Assembly: GCF_026586665.1 (NCBI RefSeq)
Contig: NZ_JAODIY010000010.1
Coordinates: 124,001 to 188,000 of the forward strand
Direction of reading: 5' to 3'
Source of the DNA: Halovenus rubra
Lineage (GTDB): Archaea; Halobacteriota; Halobacteria; Halobacteriales; Haloarculaceae
Length of the DNA: 64,000 nt
Part shown: positions 1 through 64,000 of the stretch, piece by piece
How the letters are laid out: every line of letters starts with the position of its first letter
How positions within the stretch are numbered: position 1 is the first letter of the stretch
The notes under the pieces: model-generated
What the model was told of the DNA's origin: nothing
What the model saw: only the letters and a program-made list of their open reading frames with translations
The model's database searches: none
Program-made: the position numbers and the translations under genes

Positions 1-1
1 C

Positions 2-718
2 GACGACTACTACGACGGACATAGCTGTCCCGAACTGCTCGAATCCGCCGTCTACGCGTTACCCGAACTCAACCGTGAGAAACTCTCCGGTGCCGCGTTC
101 ATCGCCGCGGGCGGCTGTAACGCGACGGCGACGATACTTGGGCTCTTGCCACTGGTCGAGAACGGGGTACTCGACGGCGACGAACAGGTCGTTGTGGACG
201 TGAAAGTCGGGTCAAGTGAAGGCGGTGCGAGTGGAGGTGAAGCTGCCTCTCATCCTGAACGGTCGGGAGTCGTCCGTCCCTACGCGCCGGCAGGCCACCG
301 TCACGAGGCCGAAATTTCGGCGTTCCTTGGGCTGGACGTTGCTTTTAGCGTCCATGCTGTCGATATGGTTCGTGGCGCATCGGCTACGTGTCACGTCTTT
401 CCCGAGGAACCGGTATCGAAAGCCGACCTCTGGCAAGACTACCGCGGCACGTACGACGAGGAGCCGTTCGTCGATCTCGTTGCTGGCGGTGGCGGCGTCT
501 ACCGTTACCCTGAGCCCAAGTCCGTGGCCGGAACAAACCGCGCCGAGATTGGGTTCGAACTCGACCCTGAAAGTGAGCGCATCGTCGTTCTCTCGGCTAT
601 CGACAACATGATGAAAGGATCGGCAGGGCAGGCCGTCCATGCTGCGAATATCGCACTCGGCATCGACGAGAAGACAGGGCTGACACAGCGTGGACTTCAC
701 CCGGTGGGTGCACCATGA
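2..718 (+). CDS. argC: ArgC/LysY: N-acetyl-gamma-glutamyl-phosphate reductase family (5' end missing)
   Basis: This is the C-terminal 238 residues of a reductase that converts the acyl phosphate made by ArgB into the semialdehyde used by ArgD. The reading frame is open from base 2, so the start lies outside the window; the full family is about 350 residues. The catalytic cysteine sits in the motif AAGGCNAT at bases 98-121, with Cys at 116-118. The stop codon overlaps the ATG of argB by 4 bp, showing translational coupling. In haloarchaea this operon usually acts on substrates attached to the carrier protein LysW; argX and lysW would be expected just upstream, outside the window, so the exact substrate is an inference. 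Confidence 0.93.
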   Translation, partial: DDYYDGHSCPELLESAVYALPELNREKLSGAAFIAAGGCNATATILGLLPLVENGVLDGDEQVVVDVKVGSSEGGASGGEAASHPERSGVVRPYAPAGHRHEAEISAFLGLDVAFSVHAVDMVRGASATCHVFPEEPVSKADLWQDYRGTYDEEPFVDLVAGGGGVYRYPEPKSVAGTNRAEIGFELDPESERIVVLSAIDNMMKGSAGQAVHAANIALGIDEKTGLTQRGLHPVGAP

Positions 719-1605
719 CTGCATCGACTATCGTCGTCAAAATCGGTGGTGCCCGGGCTGTGAACCCAACAGAAGTCCTTGATGACGTAGCCGAGCTTGT
801 CGAGGCAGGAACGGAGGTTGTCGTCACCCACGGCGGCTCGACAACTGTCGACGACACGCTCGAACAGCTGGGACAGAGTCCGGAGTACGTCGAAACACCC
901 AAAGGTGTCGTCGGGCGGTTCACTGATGAAAAGACGATGGAGGTCTTCGAGATGGTCCTCCCTGGCCTCTTGAACACGGAACTCGTCACGGACCTCCAGT
1001 CGGCAGGAGTCGATGCAGTTGGCCTCTCTGGGGTAGACGGCGGGCTCCTCACCGGACCGCGTACGTCAGCAGTACGCGTACTGGATGACGGAAAGAAGAA
1101 GATACGCCGCGGCGACCACTCCGGTCGACTAGAGTCGGTAGATGCCGACCTGCTAAGCTCGCTACTTTCGGACGGGTATACGCCGGTCGTCTGCCCACCG
1201 ATGGCTGGCCACGAACAGGACGGGCAGATAACAGCCGTAAACACCGACGCCGACGGTGTGGCGGCAGCGATTGCTGGAGCGCTCGATGCGACAGTCGTTT
1301 TCTTGACCGATGTCCCGGGAATCTGTACGGACCCCGACGACGCGACATCAGTCGTAGAGACAGTCGAAACGCCCACCGACTGGGAAATGCTTTCAGACGC
1401 TGCCGAAGGATTCATGAGTCGGAAAGTGATGGCAATCGAGAACGCGCTCTCGGACGGTGCACCAGAGGCAATCGTCGCCGACGGCGGGGCGACAAAGCCA
1501 GTAACGGGAGCCCTCACGGGTGACGGCACACATGTCCACCCCGAGGCACTGGACAAGGAGTGCTGTCTAACAAACACTGAAAGTATGGAGGTTGATACCG
1601 CATGA
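715..1605 (+). CDS. argB: ArgB/LysZ: acetylglutamate (or [LysW]-glutamate) kinase
   Basis: This 296-residue cytosolic amino-acid kinase phosphorylates the side-chain carboxylate of N-blocked glutamate (or aminoadipate). Near the N-terminus it has the phosphate-binding KIGGA loop (residue 9 on) and a second glycine motif THGGS. Bacterial acetylglutamate kinases normally have HGGGP there, which fits the LysZ-like branch that uses LysW-bound substrates. A late FLTDVPG motif matches the nucleotide-binding part of the fold. The start ATG overlaps the argC stop and its own stop overlaps the argD start, each by 4 bp. The choice between acetyl- and LysW-linked substrate is inference. Confidence 0.93.
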   Translation: MTASTIVVKIGGARAVNPTEVLDDVAELVEAGTEVVVTHGGSTTVDDTLEQLGQSPEYVETPKGVVGRFTDEKTMEVFEMVLPGLLNTELVTDLQSAGVDAVGLSGVDGGLLTGPRTSAVRVLDDGKKKIRRGDHSGRLESVDADLLSSLLSDGYTPVVCPPMAGHEQDGQITAVNTDADGVAAAIAGALDATVVFLTDVPGICTDPDDATSVVETVETPTDWEMLSDAAEGFMSRKVMAIENALSDGAPEAIVADGGATKPVTGALTGDGTHVHPEALDKECCLTNTESMEVDTA

Positions 1606-2729
1606 GTGACTTCATCTACGCGACGAAGCCGATTCAAGTCGAGAGTGGCGACGGGTTGTTGCTCACCGATGACAATGGAAACGAGTATCTAGATTTTGGG
1701 GCAAGTTACGCCTGTGTCCCGCTCGGTCATAGCCACGAAGCAGTCGAGACAGCGGTCACCGAGCAGGTCTCAAAGCTTGCCTACGTACAGGCGTCGTATC
1801 CGGTCGGTGTCCGTACTCAACTCTACGAGACCCTCGGTGGGGCCGCACCGGACGGTATTGACAACGTCTGGCTCTGTAATTCCGGGGCAGAGGCCGTCGA
1901 GGCAGCGCTGAAGTTCGCCCGCTCGGCGACGGGTAATGCAAAGATTATCTCGACGATGCAGGCATTTCACGGGCGGACAATGGGCGCGCTGTCAGCGACC
2001 TGGAAGTCGAAGTACAAACAGCCGTATGAACCGCTTCTCGACGACGTCGAGTTTGTCCCTTACAACGACAGCGAGGCCCTAGCCAAGGCGGTCGATGACG
2101 ACACCGCTGCAGTCATTCTTGAGCCAATTCAGGGAGAAGGAGGTGTCAACCCAGCCACCGAGAAGTTCCTGACGACTGCTCGTGAGGCAACCAATGAAAG
2201 TGGCTCGGCGTTAGTTTTTGACGAGATACAGACCGGTCTTGGCCGGACAGGTGAGTTATGGGCCTGTGAGCGCACTGGCGTTATCCCTGATATAGTGACG
2301 AGCGCAAAAGGACTTGCCAACGGGCTGCCAATCGGCGCTACGCTGTGTCGGGACTGGATTGCCGAGGATTACGGCTCACATGCCTCGACGTTTGGCGGTA
2401 ATCCTGTCGTTGCTGCTGCCGCCGACGCGACTGTCTCGACACTGCAGGATGACGATATTGCGGACGACGCGGCGAAGATGGGCACATACCTGCGTGAGTC
2501 TCTCGAACGTGAGCTCGGCGACGCGGTCCGGGATGTGCGTGGCGACGGACTGATGGTTGGCATTGAACTGAAAGGCAACGCCGGTGCTGTCGCCCGCGAG
2601 TTGGCGGTAGACCATCAGGTACTCGTCTTGACCGCCGGGCGGACGGTCGTCCGGCTTCTCCCGCCGCTGGTCGTAAACGAGGCAGACATCGACCGGGCGG
2701 TCAATGCGCTCGGGGCGGTGATTACATGA
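1602..2729 (+). CDS. argD: ArgD/LysJ: acetylornithine (or [LysW]-aminoadipate semialdehyde) aminotransferase
   Basis: This is a 375-residue class-III PLP aminotransferase that transfers an amino group from glutamate to the semialdehyde product of ArgC. Visible family marks are NSGAEAVE (residues 93-100, phosphate/PLP binding), the FDEIQTG motif with PLP-contacting Asp207, and the Schiff-base Lys236 in SAKGLANG. The length is normal for the family. The start overlaps argB by 4 bp and the stop overlaps argE by 4 bp, so this is the third gene of one transcript. Confidence 0.95.
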   Translation: MSDFIYATKPIQVESGDGLLLTDDNGNEYLDFGASYACVPLGHSHEAVETAVTEQVSKLAYVQASYPVGVRTQLYETLGGAAPDGIDNVWLCNSGAEAVEAALKFARSATGNAKIISTMQAFHGRTMGALSATWKSKYKQPYEPLLDDVEFVPYNDSEALAKAVDDDTAAVILEPIQGEGGVNPATEKFLTTAREATNESGSALVFDEIQTGLGRTGELWACERTGVIPDIVTSAKGLANGLPIGATLCRDWIAEDYGSHASTFGGNPVVAAAADATVSTLQDDDIADDAAKMGTYLRESLERELGDAVRDVRGDGLMVGIELKGNAGAVARELAVDHQVLVLTAGRTVVRLLPPLVVNEADIDRAVNALGAVIT

Positions 2730-3823
2730 GTGACACGATGGCGATGCCTGATCAGTCCACGGCACGCGGCTTGCTTGTCACACTGGTCGAAACGCCGTCT
2801 GTGAGTGGCGAAGAAAAAGCCTGCACGGAGCAACTCGTCACGTTCTTCGAAAACCACGACCGCGAGGTCTGGACAGACGAAGTCGGCAATGTCCACGCAC
2901 CAGCCGACGACGGCGTCCTCCTCACCTCACATATCGACACCGTTCCCGGAACGGTGCCTGTCCGTGTTGCTGAGACCGAAAACGGTAATCGGGCACTGTG
3001 GGGGCGGGGAAGTGTCGATGCAAAAGGCTCACTCGTCGCGATGGCTGTCGCCGCCGTCCAGACTGGCGCGAGCTTTCTCGGTGTTGTCGGCGAAGAGACG
3101 GACTCTCGCGGGGCCCGCCATGCAGTCGACACGCGGGATGCCCCCGACGCGGTCATCAACGGCGAACCCTCCGGTTGGGACGCAATCACACTTGGCTATC
3201 GCGGCATCGTGACCGCGACGTACACGCTTGCGACCGACACAACCCATACCGCAGGACCCGATTCCAACGCTATCCAGGAGGTAATTGACTGGTACACCCA
3301 CATCGAGCACGGGCTGACAGAGCTAGCAAGCGACACCGAGACCTTCGAGTGCGTGACCGGCAAGCCAGTTGCGATTGACGGCAGTCCCTCCGATGACGGG
3401 ATGACAGTTGAGACAACAATAGAAGTGGAGTTTCGCCTGCCGCCGGGTGAGAGCGTCACGACCCTGCAACAACGTATCGAATCAATGACTGATTCGGGCA
3501 GTATCGAGTGGACAGATGGCATCGAGCCGGTGATGGAGAGTCCACGCACGCCAGTCGCTCGTGCGTTCCGTGTCGCCATCCGTGACGCCGGCGGCGACCC
3601 TGATCTGCTTCGCAAGACCGGGACGAGCGACATGAACGTCTTTGCGAAAAGCTGGGATTGTCCAATGGTCACGTATGGCCCGGGTGATTCCACACTCGAC
3701 CACACGCCGAACGAACATCTCGTCCTGTCTGAACTCGACAGGGCAGTCGACGTGCTCACAGCTGCCACCGAGCAGTTGCTCGCGTCGAACGAACCAACCG
3801 AACAGACGGAGACAGAACCATGA
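2726..3823 (+). CDS. argE: ArgE/LysK: M20-family [LysW]-ornithine/lysine hydrolase
   Basis: This 365-residue M20 metallopeptidase releases free ornithine (or lysine) from its blocking group or from LysW. Metal and catalytic residues are visible: His69 and Asp71 in TSHIDTVPG, Asp98 in GRGSVDAKG, the Glu123-Glu124 pair in VGEETDSRG, and a C-terminal His in a DHTPNEH segment. In the linear LysW route this hydrolase replaces an ArgJ acyltransferase, and no ArgJ is present in the operon. It overlaps argD and argF by 4 bp at either end. Confidence 0.9.
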   Translation: MSDTMAMPDQSTARGLLVTLVETPSVSGEEKACTEQLVTFFENHDREVWTDEVGNVHAPADDGVLLTSHIDTVPGTVPVRVAETENGNRALWGRGSVDAKGSLVAMAVAAVQTGASFLGVVGEETDSRGARHAVDTRDAPDAVINGEPSGWDAITLGYRGIVTATYTLATDTTHTAGPDSNAIQEVIDWYTHIEHGLTELASDTETFECVTGKPVAIDGSPSDDGMTVETTIEVEFRLPPGESVTTLQQRIESMTDSGSIEWTDGIEPVMESPRTPVARAFRVAIRDAGGDPDLLRKTGTSDMNVFAKSWDCPMVTYGPGDSTLDHTPNEHLVLSELDRAVDVLTAATEQLLASNEPTEQTETEP

Positions 3824-4755
3824 GTCTGGCAAATTCCGGCCACAACCACACGAACACCGACGAGAACTGCTCTCTGGTAACTCTTGACGATCTTACACAC
3901 GAGGATCTCCACGAAGTCCTCGATACCGCCGCCGCACGAAAGGCGACGGCATCCGGACTTCGAGACCAGCCCCTTGCCGGTCAGACCATGGCCATGGTTT
4001 TCGAGAAACCATCAACCCGTACCCGTGTCTCGTTTGAAACTGGCATGACACAGCTTGGCGGCCATGCAGTATTTCTCGGTCCCGACGACATTCACCTTGG
4101 CCACGGCGAGCCGATTCGTGACACGGCACGGGCGCTCTCGGGGTACGTAGATTACATTATCGCCCGCGTCTTCGACCACACCGATGTCGTCGAGCTTGCC
4201 GAGTACGCGACCGTCCCAGTTATCAACGCACTGACCGACAACGCCCACCCGTGCCAGACACTGGCTGACCTGCTCACGATCCGTGAGCAGTTTGACGGTT
4301 TTGACGCCAGCGTGGCGTGGGTCGGCGATGGCAACAACGTCTGTCAATCCTTTACACTCGGTGCAGCGATGGCTGGCCTTGATCTGACAATTGCAACACC
4401 AGAAGGGTACGAGATTGACGACGAGGTGGCCAACCACGCAGCAGAGTTGGGCAACGCGCCACAAGAAACCAACAACCCTAAGACCGCTGTTGCGGACGCA
4501 GACCTCATCTATACTGATGTCTGGGTCAGCATGGGGATGGACGACGAGCGTGACCAGCGCTTGGCCGCGTTCGAAGGATTCCAAGTCACACCAGACCTCG
4601 TTGATGACCGTCCAATAATGCACTGTCTCCCAGCCCACCGCGGCGAGGAAATTACCGACGAGACACTCGAAAGTGAAAACGCCCTTGTCTGGCAGCAAGC
4701 CGAAAACCGCCTCCACGCACAGAATGGGCTGTTGGCGTGGCTGGACAACCAATAG
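3820..4755 (+). CDS. argF: Ornithine carbamoyltransferase
   Basis: This 311-residue enzyme makes citrulline from ornithine and carbamoyl phosphate in the cytosol. It carries all the classical motifs: STRTR (65-69) for carbamoyl phosphate, HPCQ (143-146), the SMGM ornithine loop (237-240) and HCLP (268-271). The first 20 or so residues are a polar extension before the core. It is the last gene of the operon; a GrpB-like gene on the other strand follows after 24 bp. Together with argC-B-D-E it takes activated glutamate to citrulline; argG and argH are not in the window. Confidence 0.97.
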   Translation: MSLANSGHNHTNTDENCSLVTLDDLTHEDLHEVLDTAAARKATASGLRDQPLAGQTMAMVFEKPSTRTRVSFETGMTQLGGHAVFLGPDDIHLGHGEPIRDTARALSGYVDYIIARVFDHTDVVELAEYATVPVINALTDNAHPCQTLADLLTIREQFDGFDASVAWVGDGNNVCQSFTLGAAMAGLDLTIATPEGYEIDDEVANHAAELGNAPQETNNPKTAVADADLIYTDVWVSMGMDDERDQRLAAFEGFQVTPDLVDDRPIMHCLPAHRGEEITDETLESENALVWQQAENRLHAQNGLLAWLDNQ

Positions 4756-4779
4756 AGCGAACAGCACCGAGAGGCTGAG

Positions 4780-5301
4780 TCAATCAGACACCGCATCATC
4801 AAGGACGCGCTGGATAAACTCGCTTTTGTTCGCTGTGTATCTCGTTCTATCGTCTGGATACTGCTCGGCCAACTCCACTTTCAGGGCGGCATACTCCTCG
4901 GCAACAGCCGGGTTCTCGCGGAGATACTCCCTGAATGCAATTTGCTCCGTATGGAACGTACTGTGTTGTGCTGTCACCGATAAATAATGTGTGCGGTTTG
5001 TGCGTGGTCCCTTCACAAAGAACAGTCGGTCCTGTACGTCTTCGTCGGGCCGCTGTTCGTATCCATGTCGCTCTAGAATCGGGGCGAGGTTATGGGCTGT
5101 TTCGTTGTCGTCGACAACTATCAAGATATCAATAATTGGTTTAGCCGGTATTCCGTCAATGGCTGTGCTTCCTACATGTTCGATAGATATAATATGTTCT
5201 TGGATTACAGGTAATAGTCGGTTTGCTTCTTTAAGGTAGTTGTCGTGCCATTCATCCTGGTGTGCCCGAAGTTCGACCGTGCCACGTTCAAGCCCGACCA
5301 T
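4780..5301 (-). CDS. GrpB/UPF0157-family nucleotidyltransferase-like protein
   Basis: This 173-residue protein belongs to the GrpB (UPF0157) family, which has a nucleotidyltransferase-like fold. The diagnostic segment is EHVGSTAIDGIPAKPIIDI near residues 40-59, where the G-S motif and the following Asp correspond to the metal/nucleotide-binding site. It begins with the usual VELRAHQDEW entry. The biological substrate of this family is not known to me. It is convergent with argF and divergent from cysS, with no sign of an operon. Confidence 0.85.
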   Translation of the reverse strand: MVGLERGTVELRAHQDEWHDNYLKEANRLLPVIQEHIISIEHVGSTAIDGIPAKPIIDILIVVDDNETAHNLAPILERHGYEQRPDEDVQDRLFFVKGPRTNRTHYLSVTAQHSTFHTEQIAFREYLRENPAVAEEYAALKVELAEQYPDDRTRYTANKSEFIQRVLDDAVSD

Positions 5302-5422
5302 ACTCCGATGTAGTATCTATGACTCATCGTTCTTTGGAACGGAACGTTCTGTGTCGGTACTTACAGAGACAGACCGAGATAGTACCACAGGTTTCAAACA
5401 CTCGCCCACGTAGATACGGGCA

Positions 5423-6913
5423 ATGACGCTTCGAGTGACAAACTCGCTCACCGGCGAACGAGAGGTCTTCGAGCCAGCAGACGCTGACTCCGTTTTGTTG
5501 TATTACTGTGGCCTGACGACCGCAGACCCGGCACATCTGGGGCACGCTCGCGGGTGGGCTCACGTCGATGTGATGCACCGCTGGCTGGAGTGGCTTGGCT
5601 ATGACGTTCACCATGTCGAGAACTTCACCGATGTCAACGAGAAAATCGTCGCTCGTGTCGGTGAAGATGGCGACAGTGAAGCAGCAGTCGCTCAGTCATA
5701 CGTCGGCGACATCATCGAGAACATGCGGTCACTCAACTTGCGTCGGGCCGAAGTGTATCCGCGCGTCTCCGAACACGTCCCTGAGATTATCGAGCTTGTG
5801 GAGACGCTCATCGAACGGGGGTACGCGTACGAATCAAACGGCTCAGTGTACTTCGACGTGGCCTCGTTTGACGAGTACGGCAAACTCTCGAATCAAGATA
5901 TTGATGAGATGGAGGCACAGGGGACGACAACCGAGCAAGCCGAGAAGCGCAACCCCGCAGATTTCGCGCTCTGGAAGGCTGGTGGCGTCAGTCCCGAAGA
6001 GATTGCGGACCACCAGCATCCGGAGGCTACGACAGCCAAAACAGCGGCGGAGACAGCCCAAACGTGGGAATCGCCTTGGGGACAGGGGCGGCCCGGCTGG
6101 CATATCGAGTGCTCGGCGATGAGCATGGCTCACCTCGACGAAACTATCGACATCCACGTGGGCGGGCAAGACCTTGTCTTCCCCCATCACGAAAACGAAA
6201 TCGCCCAAAGCGAGGCCGCAACTGGCGGCACCTTCGCCCGCTACTGGCTCCATGTTCGCTTACTCGATGCACCTGATGATGAGAAGATGTCCTCCTCGAT
6301 GGGGAACTTCGAAACTGTTGCCGAGGCCGTCGAGAGCTACGGCCCGAACGTCGTGCGAACGTTCTTGTTGTCGACCGCGTACCACAGTCCGGCAACCTAC
6401 AGCGACGAGACAATCGAGGAAGCTATCGAACGGTGGGACCGCCTCGAACGGGGTTACGAACGAGCGGTTGCCGCCGCCGACTCGGTCGACGCTGAAACAA
6501 AAGTCGGGGATGACGAGCTACAGACGGCAGTTACGACCGCTCGCGACTCCTTCGAGACTGCGATGAACGACGATTTCAACACGCGGAAGGCGATGACTGC
6601 GTTGCTCGAATTGGTTACCGCGGTTCACGCCCACGTCGATGAGTACGAGACCTACGACTACCGCCAGTTACGCCGTGCAGTTGAGACATTCGAGACGTTC
6701 GGTGGCGGCGTTCTCGGACTCGCATTTGGTGATGCTGCAGGCGAGAGCGACGTATCGATAGCCGAAGACCTCGTTGACCTCGTGCTTGACGTGCGCGAAC
6801 AAGAGCGTGTCGACGGCAACTACGAACAGGCTGATGCTATCCGTGATGACCTCGAAGCGCTTGGAGTAGAGGTACAAGATACAGGCAACGGCGTCGACTA
6901 CCGTCTCCCCTGA
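5423..6913 (+). CDS. cysS: Cysteinyl-tRNA synthetase
   Basis: This 496-residue class-I aminoacyl-tRNA synthetase charges tRNA-Cys. The HIGH-type motif is HLGH (38-41) and the KMSKS-type loop is KMSSS (288-292). Likely zinc ligands that select cysteine are Cys29, Cys230, His255 and Glu259. A halophile-type acidic insert with AEKRNPADFALWK and a longer EATTAKTAAETA stretch lies between about residues 160 and 220. The C-terminal part has the usual helical anticodon-binding domain ending in a DYR motif. It appears to be transcribed alone. Confidence 0.97.
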   Translation: MTLRVTNSLTGEREVFEPADADSVLLYYCGLTTADPAHLGHARGWAHVDVMHRWLEWLGYDVHHVENFTDVNEKIVARVGEDGDSEAAVAQSYVGDIIENMRSLNLRRAEVYPRVSEHVPEIIELVETLIERGYAYESNGSVYFDVASFDEYGKLSNQDIDEMEAQGTTTEQAEKRNPADFALWKAGGVSPEEIADHQHPEATTAKTAAETAQTWESPWGQGRPGWHIECSAMSMAHLDETIDIHVGGQDLVFPHHENEIAQSEAATGGTFARYWLHVRLLDAPDDEKMSSSMGNFETVAEAVESYGPNVVRTFLLSTAYHSPATYSDETIEEAIERWDRLERGYERAVAAADSVDAETKVGDDELQTAVTTARDSFETAMNDDFNTRKAMTALLELVTAVHAHVDEYETYDYRQLRRAVETFETFGGGVLGLAFGDAAGESDVSIAEDLVDLVLDVREQERVDGNYEQADAIRDDLEALGVEVQDTGNGVDYRLP

Positions 6914-6940
6914 GTAACGGTGTCGACAACGCCTGTTCAG

Positions 6941-7795
6941 TTACTGAACGCCACCGTATGAGGGAGTCTGTGTTGTGGACCGGCCGGCAGACTCGTTTGT
7001 GAGATCATCAAAGTCGACGTTGTCGAACTCCTCCGGTCGTTTCCCGTCTCTCGCATAGAGGTACAGCGTAGTTTTGACAACGCCTTGGAGAGTCTGAGAT
7101 ATAAGGAACGAGAGCAAGACACCGGAAAGAACCAACCCAATACCGACGATACCGACCCCAGTGTTGATAAGATAGATACCGGGCAACACGAACGGCACCG
7201 CAACGATGGCCCCGACAATGTTGATTGCGACAAGCGTTATTGGCGCTTCGCCCCAGGTCTGTTTGAATGTCTCTGCGCTCCGTTTGAACAGTCCTGTCGT
7301 CGAGGATTTCTCGAAGACGATGACGGGAACGACAAAGAACGTCATCAACGTCCATGCAACACCGAATATCGTGCCAAGAAGACGGGCAACCCGAGATTCA
7401 GAGTTCTCGATGGCGTTGATGAGCAGGCCGATTGTCGCACTGATTAGAGACCAGACGAACAGATGGCCTTTGACTTTCCACGCCGCAGCCATGCCTCGCT
7501 TCAGCGACGCATCGTTTCCACCCAGTACTTCCCGAGTCTGGTGTACCAGCCCAGCACTGAAGAAAGTCGTCACGAACGTGAGCGCAAGGTAGCTAAAGAA
7601 CAATCCAACAATCATCACCCCGTCCATCGTGACAGCCAGTAGACCGAACGTCACTCCGAAAAAGAGAGCGAGAAACGTTAGCCCAGCAATGCCACCGACA
7701 GCCGGGAACACGAAGAGTGACCGGTTGTTGTTCATCAGCGAAAGGCTGTCTTTGGTCAAGACGAGTCCTGTTTTGAGTCGCTGTAATAATCGCAT
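6941..7795 (-). CDS. Polytopic membrane protein, haloarchaeal DUF6159-like
   Basis: This 284-residue integral membrane protein has about six hydrophobic segments, at roughly residues 28-50, 55-80, 110-127, 140-160, 190-212 and 220-245. The N-terminal run RLKTGLVLTKDSL followed by a membrane pair resembles the family I know as DUF6159; function is unknown. The acidic C-terminal tail (from about residue 250) is cytosolic or surface-exposed. A TATA-like AGTTATATACG lies about 25-35 bp upstream of the start, near 7820-7830. It is convergent with cysS across 27 bp. Confidence 0.72.
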   Translation of the reverse strand: MRLLQRLKTGLVLTKDSLSLMNNNRSLFVFPAVGGIAGLTFLALFFGVTFGLLAVTMDGVMIVGLFFSYLALTFVTTFFSAGLVHQTREVLGGNDASLKRGMAAAWKVKGHLFVWSLISATIGLLINAIENSESRVARLLGTIFGVAWTLMTFFVVPVIVFEKSSTTGLFKRSAETFKQTWGEAPITLVAINIVGAIVAVPFVLPGIYLINTGVGIVGIGLVLSGVLLSFLISQTLQGVVKTTLYLYARDGKRPEEFDNVDFDDLTNESAGRSTTQTPSYGGVQ

Positions 7796-7905
7796 ATCGA
7801 CTCGTATGTCACATGTTCGTATATAACTCTAGGGGTATTTTCGCACCCAGAGACAAGATGATTCCACCACAGCACCAGCTACGAGTGAACGGGCACTTCG
7901 TTAAG

Positions 7906-7927
7906 TGTAATACAAAATACCATTACA
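7906..7927. promoter_or_regulatory. Inverted repeat TGTAAT-N10-ATTACA upstream of the TbsP-like gene
   Basis: Perfect 6-bp arms separated by 10 bp span one full helical turn, which suits a dimeric winged-helix protein. The site lies about 73 bp before the start at 8001 and about 46 bp upstream of a TATA-like CATTTATTCG (7973-7982). Autoregulation by the downstream protein is an inference. Confidence 0.4.
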
Positions 7928-8000
7928 ATAAAAGATGAGGTTAATTAATTGTAAGGATATTAGACATACCGACACATTTATTCGAGATAATCGCTGTTAA

Positions 8001-8831
8001 ATGGATATGGATTCTATTGAAATCCGTTCGTACTCTCACTGTGTGAGAAATCACATTGTGGATTCCCACGTCGACGAGTGGCGAGTCCGGAGTGCGAATA
8101 AGCAGTTCTTGATGGCTGTAATCGACACGCTTCAGGGGGACGACGGAGTCGGCCTAACGGTAGAGTGGCTTAGTGACTCCCAGACACTCAAAGACCTGGA
8201 GAAAGACTTCCTCATCGCAACGAAGATGAGCGAACTAACCGCAGACGACCATCTGTCCGTTCGAACCAGCACAGAGACGGCTGGAAACACGCCAACAGTG
8301 CTGCTAAGTCCGGAGAAAGCAGTATCACTGCTCCCGGTTCACGGTAACGAAGCCGTGCAGATCGAAATTACGAACGAGGCAGTTACAGAGCGGCTTTGGG
8401 AGAAGTACGACAATGAATGGGAGATAGCGATTCCGGTGTCAGTCGACACGCCACCGTATTCCCGGTTACTATCGCTTGCGGAACACAACCTGGGAACAGA
8501 TGTCAAAACAGATCTCGACAACGCGTACGGGGCAATCGAGAGTCGTGCACCTGACGATCGACCGGAACCAGTGACAGTCGGTCTGCTTGTTGGGGCAAAG
8601 CACGACTTGTTGTTACGTGACGTAGTCGAGTGGGCGGAGACATCGACACTCGCGACCCAAGGCACCGTTTCAAAGTTGAAACAGCAGCTCGAAGATGTTG
8701 GAGTGGTGTCGACGACAAGCGAGAACATCGGCGTTGGAAGGCCGCGTCAACGTCTTACGCTCGCCAAGGAAACGTTCGAATCGCTTTCGTCCGACGAACT
8801 CGTTGCCAACGTGCAGAGTGTCCTTCCGTAG
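8001..8831 (+). CDS. TbsP-like (DUF5821) transcriptional regulator
   Basis: This 276-residue protein resembles the haloarchaeal TbsP/DUF5821 family, DNA-binding regulators that in Haloferax act alongside the sugar-sensing regulator TrmB. The N-terminal ~180 residues form an alpha/beta sensor-like region. The C-terminal ~90 residues read as a winged helix: LLRDVVEWAETSTLATQGTVSKLKQ is helix-turn-helix, followed by a GVGRPRQRL wing. ATG at 8001 fits a TATA box 27 bp upstream. It is convergent with a mini-gene across a strong hairpin. The family assignment is from memory; a generic wHTH regulator is the fallback. Confidence 0.65.
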   Translation: MDMDSIEIRSYSHCVRNHIVDSHVDEWRVRSANKQFLMAVIDTLQGDDGVGLTVEWLSDSQTLKDLEKDFLIATKMSELTADDHLSVRTSTETAGNTPTVLLSPEKAVSLLPVHGNEAVQIEITNEAVTERLWEKYDNEWEIAIPVSVDTPPYSRLLSLAEHNLGTDVKTDLDNAYGAIESRAPDDRPEPVTVGLLVGAKHDLLLRDVVEWAETSTLATQGTVSKLKQQLEDVGVVSTTSENIGVGRPRQRLTLAKETFESLSSDELVANVQSVLP

Positions 8832-8832
8832 G

Positions 8833-8860
8833 GAAACTGACATAGAAACTTGTCAGTTTC
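8833..8860. terminator. Perfect 10-bp hairpin between convergent genes (bidirectional terminator candidate)
   Basis: GAAACTGACA (8833-8842) pairs perfectly with TGTCAGTTTC (8851-8860) around an 8-nt loop. It begins 2 bases after the regulator stop at 8831 and ends 1 base before the stop codon of the reverse-strand mini-gene (8862-8864). It therefore fills exactly the space between two converging transcripts. A TTTAT tract follows on the + strand. Confidence 0.6.
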
Positions 8861-8861
8861 T

Positions 8862-9002
8862 TTATGGACCGTAGTATCCAGCCCCCCCACCAGCGACTGC
8901 TGTCCCTGTCGTAACTTGTAGCAGTACGACCGCTACGAGCACCAGAAGGATGACTCGCCATCTATGCGTTCTAATCTGCCAGAAAGATTTGTATGTTAAC
9001 AT
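8862..9002 (-). CDS. Hidden 46-residue membrane-anchored mini-protein with Gly-rich tail
   Basis: Reading the reverse strand from ATG at 9002 gives 46 codons. The protein has a basic N-terminus (KSFWQIRTHRWR, residues 5-16), one hydrophobic segment (VILLVLVAVVLLQV, about 17-30), a possible signal-peptidase site after TAVA, and a short tail ending GGGAGYYGP. The order of positive residues, hydrophobic stretch and AVA site looks like a secretion signal, so the mature part may be only about nine residues or stay membrane-bound. A TATA-like element lies near 9035-9047. The ordered composition and the exactly placed hairpin beyond the stop support a real gene. Function is unknown. Confidence 0.6.
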   Translation of the reverse strand: MLTYKSFWQIRTHRWRVILLVLVAVVLLQVTTGTAVAGGGAGYYGP

Positions 9003-9228
9003 TGCACATACATCTTCCACAGCAAGTGGTGAAAAGATACTTAATAAAATTTACAAAATAAAATACTAATAAATTATATGAAATATCAAGTATTCAATAT
9101 TGTGAATATAAAACGGAGGTTGATATAGAAGAGTAATTAGACTATAGATTAATCTTATCTCACAGATGGATAAAGCATATCTTTTCCGACAGAAAGTGTA
9201 TAAATTCTGAGACCGATGTTCGTGATAT
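9003..9228. other. AT-rich divergent intergenic region before the CHAT-like gene
   Basis: This 226-bp stretch is much richer in A and T than the surrounding coding DNA. It holds the reverse promoter of the mini-gene and the forward promoter TGTATAAATT (9197-9206), about 27 bp before the ATG at 9229. An isolated GGAGGT at 9115-9120 is followed immediately by stop codons and does not serve a gene. No RNA gene or repeat was seen. Confidence 0.6.
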
Positions 9229-11307
9229 ATGGCTGATTCAGGCGTAGAGTTTGACAAGTTAGACGGTAATGAGATCGCAATTCGGGACACTGTTTCCCAC
9301 CAGCAGTATGTGATTTCGACAGTCGCTGGCACAATCACACCAGCTGCTTGCAAGTCATTTCCAGCACCGATCACCGAGGCCGTCCATCTCGATACCGAGA
9401 TAATCCGGATGGCCCAGAGCTACGGTGTCAATATTCGTGACAAAAGTGGCGAAATCCGCGAGAGACCCAACGCCAAACAAGAAAGGTATGCATTCGACAG
9501 CGGTGTACACTTTATAGAGATAGACGCACCTGTCAAGACGTACATCCGGGTTGAAGGACCGTTTGAGTATGCGGATAACAATACGGAAACCAGAATCAAG
9601 TGTGAGAAAGCACAGCTGACCATCGGTGCACGCGCCTGGCAATGTTATCCACAAGAGACGATTACCGTTACAGAGTCTCCTCACGACCTGATGGAGGCGC
9701 TATCGTATTTTGGGGATGCAATGACCACCGCCTCCCCCGAACGGGCCTTTCCGACGCTCCGAGGGTATCCCCCGGCATTACGCGTTGGAAACAGTCTCTC
9801 AATTCCCTCGTCGCTCTCGAAAGCGGAAGCTGGCGTAACACTAACCGTGCCACCGGAGCTGCCTGCAGTGTTGAGTGTTGCACCGCTGGCGTATTACCTA
9901 CTGGCACGGGTAAAGCCGGGTGAGCAGTTCACGCTCCAGACCGCGGACGGATTCACGTACACGCCCCCCGAAGATGACATCTCAACTGCCGTTCAATCAC
10001 TCCTACAAACGTGTTTCTACATGGACTGTCTCGTCAGGACAGAGGGGCTGTACCCGTTCAACTTGCACCATCGAAACGCCTTCGATGCCGCGACAGAACG
10101 TGAGTGGCAGTATGAACATCTGTACGAGCAATCACATCAAGAGCGGCTGCAGTCGTATCTTGAGGCCGATACCGAGCAGTTGTCTGAAGTGATGCCCGCA
10201 TTGCCACTCACAGCATTCGTTGAACCAGGTTCCACTGCGGTTGAAGCCTTGCCATATCTGGCCCCCGAGCTTGGGCTCATCAAGCCAGCAGACCCACCAC
10301 GATATAGCGGCGACGAGGCCCGAGAAAAGGTATTGTCTGCCTTCTCTCAGAATGCAGGAAAGAGCCGTTCTACGTCGCTGGTCTTTGACGACCGGGCCAA
10401 ATACATTGATGTACCCAAGACCGAAAGCCAGCAGACACTCTGGATTGGCGCGGGGATTCCGTTGAATGCGGCTGCAGTCGTTCTCGACGGCTACCGAAAT
10501 CAACGTCCCATAACGGGCGAGGCGGACAGCCCGACAAGGTTGACAGTGACCGTCGTCTGTAATGAGGCGTCGATGGACAAGGAGCTGGCCGAGGTACAGG
10601 AGATCATCGACCCACGCGATGACCTCCCCTTTGCTATCGACGCACAGTCCGGAGTGACAACCAGAGAACTCCGGCAGCTTATCGCGGAGGGAACCAATTA
10701 TCTCCATTTCATCGGCCATGCGACCTCCGAAGGGTTGGAGTGTCCCGACGGGAACCTCGATACCGAGACTCTCCAGCAAAATGAGGTTGAGATGTTCTTT
10801 TTGAACGCGTGTCAGTCATTCAAGCAGGGCGAGGGGCTCGTCGAGACAGGGAGTTTGGGCGGTGTCGTTACCCACGGCGACGTCTCGAACAAGTATGCGC
10901 TCGAAGCGGGGGGTCTTGTCTGTCAGTTGCTCAACGATGGCTTCCCACTCGGTGTTTGTCAAGAGATTCTCCGTCAGACGACGCCTATCGGTGGACAGTA
11001 TACTGTCGTCGGCAACCATGGTGCCATTCTCGCCCACCCCAAAGATGGGCCACCACATCTGGACTACATCGAGGAACGCGGCGACGACTACCGACTTACA
11101 ATTGAAACCTACACTGGTGGGTTTTCCCAGTACAAGGCTGGCTCCGTTATTGTACACAGGGTCGACCCCGAAGAGGGTTACCTCGCTCCGTCAACAGCCG
11201 CGTTCAATGTCGATAGGGAAACGCTCGACGACACATTGTCGGCTGTCGATACTCCCGTTGTCGTGGACGGACAGTTACAGCAACACGAAGCTATCGAGTG
11301 GTCGTGA
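9229..11307 (+). CDS. CHAT/caspase-like putative cysteine protease
   Basis: This 692-residue protein has no transmembrane segment or signal peptide and is probably cytosolic. Its C-terminal third resembles a CHAT domain (caspase clan CD fold): a strand ending in YLHFIGHAT gives catalytic-type His497, and FFLNACQS gives Cys528, each at the end of a hydrophobic strand as in caspases. GSLGGVVTHGDVSN and TVVGNHGAILAHP continue the fold. The N-terminal ~400 residues are mixed alpha/beta with no domain I recognise and may sense a signal or recruit substrate. The start fits a TATA box 27 bp upstream. The gene stands alone, so partner and substrate are unknown. The dyad is visible; protease activity is inferred. 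Confidence 0.68.
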   Translation: MADSGVEFDKLDGNEIAIRDTVSHQQYVISTVAGTITPAACKSFPAPITEAVHLDTEIIRMAQSYGVNIRDKSGEIRERPNAKQERYAFDSGVHFIEIDAPVKTYIRVEGPFEYADNNTETRIKCEKAQLTIGARAWQCYPQETITVTESPHDLMEALSYFGDAMTTASPERAFPTLRGYPPALRVGNSLSIPSSLSKAEAGVTLTVPPELPAVLSVAPLAYYLLARVKPGEQFTLQTADGFTYTPPEDDISTAVQSLLQTCFYMDCLVRTEGLYPFNLHHRNAFDAATEREWQYEHLYEQSHQERLQSYLEADTEQLSEVMPALPLTAFVEPGSTAVEALPYLAPELGLIKPADPPRYSGDEAREKVLSAFSQNAGKSRSTSLVFDDRAKYIDVPKTESQQTLWIGAGIPLNAAAVVLDGYRNQRPITGEADSPTRLTVTVVCNEASMDKELAEVQEIIDPRDDLPFAIDAQSGVTTRELRQLIAEGTNYLHFIGHATSEGLECPDGNLDTETLQQNEVEMFFLNACQSFKQGEGLVETGSLGGVVTHGDVSNKYALEAGGLVCQLLNDGFPLGVCQEILRQTTPIGGQYTVVGNHGAILAHPKDGPPHLDYIEERGDDYRLTIETYTGGFSQYKAGSVIVHRVDPEEGYLAPSTAAFNVDRETLDDTLSAVDTPVVVDGQLQQHEAIEWS

Positions 11308-11353
11308 GCCGCCAAATACCAGCCCGTACCATACTCTCACGAGAAAGAGAGCC

Positions 11354-11371
11354 GTGCTGTGGTGACAGCAC
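11354..11371. terminator. Hairpin between the convergent CHAT-like gene and ABC permease
   Basis: GTGCTGT (11354-11360) pairs perfectly with ACAGCAC (11365-11371) around a GGTG loop, within the 83-bp gap between two convergent genes. It could end transcription from either side. Confidence 0.4.
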
Positions 11372-11390
11372 AGGTCGGAAACGTACTGTC

Positions 11391-12653
11391 TCACTCGTAC
11401 CGAAGCGCGTCGATTGGGTCGACACGTGCCGCCCGCCAAGCCGGGTACAGTCCAGAGATGATACCAGTGACAAGGCCCATCGCCGACGCAATAGCAATCC
11501 AAATGTACGGGACAGTGAATCCGACTTCCGCGTACAGCGATGCGCCAAACCCAACAGCGAGACCGAGCGGAACACCGACAACCGCGCCAGCCAGACCAAG
11601 TAATACAGCTTCGGTCAGAAACAGCAACATAACCTCGCGGTTACGGGCACCGTTTGCTTTCATGATACCGATCTCTTTGGTCCGCTCGGTGACACTGACA
11701 AGCATAATATTGGCGATACCAAACGCACCGACAAACAGGGCAAGGACGCCGATACCAGTCACCAACCGGATGATGTCAGTTAACACGGACTCGATACCGT
11801 CGACGAGGTCAGCCGTCGACTGGACTGTGATACCGACATCACCGAGCACCTGGGTCGCGTCCGACGACTCGTTGAGATACGTTTCGACGCGCTTTCGCGT
11901 ATCCGAGACTTCGTCAGGCTGTGCGACCAGTGTGACCTGCCGGTACGCTGGCTGGTCAACGCCTTGGTTTGCTGACGTCGCAGTCGGCCCGGATTCCTGA
12001 TAATAGGGGTCTGTTGGAACATAGACTGTCGGCGAGAAGTCGCCAAACGAGCCGAACCCGCCGCGAGCCTGTGTGGCAATACCAACAACTGTGACTGTTT
12101 CACTGCCGTCTTCGCGGTTGACCGTTATCGTGTCTCCGACGGTGACGTTTGCGTCGAATCGCTCGACCGCTGACTCACTGAGGACAACCTCTCCCGAGAC
12201 ACCAGATTTGAAGGCGCTCCCGGAGACGATATCCTCCTCGGTGAACGCAGCAGGTGTCGTCGCAGTCAGGCTATCAAGAACGAGAGTCTGTCCGCTGTAA
12301 CTTACCGCAGTGATATCGACAGACCCACGGGGCAGAACAGATTCTACACCGTCGATATTCCGGAGTTGGTCAATGTCGTATGTCGTTACAGCAGGCAACG
12401 CAAAGCTATCGAGCGAGCCGGCAAAAAAGCCGCCATCGTCGCCAATTCCGACATCTCCAGTCACAACAAAGATCTCGCTGGCGGATGTCGACTCGAACTC
12501 GGAGACAACATCCGTCTGGACGCTCGTTCCAAAGCTGGCAAAGATGATGACCGTCGCAATGCCGATGACGATACCCACAACAGTAAGCGCCGACCGGAGC
12601 CGGTGCCCGGTCAGTGACCGCGTTGCCATCCTGAGCCCGTCACGGAGCTTCAT
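11391..12653 (-). CDS. MacB/LolC-type ABC transporter permease (FtsX-like)
   Basis: This 420-residue membrane subunit has the MacB plan: one N-terminal membrane helix (residues 22-43, VVGIVIGIATVIIFASFGT), a large extracytoplasmic domain (about 50-290) and three C-terminal helices (about 292-315, 345-370 and 375-400) of the FtsX type. The segment GIMKANGARNREVMLLFLTEA between them is typical. It forms one unit with the ATPase gene, whose stop overlaps its start by 4 bp. Such systems move lipoproteins, peptides or other surface molecules by mechanotransmission. The divergent LolA-like neighbour suggests a role in surface-lipoprotein handling, but that is inference. Confidence 0.9.
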   Translation of the reverse strand: MKLRDGLRMATRSLTGHRLRSALTVVGIVIGIATVIIFASFGTSVQTDVVSEFESTSASEIFVVTGDVGIGDDGGFFAGSLDSFALPAVTTYDIDQLRNIDGVESVLPRGSVDITAVSYSGQTLVLDSLTATTPAAFTEEDIVSGSAFKSGVSGEVVLSESAVERFDANVTVGDTITVNREDGSETVTVVGIATQARGGFGSFGDFSPTVYVPTDPYYQESGPTATSANQGVDQPAYRQVTLVAQPDEVSDTRKRVETYLNESSDATQVLGDVGITVQSTADLVDGIESVLTDIIRLVTGIGVLALFVGAFGIANIMLVSVTERTKEIGIMKANGARNREVMLLFLTEAVLLGLAGAVVGVPLGLAVGFGASLYAEVGFTVPYIWIAIASAMGLVTGIISGLYPAWRAARVDPIDALRYE

Positions 12654-13360
12654 GCTGTGGCCTCGGTCTCTTCGACTCGGGTAATCGTGCCGTCGGTCAT
12701 GTGGATGATGCGATCAGCTCGCTCGGCAATGCGCCGTTCGTGAGTGACGAGCAAGATTGTGTTACCCCGCTTGTTCGTCTCGGCCAGCAACTCCATGATT
12801 TCGTTCCCAGTCTCAGTGTCGACGTTCCCCGTCGGCTCGTCGGCTAGAATCAACGTCGGGTCCGTTGCGAGTGCACGCGCAATCGCGACCCGCTGTCGCT
12901 GTCCGCCACTCAACTCTCTGGGAAGGTGGTGGATTCGGTCGCCAAGTCCAACCCCTTCGAGGAGGTCCTGTGCGCGGGTCTGTCGTTGCGTTCGGTCCCA
13001 CTCAGCAAACACGAGGGGGAGAGTCGCGTTTTCAAGTGCAGTCAGCCGGGTCATCAGGTTGAATGTTTGGAAGATAAAGCCAAGCTGTGTCCCTCGAAGC
13101 TGTGCTCGTTCAGACTCCGAGAGAGTCGAGATATTTCGGGAATCGACCGTCACATTACCCGATGTCGGCGTGTCGAGTGCCCCGATAAGGTTCAAGAGCG
13201 TGCTTTTTCCCGACCCGCTGGGACCCATCACCGCCGTATACGAGCTTTCGGGCAGTTCAAGAGTTACGTCATCCAATGCCGTGACTGTCCCTCCTAGCTC
13301 GTATTCCTTTGTCACATTTTGTACGCGGACAACGGCCCCCGACTCCGATGACTCAGCCAT
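12650..13360 (-). CDS. MacB/LolD-type ABC transporter ATP-binding protein
   Basis: This 236-residue ATPase powers the adjacent permease. It has Walker A GPSGSGKST (46-54), Q-loop IFQTFNL, signature LSGGQRQRV (150-158) and Walker B LILADEPTG (170-178) followed by VDTETG. The long spacing after Walker A and the exact signature match the MacB/LolD branch. It is the first gene of a two-gene operon. Its promoter lies in the 88-bp region shared with the divergent LolA-like gene. Confidence 0.93.
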   Translation of the reverse strand: MAESSESGAVVRVQNVTKEYELGGTVTALDDVTLELPESSYTAVMGPSGSGKSTLLNLIGALDTPTSGNVTVDSRNISTLSESERAQLRGTQLGFIFQTFNLMTRLTALENATLPLVFAEWDRTQRQTRAQDLLEGVGLGDRIHHLPRELSGGQRQRVAIARALATDPTLILADEPTGNVDTETGNEIMELLAETNKRGNTILLVTHERRIAERADRIIHMTDGTITRVEETEATA

Positions 13361-13414
13361 GTCTCACAGGCTAGGGGCGGCAGCAGCGTGAATGTTTTGA
13401 CTGTACAAGGCAAA

Positions 13415-13424
13415 GGGTATAATT
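13415..13424 (+). promoter_or_regulatory. TATA box of the LolA-like gene
   Basis: GGGTATAATT is centred about 29 bp before the ATG at 13449, so the transcript would be nearly leaderless. It supports the chosen start. Confidence 0.55.
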
Positions 13425-13448
13425 GACTGAGGACCGTAACCTGTTTGA

Positions 13449-14936
13449 ATGGATATAAACGGCCGCGGCCGACTGGAAGTGGCTGTGTTGATTACCTTTG
13501 TAGTTGCGTCTGTTGGGGTTATCGCACTATCCGGCTTCGTTCTTGCTGACGACGAGAAGACCGGAGAAGAAGTCTTGACAGAGATTCAAGATACGTACAA
13601 TACTGCAGACTCACTCTCCGCAGAGACGGTCGTTACCGTCGAGGGTGAAAACGGCACCGAGCAGTTTGACGTGTCAGTTGCGGCGACGGACGACGGACAG
13701 CTCCGACTCAATGGGTCCAGCGGGAACCAGTACTTCATGTTGGGGACGAGCGACGAGACAGCATGGGCCTACGAGTCCGCAACCGGTCTCTCCGGTGTTC
13801 TCACCAAAACCGGCGAAGACACCGCAAGCGCTACCCTCCGGACTGGAACGGCAGAACGGCGTGGGGCGTTCAATGCCTTGCCGGTCGAAGATGTGAATTT
13901 AGATGATACCGTTGATGAACTCCGGTCAGAGATTGACGAGGGCGAGCTTCCCGCCGAATGGCAGGACGCCCTCGACGAACTACCCGGGAACGCAACCCTC
14001 GCCGAGGTCGCAGCGAGCGACGAGGTCAACGAGGTACTCCAGAACGAGTCACGCCCACGCACCGAGACTGCTGACGCGCCAGCCGCCGTGTCACTGCCCG
14101 AGCAGTGGACGGAGTTCAATGGCTCAATCGAGTTTAACGAGAGCAAAGTCGAGGCCGCACTCACGGAGTTCGACGCCGGTGAGGTGCCCGAAGAATGGGC
14201 CGAGGCTGAGTGGCCAAACAGCATCGAAAAAGTGCGGACAGAGGTTGTTGCAATGGTGAGTGACGACAACCGCTCCGAATCGAACAGCACGGTCAAGCTT
14301 GTCGGTACGCCAACAGTCGACGGAGAAGAGACACACGAGCTATTGATTACGTCGACCGAACACGACCACGAAACGCGTCTGTGGGCCGGCGTTGACTCAA
14401 ACGAGATACACAAACTCGAACAGTCGTCGGCCGAGGTGACAGTCACTGTCGACGTACTCGAAACGCGGTTCGACGTCTCTCCCGCAGACAGCACGTTCGC
14501 ACCACCTGGCACAACGGAGGTTACACGCATCAACGCGACAACGACCGACGAGGCAAGCGAGTTCGGTACCGACGCCTCGTTCGAAGTCGCAGTTCCCGGC
14601 GATACATGGACGTTCGAGCACGGAACGACAGTGACAACGGAGATGTCGATTTCGGTCAACGCTTCGTTCAACACTGACGGTTCCACCCTGCTGGGTTCCT
14701 ATACAGACGGTGACCAGTCACTACTGGTAACGCAGGCGACTGCTGCTCACGACGAGTGGAACGACACTGAGACCAGCACCGTCGGAGACTATGAGGTCGT
14801 TATCACGGAGACCGACGAAGGGATTGCCGGGAGTTGGACAAACGGTGAGACGACAACGACCGTCGTCGGTGAGTTCTCGGAGAGCAAATTACGCTCGATA
14901 ATTGAAGCGATTCGCTACGAAGCAACGGTCGGTTGA
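13449..14936 (+). CDS. LolA-like membrane-anchored protein
   Basis: This 495-residue protein starts with one membrane anchor (about residues 12-33) and continues as a very acidic extracellular region. The first ~85 residues after the anchor (EVLTEIQDTYNTADSLSAETVVTV onward) and the later LVGTPTVDGEETHELLI...TRLWAGVDSNEIHKLE and ETRFDVSPADSTFAPP segments resemble the LolA/LolB lipoprotein-carrier fold known in haloarchaeal families. An acidic helical insertion sits at about 150-280, with two similar GEVP/GELPAEW repeats. It is divergent from a MacB/LolD-type ABC pair, so a joint role in surface lipids or lipoproteins is plausible but unproved. Confidence 0.65.
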   Translation: MDINGRGRLEVAVLITFVVASVGVIALSGFVLADDEKTGEEVLTEIQDTYNTADSLSAETVVTVEGENGTEQFDVSVAATDDGQLRLNGSSGNQYFMLGTSDETAWAYESATGLSGVLTKTGEDTASATLRTGTAERRGAFNALPVEDVNLDDTVDELRSEIDEGELPAEWQDALDELPGNATLAEVAASDEVNEVLQNESRPRTETADAPAAVSLPEQWTEFNGSIEFNESKVEAALTEFDAGEVPEEWAEAEWPNSIEKVRTEVVAMVSDDNRSESNSTVKLVGTPTVDGEETHELLITSTEHDHETRLWAGVDSNEIHKLEQSSAEVTVTVDVLETRFDVSPADSTFAPPGTTEVTRINATTTDEASEFGTDASFEVAVPGDTWTFEHGTTVTTEMSISVNASFNTDGSTLLGSYTDGDQSLLVTQATAAHDEWNDTETSTVGDYEVVITETDEGIAGSWTNGETTTTVVGEFSESKLRSIIEAIRYEATVG

Positions 14937-14957
14937 AGAGAGTAGAGGCAGCCACGT

Positions 14958-16187
14958 TCACAGCGCCAGTGGTACCAGTAAGACCCCCATTAATGTCATC
15001 CGTCGCGACCCGAAGCGAGCAGGAATCAGACCGACAACAGTAGCAACAACGAAAACCGCGAAACCAATCAGCCCTGTAAACGCAGTTACCAACACACAGA
15101 GAAAGAGCAACACGCTCACCGAGAGCCAAGCGTTGTCAACCGAGCCGACGATATTGAGATACCAGTCACCAACTTGGAGGACAAGCACGAACCCAACAGC
15201 AGCAGCAATAGCGACACTGCCAAGCAGTATCGGAAGGTTGTGCGGAACATTCGTGCTCTCAATGGCAACAAGGACGCCAGTCCGCGGGTTTCCAAGAGCA
15301 ATAAGAGCGAACAGAGCAAAGACAGTATTAGCTGTACTAACGCCGCTGCTGGCGACGACAAATGCGCGGGGGCCACGGTAAGGAACGACGACCATCGCTG
15401 CACCCGCCGCGATGGCTGCCGAGATACCGGGGAGATAGCCGACAAACGCACCACACAGTGTGCCGATAAAGCCAACGCAAAGAACAACTCTCCGTGAGGT
15501 CGTCACCCGGCTGTCAGCTTGTGGCGGAACGCCTTCACCACCCACCGCTTCGATAAGGATAGGTGCACCAAACAAGCCCGCAAAGAGCGGTGCGAGCATG
15601 TTACCCGCTGGAAGGACGCCACCTGCCGGGATATCGAGAGTGAGCGCACCAAGTGCACCGCTAAAGCCAAGCGAGAGCCCTCCGCCAAGACGGGCAACCA
15701 TCGTTCGTTCAGTGATGACGAGAAGCAATGAGACAGCACCAAGCAGTATCGAGAGATGGGCAGCAATCGTTGGGTACAATCGTGTCATCCCGAAGGTGAC
15801 CGGAATCGCAAGCGGAACCGCGAATGCGACAGCAAGAACGCTTCCAGCCGCGGAGAGACGAAGTGCTTCACGACCCCTTCCCTGCAAAACCAGCTTGTGT
15901 CCCGGTAGTGCTGTGGGTGCCATCGCTGGGTCAGGGACACCGAGGGCTAGTGCGGGGACGATATCAAGAAATGTATGTGTGACTCCCGCCGCCAACATTG
16001 CCCCACCGACCCAGAGCGGGTCACCCGGAACTGCGGGCGCAAACCCGGCAAGCAACAGCGCAAAATTGTTCGCGTGGAGGCCGGGGACGAGTCCGCTCAC
16101 TGTTCCGAGCGCGATACCGCCGAAAACGAACAGTAACGTCATTACTGTTGCCTCCGGCGCGACTCCGATTGTGATGTCTGCCCCCAT
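14958..16187 (-). CDS. TctA-like (DUF112) tripartite tricarboxylate transporter permease, archaeal form
   Basis: This 409-residue protein has about ten to twelve hydrophobic segments. The N-terminal GTVSGLVPGLHANNFALLLAG and the mid GTLCGAFVGYLPGISAAIAAGAA are the repeated G-x-x-PG motifs of the TctA permease family. It is shorter than bacterial TctA (about 500), as usual for archaeal members. No tctB or tctC partner lies nearby, so the substrate is unknown. It is convergent with the LolA-like gene and divergent from the DtxR-box promoter. A TTTAAG element near 16215-16220 may be its TATA box. Confidence 0.78.
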   Translation of the reverse strand: MGADITIGVAPEATVMTLLFVFGGIALGTVSGLVPGLHANNFALLLAGFAPAVPGDPLWVGGAMLAAGVTHTFLDIVPALALGVPDPAMAPTALPGHKLVLQGRGREALRLSAAGSVLAVAFAVPLAIPVTFGMTRLYPTIAAHLSILLGAVSLLLVITERTMVARLGGGLSLGFSGALGALTLDIPAGGVLPAGNMLAPLFAGLFGAPILIEAVGGEGVPPQADSRVTTSRRVVLCVGFIGTLCGAFVGYLPGISAAIAAGAAMVVVPYRGPRAFVVASSGVSTANTVFALFALIALGNPRTGVLVAIESTNVPHNLPILLGSVAIAAAVGFVLVLQVGDWYLNIVGSVDNAWLSVSVLLFLCVLVTAFTGLIGFAVFVVATVVGLIPARFGSRRMTLMGVLLVPLAL

Positions 16188-16310
16188 CCTTGCTCACTGG
16201 TCGCGTCTTCGGTCTTAAACAGCAGTGTGGACTGAGACACGAACAGAAAGATCAGAGACTACCCCTCACAACCACGGTACCGCTGCTTTTGTTGTGTGTC
16301 ATGCTGTTAT

Positions 16311-16324
16311 TTAAGGTAACCTAA
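16311..16324. promoter_or_regulatory. DtxR/SirR-type metal-regulator box, distal site
   Basis: TTAAGGTAACCTAA has near-dyad symmetry and matches the half-sites of DtxR-family operators (TTAGG...CCTAA). It lies directly upstream of, and touching, the TATA element of the gene at 16359. Its centre is 34 bp from the second box. Confidence 0.6.
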
Positions 16325-16333
16325 AATATAAAC
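16323..16333 (+). promoter_or_regulatory. TATA box between two DtxR-type boxes
   Basis: AAAATATAAAC is centred about 31 bp upstream of the ATG at 16359, so the transcript start falls inside the second DtxR-type box. Binding at either box would block TBP/TFB or the start site. Confidence 0.55.
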
Positions 16334-16344
16334 AACTGCGCTTT

Positions 16345-16358
16345 TTAGGTTAGCCTAA
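16345..16358. promoter_or_regulatory. DtxR/SirR-type metal-regulator box, proximal site abutting the start codon
   Basis: TTAGGTTAGCCTAA is almost the classical DtxR core, with perfect TTAGG/CCTAA arms. It ends at the base before the ATG at 16359, covering the predicted transcription start. Haloarchaeal SirR/Idr regulators belong to this family and respond to iron or manganese. Confidence 0.7.
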
Positions 16359-16691
16359 ATGATGACGACACCTTTGAGCAATATCCGTGATTTCATTAAC
16401 TCACTGGCGACTGAGTCGGGCGAGTACTATTTAGCCTGTGCCCGGACAGGGGACGAGCCAGTGCCAGCAGCGGGCTATCGGTTCGACTCACAGGAGCAGG
16501 CACGCGCTGGTGCTAGAGCGACCAAGCAGTACCGTGCACTGCTCCGACGCTACGACGAGCGCGCCCCACAGTACGAGATTGTCGTTTGTCGGGCTGGCTA
16601 TCAGGAGTGGCCACGCAAAGAGGACGAGACTGGGGAAAAGGAGTGTCGACACAAAGAGTCAGTCGCCGGGAAACAGGAGGGACTGGCATGA
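16359..16691 (+). CDS. Small haloarchaeal protein (DUF7552-like), putatively metal-regulated
   Basis: This 110-residue soluble protein has a compact alpha/beta core: IRDFINSLATESGEYYLACARTGDEPVP followed by RFDSQEQARAGARATKQYRALLRRYD and YEIVVCRAG. The last ~25 residues are charged and probably disordered. I recall similar haloarchaeal proteins under the label DUF7552, with no known function. Two ATG codons (16359 and 16362) are adjacent, and the first abuts a DtxR-type box. The stop overlaps the next gene by 4 bp, so the pair is one operon. A function in metal homeostasis is suggested only by the promoter. Confidence 0.65.
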   Translation: MMTTPLSNIRDFINSLATESGEYYLACARTGDEPVPAAGYRFDSQEQARAGARATKQYRALLRRYDERAPQYEIVVCRAGYQEWPRKEDETGEKECRHKESVAGKQEGLA

Positions 16692-17479
16692 AGACAACGC
16701 TGGTTGATAAGGCACTGTCGCGGGTCGCCGAGGAACGGACACTACTCCGGAACCTGCAGGCCGCGTTCAATCAGTTCGAACAGGAGGTCCGGCAGCTTTC
16801 GACGGCTCCAACCGGTGGTTCACCACGCCAGATGACCGATGGTGGTGTTACCCCAGTCTCAAAGGCGGTGGGGGCTGCGGGCAGTGGAACTGACCGTTGT
16901 CAATCAGTTTGTGAGGTGTTCGCCGAGCGTGTCAAACCACACAGTACGGAGGCAGTTGATGGCGACGAGCCAGTGTTAGAGACAGTTCGTCACGAGTTGG
17001 GCGACGAGGTAGCACTGGCACTGGCACCGACGACTGACACAAGTTACGATAAGAGAGTTAAGCAGGGCATCCTCGCCGCCAGTCAACAGCGACGGACCGA
17101 AATCGAAGCTATGTGTAATGCGCTCGACGCTGAAGAAGTCTCAGTTGAATCGGCACGGGAACTGGTCACAGTAGTAGAGCAGTTCGCTGCGGACGAGGAA
17201 CCACTCCTTTCGCTCAGTTTTCGAGCGTTACAGAGCCAACACGAGGAACTAGCAGGCTATCAGGACCGCATCAAGAACCGTCTTGAACAGCGCCAGTGCC
17301 ACCTCCATGGGTCGACGGGAGTCGACGCAAAAATCGGTGTAACCCACCTTTCGCTTGCCGAACACCTCTACAGTTCGTTCACGAGTTCGTATCCGGTGTT
17401 GTCTACGCTCACACAGTTGTGCTCGTGTTGCCAAGCGAGTCAGCGCGAAGTACGTGACCACCTTGTTCGGCGCGTCTAA
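16688..17479 (+). CDS. Helical haloarchaeal protein (DUF7260-like), second gene of the metal-box operon
   Basis: This 263-residue protein is largely helical and soluble. The start ATG at 16688 overlaps the upstream stop (ATGA) and gives the natural N-terminus MKTTLVDKALSRVAEERTLL. The pattern of an N-terminal helix, the central ETVRHELGDEVALALAPTTDTSYDKRVKQG and a later arginine-rich helix resembles the family I know as DUF7260. A Cys cluster near the C-terminus (CSCC) and scattered His residues might bind metal, but no defined motif is present. It shares the DtxR-box promoter of the preceding gene. Confidence 0.62.
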   Translation: MKTTLVDKALSRVAEERTLLRNLQAAFNQFEQEVRQLSTAPTGGSPRQMTDGGVTPVSKAVGAAGSGTDRCQSVCEVFAERVKPHSTEAVDGDEPVLETVRHELGDEVALALAPTTDTSYDKRVKQGILAASQQRRTEIEAMCNALDAEEVSVESARELVTVVEQFAADEEPLLSLSFRALQSQHEELAGYQDRIKNRLEQRQCHLHGSTGVDAKIGVTHLSLAEHLYSSFTSSYPVLSTLTQLCSCCQASQREVRDHLVRRV

Positions 17480-17520
17480 CGCCACGTGGTCGCCACTTAG
17501 CACCACAGTCGGTCGTCAGA

Positions 17521-18093
17521 TTACGTTCTACTCTCGAAATCCCGTCGCATCGCAATCTCAAACCAAGGGCAAAGACGAAGCTGTCGGTACCACCGGGGGT
17601 GGTGATACAGGCGCTCGTAGGGCACCCACATCACACCGCCGACCTCTTCGGGGTCGGGTTCTAAGCGTGTGTCAGTAAGTGTCGCCTGTAACACTGCACA
17701 GACCTCGTGTTCGACACCTTCCTCGTGATAGTATCGCTTGTACTCGAAGCGGTCAGTCACCTGTAGGTCGTCGTACTGTTCGGCGGTAACCCCGAGTTCC
17801 TCTTCGAGGCGTTCTGTTGTAGCCTCGATCTGTGTCTGGCCGGCAACTGGATGCGAAGCGACGGTTCCGTCCCAATAAGTGTCCCAGAGACGCTTATCAG
17901 GGCTTCGTTGGGCTAAAAGGATATTTCCACCCTCGTCGAACAACAACGTGGTAAACGCACGGTGGCGGATGCCCTCACCAGTGTGTGCGTCGAGTCGGTT
18001 GACCATCTCCTGTTTGTTATCGTCACCGTCGACCGCGATAACGTCCTGTCCTGCGTTTTCGTGGGTGCTTTCGTCCGCTCCCGTATTACTCAT
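17521..18093 (-). CDS. Type-1 isopentenyl-diphosphate isomerase-like Nudix protein lacking the catalytic Cys
   Basis: This 190-residue protein aligns along its length with type-1 IPP isomerase. The metal ligands match those of the E. coli enzyme: His37 and His44 (HTGEGIRH), His81 (SHP), Glu99, and Glu128/Glu130 (VEHE). However, the residue at the place of E. coli Cys67, two before the conserved His, is Ala79 (WDGTVASHP). The canonical acid-base cysteine is thus absent, so the protein may use another residue, be a weak isomerase, or hydrolyse a diphosphate. It is divergent from the alpha/beta hydrolase and convergent with the helical protein upstream. Confidence 0.8.
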   Translation of the reverse strand: MSNTGADESTHENAGQDVIAVDGDDNKQEMVNRLDAHTGEGIRHRAFTTLLFDEGGNILLAQRSPDKRLWDTYWDGTVASHPVAGQTQIEATTERLEEELGVTAEQYDDLQVTDRFEYKRYYHEEGVEHEVCAVLQATLTDTRLEPDPEEVGGVMWVPYERLYHHPRWYRQLRLCPWFEIAMRRDFESRT

Positions 18094-18176
18094 TGGAAGA
18101 CATATAGCCCAGCCCCGTAAAACCGTCTTCGGAACGGACCAGCACGAATTTTATATCCGAGCAGTAATATGAATCT

Positions 18177-19169
18177 ATGTCAGAGGTTAACAGCCATAAT
18201 CAGTCGACAAGAGACGGCGATTCTCAGCGGACACGCTCACCGAACGACTGGGCAACCAGCGAACAGCGGCGTTACGCACAGCGACAGGCTGAGTACGCCA
18301 CACACCACGATGTGGCTGTCGAGTCTCGGGTCGTCGACACCGAGACTGCAGGTCGAGTCCATTATCTCGTCGCCGGCAACCCCGAGGGCAAGCCCGTCGT
18401 GTTGTTACACGGCGTCTCGACAACAGCGGCGACATGGCTCGAAATGGTCCCAGCACTTACCGATACGTATCGAGTCTACATCCCAGACAGGCCGGGCCGT
18501 GGATTATCTGTGGCCCCGAGTTACCGTGGCCGGGACCTCCGGGCGTTCATGGTCGACTATTTGCTCGACATGTTCGACACACTCGGTATCGAACAGCCAC
18601 ACGTCGTCGGCAACTCACTGGGCGGCCAACAGGCGTTTTTGCTCGCCATCGATAACGACTGCGTCGACCGACTGTGTCTTGTCGGTGGGCCGGGCGGCAT
18701 CTCAAAGGAGTTTTCGCTCATGTTTCGGTTGCTAACTGTCCGCGGACTGAACCGACTGCTGTTCTGGCTCAACAGCCTCGGCGACCCAATCGAAAGCGCG
18801 CACGACCAGACCGAACAGCTTCTTGTCGCCGACGATTCTGGCGTCTCCGAGACGTTTTACAAGCTACTGGCTGCGAGTAGCGAGATGCCAGAGCGGTCGA
18901 AGAGTCTGCGCTCACTCCAGAGTGCGCAGGGCTCGTTTGGCCGAATGCACCCAATCTTTAACCTCCGGGAGGAAATCGTCGATATCGAGCGTCCGACTGC
19001 GTTTATCTGGGGGAGTGAAGACGCTTTCTGGCCGCCTGACGTTGGCCGTCCTGTCGCCGAGCAGATGTCAGATGCTGAGTTCCACAAGTTGGCAGGCCAC
19101 GGACATATGCCATGGCTAGAGCCAGACAAACAGACAGAAACACGCGTCCGGGAGTTCCTCAAAGGGTAG
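18177..19169 (+). CDS. Alpha/beta hydrolase
   Basis: This 330-residue enzyme has the alpha/beta hydrolase pattern: oxyanion-hole LLHGVSTTAATW (residues 77-88), nucleophile elbow VVGNSLGG with Ser147, an acidic loop IWGSEDAFWPP, and catalytic His310 in GHGHMPW. The first ~45 residues are polar and probably a flexible extension. The substrate cannot be read from the sequence. Its stop codon abuts the stop codon of livM on the other strand with no intervening base. A TATA-like TTTTATAT lies near 18148-18156. Confidence 0.88.
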   Translation: MSEVNSHNQSTRDGDSQRTRSPNDWATSEQRRYAQRQAEYATHHDVAVESRVVDTETAGRVHYLVAGNPEGKPVVLLHGVSTTAATWLEMVPALTDTYRVYIPDRPGRGLSVAPSYRGRDLRAFMVDYLLDMFDTLGIEQPHVVGNSLGGQQAFLLAIDNDCVDRLCLVGGPGGISKEFSLMFRLLTVRGLNRLLFWLNSLGDPIESAHDQTEQLLVADDSGVSETFYKLLAASSEMPERSKSLRSLQSAQGSFGRMHPIFNLREEIVDIERPTAFIWGSEDAFWPPDVGRPVAEQMSDAEFHKLAGHGHMPWLEPDKQTETRVREFLKG

Positions 19170-20501
19170 TTACTGGTCGTCAGCCTCGGTTTCGCTTCCC
19201 AGCGCGCCAAGACGGTGAGAAACATGCTTCGAGAGCGACTGTGTCCCGAATCGAAGGCGAAGGGTCCCGAGCAAACCGACGGGGACAAAGAGGACGAACA
19301 GCACGAAGATGATGCCCGCATAGAACTCCCCGTGGCCAGTCATGAACGAATCGAGAGCCTTGCTGACTGTCAGTCCGCCGCTGATAGTCGCATCAAGAAG
19401 ACTGTCCGGCAGGTTCTGTTCGAGGAACGGTTGGAGACCGCCACCACTCCCCTCACGTGCGAGGAACTCTTCGACCCATTCAAGGAAGAAATACCCAAAC
19501 AGTGGGCCAACAAGTGTCTTCAGCCCGCCAATGATTGCCGCAACCAGTGCGAACCCGGTCACGAGGAAGAAGAAACTGTTCTGGGGGTCAATAAAGCCCT
19601 GATAGCCGACAAGCAGGCCGCCAGCAACTGCACCGAAGAACGCACTGATTGCGAACGCACCCATCTTGTACCAGAACGTGTTGTACCCGATAGCCTGTGC
19701 ACGTTCCTCGTTCTCGCTGATAGCAATCATTACGCGCCCGAACGGGGAGTGGATGATACGCTGCATAGCGAGATACGAGACCAACACGAACGCACCAATC
19801 GCGAAGTAGGAGACGACGATAGCAGCACTCGTTTCGTTGAATATCGGACCCAGATCGATTCCGAGAAGTGACGTGTCACCGAACGCGCCGATTTCCACCT
19901 GCAAGGCGTCAACAAGGGGAACACCGAGTTCTGGAGTGAACGTCTCGATGCCAGAAGGTGTTCCGGGTGTCACCCCATCGGACGGGTCGCTTCCGCCAGG
20001 TGTGAGAAAGTCAAAGTTCTCTGCCGCGACAAACAGAATTTCTGAGACTCCAAGCGTAATCATCGCAAAGTAAACGCCAGACAGTCGGAACGCAATCAGG
20101 CCGACCAGCACCGCTGCAACGGCCGCGACGACACCACCAAGCACCAGCAAGGTCATAAAGGGGAGTTCACCCGGAAGAAGCGGTAGTTGGCCGTTGTACC
20201 CGAGGACAACAAAGTACGCACCGATACCAAAGAAGGTAGCGTGACCGAACGAGAGATACCCCGTGTAGCCACTGATGAAATCAAACGACATCGCAAACAA
20301 CCCAAGCCACAGCACTGTCAGCATTGTTCGGGGTCTGAGAAGTACGGTCTCAGCAATCAGCCCGAATTGGCCAACGAACAGGTCGTAGGCGAACGGGTAA
20401 AGAATGAAAAACGCCACCACGAGCGCATGGAGCGCATGGTCGCGGAGGTACTGTCCTGCCCAAGATGGGACCGGCAGCGAACGGGCGGATTCGGGACTCA
20501 T
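19170..20501 (-). CDS. livM: Branched-chain amino acid-type ABC importer permease LivM
   Basis: This 443-residue membrane subunit has about ten helices and the LivM segment SGYTGYLSFGHATFFGIGAY near residues 77-96, plus the EAA-like region around VMIAISENEERAQAIGYN. It is the last gene of the livK-G-F-H-M operon, overlapping livH by 4 bp. An unusual acidic extracytoplasmic insert (GGSDPSDGVTPGTPSG, near 170-190) separates two helices. The LivM/LivH heterodimer imports branched-chain amino acids or, in many archaea, related carboxylates; the substrate here is not proved. Confidence 0.93.
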   Translation of the reverse strand: MSPESARSLPVPSWAGQYLRDHALHALVVAFFILYPFAYDLFVGQFGLIAETVLLRPRTMLTVLWLGLFAMSFDFISGYTGYLSFGHATFFGIGAYFVVLGYNGQLPLLPGELPFMTLLVLGGVVAAVAAVLVGLIAFRLSGVYFAMITLGVSEILFVAAENFDFLTPGGSDPSDGVTPGTPSGIETFTPELGVPLVDALQVEIGAFGDTSLLGIDLGPIFNETSAAIVVSYFAIGAFVLVSYLAMQRIIHSPFGRVMIAISENEERAQAIGYNTFWYKMGAFAISAFFGAVAGGLLVGYQGFIDPQNSFFFLVTGFALVAAIIGGLKTLVGPLFGYFFLEWVEEFLAREGSGGGLQPFLEQNLPDSLLDATISGGLTVSKALDSFMTGHGEFYAGIIFVLFVLFVPVGLLGTLRLRFGTQSLSKHVSHRLGALGSETEADDQ

Positions 20502-21580
20502 CCGTGATCACCTTGTCCCTCGACACCGAATAGACCGCGCGGCTGGAGGATGAGCATCACAACTAAGATGGCAAATATCAGCAGTTGGTCCACGTCGGTG
20601 AACGTGACCACTTTGACCTGAAACGCCCAGGTGGCTAGCGCATCGAGCATTCCCACGAGCACCGAGGCGACGACAGTTCCCTTGAATGAGCCAAGCCCAC
20701 CGACAATGACGATGACAAAAGCGGGCAGCAACACCCCAAGCGCGAGCGGAACGTTTACTCGCCAGAGTGGCGACCACATCAACATCACGCCAGCGGCTCC
20801 CGCAAGCCCGGAGCCGATGGCAAACACGACAGTGAACGTCCGTTTGATATTAATTCCTAAAGCTCGGGCCATCTCGTCGTCCTCGACGCCAGCGCGAACG
20901 AACAGACCGTAGCGCGTCTCGTTAAGAAAATACCAGATGCCGGCCACGGTGAGCACGCCCAGCAGAATCTGGAACGGATGCAGCCCCCCGATGCTGATAC
21001 CAGCAACATCGAATGTTCCCTGTAACACCTCGGGAACAGTCTCCTCACGTGGAATCGACCAACCGACAGCCTCCCGACCGCTGTTGACGTTCCAGTAATC
21101 CACGATTATCCGCATGAGTTCCTCCATCGTAATCGAGATACCAAACGTGAGCAGTATCATGTAAATCGGGGGGTACTCGTAGAGTCGTCTGATGAGTGCC
21201 ACCTCGAAGACGACCCCCAACAACGCGAGCAACACGAACACACCGATGATAAGCAAGACGAATACACCAACCGAGCTAACAGCGCCCATCGACCCGACAC
21301 CGACCGTAAGTACCGCTGTACCGGCGATGTAGGCGCCGTACATCGTGAACGCACCGTGTGCAAAGTTGATTACGTCCATCAGCCCGAAGGTGAGCGTCAG
21401 TCCGCTAGCAATCATCAAGTAGAGGCTGGCTTTTGCCAGCCCCTCAATGAAGACGCTTGCAAGTTCCGTTGGTGAGGTAAACAGGTTGCTGATGTCGCCG
21501 ACTGCAAGTGGGACACCGCTCACGCCAGCCGCCAATGATGCTTCGACGGATCCGAGCGCTGCTGTCGTGAGTGCCGTCAT
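20498..21580 (-). CDS. livH: Branched-chain amino acid-type ABC importer permease LivH
   Basis: This 360-residue permease has the LivH motifs ASGLTLTFGLMDVINFAHGAFTM (about 58-80) and EDDEMARALGINIKRTF (about 230-246), with eight to ten helices. It overlaps both livF and livM by 4 bp. An N-terminal extension of about 35 residues precedes the first typical segment; an internal start is possible, but the overlap with livF favours the long form. Confidence 0.93.
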   Translation of the reverse strand: MTALTTAALGSVEASLAAGVSGVPLAVGDISNLFTSPTELASVFIEGLAKASLYLMIASGLTLTFGLMDVINFAHGAFTMYGAYIAGTAVLTVGVGSMGAVSSVGVFVLLIIGVFVLLALLGVVFEVALIRRLYEYPPIYMILLTFGISITMEELMRIIVDYWNVNSGREAVGWSIPREETVPEVLQGTFDVAGISIGGLHPFQILLGVLTVAGIWYFLNETRYGLFVRAGVEDDEMARALGINIKRTFTVVFAIGSGLAGAAGVMLMWSPLWRVNVPLALGVLLPAFVIVIVGGLGSFKGTVVASVLVGMLDALATWAFQVKVVTFTDVDQLLIFAILVVMLILQPRGLFGVEGQGDHG

Positions 21581-22275
21581 GCCGAGAGATACCTCCTGAG
21601 GCGTTCATCATCGACGCCAACCTCACTTGTCTCACCCGAATCGACGATAGTTCCGTGATCCATCACGTAAAACCGGTCGGCAAGGTCAAGCGCGAGACCC
21701 AGTTTCTGTTCGACGAGCAAGATGGGAACCGATTCAGCCGCCGAAAGCAGTGCCTCACCGACATCTGTGACGATTTTTGGAGCCAATCCTTCACTGGGCT
21801 CGTCGACGAGTAAGATATCGTTGCCGCCGACGAGGCCACGAGCAATAGCGAGCATCTGCTGTTGGCCGCCTGAGAGGTCTCCTGCTCGCTGGTCGGCTCG
21901 CTCAGCGAGAACCGGGAACGTCTCGTAGGCCAACTCAAGGGCATCAGACATGCTGGCGTTGTTGGGGACTGCTGCTCTGATATTCTCCTCAACGCTCAGC
22001 CGACTGAACATCCGACGGTCCTCGGGAATCCAGCCGATACCAGCATCCGCCACCTCGTAGGTATCCTTGCCGGTGAGTTCCTCCTCACGGAACCGGATAG
22101 ACCCCTCTTGTGGCGGCGTTAACTGGAGAATCGAGCGGAACGTTGTTGTCTTTCCAACGCCGTTTCGACCGAGCAAGGCGACGACCTCTCCTTTCTCGAC
22201 TGTCAGGTCGACACCCTGGAGAATGTGACTCTCGCCGTAGTAGGTGTGGACCCCATCGAGTTCAAGAAGCGTCAT
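21577..22275 (-). CDS. livF: LivF: branched-chain-type ABC importer ATPase
   Basis: This 232-residue ATPase has Walker A GRNGVGKTT (36-44), the LivF hallmark GIGWIPEDRRMFSRLSVEEN (about 79-98), signature LSGGQQQML and Walker B ILLVDEPSEGLAP. It is one of two ATPases in the importer and sits between livG and livH with 4-bp overlaps on both sides. Confidence 0.94.
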   Translation of the reverse strand: MTLLELDGVHTYYGESHILQGVDLTVEKGEVVALLGRNGVGKTTTFRSILQLTPPQEGSIRFREEELTGKDTYEVADAGIGWIPEDRRMFSRLSVEENIRAAVPNNASMSDALELAYETFPVLAERADQRAGDLSGGQQQMLAIARGLVGGNDILLVDEPSEGLAPKIVTDVGEALLSAAESVPILLVEQKLGLALDLADRFYVMDHGTIVDSGETSEVGVDDERLRRYLSA

Positions 22276-23051
22276 GCAACTCCCTCCGTGCGCTCTAAGT
22301 CGCCCGGCTCGTAGCCACCGAGATACGCATCCTGAACTTCTGGGTCACCCCGGATGGTCTCTGGCTTGCCGTCAGCGATAATCTCGCCCTGATTGAGGAC
22401 GACAATCCGGTCTGAGACATCCATCACGAGGTCCATATTGTGTTCGACCAACAACACCGCGTGGTCGGTGGCGACATCCTCGATAATCCCTCGGATATCG
22501 TCGACATCCTCAGTTGAGACGCCAGCGTTTGGCTCATCGAGCAACAACACATCTGGGTCGCCAGCAAGGGCAATACCGACTTCGAGCTGGCGTTTTTCGC
22601 CGTGGCTGAGGTTTTCGGCCGGCTCCGTGGCTTTTCGATCAAGCCCCACTCGCTCCAGAATCTCGTGTGCCCGCTCGTAGTGTTCGTCGAAAGCGTTGAC
22701 GTTCCGCCAGAACTGCCAAGAGTCGTCGCTGTGGGCCTGCTGTGCGATACGGACGTTTTCCAAAACAGAGCTTGTCGGGAAAATATTTGTTATCTGATAC
22801 GAACGGTGGACGCCAAACTGTGCAGTCTCGAAGGTAGTGTGGTCGGTAACGTCGACCCACTCCTCGGAGCGTTCGAGTTCAATGCTGCCCTCGCTGGGTT
22901 CGAGTGCGCCAGTTAGAAGGTTAAAAAACGTTGTCTTGCCGGCCCCGTTTGGGCCGATAAGCGACGTGAGGCGGTCGTCGAGTGTAAAGTCGACACTATC
23001 GACGGCCGTGAGGCCACCAAATCGTTTCGTAAGAGCCGTCGTCCGGAGCAT
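22272..23051 (-). CDS. livG: LivG: branched-chain-type ABC importer ATPase
   Basis: This 259-residue ATPase has Walker A GPNGAGKTT (33-41), the LivG-type GVHRSYQITNIFPTSSVLEN segment, a signature LSHGEKRQLEV and Walker B VLLLDEPNAG, with the VDDIRGII and LLVEHNMD motifs expected of LivG. It lies 3 bp after livK and overlaps livF by 4 bp. Confidence 0.94.
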   Translation of the reverse strand: MLRTTALTKRFGGLTAVDSVDFTLDDRLTSLIGPNGAGKTTFFNLLTGALEPSEGSIELERSEEWVDVTDHTTFETAQFGVHRSYQITNIFPTSSVLENVRIAQQAHSDDSWQFWRNVNAFDEHYERAHEILERVGLDRKATEPAENLSHGEKRQLEVGIALAGDPDVLLLDEPNAGVSTEDVDDIRGIIEDVATDHAVLLVEHNMDLVMDVSDRIVVLNQGEIIADGKPETIRGDPEVQDAYLGGYEPGDLERTEGVA

Positions 23052-23054
23052 TGC

Positions 23055-24536
23055 TTACGATAGGTCGCAGTTCACGTCCTCAGCAGGAATCGTTACATCG
23101 TCTTGTGAGACCCGGTTTAGGGGTTCTCCGGGCATGATAGCCGCCGGCCAGTTTTCCTGACTATCCGGCGTGACTGTGACGGGCGCGACAGTCATCTCCG
23201 AGCGTGCCTGGTTGTTGTACTCTTGGAATGTGTAGCCGTTCTCACCTTTCGGTGTGTCGGTGACTGTCATTCCGCTCATTCCCTCCACGACGGCGTCAGC
23301 ACTGACTTCGCCTTGTTCGTTCATCGCCTGAACAACTGCCGAGGCGGCGGTGAACGCACCGCTGGTGAACAGGTCCGGAACGACACCATAGGTGTTTGAG
23401 TGACTGTCCACGAACTGGTCGTTAATTGCGTTGTCGTACTGGTTCCAGTGGTACCGTGTCGTGAACGGGCCAAAGTTTGCTTCCTGTAGTGCCTCATTGC
23501 TGAAGTCATCAAGTGCCCCTTGCAGGGCGTTCCCTACGACGCCTAAGGTTAGTCGAGAGGCGAACCCACCGAACATCTGGAAGTCGTAGTCGCCAGCGAG
23601 GAACGAGGAGAAAAATCCAGACAGACCGGCGGCCGTGAATCCACCGACAATCGCCTCTGCGCCGGCATTCTGGGCTTCGTCGAGCAGGCCGGTCCATTCG
23701 GGTTGGTCGAGGTCCTCCGGGACAGCGCGCTCCTCAGCGATGGTGACACCGCGGTTCTCGAGGACAGTTCGGTAGTTGTCAACGACGGACTGGCCGAAGG
23801 CGTCGTCAGCACCAAACAGTGCAATCTGTTCGACGTCAGTCTGGTCAGCGATGTAGACGCCACCACTCCGGGCATCCATCGCCGTATTCTCGTTGGCACG
23901 AAATACCAAGTCTCGGCATGTTCCCTCACCGGCTGTAATCTCAGCTGAGGCGGCTGGCCCAGCGATAAAGGGCACTTCAGCCTGGTCGACAACGCTGTTG
24001 ATGACCGAGATTGCGCCGCCGGAGTTCCCGACGCCGTACAGCATGTCGACATCGTCTTGTGTGACCAGTTCCTCAGCGAGTTGCTGTGCCTGTGTCGGAG
24101 CGAACTGGGTGTCACGGGCACGAATTTCGACATCGATATCGCCGACTGGGTAGCTGTAATCTCCCGCATCAACCGCGTCGGCCGGCAATGGGTCGTCGTC
24201 GGCCTTGTGTGCGAGGCCGCTGTAGAATCCGGCTGATCCCTGTGCACCGTATATCGCCAGTTGCCCGGAGAAGTCTTGTAACACACCAATTCGAAGGGTT
24301 CCCGAAAGGTCTTCGGACGTGCTATCGCCTCCATCTGACCCGTTTCCTCCATCTGACCCATCGCCTCCATCTGACCCATCCTCACCGTCACTGCCGTCGG
24401 AACTATCCGTCCCGTCACTGCTGCCATCATCACCGTCGCCACCATCATCATCTCCTGTACAACCTGCAAGTGCAATGGTACCTGATGCGCCAAGTGCGCC
24501 GAGTACACGTCGGCGTGACAGTTTCTCAAGATCCAT
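23055..24536 (-). CDS. livK: LivK-type substrate-binding lipoprotein
   Basis: This 493-residue protein captures the ligand outside the cell for the LivGFHM importer. The N-terminus has a twin-arginine signal (SRRRVLGALG) and lipobox LAGC with lipidated Cys26, so it is exported folded by Tat and anchored to the membrane. Residues ~29-72 are an Asp/Ser/Gly linker built partly from tandem 18-bp repeats. The rest is a type-1 periplasmic-binding fold starting at LRIGVLQDFSGQLAIYG. It is the first gene of the operon. The acyl-CoA ligase nearby suggests a carboxylic acid ligand as an alternative to an amino acid. Confidence 0.92.
   Translation of the reverse strand: MDLEKLSRRRVLGALGASGTIALAGCTGDDDGGDGDDGSSDGTDSSDGSDGEDGSDGGDGSDGGNGSDGGDSTSEDLSGTLRIGVLQDFSGQLAIYGAQGSAGFYSGLAHKADDDPLPADAVDAGDYSYPVGDIDVEIRARDTQFAPTQAQQLAEELVTQDDVDMLYGVGNSGGAISVINSVVDQAEVPFIAGPAASAEITAGEGTCRDLVFRANENTAMDARSGGVYIADQTDVEQIALFGADDAFGQSVVDNYRTVLENRGVTIAEERAVPEDLDQPEWTGLLDEAQNAGAEAIVGGFTAAGLSGFFSSFLAGDYDFQMFGGFASRLTLGVVGNALQGALDDFSNEALQEANFGPFTTRYHWNQYDNAINDQFVDSHSNTYGVVPDLFTSGAFTAASAVVQAMNEQGEVSADAVVEGMSGMTVTDTPKGENGYTFQEYNNQARSEMTVAPVTVTPDSQENWPAAIMPGEPLNRVSQDDVTIPAEDVNCDLS
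24328..24381 (-). repeat. Three tandem 18-bp repeats in the livK linker
   Basis: Three direct copies of CCTCCATCTGACCC followed by four variable bases lie at 24328-24345, 24346-24363 and 24364-24381. On the coding strand they encode repeated GSDGGD/N units. Being a multiple of three, copy-number change would alter only linker length. Confidence 0.85.
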
Positions 24537-24574
24537 GCAAACAATTCACACGCCTGTACACATAAAGTATCAAG

Positions 24575-24590
24575 TTTATATGTTAACATC
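24575..24590 (-). promoter_or_regulatory. Promoter of the liv operon
   Basis: On the reverse strand ACATATAAAC (24584-24575) is a TATA box about 43 bp before the livK start. It overlaps the 10-bp perfect palindrome ATGTTAACAT (24581-24590), which could be an operator at the TFB side of the box. Confidence 0.45.
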
Positions 24591-24747
24591 ACTGTATAAC
24601 CTCGCTCCCGTCACCGGGTTTTGCCAACCAATCGCTCAGTGACTCAAATGATGATCGGAGTTACTGTTTTGTGGCGACAAGACAAAAGAAAAACAACTGG
24701 CCCCGACCAGAGTCATCGGACGACGACTCACAGACCGAACAGGCAGG

Positions 24748-25491
24748 TTATTTGCCGAACGGTCCGTCATCAAGTCCATCTGTATCCGACTCGGAAAGTG
24801 ATTCGAGCGTCTGGACGACGTGACGGGTCACTTTCTGCTGGCCACGGCGGAGGTTCTTCGAGAAGGCAGGGGCCGAGATATCGAATTGCTCGGCGAGTTC
24901 GTTTAGCGTTGTTCCCCGCGGTGACTCGAAATACCCCTGGTCAACCGCCGCTTTCAGCGCCTCTCGTTCGACCTCCGTGAGGTCACGGCAGGCATCAACC
25001 AGTTCGAGTCCAGCGTTAACATTCGTCACTGTCTCCTGAACCAGCGGCCCGCCATGTTCATCGCGAGACATTACATCAAACTCGTTGTTGTGGTCAAGTT
25101 CCGAGAGCGCTTTGTCGGCGACACCGGCAGAGTCGAATCCAACGTGCCACAGTTCGGAGCCGTCCTCAATGTAGAATGGACCAGTGATGAATCCGTCATG
25201 GGACCGGATGCGGTCCATCGCATCAGTCTCGTGGATGACCGTGCGAATCTGCGCGGTGTCGTCCCAGCGCTTTCGAAGCTGGTAATTGTACATGTTCGAG
25301 TGTTCACGGAGCGCAGTCATCCCGTTATTGAGCGCCGACCGACTTGCTCCCTGGACGACCATTCGTGTCTCCAGTTCGTGGTTAGACACATCAAACTCCC
25401 ATTGCACGGCCGAAAACGACACATCGTGGTCCAGGGTCGTGTCAATAAACGGGCAGTCGTGTTGTTCCATTTCCATGGAAATGTCTATCAT
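24748..25491 (-). CDS. Bat-type HTH regulator (bacterio-opsin-activator family)
   Basis: This 247-residue regulator has an N-terminal ligand/sensor region (about 1-165) and the C-terminal HTH-10 domain of haloarchaeal Bat-like proteins: LTEVEREALKAAVDQGYF (about 168-185) then TLNELAEQFDISAPAFSKNLRRGQQ. Within the sensor part FDGFITGPFYIEDG-type strands resemble the BAT (DUF3311-like) half. It lies between the liv operon and the divergent CoA-ligase gene, so it probably controls one or both. Its start at 25491 leaves a 69-bp shared promoter region. Confidence 0.85.
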   Translation of the reverse strand: MIDISMEMEQHDCPFIDTTLDHDVSFSAVQWEFDVSNHELETRMVVQGASRSALNNGMTALREHSNMYNYQLRKRWDDTAQIRTVIHETDAMDRIRSHDGFITGPFYIEDGSELWHVGFDSAGVADKALSELDHNNEFDVMSRDEHGGPLVQETVTNVNAGLELVDACRDLTEVEREALKAAVDQGYFESPRGTTLNELAEQFDISAPAFSKNLRRGQQKVTRHVVQTLESLSESDTDGLDDGPFGK

Positions 25492-25560
25492 ATACCATAC
25501 CTCCTTGTATATTCTGCGCCACCTGCAATATTAAATGCTTGCTCTGAGAACGGCTGAGCG
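25492..25560. promoter_or_regulatory. Divergent promoter of the bat-type regulator and acyl-CoA ligase genes
   Basis: This 69-bp gap holds CAATATTAAAT (25531-25541), a TATA-like box about 25 bp before the ligase ATG, and GTATAT near 25514-25519 serving the reverse-strand gene. Such close back-to-back promoters allow joint control by the regulator; that is inference. Confidence 0.45.
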
Positions 25561-27186
25561 ATGACAGTCCACGAACACGGGGCCCGTCCGTATCGGTGGG
25601 TGGGCGCGCTGAGCGAAAAGCGAGCGACGCTGACGCCCGAACGGACGGCGTTGGTCGACGCCGACACCAACACGGAGTACACGTATGCTGACCTCGATAG
25701 GCGAGCCAACCGGACCGCCCGACTCCTCCGGAAGCGCGGTGTCGACGACGGCGACAGAGTAGCTGTCGTCTCCCGTAACCGGCCAGCGGTGGTCGACTGT
25801 TATTTCGCTACTGCAAAGCTCGGAGCGGTACTTGCACCGCTTTCTCACCGGCTCGCACCGCGTGAGCTTGCACTCATGCTCGACGACATCGACCCTGCCC
25901 TGTTGGTCGTCGAAGCCCCCTTCGCCACAGAGTTGCGGGACGCGCTCGACCACGACGAGTTTTCACACGAGATACCTCCGCTTCTCGGCCTCACTGGCCC
26001 GGAAACCGACCATGAGTTTGGCTCTGGCCCCGAGGGGTCCACATGGCACCGCTACGAGGAGGTCCTGCCAACAGATGGCTCAGCGGTCGAGACCGCCGAT
26101 ATTGCACTCTCTGACCCACATCTCTTCTTGCACACAGGCGGTTCGACCGGTCTGCCCAAGCAGGTCGTCCAGACTCACGGCTCTATCGCCTGGAACGCGT
26201 TCAACACCATCATTTCGTGGGGATTGCGTCCAGACGATGTGACGCCGATGCTGTTTCCGTTCTTTCATACTGGCGGGTGGAACGTTCTCACGATTCCGCT
26301 TTTTCACCTCGGTGGAACAGTTATTATCTCTCGCGATATCGAACCGACGACAGTTCTCTCACTTGTTGAACAATGGGGTGCAACGGTGCTTGTGTCGGTG
26401 CCGGCAGTGCTGCGATTTATGGTCCAAGACGACGACTGGGAGTCGACGACTCTCTCCTCGCTACGGTTCGTCAAAAGTGGCGGTGGTCCGTGCCGTGACA
26501 GTATCATCAAGGCATGGAACGAGCGTGGCCTCTCGCTCACACAGGGATACGGCCTGACCGAGTGTGGCCCGAACAACTTTGCCATGCCTGAGGGATTCCC
26601 ACAGGAAAAGACCGCGAGCATCGGCACCCCCGGGCTGTACGTCGATGCCCGCGTGGTCGACGATGACGGAACAGAACTTCCGGTCAAAGAAGTTGGCGAG
26701 CTCGAACTCGCCAGCCCCCACGCCACAAACCGATACTGGAACAATGAAGAAGCGACAGCTGAGACCTTCGGCCCCACGAACAAGGATGACTCGAATGGCG
26801 ACGGCGAAGCGTGGGTGTCGACGGGTGACCTCGCCCGTGTCGACGCGGACGGGTATTATTATATCGAGGGCCGCAAAAAGAACATGTTCGTCTCCGGCGG
26901 CGAGAACGTCTATCCACCTGCAATCGAAGACGCCATCGCCGACCACCCGAAAGTCGATGAGGTCATTGTCATACCGGTCCCTGATGAACAGTGGGGCGAA
27001 GTGGGTAAAGCCGTCGTTGAAGGCAAAGAGTCCCTGACGCTAGACGAACTAGACACTTTCCTCGACGGAAAGCTCGCTGGGTTCAAGCGACCACACCATC
27101 TGGTTGTTATCGATTCGATGCCGACAAGCGGTCCGTCGAAAATTGACCGACAAGCCATCGAATCTGCGTACGGCGACTCATCGTAA
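25561..27186 (+). CDS. Acyl-CoA synthetase (AMP-forming ligase)
   Basis: This 541-residue ANL-superfamily enzyme activates a carboxylic acid with ATP and CoA. It has the phosphate loop HTGGSTGLPK (191-200), the YGLTECGP motif, the hinge region GDLARVDADGYYYIEGRKK, and the C-terminal catalytic Lys526 in GPSKID. The acid specificity cannot be read by eye. It is divergent from the bat-type regulator next to the liv importer, suggesting that an imported acid is activated here. It is convergent with trkA across 6 bp. Confidence 0.92.
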   Translation: MTVHEHGARPYRWVGALSEKRATLTPERTALVDADTNTEYTYADLDRRANRTARLLRKRGVDDGDRVAVVSRNRPAVVDCYFATAKLGAVLAPLSHRLAPRELALMLDDIDPALLVVEAPFATELRDALDHDEFSHEIPPLLGLTGPETDHEFGSGPEGSTWHRYEEVLPTDGSAVETADIALSDPHLFLHTGGSTGLPKQVVQTHGSIAWNAFNTIISWGLRPDDVTPMLFPFFHTGGWNVLTIPLFHLGGTVIISRDIEPTTVLSLVEQWGATVLVSVPAVLRFMVQDDDWESTTLSSLRFVKSGGGPCRDSIIKAWNERGLSLTQGYGLTECGPNNFAMPEGFPQEKTASIGTPGLYVDARVVDDDGTELPVKEVGELELASPHATNRYWNNEEATAETFGPTNKDDSNGDGEAWVSTGDLARVDADGYYYIEGRKKNMFVSGGENVYPPAIEDAIADHPKVDEVIVIPVPDEQWGEVGKAVVEGKESLTLDELDTFLDGKLAGFKRPHHLVVIDSMPTSGPSKIDRQAIESAYGDSS

Positions 27187-27192
27187 GCTACA

Positions 27193-27846
27193 CTAGCCTC
27201 GCATCAAGTTCATCACTTCCTCGACGACAGCTGGTTCGACTGCCACGACATACTGGGTATCAGCTGTTAGCGTCGTATCTGAGCCGGCAATCTGTTGGCC
27301 ATCGTCGTCAGAGACAATGAGCGTGCCGTCGGGAAATCTGACTTCATCGAGTTGTTTCCCGGCGGCTGGTGCTCCCTCCGCAACACGGACCAGCAGGATG
27401 TCGAGGTTTCCTGTTAGGTCAGCAAGCGTCTGGACGTCGCTTCCGATAATCTCGTTTGCTGCCACTCGCGCCCCTGCTCGTTCGGGGAAGAGAACGGCAT
27501 CAACAAGATTGGAGCGGCCGCGCCCAATGGCATGATCGATACGTGCGACCGTCCGGATGTCGGAGGTGAGTTCGGAGCCGGCCCGACAGACACTCATGTT
27601 TACCTCCGTTTGCCCGGTGAGACCGGCGATGACATCGGCTCGTTCGATGCGTGCCTGTTCGATTATGTCGGGGTCCGTCGCGTCACCGTGGATAATTGTC
27701 GCCATCCACTCTTCGGCGATCTCAGAGACGGTCTCTTTGTCGCGTTCGATTATCGTCACATCGTGTCCGCGGTCGACGAGTATCTCGGCTGTCTGGAAAC
27801 CGACACGCCCGCCGCCCGCGATGATTACGTTGTAATCGTTTGTCAT
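27193..27846 (-). CDS. trkA: TrkA-type potassium uptake/amino-acid permease regulatory protein
   Basis: This 217-residue cytosolic protein has a TrkA-N (RCK) Rossmann domain starting IIAGGGRVGFQTAEIL (residues 8-23), with acidic ERD at the end of strand 2 typical of NAD binding, followed by a TrkA-C domain (about 135-217). It lies 2 bp downstream of the APC permease, so both are on one transcript. RCK proteins gate ion channels or transporters by nucleotide binding; here it may gate the adjacent permease rather than a Trk channel, since no trkH is present. Confidence 0.88.
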   Translation of the reverse strand: MTNDYNVIIAGGGRVGFQTAEILVDRGHDVTIIERDKETVSEIAEEWMATIIHGDATDPDIIEQARIERADVIAGLTGQTEVNMSVCRAGSELTSDIRTVARIDHAIGRGRSNLVDAVLFPERAGARVAANEIIGSDVQTLADLTGNLDILLVRVAEGAPAAGKQLDEVRFPDGTLIVSDDDGQQIAGSDTTLTADTQYVVAVEPAVVEEVMNLMRG

Positions 27847-27848
27847 TG

Positions 27849-29300
27849 TTAGTCCTCGATTTTTATCGTGGGTTCCGTATCCGTATCCGGCGTTGCCGGC
27901 TCTGTCGGCGTCCGCATGCGGTTCAACCCGACGTATGCGACTCCACCAAGCAGTATCCAGCCCGCGCTGAGTCCGAGCGCAAGCGGGTCTGTTCGGAGCA
28001 GGTATTCGATGAGTACGCCGGTCAAAAGCAGGTTAAGCGCGATTCCGATAAGCGGCGGCACTGGGTAAAATGGCATCTTGTATGGCCGGTTCATCGCTGG
28101 CCGTTCGCGACGGAGGCGGATGACCGCCACGTTGACGATAATAAACGAGAGCAAGAAAAACAGGCTCGACATGTTGCCAGCGCTCTGGGTCGGCAATGCG
28201 ACCGAACCAAGCATGACAACCGCACTCGCCAGAATGGCGACAAACGGCGTGCCGTAGCGGTGGTGAAGTTGGCCAAAGGACGGGAGCAACTGTCCTTCCC
28301 GCCCCATCGAGAACGCGACTCGTGAAGAAGCGATGACGACCGCGTTCAGTGCAGTTAGTGTCGAGAACACCGCGCCGAAGACGATGAGTGCACCGCCGTT
28401 CTGGATGACAGGTAGCCCCGTTGGCATGAATTCTGTCGCGGCTGTAGCGATACCAGCCTCGCCAGCGTCGGCCAGCCCTTGTGCGCCGAGTGTCCCGACA
28501 GCAACAATCACGACCGAGAGGTAGACAACCACGGTCGCCGCGAGACTGATGAAAATCGCCTTTGGAATGTTCTCTCGTGGGTTCTTGACCTCCTCGGTGA
28601 CCGTCGTGATAAGGTCGTATCCTTCGAAGGCAATGAAAGTAAGCCCCATTGCCGGCAAGACAGCTGCTGCGCCTTTTTCTTCAGGGAATAATGGCTGGAA
28701 CTCAGCTCCCGAAAACATCGACGACGTAGCTCCGAAGGCGACAAACACCAGCAGGATGCCGACCTTGATGATAGTGAAAATCGTCTCGATGCTCCCACTT
28801 GCGGCTGTCGAGACGGCATTAAGCGCCACTAGCCCAAGCACTGCGATAAAGGCCAGCAGGAAAGCAGGAGGCACTGCAACGTCGACCAACGGCACTGCAA
28901 TCGCACTCACTTCGTCCGGTGGAGCGACCACGCCATACACGTGTAACAACTCAAGAAAGTTCGGTGCGAATCCAAGGGCGTACAGTGCCCCGGCAATCAT
29001 ATAAGCAAACCATAACATCCAGCCCATTATAAACGAGGAAAGGTCGTCAAATATCTCTCGGACGAATGCGTACCCGCCGCCACTCTTCGGAATCGAAGCA
29101 GCGAGTTCAGCGTACGAAAGACCCGTAAACGCGGTGACGACACCATTCAGCGCAAAGACAAGAATTGCTGCCGGGCCAGCGAGTTCGGCCGCCAAGCCGG
29201 TCAGTACGAAGATTCCTGCGCCAATCATTGCCCCCATCCCAATCATTGTCGCGTCGAGCAAACCAAGCTCTGCCTGTGGCGAACGGTTCTCGTTTGTCAT
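27849..29300 (-). CDS. APC-family amino acid permease
   Basis: This 483-residue transporter has twelve hydrophobic helices. Marks of the cationic amino-acid/APC family are GMGAMIGAGIFVLTGLAAELAGPAA at helix 1 (residues ~16-40) and the helix-6 region PAMGLTFIAFEGYDLITTVTEEVKNPRENIPKAI. The C-terminal ~30 residues are acidic and cytosolic. It is co-transcribed with a TrkA-type regulator 2 bp downstream, which may couple transport to NAD(H) or cyclic-nucleotide status. Its promoter lies in the 179-bp gap up to the RND gene. Confidence 0.92.
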   Translation of the reverse strand: MTNENRSPQAELGLLDATMIGMGAMIGAGIFVLTGLAAELAGPAAILVFALNGVVTAFTGLSYAELAASIPKSGGGYAFVREIFDDLSSFIMGWMLWFAYMIAGALYALGFAPNFLELLHVYGVVAPPDEVSAIAVPLVDVAVPPAFLLAFIAVLGLVALNAVSTAASGSIETIFTIIKVGILLVFVAFGATSSMFSGAEFQPLFPEEKGAAAVLPAMGLTFIAFEGYDLITTVTEEVKNPRENIPKAIFISLAATVVVYLSVVIVAVGTLGAQGLADAGEAGIATAATEFMPTGLPVIQNGGALIVFGAVFSTLTALNAVVIASSRVAFSMGREGQLLPSFGQLHHRYGTPFVAILASAVVMLGSVALPTQSAGNMSSLFFLLSFIIVNVAVIRLRRERPAMNRPYKMPFYPVPPLIGIALNLLLTGVLIEYLLRTDPLALGLSAGWILLGGVAYVGLNRMRTPTEPATPDTDTEPTIKIED

Positions 29301-29479
29301 CGCTTTTTATTGTTTCCGAGACACATAGATGCCGTACACTGCATATATCGTCCCGTCCCACTTGAGAACAAGGGGTGGTCATCGAACAGTGGGAACCAGC
29401 GGACCATTTTTGTTGCTTTTCTAGAACATCGACACCAGACAGTCCGGGATAATAGCCCACTGGCAGCCAGAGGTGGCGT

Positions 29480-32400
29480 TTACTCTGAGGGTACGTTTGG
29501 GCTAATATCGACACGCTGGTCGCCGGCAATCTCTGTCTCGGTTTCGCCGGTCGAAACTGTCCCCCTGAAGGTTGCGTCGCCGCTGCTGTTGTCCGGGAGC
29601 CGGGCCGTAAGCTGGATTGTCGCTACCGTTTGGGTCTCGGCGTCCCACTGGACCTCAACCACGCCGTCGTCTGTCTCGGTAGTAAGCGGCGTTGGCCCGA
29701 ACGTCTCGACCTCAGTTGGCGTGCCTGCCGGTCGCTCAGTGAGCACCGTGAGGCCGGGTTCGAGCGGGACCGAAAGCGTGACCTCGTACGACGAGCCCGA
29801 GTCGAGTGTCGAGGACTCTACTGACCGGGTCGGTTCCGTCGGTACTGTTTCCTCTCCGCCAGTACTTGGCCGTGACTCAGTCGACGGTGCACCCGCTGTT
29901 GCCGGCTCGTGTTCAGTGACCGTGCTGGAGGGGTCACCGTTTACCGACGGCGGCTCAGTCCCGTCTGACGACGGCGAACCGGAAGCACCGCCGGAAATTT
30001 GTTCGTCAGGGCCGAGATACTTCGTCCAGAGGACGAGGAAACTCGGCAAGACAAACACGCTCGAAAGGAACGCGTAGATAATCGTGAGAGCAGTGATGAG
30101 GCCGAACTCCTGAAGGGGCGGAAGGATGGCGAGAACGAGGACGCCAAACCCACCTGCCGTTGTCGCTGCGCTGCCAAGCAATGCGCCACCAGTCCCGGTG
30201 ACGCCGCGTTCAAGTGCTTCCCACATGCCGTTACCGCGGGTTAACTCCAGACGATACCGTTCGCTCATGTGGATGCTGTAGGCGACACCAAGCCCGATAG
30301 TGAGGCTGGTAATCGTCCCAGTCATCACGTTGAACGGAATCCCGAGCAGGTACATCGAGCCAAGAATCCACGCCACCGAGAGGAGAATTGGCGTGAGTGT
30401 AACGGCACCGAGCGTCGCGCTCCCGTGGGCCAACCGGTAGGCAATCATCAAGAAGGCAAAAACAGTCACCATCGTAATGAGGAGACTCTCGATGACGGTG
30501 TTGAACAGTTCCTCCTCGACGATGTTGAACACGACAAGTTGTCCAGTAGCGAGAGACGATCTGTCGGTCTGGTCGAGGGTCGCGGCTATCTCGCGAGTTG
30601 CGTCGTTTGCTTGGGCCGCTGTCGCGTCACCCTCCATCGAAATAACCATCCGGGCAGACTCGTACTCGCCATTATTCCGATAGATGATGTCGCTAGCGCG
30701 GTCGGGTGCCGTCTGGAAGAATGCATCGTAGACGGCAGTGAGATTCTCATCGGGGATGTTGTCACCATCGGTGTCCGCACCAACAAACGTCTCGTTGAAC
30801 GTCTCGTTTTCGGCCGCAACGGTCTGCATTGTGTCGAGTGGGCTCCGAACATCCGGAACCCCCGAAAGCGTCTGGACAACGTCTTGCTCGCTGGCAGTGT
30901 CGGTCGCGGCGTGGATATCATTTAACGTGTCGTCAGTCGTGATATCTTCCTCAAGCAACACTTGTGTCGTCGTATCCTGCCTGACGAACTGTTCGTTGAC
31001 GAACGCCAGGTTGGATTTGACGCTGTACTCACCGGGTGCAAACTGGCCCGGCAGCGAATCCGTCCATCCCGGCGGTTCATCTGCAATGAAATCTTCTTGT
31101 TCGAAAGTCGTATCGACCTGTGACGCACCGTATGCCCCGCCTGCAGTGATAAGTAAGGCAAGAATCACAACGATAACGGGCATCCGCTTTGCCAGCACTT
31201 GCCCACCCGAGAGAATCCGAGTGAAGATGCCGCCACCGGTTCCAAACGCCCGCTTTTGCCGGTCCCATCCACGCGCTTGGAGGAACGAGTCAATCCCGAC
31301 TTTCGCTGCCGGGATAAACGTTCCAAAGATGAGAAGCGTCGATGCGATACCGAACGCCGACACGATGCCGAAGTCCCGAATGGGTCCGACCGGGCTGACG
31401 AGGTTCGAGAGGAATCCGAGCACTGCCGTCACCGTCACCCAGATAAGCGCCCCACCGAGACCGAGTAACACCGACCTCATGGATTTTCGGGTGTGTTCGT
31501 CGCTGTCGGTGTGTTCCTCACGATGGCGCATGAAGACGTGAATCGCGTAGTCGATTGATAACCCGACCAGCAACACCGGGACTGCAATCATAATCTGGTT
31601 GAACGCGATATCGGCCCACCCCATGAAACCGAACGTCCAGACGAGCACGAGCGCGATACCGAACAGTCCCAGAATAATATCGATCGGGTCACGGTAAGCA
31701 ATCGAGAGCACGACGATAACGAACAACAACGCAAGCGGCAGCACAATAGCCATCGAGTCGGCCATCGACCGGTCAATCTCGTCGCTGATGATACCAGCTC
31801 CAAAGACCAGTCCGTCATCGCCGTAGCGCTCGTCGACGGTATCAGCAATAGCAATTTGACTGTCAACAATGGCATCCGGGGCCGACCCTTGGATAACCTC
31901 TTGTTCGGGTGCCTGCGTCACAAACAGCTGGCGGGCGTCAGCCTCAGTCGACCCACGCTCGAAGTTAGTTGGAACGAACGCGAGTGGGTCTCGTGGTGCA
32001 TCCTCGCCCAGAACCTGCCCGAGAACCTGGTCAAGTTCATCAGCACTCATGCCTTCGAGGGCTGCGCGTTGCTCTTTGAGCGTCGGGTCAAGCGATTCGA
32101 TAGCCCCAGCCTCAGCTTCGAGCTGTGTTGCACGTTCCTCCAAGCTGGCCGCCTCCTCGGCGAGAACTTGTTCCCGAATGCCACCGTAGACGGCCATGAT
32201 TTCGGCCTCTAACTGCTTGAACTGTTCGTCACGTTCTTGCTCAGAGAGCTGGCCAGCTTCGTACTGCTGTTTGACGCCAGCAAGCTGTCCTTCGAGGTCT
32301 CTGAGCTGGGTCCGCAGCTGTTCGTAGGCTGCAAACGACTCGTCGTCGAGTTGTTGGGCTGCTTGCGAGCCGATAGCGTCAAGTTCGGTTGCCAGTCCGT

Positions 32401-32980
32401 CGGCGTCAGCCGCGTAGGCTTCGCGGTCGATTTCGCCCTGTTCGAAGGAGGCATTCAGCCGGAGGAACTCCTGTTCGAGCGCGCGCGTCTCGTTGAGTCC
32501 GTCACTGAGGCGCTGGCCGGTGGCTTCAAGCTTGGCCTTTTCATCTTCGAGGTCGGACCGGCGCTGTTTGAGTGCCGTGGCCCGCTTTTGCTTGATAGCT
32601 GCCGTCGCAACGACGTTCGAGAGGTCCGCAAACGCATCCTCGGACGCGAGTGTGGACGCAACCTCGGGGTCGTCACGGATGGTCTGTTGGAGCTCAATTG
32701 TCGAAATGAGCGACTCGCGGGTCAAGACATTGTCTCCAGACGAACCACTCTTGACGACAACCTGTACTGTTGTTGTATTCTGTTCTCCTGTAGCGAAGTT
32801 TGCCTCGATGTAATCGAGGGCCTTGCTTTCGTCGGATTCAAACTGGAATTGGTCGAGCCCCGACGTGTCGTCGAGGAACATCATGCCGGCACCCATGCCG
32901 ATGCTCAACAGAAGCATGACAACGACGACGACCGCGCTTCGCTCTGTCACCAGTGAAACAATCCTGTCTGCCAATTTCAT
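29480..32980 (-). CDS. RND/MMPL-superfamily exporter with coiled-coil insert and acidic C-terminal domain
   Basis: This 1166-residue membrane protein has the RND layout: one helix (about 13-35), a large outer domain, a five-helix block (about 412-610, with GLSIDYAIHVFMRHRE), another helix near 625, a second outer domain and a five-helix block (about 855-1005, with GLGVAYSIHMSERYR). Unusually, the first outer domain carries a ~190-residue charged helical coiled coil (about 128-320). Residues ~1010-1166 form a Ser/Thr/Pro-rich linker plus a beta-rich domain after the last helix. It may export lipids or small hydrophobic molecules. It is monocistronic with palindromes in its leader. Confidence 0.9.
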   Translation of the reverse strand: MKLADRIVSLVTERSAVVVVVMLLLSIGMGAGMMFLDDTSGLDQFQFESDESKALDYIEANFATGEQNTTTVQVVVKSGSSGDNVLTRESLISTIELQQTIRDDPEVASTLASEDAFADLSNVVATAAIKQKRATALKQRRSDLEDEKAKLEATGQRLSDGLNETRALEQEFLRLNASFEQGEIDREAYAADADGLATELDAIGSQAAQQLDDESFAAYEQLRTQLRDLEGQLAGVKQQYEAGQLSEQERDEQFKQLEAEIMAVYGGIREQVLAEEAASLEERATQLEAEAGAIESLDPTLKEQRAALEGMSADELDQVLGQVLGEDAPRDPLAFVPTNFERGSTEADARQLFVTQAPEQEVIQGSAPDAIVDSQIAIADTVDERYGDDGLVFGAGIISDEIDRSMADSMAIVLPLALLFVIVVLSIAYRDPIDIILGLFGIALVLVWTFGFMGWADIAFNQIMIAVPVLLVGLSIDYAIHVFMRHREEHTDSDEHTRKSMRSVLLGLGGALIWVTVTAVLGFLSNLVSPVGPIRDFGIVSAFGIASTLLIFGTFIPAAKVGIDSFLQARGWDRQKRAFGTGGGIFTRILSGGQVLAKRMPVIVVILALLITAGGAYGASQVDTTFEQEDFIADEPPGWTDSLPGQFAPGEYSVKSNLAFVNEQFVRQDTTTQVLLEEDITTDDTLNDIHAATDTASEQDVVQTLSGVPDVRSPLDTMQTVAAENETFNETFVGADTDGDNIPDENLTAVYDAFFQTAPDRASDIIYRNNGEYESARMVISMEGDATAAQANDATREIAATLDQTDRSSLATGQLVVFNIVEEELFNTVIESLLITMVTVFAFLMIAYRLAHGSATLGAVTLTPILLSVAWILGSMYLLGIPFNVMTGTITSLTIGLGVAYSIHMSERYRLELTRGNGMWEALERGVTGTGGALLGSAATTAGGFGVLVLAILPPLQEFGLITALTIIYAFLSSVFVLPSFLVLWTKYLGPDEQISGGASGSPSSDGTEPPSVNGDPSSTVTEHEPATAGAPSTESRPSTGGEETVPTEPTRSVESSTLDSGSSYEVTLSVPLEPGLTVLTERPAGTPTEVETFGPTPLTTETDDGVVEVQWDAETQTVATIQLTARLPDNSSGDATFRGTVSTGETETEIAGDQRVDISPNVPSE

Positions 32981-33008
32981 CGAGAGACACCCTCCGTAGT
33001 CAGCGTTC

Positions 33009-33022
33009 GAGACAGCTGTCTC
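33009..33022. promoter_or_regulatory. 14-bp perfect palindrome in the leader of the RND gene
   Basis: GAGACAGCTGTCTC reads identically on both strands. It lies 29-42 bp before the start codon at 32980 and downstream of the predicted transcription start, so it could be a repressor operator or an RNA hairpin. Confidence 0.55.
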
Positions 33023-33031
33023 ATCGGAACT

Positions 33032-33051
33032 ACCATTGTTGGTTGAATGGT
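33032..33051. promoter_or_regulatory. Inverted repeat ACCATT-N8-AATGGT at the RND transcription start
   Basis: Perfect 6-bp arms spaced by 8 bp lie just downstream of the reverse-strand TATA element (33062-33070, GTTTAATAT on the coding strand), over the expected start site. A bound protein would block initiation. Confidence 0.5.
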
Positions 33052-33186
33052 TCGTCCGGATGATATTAAACGTTTTGTACTACAATACTAACAGAGTGTG
33101 TCGGTAGACGGGAGGTCGAACAGAGTGAGGAGATACGCGGAAACGTTGGGTAGAGCATTAATATAGAGTGGCAGCGTTCAGTCGAT

Positions 33187-34011
33187 ATGAACATCACAGT
33201 CGATCACGTGCCGTTTGCCTGTCGTGACTTGGAGGCAACGGCCTCGGAGTTCGAACGGCTCGGATTAGTTCCCGAATACGGCGGCGTCCACGGAAACGGA
33301 TACACGCATATGTCCGTACTGGGGTTCGACAACGACACCTACATCGAACTCATCTCGGAGCAAAAAGAAGGCGACCACAGCTTCTGGCCAGCACACATCC
33401 GTGCGGACGCCGGTCCAGCGGCATGGTGTATCCGGGTTCCAGATATTATCTCAGAGTGCCGACGGCTGCTCAACGCCGGTCAGGAGGTCCACGGGCCACT
33501 GTATGGTTCGCGTGAGCGCGAAGACGGGACACTCATTGAGTGGGACCGCGCCGAGTTCGGGAGCCACGCAAATCGACTGCTCTTTCCGTTTGCTATCGAA
33601 GACAGGACACCATTATCCGACCGCGTGTCCCCCTCTCCGGGGGTGACAGGCGGGCCGCTGACCGGTATTGGCGAGGTTGTGTTGCTCGCCGACCAGCCGG
33701 CTGAAGCAATCGACCGTTTTCAGTCGCTGTACCGTTGTCCACAACCCATCGAAATCTCAGTCGACGGGTTCGGGACAGTCGCCTCAATACCGGGCGTCCC
33801 GCTCGCCGTCGTGGGTCCCGTGACGACACGACTCGGTGAGCGGATGGACCAGTTCAGGTCGGGACCCTGTGCCTGTTTGCTGGCAACTGAGGACCTTACT
33901 GCCGCCAGAGACCACCACCCGCTGGGCGAGACACACAACTGGCCCGGCGGACGTGTCGCTTTCTTCGAGAGTGAACTGCTTGGGAAACGGCTCGGTGTTG
34001 TCGAGCGGTAA
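33187..34011 (+). CDS. VOC-family (glyoxalase-like domain) protein
   Basis: This 274-residue protein starts with a vicinal-oxygen-chelate module, NITVDHVPFACRDLEATASEFERLGLVPEYGG, where His7 is the usual first metal ligand; GNGYTHMSVLGFDNDTYIELI gives the second strand pair with Glu as a possible ligand. A second, weaker module begins near residue 158 (LTGIGEVVLLADQPAEAIDRF). It matches the Glyoxalase_3-type family of unknown substrate. A TATA-like CATTAATATAG is at 33155-33165, about 27 bp before the ATG. It is convergent with a small lipoprotein gene. Confidence 0.83.
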   Translation: MNITVDHVPFACRDLEATASEFERLGLVPEYGGVHGNGYTHMSVLGFDNDTYIELISEQKEGDHSFWPAHIRADAGPAAWCIRVPDIISECRRLLNAGQEVHGPLYGSREREDGTLIEWDRAEFGSHANRLLFPFAIEDRTPLSDRVSPSPGVTGGPLTGIGEVVLLADQPAEAIDRFQSLYRCPQPIEISVDGFGTVASIPGVPLAVVGPVTTRLGERMDQFRSGPCACLLATEDLTAARDHHPLGETHNWPGGRVAFFESELLGKRLGVVER

Positions 34012-34030
34012 CGGCCGACCGGTGTGCCAG

Positions 34031-34049
34031 CGTGAGGCAGCAACTCACG
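34031..34049. terminator. Hairpin between convergent VOC and lipoprotein genes
   Basis: CGTGAG (34031-34036) pairs with CTCACG (34044-34049) around a 7-nt loop and ends directly at the reverse-strand stop codon (34050-34052). It fills the 38-bp convergent gap. Confidence 0.4.
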
Positions 34050-34559
34050 TTACTTCGATCTGAGTGTCCAGCAGTCGCTGTCGATTTTTCGACCGCCGGC
34101 GTAATCACGCAGTTCGCGGATGACCTGCTCGCCCTGGACACGGTAAAGCACCCGGTATGCATGTGCATCGGCAGGCTTTGGGGTCGGCGTCTCCCCATCA
34201 GGAGTTGGCGTCGTTGTCGTCGCCTCGACTGCCATTTGAACTCGAAATCGTTTATTGGTCGACTCAGTATGAGTCACGCGGATATCTTCCAGAGAGCGAT
34301 ACCGAGTCGTTGCCACCGCGTAGACCCGTTCGAACTCACTGACGAACTCGCTAATATTCTCCTCGCTCGGCGACTCCGGCAAGGATGGCAGTCCGTCAAC
34401 ATCGGGCCCTTCTGGACAGGAGTCTGGAAACGGTTTCGGCGTCTCCGTCGGGTCGGGAGTCTCCTCGCTATCAGTTCCCGCCGACTTAGACGTGATACAG
34501 CCAGCAAGACTGCCGAGAGCCACTGTAGCAGCCGACCCAAGAACTGCACGTCGTTCCAT
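34050..34559 (-). CDS. Small Tat lipoprotein of unknown function
   Basis: This 169-residue protein has a twin-arginine-like start (MERRAVLGSAATVALGSLAGC) with lipobox LAGC and Cys21, so it is an anchored extracellular lipoprotein. A Thr/Pro/Glu linker (about 24-45) precedes a small alpha/beta domain (about 55-169), which includes FVSEFERVYAVATTRYRSLEDIRVT and a YRVLYRVQGEQVIRELRDYAGG ending. A TATA-like ATAAAAATATC is at about 34580-34590. No known domain was recognised. Confidence 0.78.
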   Translation of the reverse strand: MERRAVLGSAATVALGSLAGCITSKSAGTDSEETPDPTETPKPFPDSCPEGPDVDGLPSLPESPSEENISEFVSEFERVYAVATTRYRSLEDIRVTHTESTNKRFRVQMAVEATTTTPTPDGETPTPKPADAHAYRVLYRVQGEQVIRELRDYAGGRKIDSDCWTLRSK

Positions 34560-34594
34560 ATGTTCCAGTGGTGGTGCTGAATAAAAATATCAAA

Positions 34595-34616
34595 CGTTGA
34601 CTGAAATATTGACTGA
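34595..34616. repeat. Direct repeat TTGACTGAA x2 upstream of the lipoprotein gene
   Basis: Two identical 9-bp copies of TTGACTGAA are separated by 3 bp (12-bp period), just upstream of the TATA-like element of the lipoprotein gene. They could be an activator site or chance. Confidence 0.4.
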
Positions 34617-34659
34617 ACTGTTCTCTCACCGAGACAGTAGATTAGCGACAGCGGCGGGG

Positions 34660-35820
34660 TCAGGCGACGTTTTGTTCGGTGAGTGCCTCGCCACGCTCGA
34701 ATCGGTCACTGTCGAGCATCGATACGTCAACAAGCGCCGGCTCACCGTCAAAGACAAGTTCGGTGACAATGCTGCCTGTGGCGGGCGCGTGCTGGAAGCC
34801 GTGTCCAGAGAACCCGGCAGCAGTGACGAACCCGGGACAACTCTCCTCGATAACGGGATGGTGGTCAGGTGTGACCGCGTACAGCCCTGCCCACCCACGC
34901 CTGATGCGAGTCTCCGGGCCGAAGTACTCGGCGTATTCGGCGGCGTTCTCGACTGCACTGACCGCCCAGTCGGTGTCGAGATCTTCGTCGAAATGGTCGG
35001 GGTCCATGTCGGGGTCGCTGCCACCGAAGTGCCCCCCGACGAGAGCGATGCCATCCCGCTCGGGGCGGAAGTATGACCCCGTATCGAGGTCGATTGTCAG
35101 CGGCACTGACTCGGGGACATCTGGCGTTGGGTCGACCACCGCAATCTGTCGCCGGCGAGGAGAAATCGGGAGTTCGACGCCGGCCATCTCGCCGAGATTG
35201 GCTGCCCACGCACCCGCAGCGTTGACCACGTAGTCGGCCTCGTGATACTCGCGGTCTCCGTTGTCTAGTACGTCGATGCCAACAACGCGGCCCTCGTTGC
35301 GCTGAATGTCGGTTACTGTGACGCCAGTATGGATATCGACCCCCGCCTCGCGTGCCACGCCAGCATATCCCTGGACGGCAAGGTTGGGATCGGCAACCCC
35401 ATCGTCGGCGTTGTACGTCGCCCCAACGAACTGGTCCGGGTCGAGACCGGGACAGTACTCGGTTGCTTCCTCGGGAGTGATGTACTCACTCGCCGCACCA
35501 AGCTCCTGTTGCATCCGGACGTTTGCACGGAACTGTTTTGCCGTCTCTTCTGTGCGGGCAAGAAATAGATAGCCGTGTTTTTCCAGCCCGATGTCGACAC
35601 CAAACTCGGTGTCAAATCTGTCCCAGACCGGTTTGCTGGCCAACGAGAGTTCAACATTGACTGCCGTCGAAAACTGGGCACGGATACCACCAGCCGCGCG
35701 GGCGGTACTCCCTGCCCCAAGCGAGCCTTTCTCAAAAAGTGTGACATCTGCACCGCGTGCAGCGAGAGAATGTGCGGTCGACAGTCCGACGATGCCGCCG
35801 CCGATGACGAGGACGTCCAT
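34660..35820 (-). CDS. FAD-dependent amino acid/sarcosine oxidase (DAO family)
   Basis: This 386-residue flavoprotein has the N-terminal dinucleotide-binding motif VIGGGIVGLSTAHSL (residues 5-19) and a TLFEKG strand end that binds the FAD ribose. The central VDIHTGVTVTDIQ and YVVNAAGAWA motifs and the C-terminal AGFSGHGFQHAPATG flavin contact are typical of DAO enzymes (glycine/sarcosine/D-amino acid oxidases). The start at 35820 is chosen because a reverse-strand TATA box at 35843-35852 is about 27 bp upstream; an ATG at 35829 is also possible. It is divergent from an ornithine-cyclodeaminase-family gene, pointing to amino-acid oxidation. Confidence 0.88.
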   Translation of the reverse strand: MDVLVIGGGIVGLSTAHSLAARGADVTLFEKGSLGAGSTARAAGGIRAQFSTAVNVELSLASKPVWDRFDTEFGVDIGLEKHGYLFLARTEETAKQFRANVRMQQELGAASEYITPEEATEYCPGLDPDQFVGATYNADDGVADPNLAVQGYAGVAREAGVDIHTGVTVTDIQRNEGRVVGIDVLDNGDREYHEADYVVNAAGAWAANLGEMAGVELPISPRRRQIAVVDPTPDVPESVPLTIDLDTGSYFRPERDGIALVGGHFGGSDPDMDPDHFDEDLDTDWAVSAVENAAEYAEYFGPETRIRRGWAGLYAVTPDHHPVIEESCPGFVTAAGFSGHGFQHAPATGSIVTELVFDGEPALVDVSMLDSDRFERGEALTEQNVA

Positions 35821-35842
35821 GCCTCTCATACAGGGGGCAGAT

Positions 35843-35852
35843 CGTATAAAAG
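35843..35852 (-). promoter_or_regulatory. TATA box of the DAO-family oxidase, deciding its start
   Basis: On the reverse strand CTTTTATACG is centred 27 bp before the ATG at 35820, supporting that start and a leaderless transcript. The forward gene probably uses a weaker AACTAAGA element near 35890-35898. Confidence 0.5.
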
Positions 35853-35922
35853 TACGACACTGCACGCAGTTACTGACGGAACTGACCAACAACTAAGAGC
35901 CAGCGACCCGATGCTGGCGAAC

Positions 35923-36894
35923 ATGGTACTCGTACTCTCGGATTCGGCCGTCAGAGAGAGCCTTGACTTGGCGGGATTAGTCGGTGTTGTCGGCGACGCG
36001 CTTATCAAACAAACCGCAGGTGAAGTCGAGCGACCGAACCGGCCACACTTTCCCGTCGGCACAGGGATTGGCAAAAACGAGCCATCGGGAACTGGTATCG
36101 CCATGCCTGCCTACGTTCACGGCGACGACCAGTACGCGACAAAGCTCGTCGGTGTCCACGAAGATAACGCCAAGCGTGGTCTCCCGACGATTCACGCACA
36201 GATTGTTCTCACGGATGCTCAGACTGGCGTCCCCGAAGCCTTCATGGCTGGAACCACCATCACAAACGCTCGGACAGGGTGTATTGGCGCGCTTGCAGTT
36301 CGTGAACTCGCCCCGGCAGAGATTACGCTCGGTGTTATCGGTGCAGGCGCACAGGCCCGCTGGCAGACCCGAGCAATCGACACGGTCGCTTCTCTTGACG
36401 ACGTGCGCATTTACTCGCCAAGCGATTCGCGCCGGGAGTGTGCAAACGAGTTGAACGAGACTGGAGTCCCAGCCCGAGCAGTCAAACGCCCGGCGGCTGC
36501 TGTCGAGGGTGCCGATGTCGTCGTGACAGCAACGACAGCAACCGAGCCGGTCTTTCCGGCTGTTGCACTCGAGGCAGGTGCGCTGGTCGTCGCCGTTGGA
36601 GCCTTCACCGAGGAGATGCAGGAACTCGAACCAGCGGTCCTCAACCGAGCAGGCACAGTGTTTGCCGACGTGCCCGGAGAAGTAGCCGAGACCGGTGATA
36701 TCTGTGCGACGTGCCTCGATGCAGCCGACCTCGAACCCCTTGGCGGAATGCTCGCTGACGGTTACGAGCGGGACTCTCTGGATGAGGTCATTGTCGTCGA
36801 CAGCGTCGGCTCCGCAACGCTTGACGCCGCTGCGGGGACGACCATTTATCAGGCGGCGCGGGAGGCCGGACGCGGAACCAAAGTGTCGCTGTAG
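35923..36894 (+). CDS. Ornithine cyclodeaminase/mu-crystallin-family dehydrogenase
   Basis: This 323-residue protein belongs to the ornithine cyclodeaminase, archaeal alanine dehydrogenase and mu-crystallin family. The ATKLVGVHEDN segment contains the catalytic Lys; a Rossmann domain begins at LGVIGAGAQARWQTRAI. ATG at 35923 (MVLVLSDSAV) gives the usual family length; another ATG at 35911 is possible, and anything longer would run into the divergent gene. It shares an ~80-bp promoter region with the DAO-family oxidase, so the pair may interconvert keto, imino and amino acids. The exact substrate is unknown. Confidence 0.87.
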   Translation: MVLVLSDSAVRESLDLAGLVGVVGDALIKQTAGEVERPNRPHFPVGTGIGKNEPSGTGIAMPAYVHGDDQYATKLVGVHEDNAKRGLPTIHAQIVLTDAQTGVPEAFMAGTTITNARTGCIGALAVRELAPAEITLGVIGAGAQARWQTRAIDTVASLDDVRIYSPSDSRRECANELNETGVPARAVKRPAAAVEGADVVVTATTATEPVFPAVALEAGALVVAVGAFTEEMQELEPAVLNRAGTVFADVPGEVAETGDICATCLDAADLEPLGGMLADGYERDSLDEVIVVDSVGSATLDAAAGTTIYQAAREAGRGTKVSL

Positions 36895-36937
36895 TTAACC
36901 CCCGAGGAACTGCTAGCGGACCCGCAACGACAGCAGT

Positions 36938-37720
36938 TTAGACGTCGGGTGTCTCCTCGATGTCGGGCACACCTCTGGCAGTAAGTGTCTCGCCGACAAT
37001 GTAGGAGGACGCCGAGCTAGCGAGAAAGACTGCGATATCAGCAATTTCTTCGCTGAGTCCCATCCGTCGTTTGACTGTGTCGCGCTCAACATCGTCGGCA
37101 GTAATACCCATCTGTGTTTCGACGCCGGGCGTGGCGACAAAGCCCGGGGCGATGCAGTTGACCCGGACACCTTGCCCGGCCCACTCATAGGCGAGCGTGC
37201 TCGTGAGGTTAATAACAGCAGCCTTGGCCGCGCCATAGTGGCTCATATAGGGTGCTCCCTGCTGTCCGGCAACACTAGCGAGGTTGATAACTGTGCCGCT
37301 GCCGTCAGCGAGTGCGTCGCCAGCGGCCTGCGTGCAGTGATACGTTCCGTTGAGGTTGATGTCGACAATAGTCTCCCAGCCGTTCTCGCTGATGTCGTCG
37401 AAGCCAGCCATGAAACTCGCTCCGGCATTGTTGACCAGACAGTCCAGCCCACCGAACGCTGCGACGGTCGCATCGGCAAGCGCCTCAACAGCTTCCCGGT
37501 CTGTCACGTCACATTCGACCGCCAGCGCCTCACCAGAATGGTCGCTGTCGTTGATTTCTGTAGCCACAGGGTCGACATTCTCTTGTTCGCGTGAGCAGAC
37601 GACGACGTTCGCACCGTCTGCCCCGAACGCCTCAGCAGTCGCTTTCCCGATGCCGCTCGATGCGCCTGTGATGAGTACCGATTGTCCGGAGACGTCGAAT
37701 CGAGTGTTCCTTGCTGGCAT
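36938..37720 (-). CDS. SDR-family oxidoreductase
   Basis: This 260-residue short-chain dehydrogenase has the cofactor motif TGASSGIG (18-25), NNAG (97-100) and the catalytic triad Ser149, Tyr162 and Lys166 (Y-G-A-A-K). The residue after the second strand is Ser-Arg (CSREQ), suggesting NADP preference. ATG at 37720 (MPARNTRF) is chosen over an upstream ATG because it gives the normal family length and has a TATA-like CTTATGTG about 27 bp upstream. It is divergent from the MoxR gene. The substrate is unknown. Confidence 0.92.
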   Translation of the reverse strand: MPARNTRFDVSGQSVLITGASSGIGKATAEAFGADGANVVVCSREQENVDPVATEINDSDHSGEALAVECDVTDREAVEALADATVAAFGGLDCLVNNAGASFMAGFDDISENGWETIVDINLNGTYHCTQAAGDALADGSGTVINLASVAGQQGAPYMSHYGAAKAAVINLTSTLAYEWAGQGVRVNCIAPGFVATPGVETQMGITADDVERDTVKRRMGLSEEIADIAVFLASSASSYIVGETLTARGVPDIEETPDV

Positions 37721-37807
37721 ATAACAATAGTTGGCCCAACAACACATAAGCACACAGCGTCGGGCCGGGTAGAAGATTTTTCACAGCCTGCAACCCACGT
37801 ATACTAT

Positions 37808-38767
37808 ATGGACCATGAGACGGCCGGGACGCTATCGAGCCGGATTCTCGACGCCATCAGCGAGGCGGTCATCACAGACCGGGACTTTCTGGAAACGACA
37901 ATGACTGGAATTCTGGCCCGCGGACACGTCCTCCTCGAAGACGTACCGGGGACCGGAAAAACACTTACCGCCCGGAGCTTCGCGCAGGTACTCGGACTTT
38001 CCTTCCAGCGGATTCAGTTCACGCCCGACCTCCTGCCGGCGGATATCACGGGATCGAACATCTACCGCGAGGGCAGCGGCGAGTTCGAGTTCTCGCCCGG
38101 CCCCATCTTCGCTAACGTCGTCCTCGCCGACGAAATCAACCGTGCACCGCCAAAAACGCAAGCCGCGTTGCTCGAAGCGATGGGCGAAAAGCAGGTAACC
38201 GTCGACGGACAGACCCATGACCTGCCAGAGCCCTTCTTTGTCATAGCAACCCAAAACCCTGTCGAGCAGGAAGGGACGTTCGGTCTCCCCGAGGCACAAC
38301 GCGACCGGTTCATGATTAAAACGTCGGTGGGCTACCCGACCGCTGACGGCGAGCGACGCATTCTCGACCGGCGTGCCGAGCGTACCGCCCAGACGCCGTC
38401 TGTTACCCGCGTGCTTGATGGTGAACGAGTGACTGAACTGCAGCGTGTACCCGAACAGGTGTCTGTTGACCCACGGTTGCGTGATTACATGGTAGAACTG
38501 GCCCGCCGGACCCGTCACGACGAACGCATTGAGGTTGGCGTCTCACCACGTGGCACCCAGCGACTCTTCGAGGCCGCACGCGCGGTGGCGACCCTTTCGG
38601 GCCGTGATTTTGTTGTTCCTGATGATGTAAAGCGAATGGTTGAGCCAGTGTTCACCCACCGCCTCGTCCTGACTGCCGAGGCTGACGTGCGTGATACGAC
38701 CCGGACAGCAGTACTTGATGATATCCTCGGAGAGCTTGCTGTCCCTGCTGTGAACCCCCGTGCGTAG
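37808..38767 (+). CDS. MoxR-family AAA+ ATPase
   Basis: This 319-residue ATPase has Walker A EDVPGTGKT (44-52), Walker B VVLADEINRAPPKTQ (Asp108, Glu109), sensor IATQNPVEQEGTFGLPEAQRDRF and a C-terminal lid. MoxR ATPases act as chaperones with DUF58 and von Willebrand-domain proteins; a DUF58 protein is encoded on the opposite strand 3.8 kb away. The start at 37808 gives the usual N-terminus; an upstream ATG in frame would overlap the divergent SDR gene. Confidence 0.93.
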   Translation: MDHETAGTLSSRILDAISEAVITDRDFLETTMTGILARGHVLLEDVPGTGKTLTARSFAQVLGLSFQRIQFTPDLLPADITGSNIYREGSGEFEFSPGPIFANVVLADEINRAPPKTQAALLEAMGEKQVTVDGQTHDLPEPFFVIATQNPVEQEGTFGLPEAQRDRFMIKTSVGYPTADGERRILDRRAERTAQTPSVTRVLDGERVTELQRVPEQVSVDPRLRDYMVELARRTRHDERIEVGVSPRGTQRLFEAARAVATLSGRDFVVPDDVKRMVEPVFTHRLVLTAEADVRDTTRTAVLDDILGELAVPAVNPRA

Positions 38768-38870
38768 TGTTGTGTGGTATTGGGACCAGATGATAGGAAT
38801 CCTCAGCGTCGCATGATTTGCAGTCACGGATACGAGCCACCACGCGAGATAAGTGTCAACGTGTGGCATA

Positions 38871-38880
38871 AGTATAAGTT
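38871..38880 (+). promoter_or_regulatory. TATA box of the two-gene unit at 38903
   Basis: AGTATAAGTT is centred about 28 bp before the ATG at 38903. It decides that start over longer in-frame possibilities and shows that the small gene pair has its own promoter rather than only read-through from moxR. Confidence 0.6.
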
Positions 38881-38902
38881 AGATGAGTCCGTTGATAAAA
38901 AC

Positions 38903-39121
38903 ATGAGTGAAGCAGACTCAGACGGGCACATTGAGGAAACAACCAGCTGGCCTGAGCTTGCAGTCGGTCTGTACGATAGGTTGACTGGACGTGGGGCCGA
39001 GATTGTCTACGAGTTCGAGGATATGGAGGTTGCTGTCCCAAGCAAAGTCGGTGACGACGCCGACCACGCACACTGGGAAGTCGATGGGACAGTTCGCATC
39101 ACCACGAACGAGCGTGACTGA
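38903..39121 (+). CDS. Acidic 72-residue haloarchaeal protein
   Basis: This small soluble protein has an acidic N-terminus, then an alpha/beta core: WPELAVGLYDRLTGRGAEIVYEFEDMEVAVPSK, and a final HAHWEVDGTVRIT strand pair. It has no known domain that I recognise. The TATA box at 38871-38880 fixes the start. It is followed 2 bp later by a 125-residue gene, so they are co-transcribed. Its position next to MoxR suggests but does not prove a shared role. Confidence 0.7.
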   Translation: MSEADSDGHIEETTSWPELAVGLYDRLTGRGAEIVYEFEDMEVAVPSKVGDDADHAHWEVDGTVRITTNERD

Positions 39122-39123
39122 GC

Positions 39124-39501
39124 GTGGCAGCAAGCGGTGACCTAGGACGCACTGTCGAGCGGTTCGCTCACGACGGCCCCGCACTCGATGTCGCAGCAAA
39201 CCTTTCGGTGACAGTCGACGGCATCGACCTTGCTATCAACACCGTTAACGAACGACTTCACGTACAGGTCCCCTCTGTCCGGGCTGGCTTCTACCTGTTG
39301 GGAGGTGAACGTGACCGGATTCCAACCATTTCACGGGTCCTTTCTGAAGCAGACCTGACCGCCGAAATACGAGTTGGCAGTGCAGTACTCGCAGTTGTCG
39401 GAGTGGAAGCCACACCCGGCATGCTCTCGAACCTGTTCGCGCTTGGCGCAGTTGAGGTCCGGCCAAAGGCAGTCGTTCCGGCAGCCCTCCGGCTCCGATA
39501 G
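39124..39501 (+). CDS. 125-residue haloarchaeal protein of unknown function
   Basis: Translation from GTG at 39124 gives a compact beta-rich protein: DVAANLSVTVDGIDLAINTVNERLHVQVP and a later GERDRIPTISRVLSEADLTAEIRVGSAVLAVVGVEA. It shows no signal peptide or membrane helix. The GTG lies 2 bp after the stop of the 72-residue gene, so the two are translationally linked. Both are conserved-looking by composition, but I cannot assign a family. It is convergent with the DUF58 block across 49 bp. Confidence 0.68.
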   Translation: MAASGDLGRTVERFAHDGPALDVAANLSVTVDGIDLAINTVNERLHVQVPSVRAGFYLLGGERDRIPTISRVLSEADLTAEIRVGSAVLAVVGVEATPGMLSNLFALGAVEVRPKAVVPAALRLR

Positions 39502-39550
39502 CTGTCTATCCCGTTGTGCGGACGAACAGTCGGTTTCGAGCAGTCACAGT

Positions 39551-41146
39551 TCAGCGTAATGCGATAGCGAAACAGATGAGACCAACAGCGAGTGCGACAA
39601 GCGCGGTCGATGTCGTTGGTGAAGGGAGTGTCCAGACTTCACTGGAGGCAAGCACGACGGCACCGACGGCACCAACTACCCCCACACCTGTCGTCGCCCC
39701 CGCATGGACGAGTTCCGTATCCCGTGTCGCAGTGCTGGCGCCGATTTCCCTACCAAGTGTCGAACCGAACCGCCCCACATCCCAGATGAGAAGACTGGCA
39801 AGCACTCCACCAAGAACCAGCCACGTCGGTGCGTCGACTGTCGCTGCGGAGACAACGCCGATGAAGAGGCCGGCACTTGCAAGCGAGGACGCCGGCGTCT
39901 CTGCCGAGAGAACAGCAAAAAAGAGAGCAACCCGGAGCGCGGTAATGAAACAGAGGGTGACAACGACCAGCGCGAGCGCAAGCAGGATGATGAACAGTTC
40001 CTCGCCATAGAGGGCCACAGCCTCGGTCGCCATCGTCCCTACGTTAGACTCTGTTTCCGGGGGAAAAGATTGGAGAATCAATTCGAGCAGCATGTCGTAG
40101 ACGTGCTCGGCGACAAAGGCGGCAACTAGCGTAATAAATGATCCACCGGCGAGCGGGCCAGCAATGCGGGACAGTTCTCGGGTCGACTGGCGGGCGAGTC
40201 GCCGCGTAATGGTTCCGGCTATCGCGGCAACGACTGTGAGAAATAACACGCCAAGTAACAGCACTCGAAGCGTGCTCGCAGTTGCGACACCAATACACAA
40301 CTCGTACAACGACGAGCCAAGCAGCGCGGCCAGTTCGGCCTCCGACTGACTGAGTTCTAGTGCCAGCGCGACCAGATGCAAGACGAGAGTAACGGCCCAT
40401 AGCTGTATCAGGTGTATCTTTAGGCGACGAACACGGTTCCCGGCTACCTGAGAATTAACTGCCTCGGCGACCGGCAAGGCGGCAACCGACCAGAGTACGC
40501 CCGTCAGCGTGAGCGCAACAGTAAACAGGAATCCGGCCAACGGGAGCCCACCCGAGTCGGTTGCGAGCAGCCACGACCAAAGGAGGCCAAGTACATCGAA
40601 ACCGGCCGTGAACGGCCCTTCCTGTTCGGAGAGAACGACCTCGGCGACAAGGCCAGCACAGACAACACCCGGGACAAGTGCAGTCACAAACGTCACGCGA
40701 CCGTACCGTCTGAGCGTTGTCGGTGTTATGATGGTTCGGACACCGAGCGTTGCACCGAGGACTGCTAGAACACTCCCAAAGACGACGCCAGCGTGTCCGA
40801 CAATCAGTAGTGCCGTTGTCGAGAACAACGAGGGACTCGGAACAGGAAAAAACTGCGACGCGAGCAACAGTGTAACAAGACCTGCGCTGCCGAACAGTCC
40901 GATTGCCACGGGAAGTGTGAGAATGCTTACAAGCGGGCGTGCAACAGTTTCGGCGCGGTCCTGAGAGAGGAGCCAGCAACTCACGGTAAATAACACCGCG
41001 CCAACGATTCCAAGCGCAACTGGTCTGGTCACGTCGTCAACCTGCCAAAGTAACGCGGCCACAACCAGTCCCGTTACGGCGAGAACAATGCCGGTGCTGG
41101 TGTGGGTCGGTTGCCAGTCGTGGGTGCCGGTTTCGGGTGTACTCAT
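39551..41146 (-). CDS. Polytopic membrane protein of the DUF58/transglutaminase block
   Basis: This 531-residue protein has about 14 to 16 hydrophobic segments with short loops and no large soluble domain. I recall such proteins next to haloarchaeal DUF58 genes (DUF7519-like), without known function. The start at 41146 (MSTPETGT) is chosen because the upstream in-frame part is low-complexity and overlaps DUF58. It lies 25 bp after the DUF58 gene. It may provide the membrane domain that bacterial TgpA-type transglutaminases carry in the same chain, but that is inference. Confidence 0.72.
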   Translation of the reverse strand: MSTPETGTHDWQPTHTSTGIVLAVTGLVVAALLWQVDDVTRPVALGIVGAVLFTVSCWLLSQDRAETVARPLVSILTLPVAIGLFGSAGLVTLLLASQFFPVPSPSLFSTTALLIVGHAGVVFGSVLAVLGATLGVRTIITPTTLRRYGRVTFVTALVPGVVCAGLVAEVVLSEQEGPFTAGFDVLGLLWSWLLATDSGGLPLAGFLFTVALTLTGVLWSVAALPVAEAVNSQVAGNRVRRLKIHLIQLWAVTLVLHLVALALELSQSEAELAALLGSSLYELCIGVATASTLRVLLLGVLFLTVVAAIAGTITRRLARQSTRELSRIAGPLAGGSFITLVAAFVAEHVYDMLLELILQSFPPETESNVGTMATEAVALYGEELFIILLALALVVVTLCFITALRVALFFAVLSAETPASSLASAGLFIGVVSAATVDAPTWLVLGGVLASLLIWDVGRFGSTLGREIGASTATRDTELVHAGATTGVGVVGAVGAVVLASSEVWTLPSPTTSTALVALAVGLICFAIALR

Positions 41147-41171
41147 CGGTTGTATTGTGTGAATGGTGCTC

Positions 41172-42575
41172 TCATCGGTGTGTCCGAAGCCCCGGAAGTG
41201 CAGCCCGGAGTGCAGTGTCGAAGGGCTGTTTGATTGGCCAGTCCACGGTCGAAGTGCCGAGCCCTTGGAGTGTTCGAAGGCGGAGCCGACGTTGCACGCC
41301 GACAACGCGCTGGCCTGTTGAGTCACCGTTGACGGGGTCCGGGCTGACAGCAACTAGGTCGTGCTCTCCGGTGACAGCCCGACAGAGTGCAAGTGGCCAG
41401 TTGTCCACGAACGGTGAACAGACCATCACACTGGCATCGGGCGGTATTTGATTGAGTAACCGCATCCGTTCGTCTCCGCCATCGGTTCGCGCAGATGGCT
41501 GAGTAGCAGCCGTGCCCGGATTGCCAGCCGACTGGGCGGACGGCTCGGTTTGTGGTTGCGACGATATGAGGTCGGTACGTGGCGGTACTGGTGACTGTTG
41601 TTCAGTGCGTGTGCTGGCGCGGTTGAGAGCGGTAAACAGCGCATCGGGTGTCGTTGCTTTCCCCGACCCAGCCCAGACGATGCCCGCCGGATCTGGTTCG
41701 AGATTGGCTGTCTCGGTCGACGTGAGGCCGACCGCCGCGATAGTCGTGTCGATACCTGCCTCGGTCAGTGTGTCATAGAGGCGCTCGGCAGCGTAGACCG
41801 ACCGGTCAACTGCTGTTGGATACCCCGGTTGTTGCGTGACACGGTTGACCGGACGTGCATCGACAATTAGTACAGTTCGACTAGTCTTTTGCTCGCGGTA
41901 CCGGACGGTGATGAACTCACCTGTCTTGGCGACGTGATGCCAGTCGATTCGGTTCACCGGGTCACCCTGTCGGTACTGTCGTGTCGAATGGAACTCTAGT
42001 CCGCTCCCGCCGCTGTCGGTCGTCACAGTGCCTGTGTGGCGTGTCGTCTGCGTTTCTCGTGGCCTCGTCTTTAGCGGCGAGAGACAGACGACCGTGTCTC
42101 GTCCGTTAACGTCAATTTCGGTTGTCTCTCGGTCGCTGCCAGCCATCGAGCGGAGACGGACAACCGGGTCATCGAACGTGTACGTCCCGCGCCGTGAGAT
42201 AACACTGTAGCTGATGGTTCGACGCTCACCGGGCGACAGCGAGGTACAGAGGCGCGGTGACCCCTCAGTGACAATGAGCTCGTCGGGTACACCGTCGATG
42301 AGACGCACATCGGGCAACACGTTCTCGCTCTCGTTTTCGACTGTGAGCGTGACATCGACCGGTGTGCCGGGTGCCGGTGTTGCCGACCCAACTGAACGCT
42401 CGACAGTGAGTTGCCGCTTAGCAGGGAGCGTCGAGACAGCTCCGTAGAGCACGTATGACAGTGGAATAAGCGTCGCCCCAAGCAGCGTTGCGTTTGCGTA
42501 CAGTAACCCGACAGCTGCGAGTGCAAGCGTCGCAAGCAACCCAACATTCCATCGCGGAACGCGGGTTCGGTTCAT
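41172..42575 (-). CDS. DUF58-domain protein
   Basis: This 467-residue protein starts with two membrane helices (about 13-50), a CARDB-like beta domain (about 60-160), and the DUF58 core: RQYRQGDPVNRIDWHHVAKTGEFITVRYREQ with the invariant GD and IDW, then LIVDARP, where a vWA-like fold begins. The start at 42575 overlaps the upstream stop by 4 bp. DUF58 proteins work with MoxR ATPases and transglutaminases in cell-surface processes. A disordered Gln/Ser/Pro stretch (about 345-385) interrupts the vWA-like part. Confidence 0.9.
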   Translation of the reverse strand: MNRTRVPRWNVGLLATLALAAVGLLYANATLLGATLIPLSYVLYGAVSTLPAKRQLTVERSVGSATPAPGTPVDVTLTVENESENVLPDVRLIDGVPDELIVTEGSPRLCTSLSPGERRTISYSVISRRGTYTFDDPVVRLRSMAGSDRETTEIDVNGRDTVVCLSPLKTRPRETQTTRHTGTVTTDSGGSGLEFHSTRQYRQGDPVNRIDWHHVAKTGEFITVRYREQKTSRTVLIVDARPVNRVTQQPGYPTAVDRSVYAAERLYDTLTEAGIDTTIAAVGLTSTETANLEPDPAGIVWAGSGKATTPDALFTALNRASTRTEQQSPVPPRTDLISSQPQTEPSAQSAGNPGTAATQPSARTDGGDERMRLLNQIPPDASVMVCSPFVDNWPLALCRAVTGEHDLVAVSPDPVNGDSTGQRVVGVQRRLRLRTLQGLGTSTVDWPIKQPFDTALRAALPGLRTHR

Positions 42576-43189
42576 CTGCTTGCCACCCGCTCGATGGCGG
42601 CAATAGTTCGCTCGATACGACGTTGGCGCTCCTGTGTGGGGGTCAGCCAGCGACGCACTCGCACCCACAGTGGGAACGACTCTCGCCCGAGAAACCGCGC
42701 TGCCACCTTATCGTCGGTCCACTCACCGCTGTCGATGACGGCTGCTGCCTGCTGTTCTGAGATATCGACGCGCTCGGCGTACGCGCTCGTCGCCGTCTCG
42801 CGTAACACTGAGCGAACATCACGGAGCTGTTTGCCCCCAGACTCGACAGCCTGTTTAAGATCGTTATCGAGTCCCGCAGCGGTGAGTTCCCCATCACTTA
42901 CGGTCGCATCCTCGGGGGGCGCAGTCGCCGCACGCTCAAACCGTGAGTCCGACTTCGACGGTGTCGGCCCCTCGGTTGCCGAGCGCGACCGCGCAATGAG
43001 TCCGAACGCGACCAAGACAAGTAATCCAGCGACTAAGCCGATAGTCGTGGTCTCGGTGCCCGACAGTGCTGACACACTGGCATCGATAGGGCCAGCACCG
43101 CGCAGAAGGTCCGGGACAAACAACAAACCAATACCGAAGCCTGTAGCGAGCGTCCCGAGCGTTCCAAACAACGCACTCCGAACCCTCAT
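42572..43189 (-). CDS. Bitopic membrane protein (DUF7269-like) of the DUF58 block
   Basis: This 205-residue protein has two hydrophobic helices (about 8-27 and 47-67) followed by a charged cytosolic domain (about 70-205). The C-terminal helical region includes AERVDISEQQAAAVIDSGEWTDDKVAARFLG, which resembles the family I know as DUF7269. It overlaps DUF58 by 4 bp and is adjacent to the transglutaminase stop, so it is translated in series. Function is unknown. Confidence 0.7.
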   Translation of the reverse strand: MRVRSALFGTLGTLATGFGIGLLFVPDLLRGAGPIDASVSALSGTETTTIGLVAGLLVLVAFGLIARSRSATEGPTPSKSDSRFERAATAPPEDATVSDGELTAAGLDNDLKQAVESGGKQLRDVRSVLRETATSAYAERVDISEQQAAAVIDSGEWTDDKVAARFLGRESFPLWVRVRRWLTPTQERQRRIERTIAAIERVASR

Positions 43190-46027
43190 CTACGACTCCC
43201 CCTCCGTCTCTCGGTTCTGTTCTGTAGAAGTAACCATTCCGCCGTCGGCGCTGACCCATTCATGCGACGGGTTGTGTTCCGTCTCTCGGGAGTGAGCCTG
43301 AGTGGCGTGGGTTTCAATTTGTTTGAGTGCACGCTCGGCCCGGTCCAGATGTGTTTTGGGTGGCCGGGAGCCGTATTCGACTGCCCGGAACGCCACCAGT
43401 AACGCCTCGACTGGTTCGGCAGGCAACTCATCCTCTTCGATTGCATGTGTTGCGAGTTCACCCGGTGTGTGAGCCGCTGGGTCAGGGACGCTGACGTGCG
43501 CGAGAAACGCTTCCCACGCCTGCTGGATGCCGCCGCTTACGTCGACTGCCGGTTCCTTCGAAGACTCGTTACGAGCCATCACTTTTCTGTCAAGCCAGTC
43601 GCGCACCCTCGCAATGAGTTCAGTGGCTGACACCCGACCACGCAACACGTCAGACACAGCCCCGAACGCTCGCTTAAGCCGGCTTGGAACCGACCGAATC
43701 CAAGTGCCACCGTGTCTGACCACGCCGAGTAAAGCGAGTTGTGTAGCGGTCAACAGCCTGTCGACCATCCCAACGAGACGCTGGCGGAGCACAGACATCT
43801 GTCTCCGGCGCCGAACGAGTTGTACCGAAACCACAACGAGTGCACCGCCTACGACGAGGACGAACCCGAGGTTCACGAAGAGACCGTCGACCGTCTGCGT
43901 GGCGCTCATTCCGAACCCGCTGGCCCCAATTGTCGCAGCTCGCGAGAATGGGAGACGAACTCCGGCAGTCCCGTCCGCACCAGTTGTGCCGACCTGTTCA
44001 CCGTCGACAATGATTGGTGCATCGTCCACGACGTATTCGCCCGCACTGACAGTTACAGTTGCCGGGGAGAACGGCAACGGAAGCCGACCAGTCGAAACGG
44101 AAATGCTCAGTTCAGGGAGCGTAACTATCTTCTCGCCGGAGACAGGCCCGCGTTCGACTGCAAGTGTTGCGTTTCCAGCCTCGGCAGGCAGTGTCACCTC
44201 CGCTCTCCCGTCCGCGTCAGTCACTGCGACCGCTTCGCCATCAAGCAGAACTCGGGCATCGGGCACAGTAACGTCTTCGACAGTTACGGCGAGGGTGACC
44301 GTCTCGCCGGGAAGCGTCTCACCCGTCACGCTGACTGTTGCCGCTGTCTCTACGTCGACGGTGGTGTTTGCCTCCGGGTTCAAGAGCTTTAGCGGGCGAG
44401 TGACGTTTACCTGTTCGTTCGCGGCCCCGCCTGTCATGTTTCCATTGACACTGCTCTTAGTCGTATTCTCTCCAGATCCGGATGAGTCGTTTGCCGCCTG
44501 TACCGGTAACTGCAGGCTCATCCCATCGAGGCTATGCCCGAACAGCCGGTCAGTTTCACCCGGCTTACTCCACGACCAGTCCGCTGCAGGCGTGGCGAGG
44601 GCAGCGCTCTCGTTCGTTCCGAGCACGCCGCCGACGGAAGCAACGTTGATACGGAGTTCGTCGTCGTCGGGCACTGTCATTACAACCGTCCCATCGTCGC
44701 CGGTTGTTCCGACCTCTCTGCCGTTGACGGTGACGACCACGTCCGAAGCGCGGTCGCCGTCAGACGTAATCTGAATTTCGACCGCCAGGCCGGGAACAGC
44801 AGTCCGATTCAGCGAGATGGCATACCACTTCGACCCATCCTCGGACTCGTTGTTGGACTCCCAAGTGTCGGTGATATTCCCCGGCTCGAAGGTCTCACCG
44901 GGGCTCCCTGGTTCTTCGAGGTCGACCTCCTCGCCAAGTTCGTCTTCAAGCACCGAGGATTGGGATTCAAGGCGGCTTCCGCCAGGTGTCGGGTCAAACT
45001 TTGCCCAGCCCACGTCTGGGAAGTACACCTCAACCCACGCGTGAGCGTTCATCCCACGGACCTCGTACGTGCTGTTGTCGACCGGCTGCCCGGTCGAATA
45101 GCCGACAGTGTACCGCGCAGGAATATCCTGAGAGCGCAACATCGTCGTCATCGATGTGGCGAAGTACTCGCAGTATCCCGCATCCATCTCGAAGATAAAC
45201 GTATCCGCGATATGCTCGCTTTGTTGGCTGGCTTCAAGCGAATACTTCTTTTCGTTGCGCAGCCACTGCTGAATAGCCATCGCCGTATCGTACGGCGTCG
45301 ATTCATTGGCGGTGAGTTGCTCTGTAAACGTCTCAACCCGTGTTGGCGTGTCCTCGGGCAGTTGTGTGTACTGCTCGACGATTTCCGTCGGGTACTGGTT
45401 CCCTGCTGCCCGCAAGATGCCGGGGTCGTCAGCCTGCTGCTGGCTTACTCCCGAGATTGTCGTCCCGGCGTCGAGTTGCGTGGGTGCTCGGATTGCTCCC
45501 TGCTCTGTTACTTGCAAGCCGTCAGCACCAGAGAGACTGCGGGGTTGCCATGCGGTTGGTATGGCGCTTGCAGGCTGGTCAAATGTTATCTCGAAGGGGA
45601 GTTCGCCATCGGTCAACCCCACGGGGTCAAGCGGCGAACTGTATTCGGTCGTCCCACCGTCTTGTTCCCAGCCAGACCCGGTGTATGTGTCGTACGCGCC
45701 GGTCCGCCAATAGGCCGGTTCAGGACTCTGAACCTCAAAGTGGACCGACGTATCATTAGAGCCAAAGGTTTGATCGTCGAACCCTGTATCGCCGCCCACA
45801 CCGGTTTGCGTGCCGGGGTTGAGCGCACCGAACCCGTTACCACCGCCGCCACCCCCGTCGAACCGCTCGCCGGGGAGCGCGCTATCGATAGGGGTTCCGG
45901 CGATGGTATTTGACGCGAGCGTTGGAACCAGCAAAGCGGCGAACACGGCCGCGAGGACACAGCCAACAGCAAGTGCGACGCGAACACGCCGTCTACCTGT
46001 GATTTCGTCTCCGTCATCGGGAGCCAT
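43190..46027 (-). CDS. Membrane-anchored transglutaminase-like protein with C-terminal DUF4129-like tail
   Basis: This 945-residue protein starts with one membrane helix (about 14-36), then an extracellular transglutaminase core with the papain-like triad Cys286 (DAGYCEY), His329 (MNAHAWVEVYF) and Asp345 (KFDPTPG). Several CARDB/Ig-like beta domains follow (about 380-730), then a second helix (about 740-760) and a cytosolic DUF4129-like segment ending in VEYGSRPPKTHLDRAERALKQIE. Bacterial TgpA has six N-terminal helices; here only one is present and a separate gene encodes a polytopic protein. ATG at 46027 is chosen; ATG at 46069 is possible. Confidence 0.88.
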   Translation of the reverse strand: MAPDDGDEITGRRRVRVALAVGCVLAAVFAALLVPTLASNTIAGTPIDSALPGERFDGGGGGGNGFGALNPGTQTGVGGDTGFDDQTFGSNDTSVHFEVQSPEPAYWRTGAYDTYTGSGWEQDGGTTEYSSPLDPVGLTDGELPFEITFDQPASAIPTAWQPRSLSGADGLQVTEQGAIRAPTQLDAGTTISGVSQQQADDPGILRAAGNQYPTEIVEQYTQLPEDTPTRVETFTEQLTANESTPYDTAMAIQQWLRNEKKYSLEASQQSEHIADTFIFEMDAGYCEYFATSMTTMLRSQDIPARYTVGYSTGQPVDNSTYEVRGMNAHAWVEVYFPDVGWAKFDPTPGGSRLESQSSVLEDELGEEVDLEEPGSPGETFEPGNITDTWESNNESEDGSKWYAISLNRTAVPGLAVEIQITSDGDRASDVVVTVNGREVGTTGDDGTVVMTVPDDDELRINVASVGGVLGTNESAALATPAADWSWSKPGETDRLFGHSLDGMSLQLPVQAANDSSGSGENTTKSSVNGNMTGGAANEQVNVTRPLKLLNPEANTTVDVETAATVSVTGETLPGETVTLAVTVEDVTVPDARVLLDGEAVAVTDADGRAEVTLPAEAGNATLAVERGPVSGEKIVTLPELSISVSTGRLPLPFSPATVTVSAGEYVVDDAPIIVDGEQVGTTGADGTAGVRLPFSRAATIGASGFGMSATQTVDGLFVNLGFVLVVGGALVVVSVQLVRRRRQMSVLRQRLVGMVDRLLTATQLALLGVVRHGGTWIRSVPSRLKRAFGAVSDVLRGRVSATELIARVRDWLDRKVMARNESSKEPAVDVSGGIQQAWEAFLAHVSVPDPAAHTPGELATHAIEEDELPAEPVEALLVAFRAVEYGSRPPKTHLDRAERALKQIETHATQAHSRETEHNPSHEWVSADGGMVTSTEQNRETEGES

Positions 46028-46222
46028 GTATATGCAGTCGTTGTTCGTATCGTTGGTTCCAACCCGCATAATGGTGGCGTTCGTTTCAACGTCTGTTTTG
46101 CCACACTCCCCGCGCCGGCGTAGTCACAGCCAACTCGATTGCCGGGACTTAGATAGCCACCAAGCTACCAGTCACAGCCTGAATTGCCTGTTATGAAAAC
46201 AGTGGTACAGGCTGTTTGCGTC

Positions 46223-46236
46223 ACAAAGTACTTTGT
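46223..46236. promoter_or_regulatory. 14-bp perfect palindrome upstream of the ABC-2 cassette
   Basis: ACAAAGTACTTTGT is a perfect palindrome in the divergent promoter. It shares the half ACAAAGTA with a second site over the TATA box, so it is a probable operator, perhaps for the winged-helix protein at the end of the cassette. Confidence 0.65.
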
Positions 46237-46256
46237 AATAGAATGTAAGCAATGCA

Positions 46257-46272
46257 ACAAAGTATAAGTTGT
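46257..46272. promoter_or_regulatory. Second operator-like dyad overlapping the TATA box of the ABC-2 cassette
   Basis: ACAAAGTATAAGTTGT repeats the half ACAAAGTA with a degenerate second half. It contains the AGTATAAG TATA element (46261-46268), about 30 bp before the ATG at 46295. Binding here would compete with TBP. Confidence 0.6.
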
Positions 46273-46294
46273 AGCAAATATCAATTACGGAGAA

Positions 46295-47206
46295 ATGGCA
46301 TCACGTTCAGAACACAGTCAGACAGACACAGAGACAACAACGCATAGCATGCCAAGAGCAAGTCGTTGGATGACACAGACCAAAGCGTTCGCGCTCCGGA
46401 ACCTCCGTGCGATGCTCCGAACCAAGGCAACGATTATTTGGGGTTTTGGCTTTCCCGCGTTCTGGTATTTCCTGACGAGTCTCGTGTTTCTTCCCGACAG
46501 CGGAGACGTTAGCGAGGCAACGACGCTCGGAACCATCAAAGGGTCGACGGCTGTCTCGCTTGGCCTCTTTGGCGTTCTCACAGTGACACTCGTTGCTTTT
46601 GCAGGCGGCCTTAGCGACGACCTGACGGCAAAGCGGTACCGGAAGTTACGGTCACTCCCAGTCGCTCCAAGTGCGGATTTCGCGGGGCGGTACCTTGCGG
46701 GGGTCGCCGTCGCGGCCGTCGCGTACGTACTGGTCTTGCTGATCGGGCTGCTCGACGGAGCCACCTACACCCTCCGTGGGCCACTCTCAATCCCAGTTGT
46801 TATCGGTACGTTTCTGCTCTTTTCGCTCGTCGGCGTCTCTGTCGCGGTACTGGTGACCCGACTTGTCGGGGACTCCGAGCTTGTCGTCGGTATCACGAAC
46901 GCTATCTTACTGGTTAGCTACTTCCTTACGGGGTACAACGGCATGAATCCGGGCTTGCTGCCCGCTGAAAGCCACTGGGTTATCAACGTCGCACCGAACT
47001 CACTTGCCGCACGTCTCCAGGCGTGGCACATGACTGAGATTCCCGCGACAACCCCTGTTGGCGTCGAAAGGGCTGGTCTCACGCCTCCAGCGCTACCAGT
47101 CAGTATACAGTTTGTTGGATTACTCGTAGTGTGGGCACTAGTGCTCGGTTCTCTCGCAACCTATCTCATGGATAGTGCCGTCTACCGCGGAGAGGGAGGT
47201 GAGTGA
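46295..47206 (+). CDS. ABC-2-type transporter permease
   Basis: This 303-residue subunit has six hydrophobic helices in the ABC-2 pattern. After a polar N-terminus comes FALRNLRAMLRTKATIIWGFGFPAFWYFLTSL, then DDLTAKRYRKLRSLPVAPSADFAGRYLAG, the cytosolic coupling region of this family. Internal ATGs at 46349 and 46370 could serve as alternative starts; 46295 is kept because it follows the TATA box closely. It overlaps the ATPase by 4 bp (GTGA) and is probably an exporter of a drug, peptide or lipid. Confidence 0.87.
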   Translation: MASRSEHSQTDTETTTHSMPRASRWMTQTKAFALRNLRAMLRTKATIIWGFGFPAFWYFLTSLVFLPDSGDVSEATTLGTIKGSTAVSLGLFGVLTVTLVAFAGGLSDDLTAKRYRKLRSLPVAPSADFAGRYLAGVAVAAVAYVLVLLIGLLDGATYTLRGPLSIPVVIGTFLLFSLVGVSVAVLVTRLVGDSELVVGITNAILLVSYFLTGYNGMNPGLLPAESHWVINVAPNSLAARLQAWHMTEIPATTPVGVERAGLTPPALPVSIQFVGLLVVWALVLGSLATYLMDSAVYRGEGGE

Positions 47207-48084
47207 CTGTGGCGACTCCTGCGGTCAGTGTCCGGGAGCTTCGGAAAGGGTTTGGCAACGGTGAGGTTCTTGCAGGTGTCGACCTCGATGTACCTGCAGG
47301 TGAGATTACGCTCCTCATGGGACCAAACGGTGTTGGTAAAACAATTCTTCTGTCGTGTATCGCGGGTGGGCTTTACGCTGATGCTGGCGACATCTCCGTT
47401 TTTGGTGACTCCCCCGACGCGGCCACTGAGCAACTGAGTTTCATGCTTCAGGACGCGATGCTCGTCGACGAACTGACCGGCCACGAGAATATCGCGTTCT
47501 TCCGTGACCTCCATCCCCGAACGACCGACCAGTATGAGGATATTCTCGCAACGCTTGATTTTGATATCGAGGCGCTGGAGATGGAAGTCGGGGACTATTC
47601 GGGCGGGATGAAACGAAAGCTCGAACTCGCCATCTCGTTGAGCGTCGAAGTCCCACTGTACTTGCTCGACGAGCCGACCGCTGCGCTGGATATGACGACT
47701 GTCAATCAGTTGCACTCGGTGCTTGCGTCTCGCCGTGAGGCGGGCGAGACACTACTCATCTCTAGCCACCTCCCTGCAGATGCCGAACTCGCCGATACAA
47801 TCGCTTTCGTCGCCGAAAACGGGATCACTGCTATCGGCTCACCCGAGGAACTACTGGCGGCTGTACCATCGGTCGTACTCGCCGATGGGCCAGCCGATAT
47901 CGCAAGCGCAGTCCGCGATGGCAGGCTGTTTGAAGACAAAGTTCATCGGCGTGGGTTCCTTCGTGAGGGTGTGAGCCCTGAGTCAGTCACCGGTGAGAAG
48001 GGGGCTGCTGTGCAGGTTCGGGAGCCAACCTACACCGATATGTTCAACTACTACGTCCATCTCAGAGAGGAACACGATGAGTGA
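47203..48084 (+). CDS. ABC transporter ATP-binding protein of the ABC-2 cassette
   Basis: This 293-residue ATPase begins at GTG 47203 (overlapping the permease stop). It has Walker A GPNGVGKT (40-47), signature YSGGMKRKLELA (132-143), Walker B YLLDEPTAALD (153-163) and switch His in ISSHLPAD. The C-terminal ~70 residues (from about 225) form the regulatory extension seen in drug/lipid exporters. An 8-bp ATGAGTGA overlap links it to the next gene. Confidence 0.93.
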   Translation: MTVATPAVSVRELRKGFGNGEVLAGVDLDVPAGEITLLMGPNGVGKTILLSCIAGGLYADAGDISVFGDSPDAATEQLSFMLQDAMLVDELTGHENIAFFRDLHPRTTDQYEDILATLDFDIEALEMEVGDYSGGMKRKLELAISLSVEVPLYLLDEPTAALDMTTVNQLHSVLASRREAGETLLISSHLPADAELADTIAFVAENGITAIGSPEELLAAVPSVVLADGPADIASAVRDGRLFEDKVHRRGFLREGVSPESVTGEKGAAVQVREPTYTDMFNYYVHLREEHDE

Positions 48085-48697
48085 GGATACCGAAATCGAC
48101 CCGGACCTGCTCCGCGAGGAAGTGAGCCAGATTAAGGATGCAATGGGCATTCAAGAGCGGTATCCGAGCCGGTTCCGGTTCTGGCTTGTCACTGGGCTAG
48201 CTGTCTTGCTCGCGTCGAGTGCCTCACAGCTCATTGCACTCCGGGAGTTGTCGGGCTCGCTCCACGCCGTTGCGTGGTGGGTCCCACTCGGTGTTGCCGG
48301 ACTCTACCAGTGGTGGTCCACAGATAACAGCGACGCCACAGTGACCGAAGCAAAACCGCGCATCGGCGTACTCTGGTTGTCCGTGTTCGCGCTGTATTTC
48401 GTGTTCTTGGTTACACTCACCCCAGTACTCGATGGGATGAACGGGGCAGCCGGTGAGATACTCTTGTTCAGCCTTATTGTCGGCCTCGTCGGCGTCGGCT
48501 ACCTTGTCGTCGGCGAGGCACTGCGAGCGTACTACATCCGCCGTCGTGACCGCTGGGCGTTCTACATCGGTGGCGGCTGGATGCTGACCCTCGCAGCACT
48601 GATGCCAAACGTCGACATTTTCCAGACGTGGGGCTACGCGACCTTTGGTATCGCGTTCGCGATTCACGCAGTTGTCTCATATCTCGCACTCAAATAA
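48077..48697 (+). CDS. Membrane protein of the ABC-2 cassette
   Basis: This 206-residue protein has an acidic N-terminus (EIDPDLLREEVSQIKDAMGI) and about six hydrophobic segments from residue 35 on. ATG at 48077 is chosen because it overlaps the ATPase stop by 8 bp; a longer in-frame form would be out of keeping. It ends 2 bp before the winged-helix gene. It may be an accessory membrane subunit or immunity-like protein; no domain was recognised. Confidence 0.8.
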   Translation: MSEDTEIDPDLLREEVSQIKDAMGIQERYPSRFRFWLVTGLAVLLASSASQLIALRELSGSLHAVAWWVPLGVAGLYQWWSTDNSDATVTEAKPRIGVLWLSVFALYFVFLVTLTPVLDGMNGAAGEILLFSLIVGLVGVGYLVVGEALRAYYIRRRDRWAFYIGGGWMLTLAALMPNVDIFQTWGYATFGIAFAIHAVVSYLALK

Positions 48698-48699
48698 GC

Positions 48700-48987
48700 A
48701 TGGAATTCGACAAACTCGTCCACCAGCCGACACGGCTACAAATTTTCGCGTACCTCTACCGTCACGGCCGCTGCCCGTTTACCGAAATCGTCGACTCACT
48801 CGACGTGACCGAGGGGAACCTGTCGAGTCACCTACAGACAATGGAATCGGAGGAAGCAGTGCTGGTCGAAAAGGAGTTTGTCGACCGGAAACCACAGACG
48901 AGTTATGAACTTACCGACGAGGGGAAACAACTGTTTGAGAACCACATCGAAACCCTCGAAGCACTTATCGATGGGATTGGCGAGTGA
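48700..48987 (+). CDS. Winged-helix transcriptional regulator (ArsR/MarR-like) at the end of the ABC-2 cassette
   Basis: This 95-residue protein is a single winged helix: LVHQPTRLQIFAYLYRHGRCPFTEIVDSLDVTEGNLSSHLQTMESEEAV with recognition helix EGNLSSHLQTMES, and a wing with KEFVDRKPQTSYELTDEGKQLFENHIETL. It has no obvious metal-binding Cys/His set. It is the fourth gene of the cassette, 2 bp after the membrane protein, and the palindromes at 46223-46272 are good candidate targets. This would be feedback regulation of an exporter by a product. Confidence 0.9.
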   Translation: MEFDKLVHQPTRLQIFAYLYRHGRCPFTEIVDSLDVTEGNLSSHLQTMESEEAVLVEKEFVDRKPQTSYELTDEGKQLFENHIETLEALIDGIGE

Positions 48988-49079
48988 GACGGTTGTGTCT
49001 GGGTGCCCTGATACTTTCAATCAGGTTTGTCTTGTCGTCGGAAACAGGAGTTTACTGTCTCCAACGGTGAATTGAAGCT

Positions 49080-49706
49080 ATGGAGTCGTACCTACGCGCT
49101 GGCGTCGCTATCTACAATGCTGGCGAATACCATGCGGCCCACGACGCCTGGGAGAATCACTGGCTCAACCTGACACAGGGAACCGACGACGAGCAGTTCC
49201 TGCACGGACTCATCCAGTTTACAGCCGCAGTTTACCACGCCCACAACCGTAACTGGAGCGGCGCGACTGGTCTTGCCGCGAGCGCTACCGACTATCTTGC
49301 AGACCTGTCAGCAACCTATCGTGGTGTCGACCTCGGTTCGGTCAACCGCTATCTTGTTGCCCTCAACAACGACCCCGAGCGAGTCGAGCGACAACGGCCA
49401 CTGCGACTCGCCTACAAGGGGAGCGTCGTTGGGTTCGGTGACCTGGATTTCAACGAAACAGCAATCGCTGCGGAGGTACTCGCCGAGGAGCATGGCTACG
49501 ACGAGGCCATGGTCAGACAAGCAATCGACTTCGCACGAGCAGACCTCGACAGCGAGCAGACTGCCAGCCCATTCGTGACGTTCCTCTTTGATTTTGTTCG
49601 CGAACCCGACCAACGGGGGATTATTCTTCAGCGCCTCGAAGAACACGTTACGCGTCGAGTGCACAGAGAGAGCGATGTCTCTGGGCTGTTCGATGCCCGC
49701 GAGTGA
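49080..49706 (+). CDS. DUF309-domain protein
   Basis: This 208-residue protein has the DUF309 signature: AIYNAGEYHAAHDAWENHWL (residues 8-27) and FLHGLIQFTAAVYHAHNRNWSGA (about 41-63), where the His and Glu residues may bind a metal. The all-helical rest is acidic. DUF309 function is unknown to me. It is separated from the ABC cassette by 92 bp and ends 2 bp before the stop of the convergent histidine kinase, so the two are convergent without a terminator gap. Confidence 0.86.
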   Translation: MESYLRAGVAIYNAGEYHAAHDAWENHWLNLTQGTDDEQFLHGLIQFTAAVYHAHNRNWSGATGLAASATDYLADLSATYRGVDLGSVNRYLVALNNDPERVERQRPLRLAYKGSVVGFGDLDFNETAIAAEVLAEEHGYDEAMVRQAIDFARADLDSEQTASPFVTFLFDFVREPDQRGIILQRLEEHVTRRVHRESDVSGLFDARE

Positions 49707-49707
49707 C

Positions 49708-51375
49708 TTACTCGTCGGTGAACGCCACGTCTCGGAACTCAAAGCGTGCGCCACCTGTATCGCTCTCGGAGAGCTGTAGCGACCAGCCATGTGCCTCGGC
49801 TATCCGTCTGACGACAGCTAATCCAAGACCGGTACCGTGTGGGAGATCGGATGTTCCAGTCGCAAACACTTCATCACGGTTTTCTGACGGGATACCCGCC
49901 CCATTGTCCTCGATATAGAATCCGTCCGATACGTCACCGACAGTTACTGTCACGTCAGTTCCAGCATGCTCGATTGCGTTGCGAAACAGGTTCGAAAACA
50001 GTTGATGGAGCTGTTTCTTGTCGGCACAGATACGCGCCTCAGTTTCGAGATTCAGGTTTGTATTGAGCGTTCGAACCGCTTGCCAGTTATCTTTGACACA
50101 CTGGTCGAGTGCAACTGGTTCGGTTACGGTATCGAGAGACCCCTCTCGGGCCAGACTGAGCATGTCGTCGATAAGTCGGCTCATTCGGCGTATTGACCGG
50201 TCCATGTGGTCGAAATGTTCCGGGTCATCGGTTTCGCGGGCAAGAGTTGTTCGGGCTTTGAGGACACTGAGCGGGTTCCGCATCTCGTGGCTCAGTCGGC
50301 TTGCAAACTGATCCAGTTGCTTGGTCTGTTGTTCCAGTTGTTGTGCGCGCCGTTCGAGTTCGTTTTCGCGGTCGATGCGCTCCATAGCGGCATCCGCTCC
50401 ATCAGCGAGCAACTCAATGAGGTGACGGTCAGTCTGGTCGAATACCGCACGTTCCTTTGTTGCGCCCTGAAAGACGCCCCAATCACCGAGTGGGACGCTG
50501 AGTAGCGAGCGGTACGTCGAGTTTGCCACACGATACTCCGTTTCAGACAGGTCGTCGATGATGTACGTCTCGCCGGATGTGTAAGTATCGACGGCGAGAC
50601 TGTTATACTGGTCAAGAGGCGTCTCAGTGTAAAAATTATCGAACGACATTCCGGAGCCAACAGCCCGTGTCTTCAAGAGATCTCCCTCACGAGTATTCAG
50701 CGTACTGATACCGATATCCAAGACCTGTTCGACAGTCTCAACGAACAGGGAATAGATGTCGTCGGCTTTCGTCGCACGCTTCATCTCTGTCGAAACTTCG
50801 TGTATTGCCTCAATCTGTCTGTTCTGTTGTCTCAGTTCCTCGGTCCGCGTTTTGAGTGCTGTCTCTCGTTGGATTCGTTTGACTGTCGCTGCAAGCGGTG
50901 CGAGAAGCAACTCAAGCAGTCGCAGGTCTGTTTCATCAAAGACACCAGTTTCCCGCCCAAGTGCCTGGAACATACCCCAGTCACCGATCGGGACAGTCAA
51001 CGCACTCTGAATGTGGTCGTCAATCGGCACAGCTTCATCGACTGTGTTAGTTTCGTTGTCAATTCGGGACTCACCGGCTGCAAACGCTGCCCCCAAAATG
51101 CCTTCATCGAGTGCAAACTGGCTGTCACCGGCACGAAGCGACGTGTCACCGCCAGCTGCGACGATGTTGAATCGTCCGCGTTTCTCGTCGGCTTCAGTGA
51201 TAGCACACCGGTCGAACCCAATAATATCGAGTGCGACCGACACTGTCTGTTGGCTCCCCTCTTCGATGGTGTCAGCAGCGTACAGTTCATTTGTCGCTTG
51301 GTACAGCCGTTCGAGCGTCTGACTGTCGAGCGTCGGCGTGGTCTCCTCCGAATCAGTTGGTTTGTTTGTCTCCAT
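49708..51375 (-). CDS. Double-GAF sensor histidine kinase
   Basis: This 555-residue soluble kinase has two tandem GAF domains (about 25-170 and 195-335), a helical linker, a HisKA domain with phospho-accepting His363 (LSHEMRNPL), and a HATPase with N-box NAIEHAG, DNGAGI and GTGLGLAVVRR. The two GAF modules share the SALTVPIGDWGMFQ/LLSVPLGDWGVFQ motif, suggesting duplication. It has no membrane helix, so it senses a cytosolic signal. No response regulator is adjacent. Its TATA box is about 60 bp before the start (GTTTATATACC near 51436-51446). Confidence 0.92.
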   Translation of the reverse strand: METNKPTDSEETTPTLDSQTLERLYQATNELYAADTIEEGSQQTVSVALDIIGFDRCAITEADEKRGRFNIVAAGGDTSLRAGDSQFALDEGILGAAFAAGESRIDNETNTVDEAVPIDDHIQSALTVPIGDWGMFQALGRETGVFDETDLRLLELLLAPLAATVKRIQRETALKTRTEELRQQNRQIEAIHEVSTEMKRATKADDIYSLFVETVEQVLDIGISTLNTREGDLLKTRAVGSGMSFDNFYTETPLDQYNSLAVDTYTSGETYIIDDLSETEYRVANSTYRSLLSVPLGDWGVFQGATKERAVFDQTDRHLIELLADGADAAMERIDRENELERRAQQLEQQTKQLDQFASRLSHEMRNPLSVLKARTTLARETDDPEHFDHMDRSIRRMSRLIDDMLSLAREGSLDTVTEPVALDQCVKDNWQAVRTLNTNLNLETEARICADKKQLHQLFSNLFRNAIEHAGTDVTVTVGDVSDGFYIEDNGAGIPSENRDEVFATGTSDLPHGTGLGLAVVRRIAEAHGWSLQLSESDTGGARFEFRDVAFTDE

Positions 51376-51698
51376 CTGTAATTCGTATAGGCCTAACGGT
51401 CCGTCAGTCGTCTACTGAAACGTTTTTGTGAGAAGGTATATAAACATATTATACATCCATTTTTTGATATTTTTGCTGTACGAAAGAGGTGATCTCGCGA
51501 TTTCACACGCTGTGAGTGTAGATTACCGTATCTCGCCATCAGCAGACAGACCAGCACGCTTCGGGAGGGACGTCTCAAACAGTGTCAGCCAATTTTTGTC
51601 GACACTATGCACAGCAGTCCGTGTACATGCTGCCAGTTGGATTCTCGAAAGCCTTTAGAAGGCAACCCGGCCTAACACCGATAACGAGGTGGCCTCCA
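51376..51698. other. Divergent intergenic region between the GAF kinase and topA
   Basis: This 323-bp gap contains the kinase promoter near 51436-51446 and a topA TATA-like CTTTAGAAG at 51652-51660. Both strands have open frames of 60-76 codons here, but with no plausible start context or composition. No RNA or repeat was seen. Confidence 0.5.
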
Positions 51699-54224
51699 GT
51701 GAGACTCATTATTACTGAAAAAGACAACGCCGCGCGCCGAATCGCAGACATCCTGAGCGACGGAAGTGCCGAGGCAGACAGGCAGAAAGGCGTGAACGTC
51801 TACCGCTGGGGAAAGACCCGTGTCGTCGGGCTTTCTGGCCACGTTGTCGGTCTAGATTTTCCCGAGGAGTACACCAACTGGCGCGATGTCGAGCCAGTCG
51901 AACTCATCGACGCCGACATCGTCACGGACCCCACACAGGAGAATATCGTTCGGACGCTCTCGGACCTGTCGGGACGTGCAGGCGAGGTGGTCATCGCGAC
52001 GGACTACGACCGCGAGGGCGAACTTATCGGAAAGGAAGCATACGAACTCGTCCGTGAGGAGTTCGATGGCCCTATCGAACGGGTCCGCTTTTCGTCGATT
52101 ACCGACCGCGAAGTACGCGAGGCCTTCGATAACCCCGACGAACTTGACTTTGACCTTGCTGCTGCCGGGGAGGCGCGACAGGTTATCGACCTCATCTGGG
52201 GAGCCGCACTTACTCGCTTTCTCTCATTATCGGCACGCCAGCTCGGTAACGACTTTATTTCCGTGGGCCGAGTCCAGTCGCCGACGCTGAAGCTTATCGT
52301 CGACCGCGAGCGCGAAATCGAGGCCTTCGACCCCGAGACGTACTGGGAACTCTTTGCAGACCTTACAACCGCAGAGGGTGGAGCAGACGAAACCTTCGAA
52401 TCTCAATACTTCTACGACGACGACGGCAGCGAGGCCGAACGTGTCTGGGACGAAGACACTGCCACGTCGGCTCACAGCGCCCTCGAAGACGCGGATGCCG
52501 CGACAGTCGCCTCTGTCTCGCGTCGAACGCGGACAGACTCGCCGCCAGAACCGTTCAACACGACTGCCTTTATCAGCGCTGCCGGGTCACTTGGATACTC
52601 TGCACAGCGAGCGATGTCAGTTGCTGAGGACCTCTATACTGCGGGGTATCTCACCTACCCTCGAACAGACAACACAGTGTATCCCGACGATCTCGACCCC
52701 GAAGCGTTGCTTGATTCGTTTGTCGGTAGCGACGAGTTCGGAGAGGATGCCGAGTCACTGCTTGCACTTGACGAAATCGAGCCGACGCGTGGCGACAAAG
52801 AGACGACCGATCACCCACCAATTCACCCCACCGGAGAACTGCCTGCATGGGGCGACCTTGACGAGGATGAGTGGAATATCTACGAGCTTGTTGTCCGGCG
52901 ATTTTTCGCAACAGTTGCTGAACCCGCAACGTGGGAACACCTTCGGGTTGTCGCCAAAGCAGGCGGCCACCAGCTCAAAGCAAACGGGAAACGTCTCGTC
53001 GAAGAGGGGTATCACGCAGTGTATCCATACAGCAGTGCCAGCGAGAACTTCGTGCCTGACGTATCCGAAGGCGAACAGCTCGCTATTGGCGATGTAGAAC
53101 TCGCCGAGAAGGAGACACAACCGCCACGGCGCTACGGCCAGTCCCGGCTTATCAAAAAGATGGAGGAGATGGATATCGGGACAAAGGCAACCCGTCACCA
53201 CATCATCGAAAAGCTGTACGACCGTGGCTACCTAGAGAACGACCCGCCGCGGCCAACGAAACTCGCCGAGGCCGTCGTTGATGCTGCCGAAGCCTTTGCC
53301 GACCATGTCGTCAGCGAGGAGATGACAGCCCAACTCGAAGAAGATATGACTGCCATCGCCGAGGGGGAAGCAACCTACGAGGAAGTGACAGAAGCATCTC
53401 GGGAGATGCTCCGGCGTGTTTTTGACGAGCTCCGGGACTCACAAGAAGAGATCGGCGAGCATCTCCAAGAGTCGCTCAAGGCTGACCGGCGCTTGGGTCA
53501 ATGCCCGGATTGTGGTGATGAGTTGTTGGTCCGCCGGAGCAGACAGGGGTCGTACTTTGTCGGCTGTGATGGCTTCCCAGACTGTCGGTTCACGCTACCG
53601 CTGCCGAGTACAGGTGAACCACTTGTCCTTGATGAGCGCTGTGAGGAACACGACACCCACCACGTGAAGATGCTCGCCGGCCGAGATACGTTTGTCCACG
53701 GCTGTCCCCGGTGTGCCGCCGCCGAGGCAGACGAGAGTGAGGACCGCATCTTAGGAGCCTGTCCCGAGTGTGGAGCGGACGGTGCCGAAGAACAACAAAA
53801 CGAAGACGGTGAGGGCGGCGGAAAGCTGGCTATCAAACAGCTTCGCTCTGGCTCGCGGCTGGCCGGCTGTACCCGATACCCGGACTGTGAGTACTCCTTG
53901 CCACTACCCCGGCGAGGCGACATCGAAATCACCGACGAACATTGCGACGAGCATGACCTGCCCGAGCTTGTCGTTCAGGACGGCGACGAGCCTTGGGAGC
54001 TTGGCTGTCCGGTCTGTAACTATCAGGAGTACCAGGCTCGCCAGGCAATCGACGACCTCGAAGACCTGAACGGCATCGGTCCGGCGACCGCCGAGAAACT
54101 CGCCGACGCCGGCGTCGACTCACCCGAGGACCTCACCGACATCGACCCTGATGACCTCGCACAGCGGACCCAAGGCGTGACCGCCGAAACGGTCCGAGAG
54201 TGGCAGTCACAGCTCGCGAGCTAG
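51699..54224 (+). CDS. topA: DNA topoisomerase I (type IA)
   Basis: This 841-residue enzyme relaxes negatively supercoiled DNA. It starts at GTG 51699 (MRLIITEKDNAARRIADIL); longer in-frame versions would add 39 residues without similarity. Toprim motif TDYDREGE (101-108) binds Mg and the active tyrosine is Tyr320 (YLTYPRTD). The C-terminus has four Cys-rich zinc ribbons (CPDC...CDGFPDC, CEEH...CPRC, CPEC...CTRYPDC, CDEH...CPVC) and a helix-hairpin-helix domain (DLNGIGPATAEKLADAGV). It is transcribed alone. Confidence 0.96.
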   Translation: MRLIITEKDNAARRIADILSDGSAEADRQKGVNVYRWGKTRVVGLSGHVVGLDFPEEYTNWRDVEPVELIDADIVTDPTQENIVRTLSDLSGRAGEVVIATDYDREGELIGKEAYELVREEFDGPIERVRFSSITDREVREAFDNPDELDFDLAAAGEARQVIDLIWGAALTRFLSLSARQLGNDFISVGRVQSPTLKLIVDREREIEAFDPETYWELFADLTTAEGGADETFESQYFYDDDGSEAERVWDEDTATSAHSALEDADAATVASVSRRTRTDSPPEPFNTTAFISAAGSLGYSAQRAMSVAEDLYTAGYLTYPRTDNTVYPDDLDPEALLDSFVGSDEFGEDAESLLALDEIEPTRGDKETTDHPPIHPTGELPAWGDLDEDEWNIYELVVRRFFATVAEPATWEHLRVVAKAGGHQLKANGKRLVEEGYHAVYPYSSASENFVPDVSEGEQLAIGDVELAEKETQPPRRYGQSRLIKKMEEMDIGTKATRHHIIEKLYDRGYLENDPPRPTKLAEAVVDAAEAFADHVVSEEMTAQLEEDMTAIAEGEATYEEVTEASREMLRRVFDELRDSQEEIGEHLQESLKADRRLGQCPDCGDELLVRRSRQGSYFVGCDGFPDCRFTLPLPSTGEPLVLDERCEEHDTHHVKMLAGRDTFVHGCPRCAAAEADESEDRILGACPECGADGAEEQQNEDGEGGGKLAIKQLRSGSRLAGCTRYPDCEYSLPLPRRGDIEITDEHCDEHDLPELVVQDGDEPWELGCPVCNYQEYQARQAIDDLEDLNGIGPATAEKLADAGVDSPEDLTDIDPDDLAQRTQGVTAETVREWQSQLAS

Positions 54225-54347
54225 GCGTCTGTCTCGCCCAAAACCCCCATTCTCGGCAGTGTCTCTTACCGAGACCGCCACAGAGTATAATAGACTGCCC
54301 CAAAAAGTGTAGTAGTACAGACAGCTGGCATACGCTATACTCCGATC

Positions 54348-56285
54348 ATGCTCGATATTCGAGGGAAAATAACAGGCCTACTATTCATTTTGCTTGTCGT
54401 TGCAGCAGTGAATGTAGGTGCTGTCTACTACGTCCAGCAGGGGATTCAAGAGACGACAACCACCATCGAGGTTACTAACAATCAAAGCGTGTTGAGCCAG
54501 GAGATAGCGTTTCACGCGTTCAGAAAGGCCGAGGGGACGAGCGACGGGACAGATCTTAGTGTGGCAATCGAGCAGTATGAACGGAATCTTGCGGCGCTTG
54601 AAAACGGAACCGACGACAACGAGGCCGTGGCAAACGGATTACAGACCGAGCCAGTTCCGACTGCGGCACGCCCGGAGCTCCGAACCCAGAAGCAAGTCTG
54701 GGCGAACTACTCGCAGAGTGCCAGCACAATTGCAGATCAAGAACCGTTTAAGCAGGCGTACCAGTCTGCTGTCGACTCGATTGTTGCTGGTGAGAATACA
54801 CTCGAGACAGAGACGCGCCAGATTGTAGAGGGGTACCGGGAATTAAACGGAACGTACACGACGGAATTGGCTGTTGCGCGCGAGCTACAGTTTCACAGAC
54901 AGGCTATCGAAACAGCCGTGTTACAGCATTCGCAGGCAGTCGCTACGACTGTCCGATTCGAAAACAGGATGGCTTCTCACATCGAGGACTATGAACGGCT
55001 GTTTTCGCTTCTCGAAGATGGAGGCACGTACGACGGACAGACTGTCGAGCCAGCGCCACGAGCAGTCCAAGACAGTATTACCAAGATTCGTGAGCGATGG
55101 CCTGCGTATCGAGACACCGTGAACACCGTGTCTGAGTTGGACCGACTCAACGAGGCGTTTTGGACAGCACTCCGGTACATCGAAACCCACAGTGAAGAGC
55201 TAAATAATGCGAGTGCAACGCTCGCAGCCACGATGAACGACGTCATCGCCGACCAACAGCAGACACTCCAGCGGCTGCTTGCCGGCCTCTTCGTGCTTGA
55301 TGTCGTTGTTGTTCTTTTTTGTACCGCCTGGGTCCGTCGCCGTGTCACGACCCCACTGGAACTCGTTACTCGAAGGGCAGAGGATATTGCCAACCAAGAT
55401 ATCGATGTGACGCTTCCCGAGACGGACCGAGATGACGAAATCGGACGGCTTTTTGGGTCGTTCGAACAGATGCGTGCAAACATCCAGTCGAACATGCGGG
55501 ACCTCCAAACTGCGCATGAGGACGCAGATACGGCCAGACAGATGGCAGAAGAGGCCCGCGACGAGGCCCAGCAAGCACGTGAGAACGCCGAACGTCTCAA
55601 CGAACAGCTTCGAGTACTGGACCGACTGCTGCGCCATAACCTGAAAAACGATATGAACGTTGTTAAACTCGAAGCCAGACTCATCCAGAAAAACAGCTAC
55701 GCCGACGAGATGGCACACGTTGAGACGATCCTGAAAAAAACTGACGAATTGCTCGAAAAAACAGACAAACAGCGACAGATAACGAGAACACTCACGACGG
55801 ACCCCAACTATATGAAGTTTGATCTTGTTCGGGATATTCACTCTCTCGTCGACGAGCATCGGAGTCGGTTTTCGGATGCGACGATTACATTTGATTCGCC
55901 CGAGAGTGTCACTGTCATTGCGACTGGGACACTCAATTCGGCGTTCCGTGAGTTGATAGAAAACGCACTCATGCACAACGATTCGGTCACGCCAGTAGCT
56001 GAAATTACGATAACATGCACTGACACAACGGCGTCTGTCCGCATCGAAGACAATGGGCCACCATTGCCAGAGCAAGAACAAGACGTACTGGAAGGGATAC
56101 AGGAGACAGACCCGCTCAACCACGCCAGCGGGATGGGCCTCTGGCTTGTGTTCTGGTCTCTGCAACAATCGAATGGCGCGGTTGCCTACGAGCGTCGGGA
56201 GCCACGTGGCAATGTTATTACTGTCACGATACCACGGACTGAGACACACATCCAGTCCGAACACGAGGATTATGACAAAGACTGA
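54348..56285 (+). CDS. Membrane sensor histidine kinase with HAMP domain
   Basis: This 645-residue kinase has an N-terminal helix (about 9-28), a long helical extracytoplasmic sensor (about 29-307) resembling a four-helix bundle, a second helix (about 308-327), a HAMP domain (about 328-380, with DIDVTLPETDRDDEIGRL), a coiled coil (380-420), and a HisKA-like block with His430 (LLRHNLKNDMNVV, the haloarchaeal form). The HATPase starts near 535 (ENALMHND) with DNGPPLP and GMGLWLVFW. The solute-binding lipoprotein gene follows after 5 bp and may supply its ligand. No response regulator is adjacent. Confidence 0.92.
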   Translation: MLDIRGKITGLLFILLVVAAVNVGAVYYVQQGIQETTTTIEVTNNQSVLSQEIAFHAFRKAEGTSDGTDLSVAIEQYERNLAALENGTDDNEAVANGLQTEPVPTAARPELRTQKQVWANYSQSASTIADQEPFKQAYQSAVDSIVAGENTLETETRQIVEGYRELNGTYTTELAVARELQFHRQAIETAVLQHSQAVATTVRFENRMASHIEDYERLFSLLEDGGTYDGQTVEPAPRAVQDSITKIRERWPAYRDTVNTVSELDRLNEAFWTALRYIETHSEELNNASATLAATMNDVIADQQQTLQRLLAGLFVLDVVVVLFCTAWVRRRVTTPLELVTRRAEDIANQDIDVTLPETDRDDEIGRLFGSFEQMRANIQSNMRDLQTAHEDADTARQMAEEARDEAQQARENAERLNEQLRVLDRLLRHNLKNDMNVVKLEARLIQKNSYADEMAHVETILKKTDELLEKTDKQRQITRTLTTDPNYMKFDLVRDIHSLVDEHRSRFSDATITFDSPESVTVIATGTLNSAFRELIENALMHNDSVTPVAEITITCTDTTASVRIEDNGPPLPEQEQDVLEGIQETDPLNHASGMGLWLVFWSLQQSNGAVAYERREPRGNVITVTIPRTETHIQSEHEDYDKD

Positions 56286-56290
56286 TACTG

Positions 56291-57178
56291 GTGGGCGTGT
56301 TAGTTACTGTCGTGCACGGTAGCCCGAGCCGGCGGGAGTATCTTGCAGTTGCTGGAACAGCGATAGTTACCGGGACTGCAGGATGTATGGATGGCTCGGA
56401 GGCGGACCAAGAGATGTCCCCCAGTGAGACTGGAGGCGACACCAGCGGAGCAACATCCTCCAAAGCCAGTACAGACTCCGAGACGACGCCACTAGTGACG
56501 GGTGCCGACGCTCCCTTTGAACCGTTCGTCGTGAACACAGAGCCTGACAAACTCACGGGATTCGACGTCGAGATGCTTGAAACCGTCATCGAGACTATGC
56601 CAGCACACACCCACGACCGGTGGCTTGCACTCGACGAGTGGCCCGATGATTTCATCGACGCAATCAACGGCGGTGGAGCGGATGTCGGCGTTGGAGCGGT
56701 CACGATTCTGGACCAGCGCGAACAGGAGTGGGGAGTCCGGTTCACAGACTCGTATTTCGTTATCAACCAGGCGTTTTTCGTTTCAGCCGGAAGCCAGTAC
56801 CAGCCCACTGCCCCGCCAGACCTGACAGCGCATACGATTGGCGCTAAGCAGGGAACAACAGGGGCTAGGGAAGTCACTGACCTCATCAAGAAGGGAATTC
56901 TCGATCCAGAAGCACTCGAAACGTTTCCACATATCGAGGATGCTATACAACAAGTCGTCGACGGCTCGCTTGATGTCGGCGTCATCGACCATCCGGTTGC
57001 ACAGTCATACAGCGACGAGTTCGATATCGAAATCGCATTCGAGATATATACAGGAGAAGAGTATGGCTTTGTCGTTGACGAAAGCAGAGACACACTACTC
57101 AAAGCACTCAACGACGGGATAGCAACTGTCCGGAGCAACGACGCCCTGTTTGGTGGGCTCGTCTCCGAGTGGTTCTAG
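56291..57178 (+). CDS. Family-3 solute-binding lipoprotein coupled to the HAMP kinase
   Basis: This 295-residue protein starts at GTG 56291. It has a twin-arginine signal (SRREYLAVAG) and lipobox TAGC with Cys32, so it is anchored outside the cell. After a Ser/Thr/Glu linker a family-3 (amino-acid-type) binding fold begins: FEPFVVNTEPDKLTGFDVEMLETVI (about 74-98), GADVGVGAVTILDQREQEWGVRFTDSYF and GAKQGTTG. No ABC permease or ATPase is nearby, but a histidine kinase lies 5 bp upstream, suggesting that it presents ligand to the sensor. Confidence 0.88.
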   Translation: MGVLVTVVHGSPSRREYLAVAGTAIVTGTAGCMDGSEADQEMSPSETGGDTSGATSSKASTDSETTPLVTGADAPFEPFVVNTEPDKLTGFDVEMLETVIETMPAHTHDRWLALDEWPDDFIDAINGGGADVGVGAVTILDQREQEWGVRFTDSYFVINQAFFVSAGSQYQPTAPPDLTAHTIGAKQGTTGAREVTDLIKKGILDPEALETFPHIEDAIQQVVDGSLDVGVIDHPVAQSYSDEFDIEIAFEIYTGEEYGFVVDESRDTLLKALNDGIATVRSNDALFGGLVSEWF

Positions 57179-57299
57179 CTGTGCTCTGTCGATGGGTGGG
57201 ACAACTCTCTCGTGGCCTGTGGTAGGTCCTCCGAAGTCGTTTCGAACACTTCCGGGGGCTGCGGTACTCCTTGAGAGAAGGCTTAGCGCCTGCACTCAG

Positions 57300-58787
57300 C
57301 TAATCATCTCCCGTCGCTGGATCGGGATCGTCTGTTTCGATGCTATCAGGAGTATCTGTCCCCCGGACATCGCCGGTACGCCAGGTACCGCGTCGGAACC
57401 ACAGCCACGCGATGACTGCCCCGGCGACGTTCGATACGAAAAAGGCGAGCCAGATACCACGTGGATCCTGCTGGCCGAAAAACCACAGGTTCGTCGAGAA
57501 AAGACCCTGCGAGGCGACATAGGCGATTGGCAAGCGAATGCCGGCCAGCGTGAGCACCGATATCGCTGCGGCGATCAGCGTCTTTCCAGCACCACGAAAG
57601 CCCCCAGTGAACGCTCGCATAATTCCAATGAAGCCAAATGACAGCGCGACGTATCGAAGGAACTCCGCCCCGACATCCAAGACGGCTGGGTCGTCGGTAA
57701 ATACGTTCACGATTGGTGTCGGGAACAGGAAAATAGCGAGCCCAGCAAGTGCCAAAACGAAGAACAGTCCCTTCGCAGCGACGTAGTTAGCCGCCTGTGC
57801 GCGGTCGTAGTTACCGGCACCGATGTTCTGGCCGCTCATCGTCTCGACCCCACGGGCGACGGCAATCGCCGGTAGGAAAATGACAGAGAACACACGAGTC
57901 CCGATTCCGAAGCCGGCGACGACTTCTTTCGAGAACAGGCCGACAACGAGCAACAGGGCGTTGATAGACAGTGCGCGCCCGGTCCCTTCAATCGACGCTG
58001 GGACGCCGATGGCGAGTATCTTCCGGAGATACTGAAAGTCCGGAATCATGTCCCGAATGTGGATCTGAATGCCGCGACGGCCGCCAAGCATGATGTAGAT
58101 GCCGACGAGCATCGCGAGACTCCGCGAGAATACGGTCGCAATCGCTGCACCTTCGATGCCGAGTTCGGGGAAGGCAATCGTCCCAACAACTGGGGCATCC
58201 GAGATGAGCGTCCAGCCGTTGATGAGGAACGGGTCGAGAATCACGTTGACGATGACCGTCCCAAACATGACGAGCATCGGTGTGATGGTATCGCCCGCGC
58301 CCCGCATCAGCGAGATGAACACGAAAAACCCGAACATAAAGGGTAGGCCCAGTGCGACGACCTGCATATAGCCTGTCGCCCCTGGGAGAACAGCCGGCGA
58401 CGCTCCGAGGAACGAGAGGAACGGTCGGACGAACGGATAGCCGATCAGACCGAGCGCCAACGAGCCAAAGAAGGCGAACGTGACCGTCTGTGAGGCGGCG
58501 TACTCGGCCTTGTGCTTCTCGTCGGCCCCGGTGTGTTGGGCGACGAGGACACTCCCGGCGACCGAGAGACCCATACCAAGCGAGATGAGCAAGAACACCA
58601 TCGGGAACGCGAAAGAGATTGCTGCCAGTGCATCTGTCGAGTACTGGCCGAGCCAGAAGGTGTCCGCGAGGTTGTAGGCGGTCTGCATCAAGTTCGTGAT
58701 GACAATCGGCAGTGAGAGGTACAGGAGTGGCTTGACGATCCCACCTTCGGTGAGATTCAGCTCCTCTTGTCCCTTGAACAAGTTCAC
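57300..58787 (-). CDS. MATE-family efflux transporter
   Basis: This 495-residue transporter has twelve helices in two similar halves. The first helix region PLLYLSLPIVITNLMQTAYNLADTFWLGQY and the half-repeat VGLFSKEVVAGFGIGTRVFSVIFLPAIAVARGVETMSGQNIGAGNYDRA are typical of the MATE (DinF/NorM) fold. It exports cationic drugs or metabolites using a sodium or proton gradient. It follows the TetR gene by 55 bp on the same strand, so both probably share the TetR-controlled promoter. Confidence 0.93.
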   Translation of the reverse strand: MNLFKGQEELNLTEGGIVKPLLYLSLPIVITNLMQTAYNLADTFWLGQYSTDALAAISFAFPMVFLLISLGMGLSVAGSVLVAQHTGADEKHKAEYAASQTVTFAFFGSLALGLIGYPFVRPFLSFLGASPAVLPGATGYMQVVALGLPFMFGFFVFISLMRGAGDTITPMLVMFGTVIVNVILDPFLINGWTLISDAPVVGTIAFPELGIEGAAIATVFSRSLAMLVGIYIMLGGRRGIQIHIRDMIPDFQYLRKILAIGVPASIEGTGRALSINALLLVVGLFSKEVVAGFGIGTRVFSVIFLPAIAVARGVETMSGQNIGAGNYDRAQAANYVAAKGLFFVLALAGLAIFLFPTPIVNVFTDDPAVLDVGAEFLRYVALSFGFIGIMRAFTGGFRGAGKTLIAAAISVLTLAGIRLPIAYVASQGLFSTNLWFFGQQDPRGIWLAFFVSNVAGAVIAWLWFRRGTWRTGDVRGTDTPDSIETDDPDPATGDD

Positions 58788-58842
58788 GCGATCACCCCCG
58801 GATCGCCAGTTCGGTATAGTCGCGCTCGCTTACGCTGCACGT

Positions 58843-59433
58843 TCACACGACCACCTCCGATCCCGATTCAGGCTCCCACCCGAGTTGCAGTTCGAGATAC
58901 TGCTCAACGAGAATGCGGGTGGCGTCGGCATCTTCACCGAGTGCAACCGTTCGAACGTGCGTGCCGTTGATCATCGTGACGACATGGCGCGCGACTTGCT
59001 TTGGCTCGGCATCTTCAAACTGGCCCGCATCGATACCGTCGCGGACGGCAGTCGCAACCACCGACCGCATCACCTCGTCGAGCGCGAGGAACCGCTCGCG
59101 AAACGAGTCCTGATACGGGGACTGCCCTTTCATTTCCATCAGAGCAACAGGGAATTCGTTGGGGTTCTGTGCGGTGAAGACGGCGTCAAAGAAGGTTTCG
59201 AGGCGCTCGCGTGGGTCCTCTGCGTCACAGGCCAACCACGCCTCGAACCGGTCGAGGAGGTCATCAAGGAAGGCGTTCAACAGCTCCGCCTTCGTGTCGT
59301 AGTGGTAGTGAATCGCTGCGCTCGTCATTGACGCTTCCTCAGCGATTCGCTGCATCGTGAGGTCAGCGTAGCCGTACTCGCACAGCGCCCGCCTTGTCGC
59401 TTCGATTATTTCGTCTTCGGTCTCCGTTTCCAT
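58843..59433 (-). CDS. TetR/AcrR-family transcriptional repressor
   Basis: This 196-residue regulator has the N-terminal TetR HTH (ATRRALCEYGYADLTMQRIAEEASMTSAAIHYHYDTKAELLNAFLD, residues ~12-57) and a C-terminal helical ligand-binding domain. It is the first gene of a two-gene unit with the MATE exporter and has a clear 16-bp palindromic operator just upstream. It likely represses both itself and the exporter until an inducer binds. Confidence 0.92.
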   Translation of the reverse strand: METETEDEIIEATRRALCEYGYADLTMQRIAEEASMTSAAIHYHYDTKAELLNAFLDDLLDRFEAWLACDAEDPRERLETFFDAVFTAQNPNEFPVALMEMKGQSPYQDSFRERFLALDEVMRSVVATAVRDGIDAGQFEDAEPKQVARHVVTMINGTHVRTVALGEDADATRILVEQYLELQLGWEPESGSEVVV

Positions 59434-59471
59434 TCTTGTTATTGCGTAGTGCCTGATTACTTAACCACTTT

Positions 59472-59487
59472 CTGACTAGTTAGTCAG
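59472..59487. promoter_or_regulatory. TetR operator: perfect inverted repeat CTGACTA-GT-TAGTCAG
   Basis: Two perfect 7-bp arms around GT lie 39 bp upstream of the TetR start codon. The arms and spacing match the size of typical TetR-family operators. It lies just upstream of a TTAAGTAA TATA-like element (59457-59464 on the reverse strand), so it would block assembly. Confidence 0.75.
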
Positions 59488-59771
59488 TCAAATATCTGTT
59501 ACTTTTGGATCGGTTTCACGCCACTGTAGCGATAGGGTACACTCGGCGTGTCGGTACCCGGACACACCGCTCTCCTCGAAATCTCGTGTTTCAATCCGAC
59601 AGCGACCGTTGTACCGATATGGAACTCACGGACGGTCTGCTCGTGGCGCTTTGTCCCCGTGGTACCGTCGCCATCACTAATTACGAACGGAGACACAATC
59701 CCGGACGGACGAAACTCAAAACACTGTGATTGACTCTCTGATATCGCTCTTCGTAAGCAAATTTCGAGTCA
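59488..59771. other. Intergenic stretch between the TetR operator and the mazF remnant
   Basis: This 284-bp stretch contains no convincing gene. Open frames of 60-75 codons on both strands have no start context or recognisable protein. A single GTTTCAATCC near 59586-59595 resembles the end of a haloarchaeal CRISPR repeat but is not repeated. Confidence 0.5.
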
Positions 59772-60117
59772 TTAAACACCGAGGCTGTTTTTGATCGCAG
59801 CATCGATCCTCGCCATACGCGTTGCTGGCACCGACCCGATGTTCTTTTTTACTCGTTTGCTGATATCGACGACGCGAATCTGACTGAGATCAGCCACGGA
59901 ATCGTGATTGAGAGCGGTGTTCGACGCACAGACTTCCACCTCAAACGGGTAGATATCATTGGGGTCGTACTGTTTCGTCAAGGGCGATAATCGTCGTTGG
60001 GGAGTATTGGTTGCCAACATCGTTTTGAATGACGACACGGGGCCTATTCGAACCCTGTTGTTCGCTCCCCTCTGTTGGATTCTCGGTAGTGACGATGTCT
60101 CCGCGACATACCTGCAC
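59772..60117 (-). pseudogene. mazF: Frameshifted MazF/PemK-type toxin remnant
   Basis: Starting at GTG 60117, the first frame reads QVCRGDIVTTENPTEGSEQQ...NRPRVVIQNDVGN, the usual MazF N-terminus. Near 59980-59986 it shifts by one base (one extra or two missing). The second frame continues LTKQYDPNDIYPFEVEV and DLSQIRVVDISKRVKKNIGSV, typical of the MazF C-terminus, to a stop at 59772. The total length is 346 bases, which is 115 codons plus one. The halves together make a normal-length toxin of about 114 residues, so this is a single-event inactivation or a sequence error in the run of G bases. Confidence 0.78.
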
Positions 60118-60120
60118 ACG

Positions 60121-60417
60121 TCACTCGCCCCACTCTGGAGCATCCCCGAGTTGCTCGGTTGCTTCTGCCGACGTTCCGTGCATCTTTTCGGCCAGCTGCC
60201 GAGAGCGGTCGGCTCTGATCTTGTAACCTTCCGCTAAGCTCCCTTCATCCATCGGTGGCTTGATGATAATTTCATCGTTGACCTCAACGAATCGGATCTT
60301 GTCGCCACCTTCGATCTCGCGGCGGTCACGAATCTCTTTCGGAATGGTGACTTGACCTCTGTCACCGACTTTTCGGGTATGTTCTGTCAGACGAGTTTAT
60401 ACTTTTTTCATACTCAT
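60121..60417 (-). pseudogene. mazE: AbrB/MazE-type antitoxin remnant
   Basis: The body reads RKVGDRGQVTIPKEIRDR, the SpoVT-AbrB swapped-hairpin DNA-binding motif, followed by a VNDEIIIKPP strand and an acidic helical toxin-binding tail ending in APEWGE. In frame from ATG 60417 a TAA occurs at codon 7 (60397-60399), and no standard start codon lies between it and the conserved body. The TAA falls inside AAGTATAAAC, which may instead be the TATA box. Its stop is 3 bases before the toxin start, the normal toxin-antitoxin order. It may be inactive, or use a non-standard start. Confidence 0.7.
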
Positions 60418-60606
60418 AGTGTTGTCAGTGCTACCGAGCGTTTTGCAGAAATGAGTCTGATAAAACCCTATTTGATCGACACCTTACCTGCTGAAACAGC
60501 CGTTAGGTAGGTGTGCGACCATATCGACAGTGTTCCAATAGAGTCCCTGTTCCCCAGATGATAAATCATAATAACCACTAGAGGGTAAGCGGTACAGTCA
60601 GCATCC
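60418..60606. other. Intergenic gap upstream of the Nudix gene
   Basis: This 189-bp gap between the antitoxin remnant and the Nudix gene shows no gene, RNA or repeat. A TAAATCATAATAA stretch near 60560-60572 may contain the Nudix promoter. Confidence 0.4.
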
Positions 60607-61155
60607 ATGTCTTTCGAAGACCGGAGTAAGAGAGAAGTCGATCGAAGGCTCTCACGACTCAGAGACGAATACGGAACCTTTCCCGTGGACGAAAAGACGG
60701 TCATGAACGATCCAGATTTCTTCAAGCACGGTCAGGACTTAGTGAAAGATGGCTGGGTTGGGGATGCTGGAGCGTGGGTCACGGACGATTCGAACAGAGT
60801 ACTCCTGATTCAACACAGCGAAAGTGTAGATCAGTGGGGAACACCAGGTGGCGGCCACGAACCCGAGGAATCAATGGAAGAAACCGCACTTCGTGAGGTC
60901 CGAGAGGAAACTGGTATCGATTGTTCCATCACGAACGTCTTTTGGGCACGTCGCAAGACAGTAGTTCTGAAGGACGACCCCGACCAGCGGTACTACATGC
61001 TCACAGTGCAGTTCGAGGCTGGTTATGAAGGAGGTGAGATCTCGATCAGTGACGATGAGATCCTAGAGGCTAGATGGTTCTCCGAATCGCCGGACAACGT
61101 CGCTGACTTCCTCGAAGAAAAAGTACGGACGTGGAACAGTACGATCGATCCATGA
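60607..61155 (+). CDS. Nudix hydrolase
   Basis: This 182-residue enzyme has a complete Nudix box at residues 82-104 (G...E...REVREETG), so it cleaves a nucleoside-diphosphate-linked substrate with Mg or Mn. The N-terminal ~50 residues (RLSRLRDEYGTFPVDEKTVMNDPDFF) are a helical extension seen in a haloarchaeal subgroup. Its stop overlaps the start of a HAD-like gene by 4 bp, so both are translated together. The substrate is unknown. Confidence 0.9.
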   Translation: MSFEDRSKREVDRRLSRLRDEYGTFPVDEKTVMNDPDFFKHGQDLVKDGWVGDAGAWVTDDSNRVLLIQHSESVDQWGTPGGGHEPEESMEETALREVREETGIDCSITNVFWARRKTVVLKDDPDQRYYMLTVQFEAGYEGGEISISDDEILEARWFSESPDNVADFLEEKVRTWNSTIDP

Positions 61156-61577
61156 AGGTATTTGCTTTCGACCGCGACTATACCGTCGACGTGAGCCCGC
61201 ATCCCGAGCAAACAGTCGTCCCACTCGGGTGGGTTACGCATCTCGCTCAGGAAACTGAACACGAGGTGTGGGCGATCGGAAATCAGGATCTCAAGGCCGA
61301 GGCAGATATTCCGGGTATACAAGAACTCATTCGGCAGTTGGACAACGAGTGGTACGAGAAAATCGGTGACAGAGCGGACGAAGAGTGGTTCGATGAGTGG
61401 CCGACACGGAAAGAACGACTCCGCATGCTTGAGGAACAGTTCCCACGAGCATCAGAGTATATCGTGATCGACGACGCCGATCTTTCAGATATCGACAGGT
61501 GGACCCACTATTTCGCTTGGGACTTCGTCAAAGCGGTTGAGTCCGATACCATAGATACGAACTTTCCTGGTAGGTAA
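61152..61577 (+). CDS. HAD-like phosphatase coupled to the Nudix gene
   Basis: This 141-residue protein starts at ATG 61152 (overlapping the Nudix stop). It has a HAD-type motif I, FDRDYTV (nucleophile Asp7, Asp9), a WAIGNQ strand like motif II, Lys87 (PTRKERL), and an acidic motif IV VIDDADLSD (Asp107, Asp108). It has no large cap domain. It is probably a small phosphatase acting after the Nudix enzyme in a nucleotide clean-up or salvage step; that pairing is inference. Confidence 0.72.
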   Translation: MKVFAFDRDYTVDVSPHPEQTVVPLGWVTHLAQETEHEVWAIGNQDLKAEADIPGIQELIRQLDNEWYEKIGDRADEEWFDEWPTRKERLRMLEEQFPRASEYIVIDDADLSDIDRWTHYFAWDFVKAVESDTIDTNFPGR

Positions 61578-61709
61578 CCGCGATTGTGGAAAGGCCTGCA
61601 TCTATTCAGACGACCGATAGATGTGTAATTATCTGAGGATTTCAACAGAGCCCCAGAACTGAAAGAAGAGGTATGAATATTTACATTCACACAGACACTG
61701 GCAGTATGC

Positions 61710-61940
61710 ATGGTCTCGTCAGTCGAGGACATCTTCTATGAGTACATCTATGGTGATTGGGATTCCCTCCAGCGGTGGGCTTGGATATACGTTCACGTCG
61801 GCATTTTGCTTGCGACGGTGTTGGTGGGATACACACTCGCCAATGAGCGATATCTGTTGACACTGCTTTTGCTTCCGTTCCCGACTGGGTTTCTGTACAG
61901 GCGGTACACGTACGCGCGACCCCGAGACGAGAGCAAGTGA
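61710..61940 (+). CDS. Small two-helix membrane protein
   Basis: This 76-residue protein has an acidic/aromatic N-terminus (EDIFYEYIYGDWDSLQRWAW) and two hydrophobic segments (about 25-42 and 45-62), ending in a charged RRYTYARPRDESK tail, so it is probably inserted in the membrane with both ends inside. A TATA-like GAATATTTACA at 61674-61684 is about 30 bp before the ATG. No family was recognised. Confidence 0.65.
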   Translation: MVSSVEDIFYEYIYGDWDSLQRWAWIYVHVGILLATVLVGYTLANERYLLTLLLLPFPTGFLYRRYTYARPRDESK

Positions 61941-61970
61941 CATCCATCTGCCTCTACGCTCCGAAAGGCT

Positions 61971-61980
61971 GTATTTAAGT
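61971..61980 (+). promoter_or_regulatory. TATA box of aspS
   Basis: GTATTTAAGT lies about 28 bp before the ATG at 62004, fixing the start codon and a leaderless transcript. Confidence 0.6.
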
Positions 61981-62003
61981 GACGGCGATTGAAATCAACC
62001 ACC

Positions 62004-63308
62004 ATGGAATCGCGCACGTACACGACAGACGCCACGCCGGGTGACGAGGCGACCGTCGCCGGATGGGTCCACGAGATTCGAGACCTTGGTGGTATCGCGT
62101 TCATCATTCTCCGGGACACGACCGGGAAGATTCAGATCAAATTCGAGAAAGACGAAATGGACGACGACCTTGTGGAAACAGGGCTGGGCGTTCATCGCGA
62201 GAGCGTCATCGCTGTCACTGGCGCAGTCGAAAAAGAAGAACGCGCCCCAACAGGTGTCGAAATCGTCCCCGAAAACGTCGACGTTGTTGCTGAGGCTGAC
62301 CCCGAACTGCCACTTGACCCATCTGGGAAAGTCGACTCCGAACTCCCAACGCGACTGGACAACCGAACACTTGACCTCCGAAAAGACGAGGTCAAAGCAA
62401 TTTTCGAGATTCGCGCCGAGTTGCTGCGGTCCGTCCGCGAACAGTTCCGTGAGCTTAACTGTACAGAGATTAACACGCCCAAAATCGTCGCAACTGGGAC
62501 CGAGGGTGGAACCGAGCTGTTCCCCATTACGTACTTTGGCGAAGAAGCCTTCATGAACCAGAGCCCCCAGCTATTCAAGCAGTTGATGGTTGGCTCCGGG
62601 CTGGAGCGGGTCTTCGAAATCGGTCCAATCTTCCGTGCCGAAGAACACAACACGCCGCGACACCTCAACGAGGCGACCTCTATTGACTTCGAGTCCGCAT
62701 TCTACGACGAGGCCGACGCGATGGATGCCTGTGAGTCAGTCGTTATTGCTGCCTACGAAGGAATTGCCGAGAACTGCCAGGAAGAACTCGAAGCACTCGG
62801 GCTGGCTGAGACCTTTGAGGTGCCTGATGAGGGGTTCCCACGTCTGAGTTACGAGGAAGCCATCGAGCGTATCAACGCAACAGGCGAACTCGACGAGCAA
62901 CTTGTCTGGGGCGACGACCTGCCGACCGAAGGTGAGCGCGCGCTCGGCGATGAGATGGGTCAGCACTATTTCATCACCGAGTGGCCAAGCGAGATCAAGC
63001 CCTTTTACATCAAGGACATGGACGACGACGAGCAGCTCTCGACTGGCTTTGACCTGATGCACCCGAGCATGGAGCTTGTTTCGGGCGGACAGCGTGAACA
63101 TCGGTTCGAGCACCTCGTCGAAGGCTTCGAGCAGCAGGGACTCGACCCCGAAGCCTTCGAGTACTATACGAAGATGTTCCGTTACGGCATGCCACCTCAT
63201 GCCGGCTGGGGACTTGGCGGTGAGCGTCTCGTGATGACGATGCTTGGATTGGACAACATCCGCGAAGCCGTTCTCTTCCCGCGAGACCGCCAGCGGCTCT
63301 CGCCGTAG
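62004..63308 (+). CDS. aspS: Aspartyl-tRNA synthetase (archaeal type)
   Basis: This 434-residue class-II synthetase charges tRNA-Asp. It has an N-terminal OB-fold anticodon-binding domain ([21 protein letters not shown], about 19-39), motif 1 in the [14 protein letters not shown] region, motif 2 [20 protein letters not shown] and motif 3 [28 protein letters not shown]. The absence of the bacterial insert marks it as archaeal; members may be non-discriminating and also charge tRNA-Asn. A longer in-frame start (TTG) is rejected because of the TATA box. Confidence 0.96.
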
Positions 63309-63454
63309 CTGAAACCGACCCCGTCGAGCAAGAACACAGAAGTTCTAGCCCGCGCAGCGAAGTGAGAACGACGATTGTGACTCTTGAAGCCGTGAGCCAA
63401 GCGGGTCGCTGCCGACAGAAAAACTACTATACTCCGACCCGCCGTCTCCCAAAT

Positions 63455-63958
63455 ATGTCGCTCATCGTTCGTGACGCGGCTCCCGAGGACGCCCCGGCGA
63501 TTCGAGACGTTCATCTGGCGTCTATCGAGGGTCTGGCAGGGCAGAGCTACGCTGACGAACAGGTTGCTGCGTGGGCACACGACCGCGACCCCGACGAGTA
63601 CCCCATCGACTCACCCGAGACTCGGTTTCTCGTCGCTGAGAAGGCCCCCCACATCGTCGGATTGGGCTGGATGAGAGTCGACGCAGACGACTATCTCCAG
63701 TGTGACGCCGATGGCGAGATTACTGCCGTATACGTCCATCCGACCGTGGCTCGTGAAGGCGTCGGCTCCCAGCTCTACAACGACCTCGAAGCAGCTGCAC
63801 AGCTATGCGGGGTCGAATCACTCGGGCTCTGGGCCTCCCGGAACGCTGTCCCGTTTTACGCCAAAGAGGGGTACGAACGCGTCACGGAACACGTCCACGA
63901 GTTTGATGAGAGAGTTGAAGCAACCGTGGTAGAGATGTATAAGCCCCTCGACAAGTAG
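63455..63958 (+). CDS. GNAT-family N-acetyltransferase
   Basis: This 167-residue acetyltransferase transfers acetyl from acetyl-CoA. The core is SLIVRDAAPEDAPAIRDVHLASI at the N-terminus, EITAVYVHPTVAREGVGSQLYNDLEAAA (motif A with the acetyl-CoA-binding V-x-x-x-G-x-G-S, about residues 87-114), and LWASRNAVPFYAKEGYERV (motif B). ATG at 63455 is preceded by a TATA-like CTACTATACT at 63424-63433. The substrate is unknown. It is followed by a convergent gene end. Confidence 0.92.
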   Translation: MSLIVRDAAPEDAPAIRDVHLASIEGLAGQSYADEQVAAWAHDRDPDEYPIDSPETRFLVAEKAPHIVGLGWMRVDADDYLQCDADGEITAVYVHPTVAREGVGSQLYNDLEAAAQLCGVESLGLWASRNAVPFYAKEGYERVTEHVHEFDERVEATVVEMYKPLDK

Positions 63959-63964
63959 GCCGTG

Positions 63965-64000
63965 TTAGTCCATCTCACCAATTGCGCGCTCTCGCAGACG
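63965..64000 (-). CDS. C-terminal end of a gene continuing beyond the window
   Basis: On the reverse strand the last 11 codons read RLRERAIGEMD before TAA (63965-63967). The composition and the position just after the convergent GNAT gene fit a real C-terminus, but the product cannot be identified. Confidence 0.4.
   Translation of the reverse strand, partial: RLRERAIGEMD

Follow-up and report, generated by a model that had tools for sequence, protein, structure and literature searches.

The window, i.e. the whole 64-kb stretch of DNA that was analysed, carries a gene for a CHAT-like cysteine protease, a gene for a TbsP-like transcription regulator before it and, between the two, a small gene for a putative membrane peptide resembling the DUF7503 family (Table 1). 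The initial annotation had placed the protease at 9003-11307; the stop end of this span was right, but the coding part begins only at 9229. The 692-residue product was borne out, as were the positions of His497 and Cys528 in their FIGHAT and LNACQS contexts. The cytosolic location proposed for it is reasonable, as its highest 19-residue hydropathy is 1.33, no stretch resembles a transmembrane segment, and it contains 102 acidic versus 51 basic residues.

Eleven genes between 3820 and 19166 were scanned against Pfam. Those before the protease include a carbamoyltransferase, GrpB, a cysteinyl-tRNA synthetase and DUF6159, and those after it an FtsX-like permease, an ABC ATPase and TctA; no CRISPR or Cas gene (cas7-11 included) was found among the eleven. 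Two neighbours matched PADLOC models, namely the ABC ATPase (mad3, E 4e-35) and the permease (a CARF-LolE model, E 3e-16). Since the Pfam domains of these proteins are ABC_tran, MacB_PCD and FtsX, we read the matches as probable generic transporter domains and not as a defence system.

Table 1. Features of the protease locus (coordinates are those of the window; residues are those of the protease)
Feature	Position	Strand	Basis or remarks
TbsP-like transcription regulator, 276 aa (TbsP_N and C-terminal HTH), TbsP paralogue	8001..8831	+	Pfam E 6e-35 and 4e-23
DUF7503-like membrane peptide	8862..9020	-	Divergent from the protease; ends GGGAGYYGP
AT-rich divergent intergenic region, 208 bp, between the peptide and protease genes	9021..9228		26% GC
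TATA-like TATAAATT	about 9199-9206		~27 bp 5' of the protease ATG; possible promoter, judged from sequence
CHAT-like clan CD cysteine protease, 692 aa	9229..11307	+	ORF with ATG start, predicted model, fold matches, conservation
Beta-rich N-terminal domain, then middle alpha/beta part	residues about 1-140 (N-terminal domain)		Predicted model
Caspase-like catalytic part, then short beta-rich C-terminal part	residues about 436-604 (catalytic part)		Predicted model
His497 codon	10717..10719	+	FIGHAT context; H in 139/142 proteins
Cys528 codon	10810..10812	+	LNACQS context; C in 139/142 proteins

The AT-rich DNA upstream of the protease, noticed in the initial annotation, is real (G+C 0.264 at 9021-9228 versus 0.570 for the whole window), and the 200-bp stretches of lowest GC in the window fall within it. 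None of 77 relatives measured has so large an upstream GC deficit, the runner-up being a sister locus (L053) with 0.18 versus 0.32 for the window. As the peptide gene, on the minus strand, lies between the regulator and the plus-strand protease, this region is the space separating two divergent genes. The earlier suggestion of recent acquisition finds no support in the gene itself, whose composition is not foreign: its GC is 0.550, and its GC3 of 0.602 compares with values of 0.599 (TbsP-like gene), 0.674 (cysS-like gene) and 0.622 (permease gene).

The structure of the protease was predicted with AlphaFold2 from 80 aligned sequences (pLDDT 88.7, pTM 0.90). According to VIA-align, residues from about 325 to 604 of the model superpose on clan CD proteases, with a top Z score of 19.0 to gingipain R (240 residues, 3.0 A), 17.4 to the SAVED-CHAT protein 8tl0 (167 residues, 2.5 A), up to 15.7 to separase, about 13 to Csx29 and about 12 to caspases. 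The caspase-type fold that had been proposed thus agrees with a confident model, albeit a predicted and not a solved structure. At the level of sequence, the Pfam CHAT profile (PF12770) matched residues 445-533 with 18.5 bits (E 0.0015), and in a genome search the right region again scored 20.2 bits; we call the protein CHAT-like because both values lie under the curated cut-off of 24. Searches of NCBIfam and of PDB sequences with the protease returned no match. The N-terminal domain alone gave no Foldseek match at E <= 0.001, and its best VIA hits, a beta-galactosidase domain (Z 8.4) and sandwiches of the mutarotase type (Z about 6-7), are too weak to name its fold.

The catalytic dyad was traced in a set of 165 proteins, reduced to 142 by removal of copies, and is kept in 139 of these. 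It is likewise invariant in alignment A1, built from 35 of 44 full-length loci, and in the 80 rows of alignment A2, which comprises the window protein and 79 of 80 fetched relatives (the partial L125 was left out); a third alignment (A3) combined the window protein with 43 of those 79 relatives. In the first conservation count, with L001 left out, both residues were present in 30/30 loci. The genes of the three proteins without the dyad match the family profile mainly in its first half, and these rows were also omitted from the tree, for which the 142 proteins were thinned to 138 and finally to 123. Two outcomes had been named beforehand as speaking against a CHAT protease, a predicted structure lacking a caspase fold and a dyad unconserved among homologues; neither was seen. 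Given the predicted clan CD fold and the retention of the dyad in 139/142 proteins, it is very probable that the window gene encodes an active caspase-fold protease.

The description of the protein as an orphan has to be abandoned: when 243 genomes of the order were sampled, 219 turned out to hold a relative (E <= 1e-5). In a draw across the phylum, relatives were present in 40 of 246 genomes, four of these lying outside the order. A single-protein search of genome contigs detected no relative; the alignment-based search of the contigs gave at least 552 matches, 80 of which were fetched for comparison. Among the matches listed, Haloferax, Haloarcula, Halorussus, Haladaptatus, Natrinema, Halococcus and Halovenus are represented, and the closest relatives (43-51% identity) come from Halovenus salina, Halovenus aranensis and metagenome bins. 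The clade of the window protease was seen in its own genus only, within the samples searched. Copy number varies, with up to eight CHAT-like matches per genome in a sample of 59 genomes, and 25 haloarchaeal plasmid records hold a copy. Among the plasmid copies, one was annotated as 'caspase family protein', one as 'CHAT domain-containing protein' and one not at all, the rest being 'hypothetical protein'. A decayed relative is present on another contig (C42) of the window genome, where fragments match about residues 1-72 and 237-296. The genes flanking this remnant are those flanking the intact copy in H. salina, which indicates that the copy at the H. salina position has decayed in this genome, while the window copy is intact elsewhere.

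The family divides according to its gene neighbours. In the first branch, the partner is DUF7503 (PF24335), a single-span peptide of about 44 residues with Gly-Pro as its usual end; for two examples, the Pfam match reached E about 1e-20. In the 59-genome sample, all 59 DUF7503 matches, from 42 genomes, are located at the 3' side of a CHAT-like gene in tail-to-tail orientation, the two being on opposite strands, with gaps between the two matches of 6-276 bp. No genome of this sample had DUF7503 without any CHAT-like match. In separately fetched loci, which overlap the 59-genome sample in part (some genomes are common to both), 101 of 102 peptides (85 of 86 unique ones) have the same arrangement, the exception (L088) being a peptide located 1.4 kb from the CHAT-like gene on the same strand. 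Multi-copy genomes contain several pairs; one of them (G031) has five DUF7503 genes, each adjoining its own CHAT-like gene. Counted in reverse, a DUF7503 match accompanies 56 of 68 high-scoring CHAT-like genes. The window gene is one of the 12 without a match, and two of the other eleven loci (L135 and L138) have a diverged candidate ending in GP in the same place. Judged from gene order, the linkage of DUF7503 to one CHAT-like branch is almost obligate.

The small genes look like true genes: 1474 nucleotide differences, collected from 71 non-independent pairs of peptide sequences, fall 347 times on the first, 247 times on the second and 880 times on the third codon position, a pattern that fits coding sequence. 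The peptide consensus consists of a short acidic start, Tyr-Leu, His/Asn-Pro-Arg/Lys, a hydrophobic stretch, an Ala-rich part, a short variable tail and the final Gly-Pro. Among 87 peptides, the C-terminal GP occurs in 75, the Pro in 86 and R or K after that Pro in 84, and within the hydrophobic stretch particular residues are conserved (F in 84, Q in 83, G in 83).

Two further neighbours were considered. A protein of the DUF7504 (PF24336) cluster is encoded by the gene preceding the protease in 25 of 72 loci, mainly of the first branch; one example of the cluster was confirmed by Pfam, and DUF7504 is also widespread away from the protease. A protein of about 230 aa (c10), encoded directly upstream in 14 loci, was rejected as a partner, as it recurs with the same further neighbours and hence reflects shared synteny. 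These neighbourhoods were derived with a codon-model gene caller, 72 of 80 loci being retained, and the gene ends are rough; the caller did not recover the 5' end of the window protease gene, and longest-ORF calling is unreliable in GC-rich DNA. Both DUF7503 and DUF7504 are labelled by Pfam as families of unknown function, and our literature search found no paper naming either.

The second branch comprises 17 genes forming one side of a tree branch with support 100. These genes lie directly upstream of tbsP on the same strand, TbsP being the next gene in 16 of the 17 (L149 is the exception). The downstream protein of one example scored 390 bits as TbsP (NF047393, cut-off 300). On the far side of the protease lies a gene which we take to be serine hydroxymethyltransferase-like, present there in 14 of 19 loci examined. 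In the 59-genome sample, TbsP above the cut-off was found in 47 genomes. In 31 of these, a CHAT-like gene of the same strand lies no more than 600 bp upstream, one of them (in G053) belonging to the first branch; in the remaining 16, TbsP has no adjoining CHAT-like gene. As for CHAT-like genes scoring 400-650 bits, 29 of 33 were followed by TbsP, and of the four that were not, two (L144 and L159) fall outside the second branch in the tree. A recent paper connects TbsP, along with the regulator TrmB, with motility, biofilm formation and the metabolism of glucose (PMC13286277).

By its neighbours, the window copy appears to combine both kinds of partner, the TbsP-like regulator and the DUF7503-like peptide. 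The window regulator scored 160 bits against NCBIfam TbsP, under the cut-off of 300, and the TbsP of this genome that exceeds the cut-off (319.6 bits) is encoded on contig C45 and counts among the 16 without an adjoining CHAT-like gene. In all, two TbsP-family genes were found in this genome, one of them at a distance of 0.4 kb from the single full-length CHAT-like match there. Read from a GTG, the peptide gene has 52 codons; with the ATG at 9002 as its start, it has 46. Against Pfam DUF7503, its product gave 13.3 bits (E 0.064, profile positions 17-42), short of the cut-off of 27; being divergent and weakly recognised, it can be termed DUF7503-like only.

The status of this small gene affects how the locus is understood, for it might be a chance ORF, the protease working with the TbsP-like regulator only. 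Its low Pfam score would agree with this, as would an E of 0.53, obtained when small ORFs from the window were searched together with those of the fetched loci, and no recognisable peptide was found at four loci of the clade, H. salina and H. aranensis among them, so that three of seven members have one. On the other hand, it ranks first among the 726 small ORFs of the window when these are scored with a DUF7503 profile broader than that of Pfam (E 0.002), it adjoins the protease and it ends in GP. Moreover, in two relatives of the clade (loci L034/L052 and L035/L053), a clear AANPRL...GP peptide occupies this divergent position. Their TbsP-like gene comes after the protease, on the side opposite to that in the window. 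We therefore consider a chance ORF doubtful.

As such genes stay adjacent in distant relatives, protease, peptide and regulator probably function as a unit. Regulated proteolysis is the most economical reading of such a set. We propose, tentatively and with a probability of about 0.42, that an active cytosolic CHAT-like protease serves as the proteolytic switch of a signalling module. The module would consist of the cytosolic clan CD cysteine protease and the single-span membrane microprotein of DUF7503 type, joined by a TbsP-type transcription regulator in some branches, namely the window lineage and a sister branch of the family. The N terminus of the peptide and its conserved Pro-Arg/Lys would face the cytosol, where the protease, presumably Arg/Lys-directed, could bind or cut it; the peptide may be a substrate, an anchor or an inhibitor of the protease. 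Through this cut, a signal arising from the membrane or from stress might be passed on to transcription and cell state, with the TbsP-like regulator as the likely output in the window clade. Both the substrate and the trigger of the putative protease are thus suggestions. The conserved Pro-Arg/Lys, placed at the edge of the membrane, is plausible as a cut site in view of the preference of several clan CD enzymes for Arg or Lys; the Arg/Lys may also only set membrane topology. Several observations weigh against the proposal: the weak recognition of the window peptide and the presence of a peptide in just three of seven clade members, the 12 high-scoring CHAT-like genes lacking a DUF7503 match, the 16 genomes whose TbsP has no CHAT-like neighbour, and the different side taken by the TbsP-like gene in the sister loci. 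A bolder version, in which the cut at this site would turn the dedicated peptide itself into a membrane-acting or cell-fate signal, wired to transcription through the TbsP-type regulator, as a miniature archaeal counterpart of the caspase-gasdermin pair, seems improbable to us.

Other roles of the peptide have to be weighed. It resembles a signal peptide in its hydrophobic core, Ala-rich stretch, short variable tail and usual GP end, and peptide signals typically have a conserved leader and a variable tail. The peptide could accordingly serve as a signal that is secreted: cleavage of its leader at an AxA-type site would free a GP-ending tail of 8-10 residues, and the protease would mature the peptide or answer to it inside the cell. 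Yet the core conserves specific residues (F, Q and G) beyond what a signal peptide needs, and the protease has no membrane-spanning stretch, so we regard this as rather unlikely. A hydrophobic peptide of such size, whose gene runs tail-to-tail towards that of the protease and often stops within a few bases of the protease stop codon, also brings to mind toxin-antitoxin pairs, in which the peptide would be a toxin silenced by the convergent protease transcript and the protease its antidote or a bystander. This we judge very improbable, as in the window and two relatives the head-to-head peptide gene makes a 3' overlap impossible, and the partner protein keeps its catalytic dyad. The head-to-head layout equally weakens convergent overlap as a regulator of the pair; a pairing kept in both tail-to-tail and head-to-head layouts indicates more than transcript overlap.

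The initial annotation, with reference to CHAT proteases of other prokaryotes, had pointed to defence or regulated cell death. The protease, activated upon infection or stress, would then be an effector of abortive infection, cutting cell proteins or turning the peptide into a membrane-permeabilising toxin. Related CHAT proteases, matched by fold, do work in CRISPR-linked systems (SAVED-CHAT and Csx29), copy number varies and copies occur on plasmids, and the two transporter neighbours hit PADLOC models. However, the family is near-universal in the order, the second branch keeps stable neighbours such as tbsP, and the window neighbours are ordinary, their PADLOC matches being generic ABC-transporter parts. 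The protease itself had no PADLOC match up to E 1, and no relative was found in viral contigs, searched with alignment A1, or in phage records. An effector role consequently appears quite improbable, and the signalling module based on regulated proteolysis is the best reading.

Among known systems, SAVED-CHAT and Csx29/TPR-CHAT (Craspase), enzymes with a His/Cys dyad, share the caspase-type catalytic part with the window protease. Unlike Csx29/TPR-CHAT, which carries N-terminal TPR repeats, the window protease has a beta-rich N-terminal part, with beta strands over its first ~150 residues, and in contrast to the CRISPR-linked systems, the partners of the haloarchaeal family are DUF7503, DUF7504 or TbsP. 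Gingipains, which are secreted, and separase, which cuts cohesin, gave the highest structural scores, with an aligned range that begins at residue 325, before the catalytic part; their identity to the window protease is about 10-13%, and neither has the haloarchaeal gene context. The cyanobacterial HetF is described, in the part of the source available, as a CHAT-type putative protease with a developmental and cell-division role, carrying TPR and a transmembrane segment (PMC8406250). Compared by description only, HetF resembles the haloarchaeal protease in its CHAT type and is set apart by its TPR and transmembrane segment.

What is new here are the partners of the CHAT-like family, i.e. the DUF7503 microprotein and tbsP; the families DUF7503, DUF7504 and TbsP had been named already. 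In a literature search limited to titles and abstract openings, no link between CHAT-like proteases of haloarchaea and either DUF7503 or TbsP was found. The linkage with tbsP sets the protease beside a regulator which, as far as the available part of the source goes, is tied to central metabolism and motility (PMC13286277). The near-obligate pairing with a microprotein names a candidate substrate or regulator and can be tested by gene deletion in a tractable archaeon.

The family also bears on the supposed lack of archaeal caspase homologues, as it spans the haloarchaea, has a caspase fold by prediction and keeps its dyad intact. In the accessible part of one report, very high caspase-like activity is described for Haloferax volcanii, while archaeal genomes are said to lack clear caspase homologues (PMC3615174). 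The activity in Haloferax extracts was Asp-directed, and substrates of trypsin, cathepsin and papain gave no measurable activity, as far as that part of the report goes (PMC3615174). This fits poorly with an Arg/Lys protease active at rest, and the CHAT-like family is hence a candidate source of the H. volcanii activity, not an obvious one. In control searches, H. volcanii was found to have DUF7503, DUF7504 and TbsP, and in other Haloferax species the protease adjoins DUF7503.

In the second branch of CHAT-like genes (loci L143-L171), the order glyA-like, CHAT-like and tbsP was repeated across several haloarchaeal families; the first gene is serine hydroxymethyltransferase-like, judging by its sequence. 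Three CHAT-like paralogues (L166, L167 and L168) have lost both catalytic residues, and their family-profile match lies mainly in the first half of the profile. Genomes G004, G044 and G052 each contained a gene in the same score range, 1.5-2.4 kb from a TbsP-like match.

Of 102 DUF7503 peptides, all but one lie at a CHAT-like gene's 3' end; the exception, at L088, is on the same strand at a distance of 1.4 kb. In genome G056, a tandem pair of DUF7503 genes adjoins a single CHAT-like gene. At the Halococcus-type loci L071, L081 and L132, DUF7503 was not detected, and the first-branch protease is followed by a TbsP-family gene, which at L132 (genome G053) scores above the TbsP cut-off. Many DUF7503-linked proteases, among them those of L058, L059, L061 and L089, were immediately preceded by a DUF7504-cluster protein. 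DUF7504 is not confined to protease loci, being also common elsewhere in the same genomes.

Finally, the Halovenus rubra genome contains a decayed CHAT-like copy (L175); at the equivalent position, Halovenus salina has an intact gene (L156). This position is flanked by genes for a 93-aa membrane protein and for what we take to be an ArsA-like ATPase.

Coordinates of unusual DUF7503 genes and of the decayed CHAT-like copy
Feature	Location	Position	Strand
DUF7503 peptide	L088	6485-6631	+
Tandem DUF7503 pair	G056, contig C1	486534-486796	
Decayed copy, L175	G000, contig C42	about 42158-42477

Follow-up and report, generated by a model that had tools for sequence, protein, structure and literature searches.

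A DUF7552–DUF7260 Gene Pair Behind Two DtxR-Type Boxes as a Probable Member of the Haloarchaeal Iron Regulon

Organization of the Locus

The DNA analyzed here (the window) comprises 64,000 nucleotides of Halovenus rubra (assembly GCF_026586665.1, contig NZ_JAODIY010000010.1, positions 124,001 to 188,000), within which two short palindromes and a TATA box precede two overlapping genes:

16311–16324, no strand assigned: box 1, TTAAGGTAACCTAA, a TTAGG-N4-CCTAA palindrome with one mismatch
16325–16332, forward strand: TATA box, AATATAAA, read from the sequence and lying between boxes 1 and 2
16345–16358, no strand assigned: box 2, TTAGGTTAGCCTAA, an exact TTAGG-N4-CCTAA palindrome
16359–16691, forward strand: gene for a DUF7552 protein of 110 amino acids, the short form without DUF7551 (PF24422, E = 7e-31, 106.7 bits against a cut-off of 27)
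16688–17479, forward strand: gene for a DUF7260 protein of 263 amino acids (PF23921, E = 1e-57, 195.5 bits against a cut-off of 27)

The promoter carries the TTAGG-N4-CCTAA palindrome that is taken here as the probable mark of the haloarchaeal iron regulon, once in exact form and once with a single mismatch, and the N4 spacing of both boxes departs from the 19-bp corynebacterial DtxR box (TTAGG-N9-CCTAA). Box 1 lies directly 5' of the TATA box and presumably covers the BRE, and box 2 adjoins the ATG of the DUF7552 gene (16359). The initial annotation had described two boxes bracketing the TATA box, the second touching the ATG, and both were found where it had placed them; its distance of 34 bp is right when measured from start to start, the intervening gap being 20 bp. 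Since the TATA box AATATAAA lies approximately 27–31 bp 5' of the ATG, a leaderless transcript would begin within box 2 or at its last bases, this box being expected to span the start site. Further downstream, the ATG of the second gene (16688) overlaps the TGA stop codon of the first (16689–16691) in an ATGA arrangement, so that translational coupling is expected. The pair is flanked on the left by a divergent gene for a TctA-family permease and on the right by a convergent gene for a NUDIX hydrolase. The two boxes were also considered as operators of the divergent TctA gene, a reading rejected because their geometry suits the rightward gene.

Features of the Encoded Proteins

DUF7552 is usually fused to DUF7551 (PF24420), a domain that is absent from the 110-residue window protein, which does not show the two-domain DUF7552–DUF7551 architecture, and present in a paralog encoded by the same genome (L025). 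DUF7552 itself is small, has an alpha/beta architecture, and contains a cysteine that never varies (Cys27); the complete set of positions invariant in the family comprises L6, R10, G21, C27, R29, P36, F42, A48, Y58, R59, L62, and D66. Confident AlphaFold2 models were obtained for the two-domain paralog (pLDDT 90.9) and for the window DUF7260 protein, which was modeled as all-helical from an alignment of genome loci only (pLDDT 88.1). When these models were compared with solved structures, neither DUF7552–DUF7551 nor DUF7260 produced a significant match; for the former, H-NOX (E 0.08–0.18) and YslB (E 0.31) appeared with TM below 0.4, and an unrelated viral protein ranked above them. An H-NOX or YslB fold for DUF7551 received no backing from sequence searches, and the structural matches are too faint to build on; the window protein in any event lacks that domain. 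Sequence searches of the PDB with both families found nothing, and no NCBIfam model matched either window protein. No signal peptide or membrane segment was apparent in the sequence of either protein, so DUF7552 and DUF7260 are probably soluble and cytosolic.

Boxes, Paralogs, and Regulators in the Same Genome

A genome-wide scan for TTAGG-N4-CCTAA, the check proposed in the initial annotation, located boxes at siderophore-type iron uptake genes. Most exact boxes stood a few bases (often 3–5 bp) before the ATG of siderophore-type substrate-binding lipoproteins, whose N-termini bear a lipobox and which, in the one protein tested, carry PF01497. Further boxes were found at genes encoding an FAD-dependent oxidoreductase and transporters, among them FecCD and components of the Fe(III) type. 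A box pair also lies between a divergent gene for a siderophore-type substrate-binding protein and a gene for an ABM-domain monooxygenase (L020, 5056–5475; C5:145555–145974), the product of which resembles the haem-degrading enzymes HmuQ/IsdG, and the regulon of the siderophore genes may thus extend to haem iron. The second DUF7552 gene of this genome encodes the DUF7552–DUF7551 form, is followed by a DUF7260 gene, and is preceded by two boxes 34 bp apart; because this locus is paired as well, box pairs are a feature of this regulon.

Not every box stood at a gene of this kind. The genes for ComA phosphosulfolactate synthase and an MmgE/PrpD-start-like open reading frame carry boxes (L021, 4458–6734; C34:116457–118734) and have no obvious role in iron metabolism, which counts against reading the box set as an iron regulon. 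On a Halorientalis litorea plasmid, likewise, genes for phosphosulfolactate synthase and MmgE/PrpD lie approximately 3–4 kb from a DUF7552–DUF7260 pair. The gene for an 845-residue DUF5059 protein, in which a plastocyanin-type copper domain was recognized, also has two boxes, spaced 37 bp apart (L022, 2518–5108; C36:11517–14108); this would place a copper protein within a presumed iron regulon. Another box lies 18 bp before the gene of an HVO_A0261-type HTH regulator beside an operon for a substrate-binding protein, FecCD, and FecE (L018, 5250–6128; C2:206749–207627), and this regulator perhaps adds a second tier of control over iron uptake.

The DUF7260 family extends beyond these settings. 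No boxes were found at two further DUF7260 paralogs of this genome (L069 and L071), and on a Haloferax larsenii plasmid a DUF7260 gene (L077, 7962–8813) stands right after nosZ and the nos accessory genes, in a copper and denitrification setting. The boxless paralogs and the nos-adjacent copy together indicate that the role of DUF7260 is not confined to iron.

As candidates for the binding protein, PF01325 matched three canonical DtxR-family proteins (on contigs C43, C5, and C47) and one short form (on C1), the latter situated inside an iron cluster. In comparison with known structures, which produced matches to IdeR, SloR, and DtxR, one of the DtxR-family proteins aligned along its length with the IdeR/SloR class and another over its N-terminal domain. 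The canonical regulators scored against both MntR and DtxR models, the MntR model being the best and all scores falling below the cut-off.

Conservation of the Boxes and of the Gene Neighborhood

Two congeneric genomes conserve the gene order TctA, DUF7552, DUF7260, NUDIX, and in each of them (L300 and L301) the orthologous promoter contains two boxes, both exact, at a spacing of 34 bp in one genome and 35 bp in the other, with the second adjoining the ATG and a TATA-like element lying between the two, while the rest of the intergenic sequence has diverged. The same layout, with a TATA-like element in the same place, precedes a short-form DUF7552 gene in another family (L107). The initial annotation had let its proposal depend on box conservation in orthologous promoters, and both syntenic congeners exhibit it; judged by sequence comparison, their promoters read as a phylogenetic footprint of the box architecture in the window.

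Of 294 genomes sampled from the class, 196, or about two thirds, encode DUF7552. Sixty DUF7552 loci from several dozen genera were compared with 19 control loci, taken from these genomes at a distance of 300 kb and totaling 270 kb. An exact box was present within 300 bp upstream of 34 of the 60 genes, 13 of which had two boxes there, and within approximately 7 kb at 55 of the 60 loci, as opposed to none in the 19 control loci (270 kb). In a second set of 80 named loci, 76 contained an exact box, which lay within 300 bp upstream in 30. The two sets overlap in species and include many related loci, so that these counts are not independent events, and the controls are equally related. Close box pairs in the 80 named loci were 34–37 bp apart in 73 of 87 cases; a secondary spacing of 26–27 bp, about one helical turn shorter, was seen in 11 pairs (L170–L249). 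A point against the iron-regulon reading is that around 40% of the DUF7552 genes lack a box in the nearest 300 bp, although most of these have one farther upstream. Such distant boxes are to be expected where DUF7552 resides inside iron operons, with operon membership being presumed.

The gene neighborhoods were of the same character. Siderophore-type substrate-binding proteins were encoded near DUF7552 in 26 of the 60 loci and in none of the 19 controls, and the other neighbors in the 60 loci included FAD reductases (17), FecCD permeases (11), DtxR regulators (6), and DpsA (3); on annotated plasmids, the neighbors of DUF7552 were likewise iron genes. The commonest gene immediately following DUF7552 was DUF7260 (58 of 132), and both families occur in Haloferax volcanii. 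The median number of boxes per genome was 14.5 with DUF7552 and 6 without, as counted with no correction for relatedness or genome size. Other haloarchaeal operons of DUF7552–DUF7551 and DUF7260 (PF24422, PF24420, and PF23921) share gene order, coupled starts, boxes, and iron neighbors; unlike them, the window copy lacks DUF7551 and lies outside any siderophore transport cluster.

Chance Occurrence and the Nature of the Metal

Haloarchaeal promoters are AT-rich, and AT-rich sequence might by itself have produced the boxes with no regulator bound to them. When the window was simulated 60 times with an order-2 Markov model, the mean number of exact sites was 0.0 (one observed) and that of sites with up to one mismatch 0.15 (two observed), and no box pair arose (one observed). 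Throughout the genome, the exact TTAGG-N4-CCTAA pattern occurred 28 times against one occurrence of the reversed control pattern, and over 69 genomes of the class 815 times against 82 for the control pattern. Looser matching gave no enrichment, either with two mismatches in the window (6 seen, 9.5 expected) or with one mismatch in the genome (45 against 71 for the control), and counts of this kind were accordingly left out of the argument, in which exact sites, pairs, and conservation constitute the signal. Although the background level of the two-mismatch scan is what chance would produce, the excess of exact sites, the footprint in the orthologous promoters, and the recurrent spacing of 34–37 bp speak so strongly against it that we assign this explanation a negligible probability.

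If the boxes are DtxR-family sites, their effector might be manganese, as for regulators of the MntR/SirR type, in which case the operon would belong to a manganese rather than an iron response. The preference of the canonical regulators of this genome for the MntR model is in line with this, with the reservation that all models scored below cut-off. The genes that bear boxes argue the other way, being those for siderophore-type substrate-binding proteins, FecCD permeases, FAD reductases, and the IsdG/HmuQ-like monooxygenase, and so do the iron genes that neighbor DUF7552, leaving the manganese alternative improbable. In conclusion, the two genes at positions 16311–17479 very probably form an operon that belongs to the haloarchaeal iron regulon and is under DtxR-type control, and the best reading of the family-wide data is that DUF7552(–DUF7551) and DUF7260 form a conserved cytosolic component of this regulon. 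The single mismatch in box 1 and the lack of an informative fold match for either protein count against this reading. What the sequence establishes is the presence and conservation of the boxes, the overlap of the two genes, their domains, and their genomic setting. The initial annotation had proposed a metal-regulator promoter of the DtxR type that might belong to the iron regulon; box conservation and the boxes at iron genes lend weight to that proposal, and repression, the metal, and the protein that binds are features that we infer.

Proposed Regulation of the Operon

Metal-loaded repressors of the DtxR family bind palindromes of this kind. In the mechanism that we propose, a regulator of this family would carry a metal ion, in all likelihood Fe2+, and bind as one dimer per 14-bp box. 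Occupation of box 1 would block access of TFB/TBP to the BRE and TATA box, occupation of box 2 would block the polymerase at the start site, and loss of the metal would free the promoter. The operon would be silent under iron sufficiency and switched on in iron starvation, along with the box-carrying siderophore-binding lipoproteins, and DUF7552 and DUF7260 would then be translated as a coupled pair.

Possible Roles of DUF7552 and DUF7260

To our knowledge, little is known about the intracellular handling of ferric siderophores in haloarchaea. The best fit to the genomic context is an accessory intracellular step in the assimilation of iron from ferric siderophores or haem, such as release, chaperoning, or hand-off, a role that we put forward tentatively and rank above a regulatory or adaptor function. 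In a more specific form, which we regard as rather speculative, DUF7552(–DUF7551) and DUF7260 would constitute an unrecognized cytosolic system of haloarchaea that extracts iron from ferri-siderophores or haem or hands it on, with Cys27 of DUF7552 at its center and with production confined to iron starvation. It is also conceivable, if unlikely, that DUF7552 and DUF7260 together serve as a regulator or adaptor responsive to iron, through protein–protein or DNA binding, and take no part in iron chemistry. The all-helical, bundle-like model of DUF7260, the frequent location of the pair beside DtxR-type regulators, and the lack of a visible transmembrane segment or signal peptide would all agree with such a function; against it, no DNA-binding domain was recognized in the proteins, and the invariant Cys, Arg, and Asp residues of DUF7552 resemble a chemical or ligand site. 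This alternative concerns the biochemical role only and leaves membership in the iron regulon unaffected.

Relation to Known Systems and Significance

Corynebacterial DtxR/IdeR boxes of 19 bp have the half sites TTAGG and CCTAA and iron-uptake targets in common with the haloarchaeal boxes. In their consensus, TTAGGTTAGCCTAACCTAA, one can discern two N4 sites that overlap with an offset of 5 bp and bind two dimers. In the haloarchaeal promoters, by contrast, the two N4 sites do not overlap but stand about 35 bp from each other, and this separation may be how two dimers are accommodated. In the corynebacterial tox site, TTAGGATAGCTTTACCTAA, 9 bp lie between the half sites, compared with 4 here (PMC524172).

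The haloarchaeal iron regulon is that of FerR, Idr, SirR, and TroR of the DtxR family (Leyn and Rodionov 2015, Schmid 2011, and Martinez Pastor 2024, as cited in PMC11349517). In H. volcanii, the fhu genes carry a signal of the ferR regulon, and several of the proteins they encode become more abundant in iron starvation (PMC11349517); in H. mediterranei, a similar set is repressed under denitrification (PMC11218638); the regulon itself is therefore already known. The genome studied here shares with it the fhu siderophore ABC transporter gene class behind a common signal as well as regulators of the DtxR family. Unlike the fhu transporters, the window genes belong to families without an assigned function. 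Our literature search, which covered sources other than the primary regulon papers, found no paper naming DUF7260 or DUF7552; the genes may have been listed before under their locus tags.

Conserved operators and gene neighborhood link three uncharacterized domains to the haloarchaeal iron regulon, and they suggest a recurrent operator design in which two sites, each for a single dimer, stand about 35 bp apart; in the window promoter these sites flank the TATA box. The breadth of DUF7552 across the class and the presence of both families in Haloferax volcanii would offer a direct entry for tests in model organisms.
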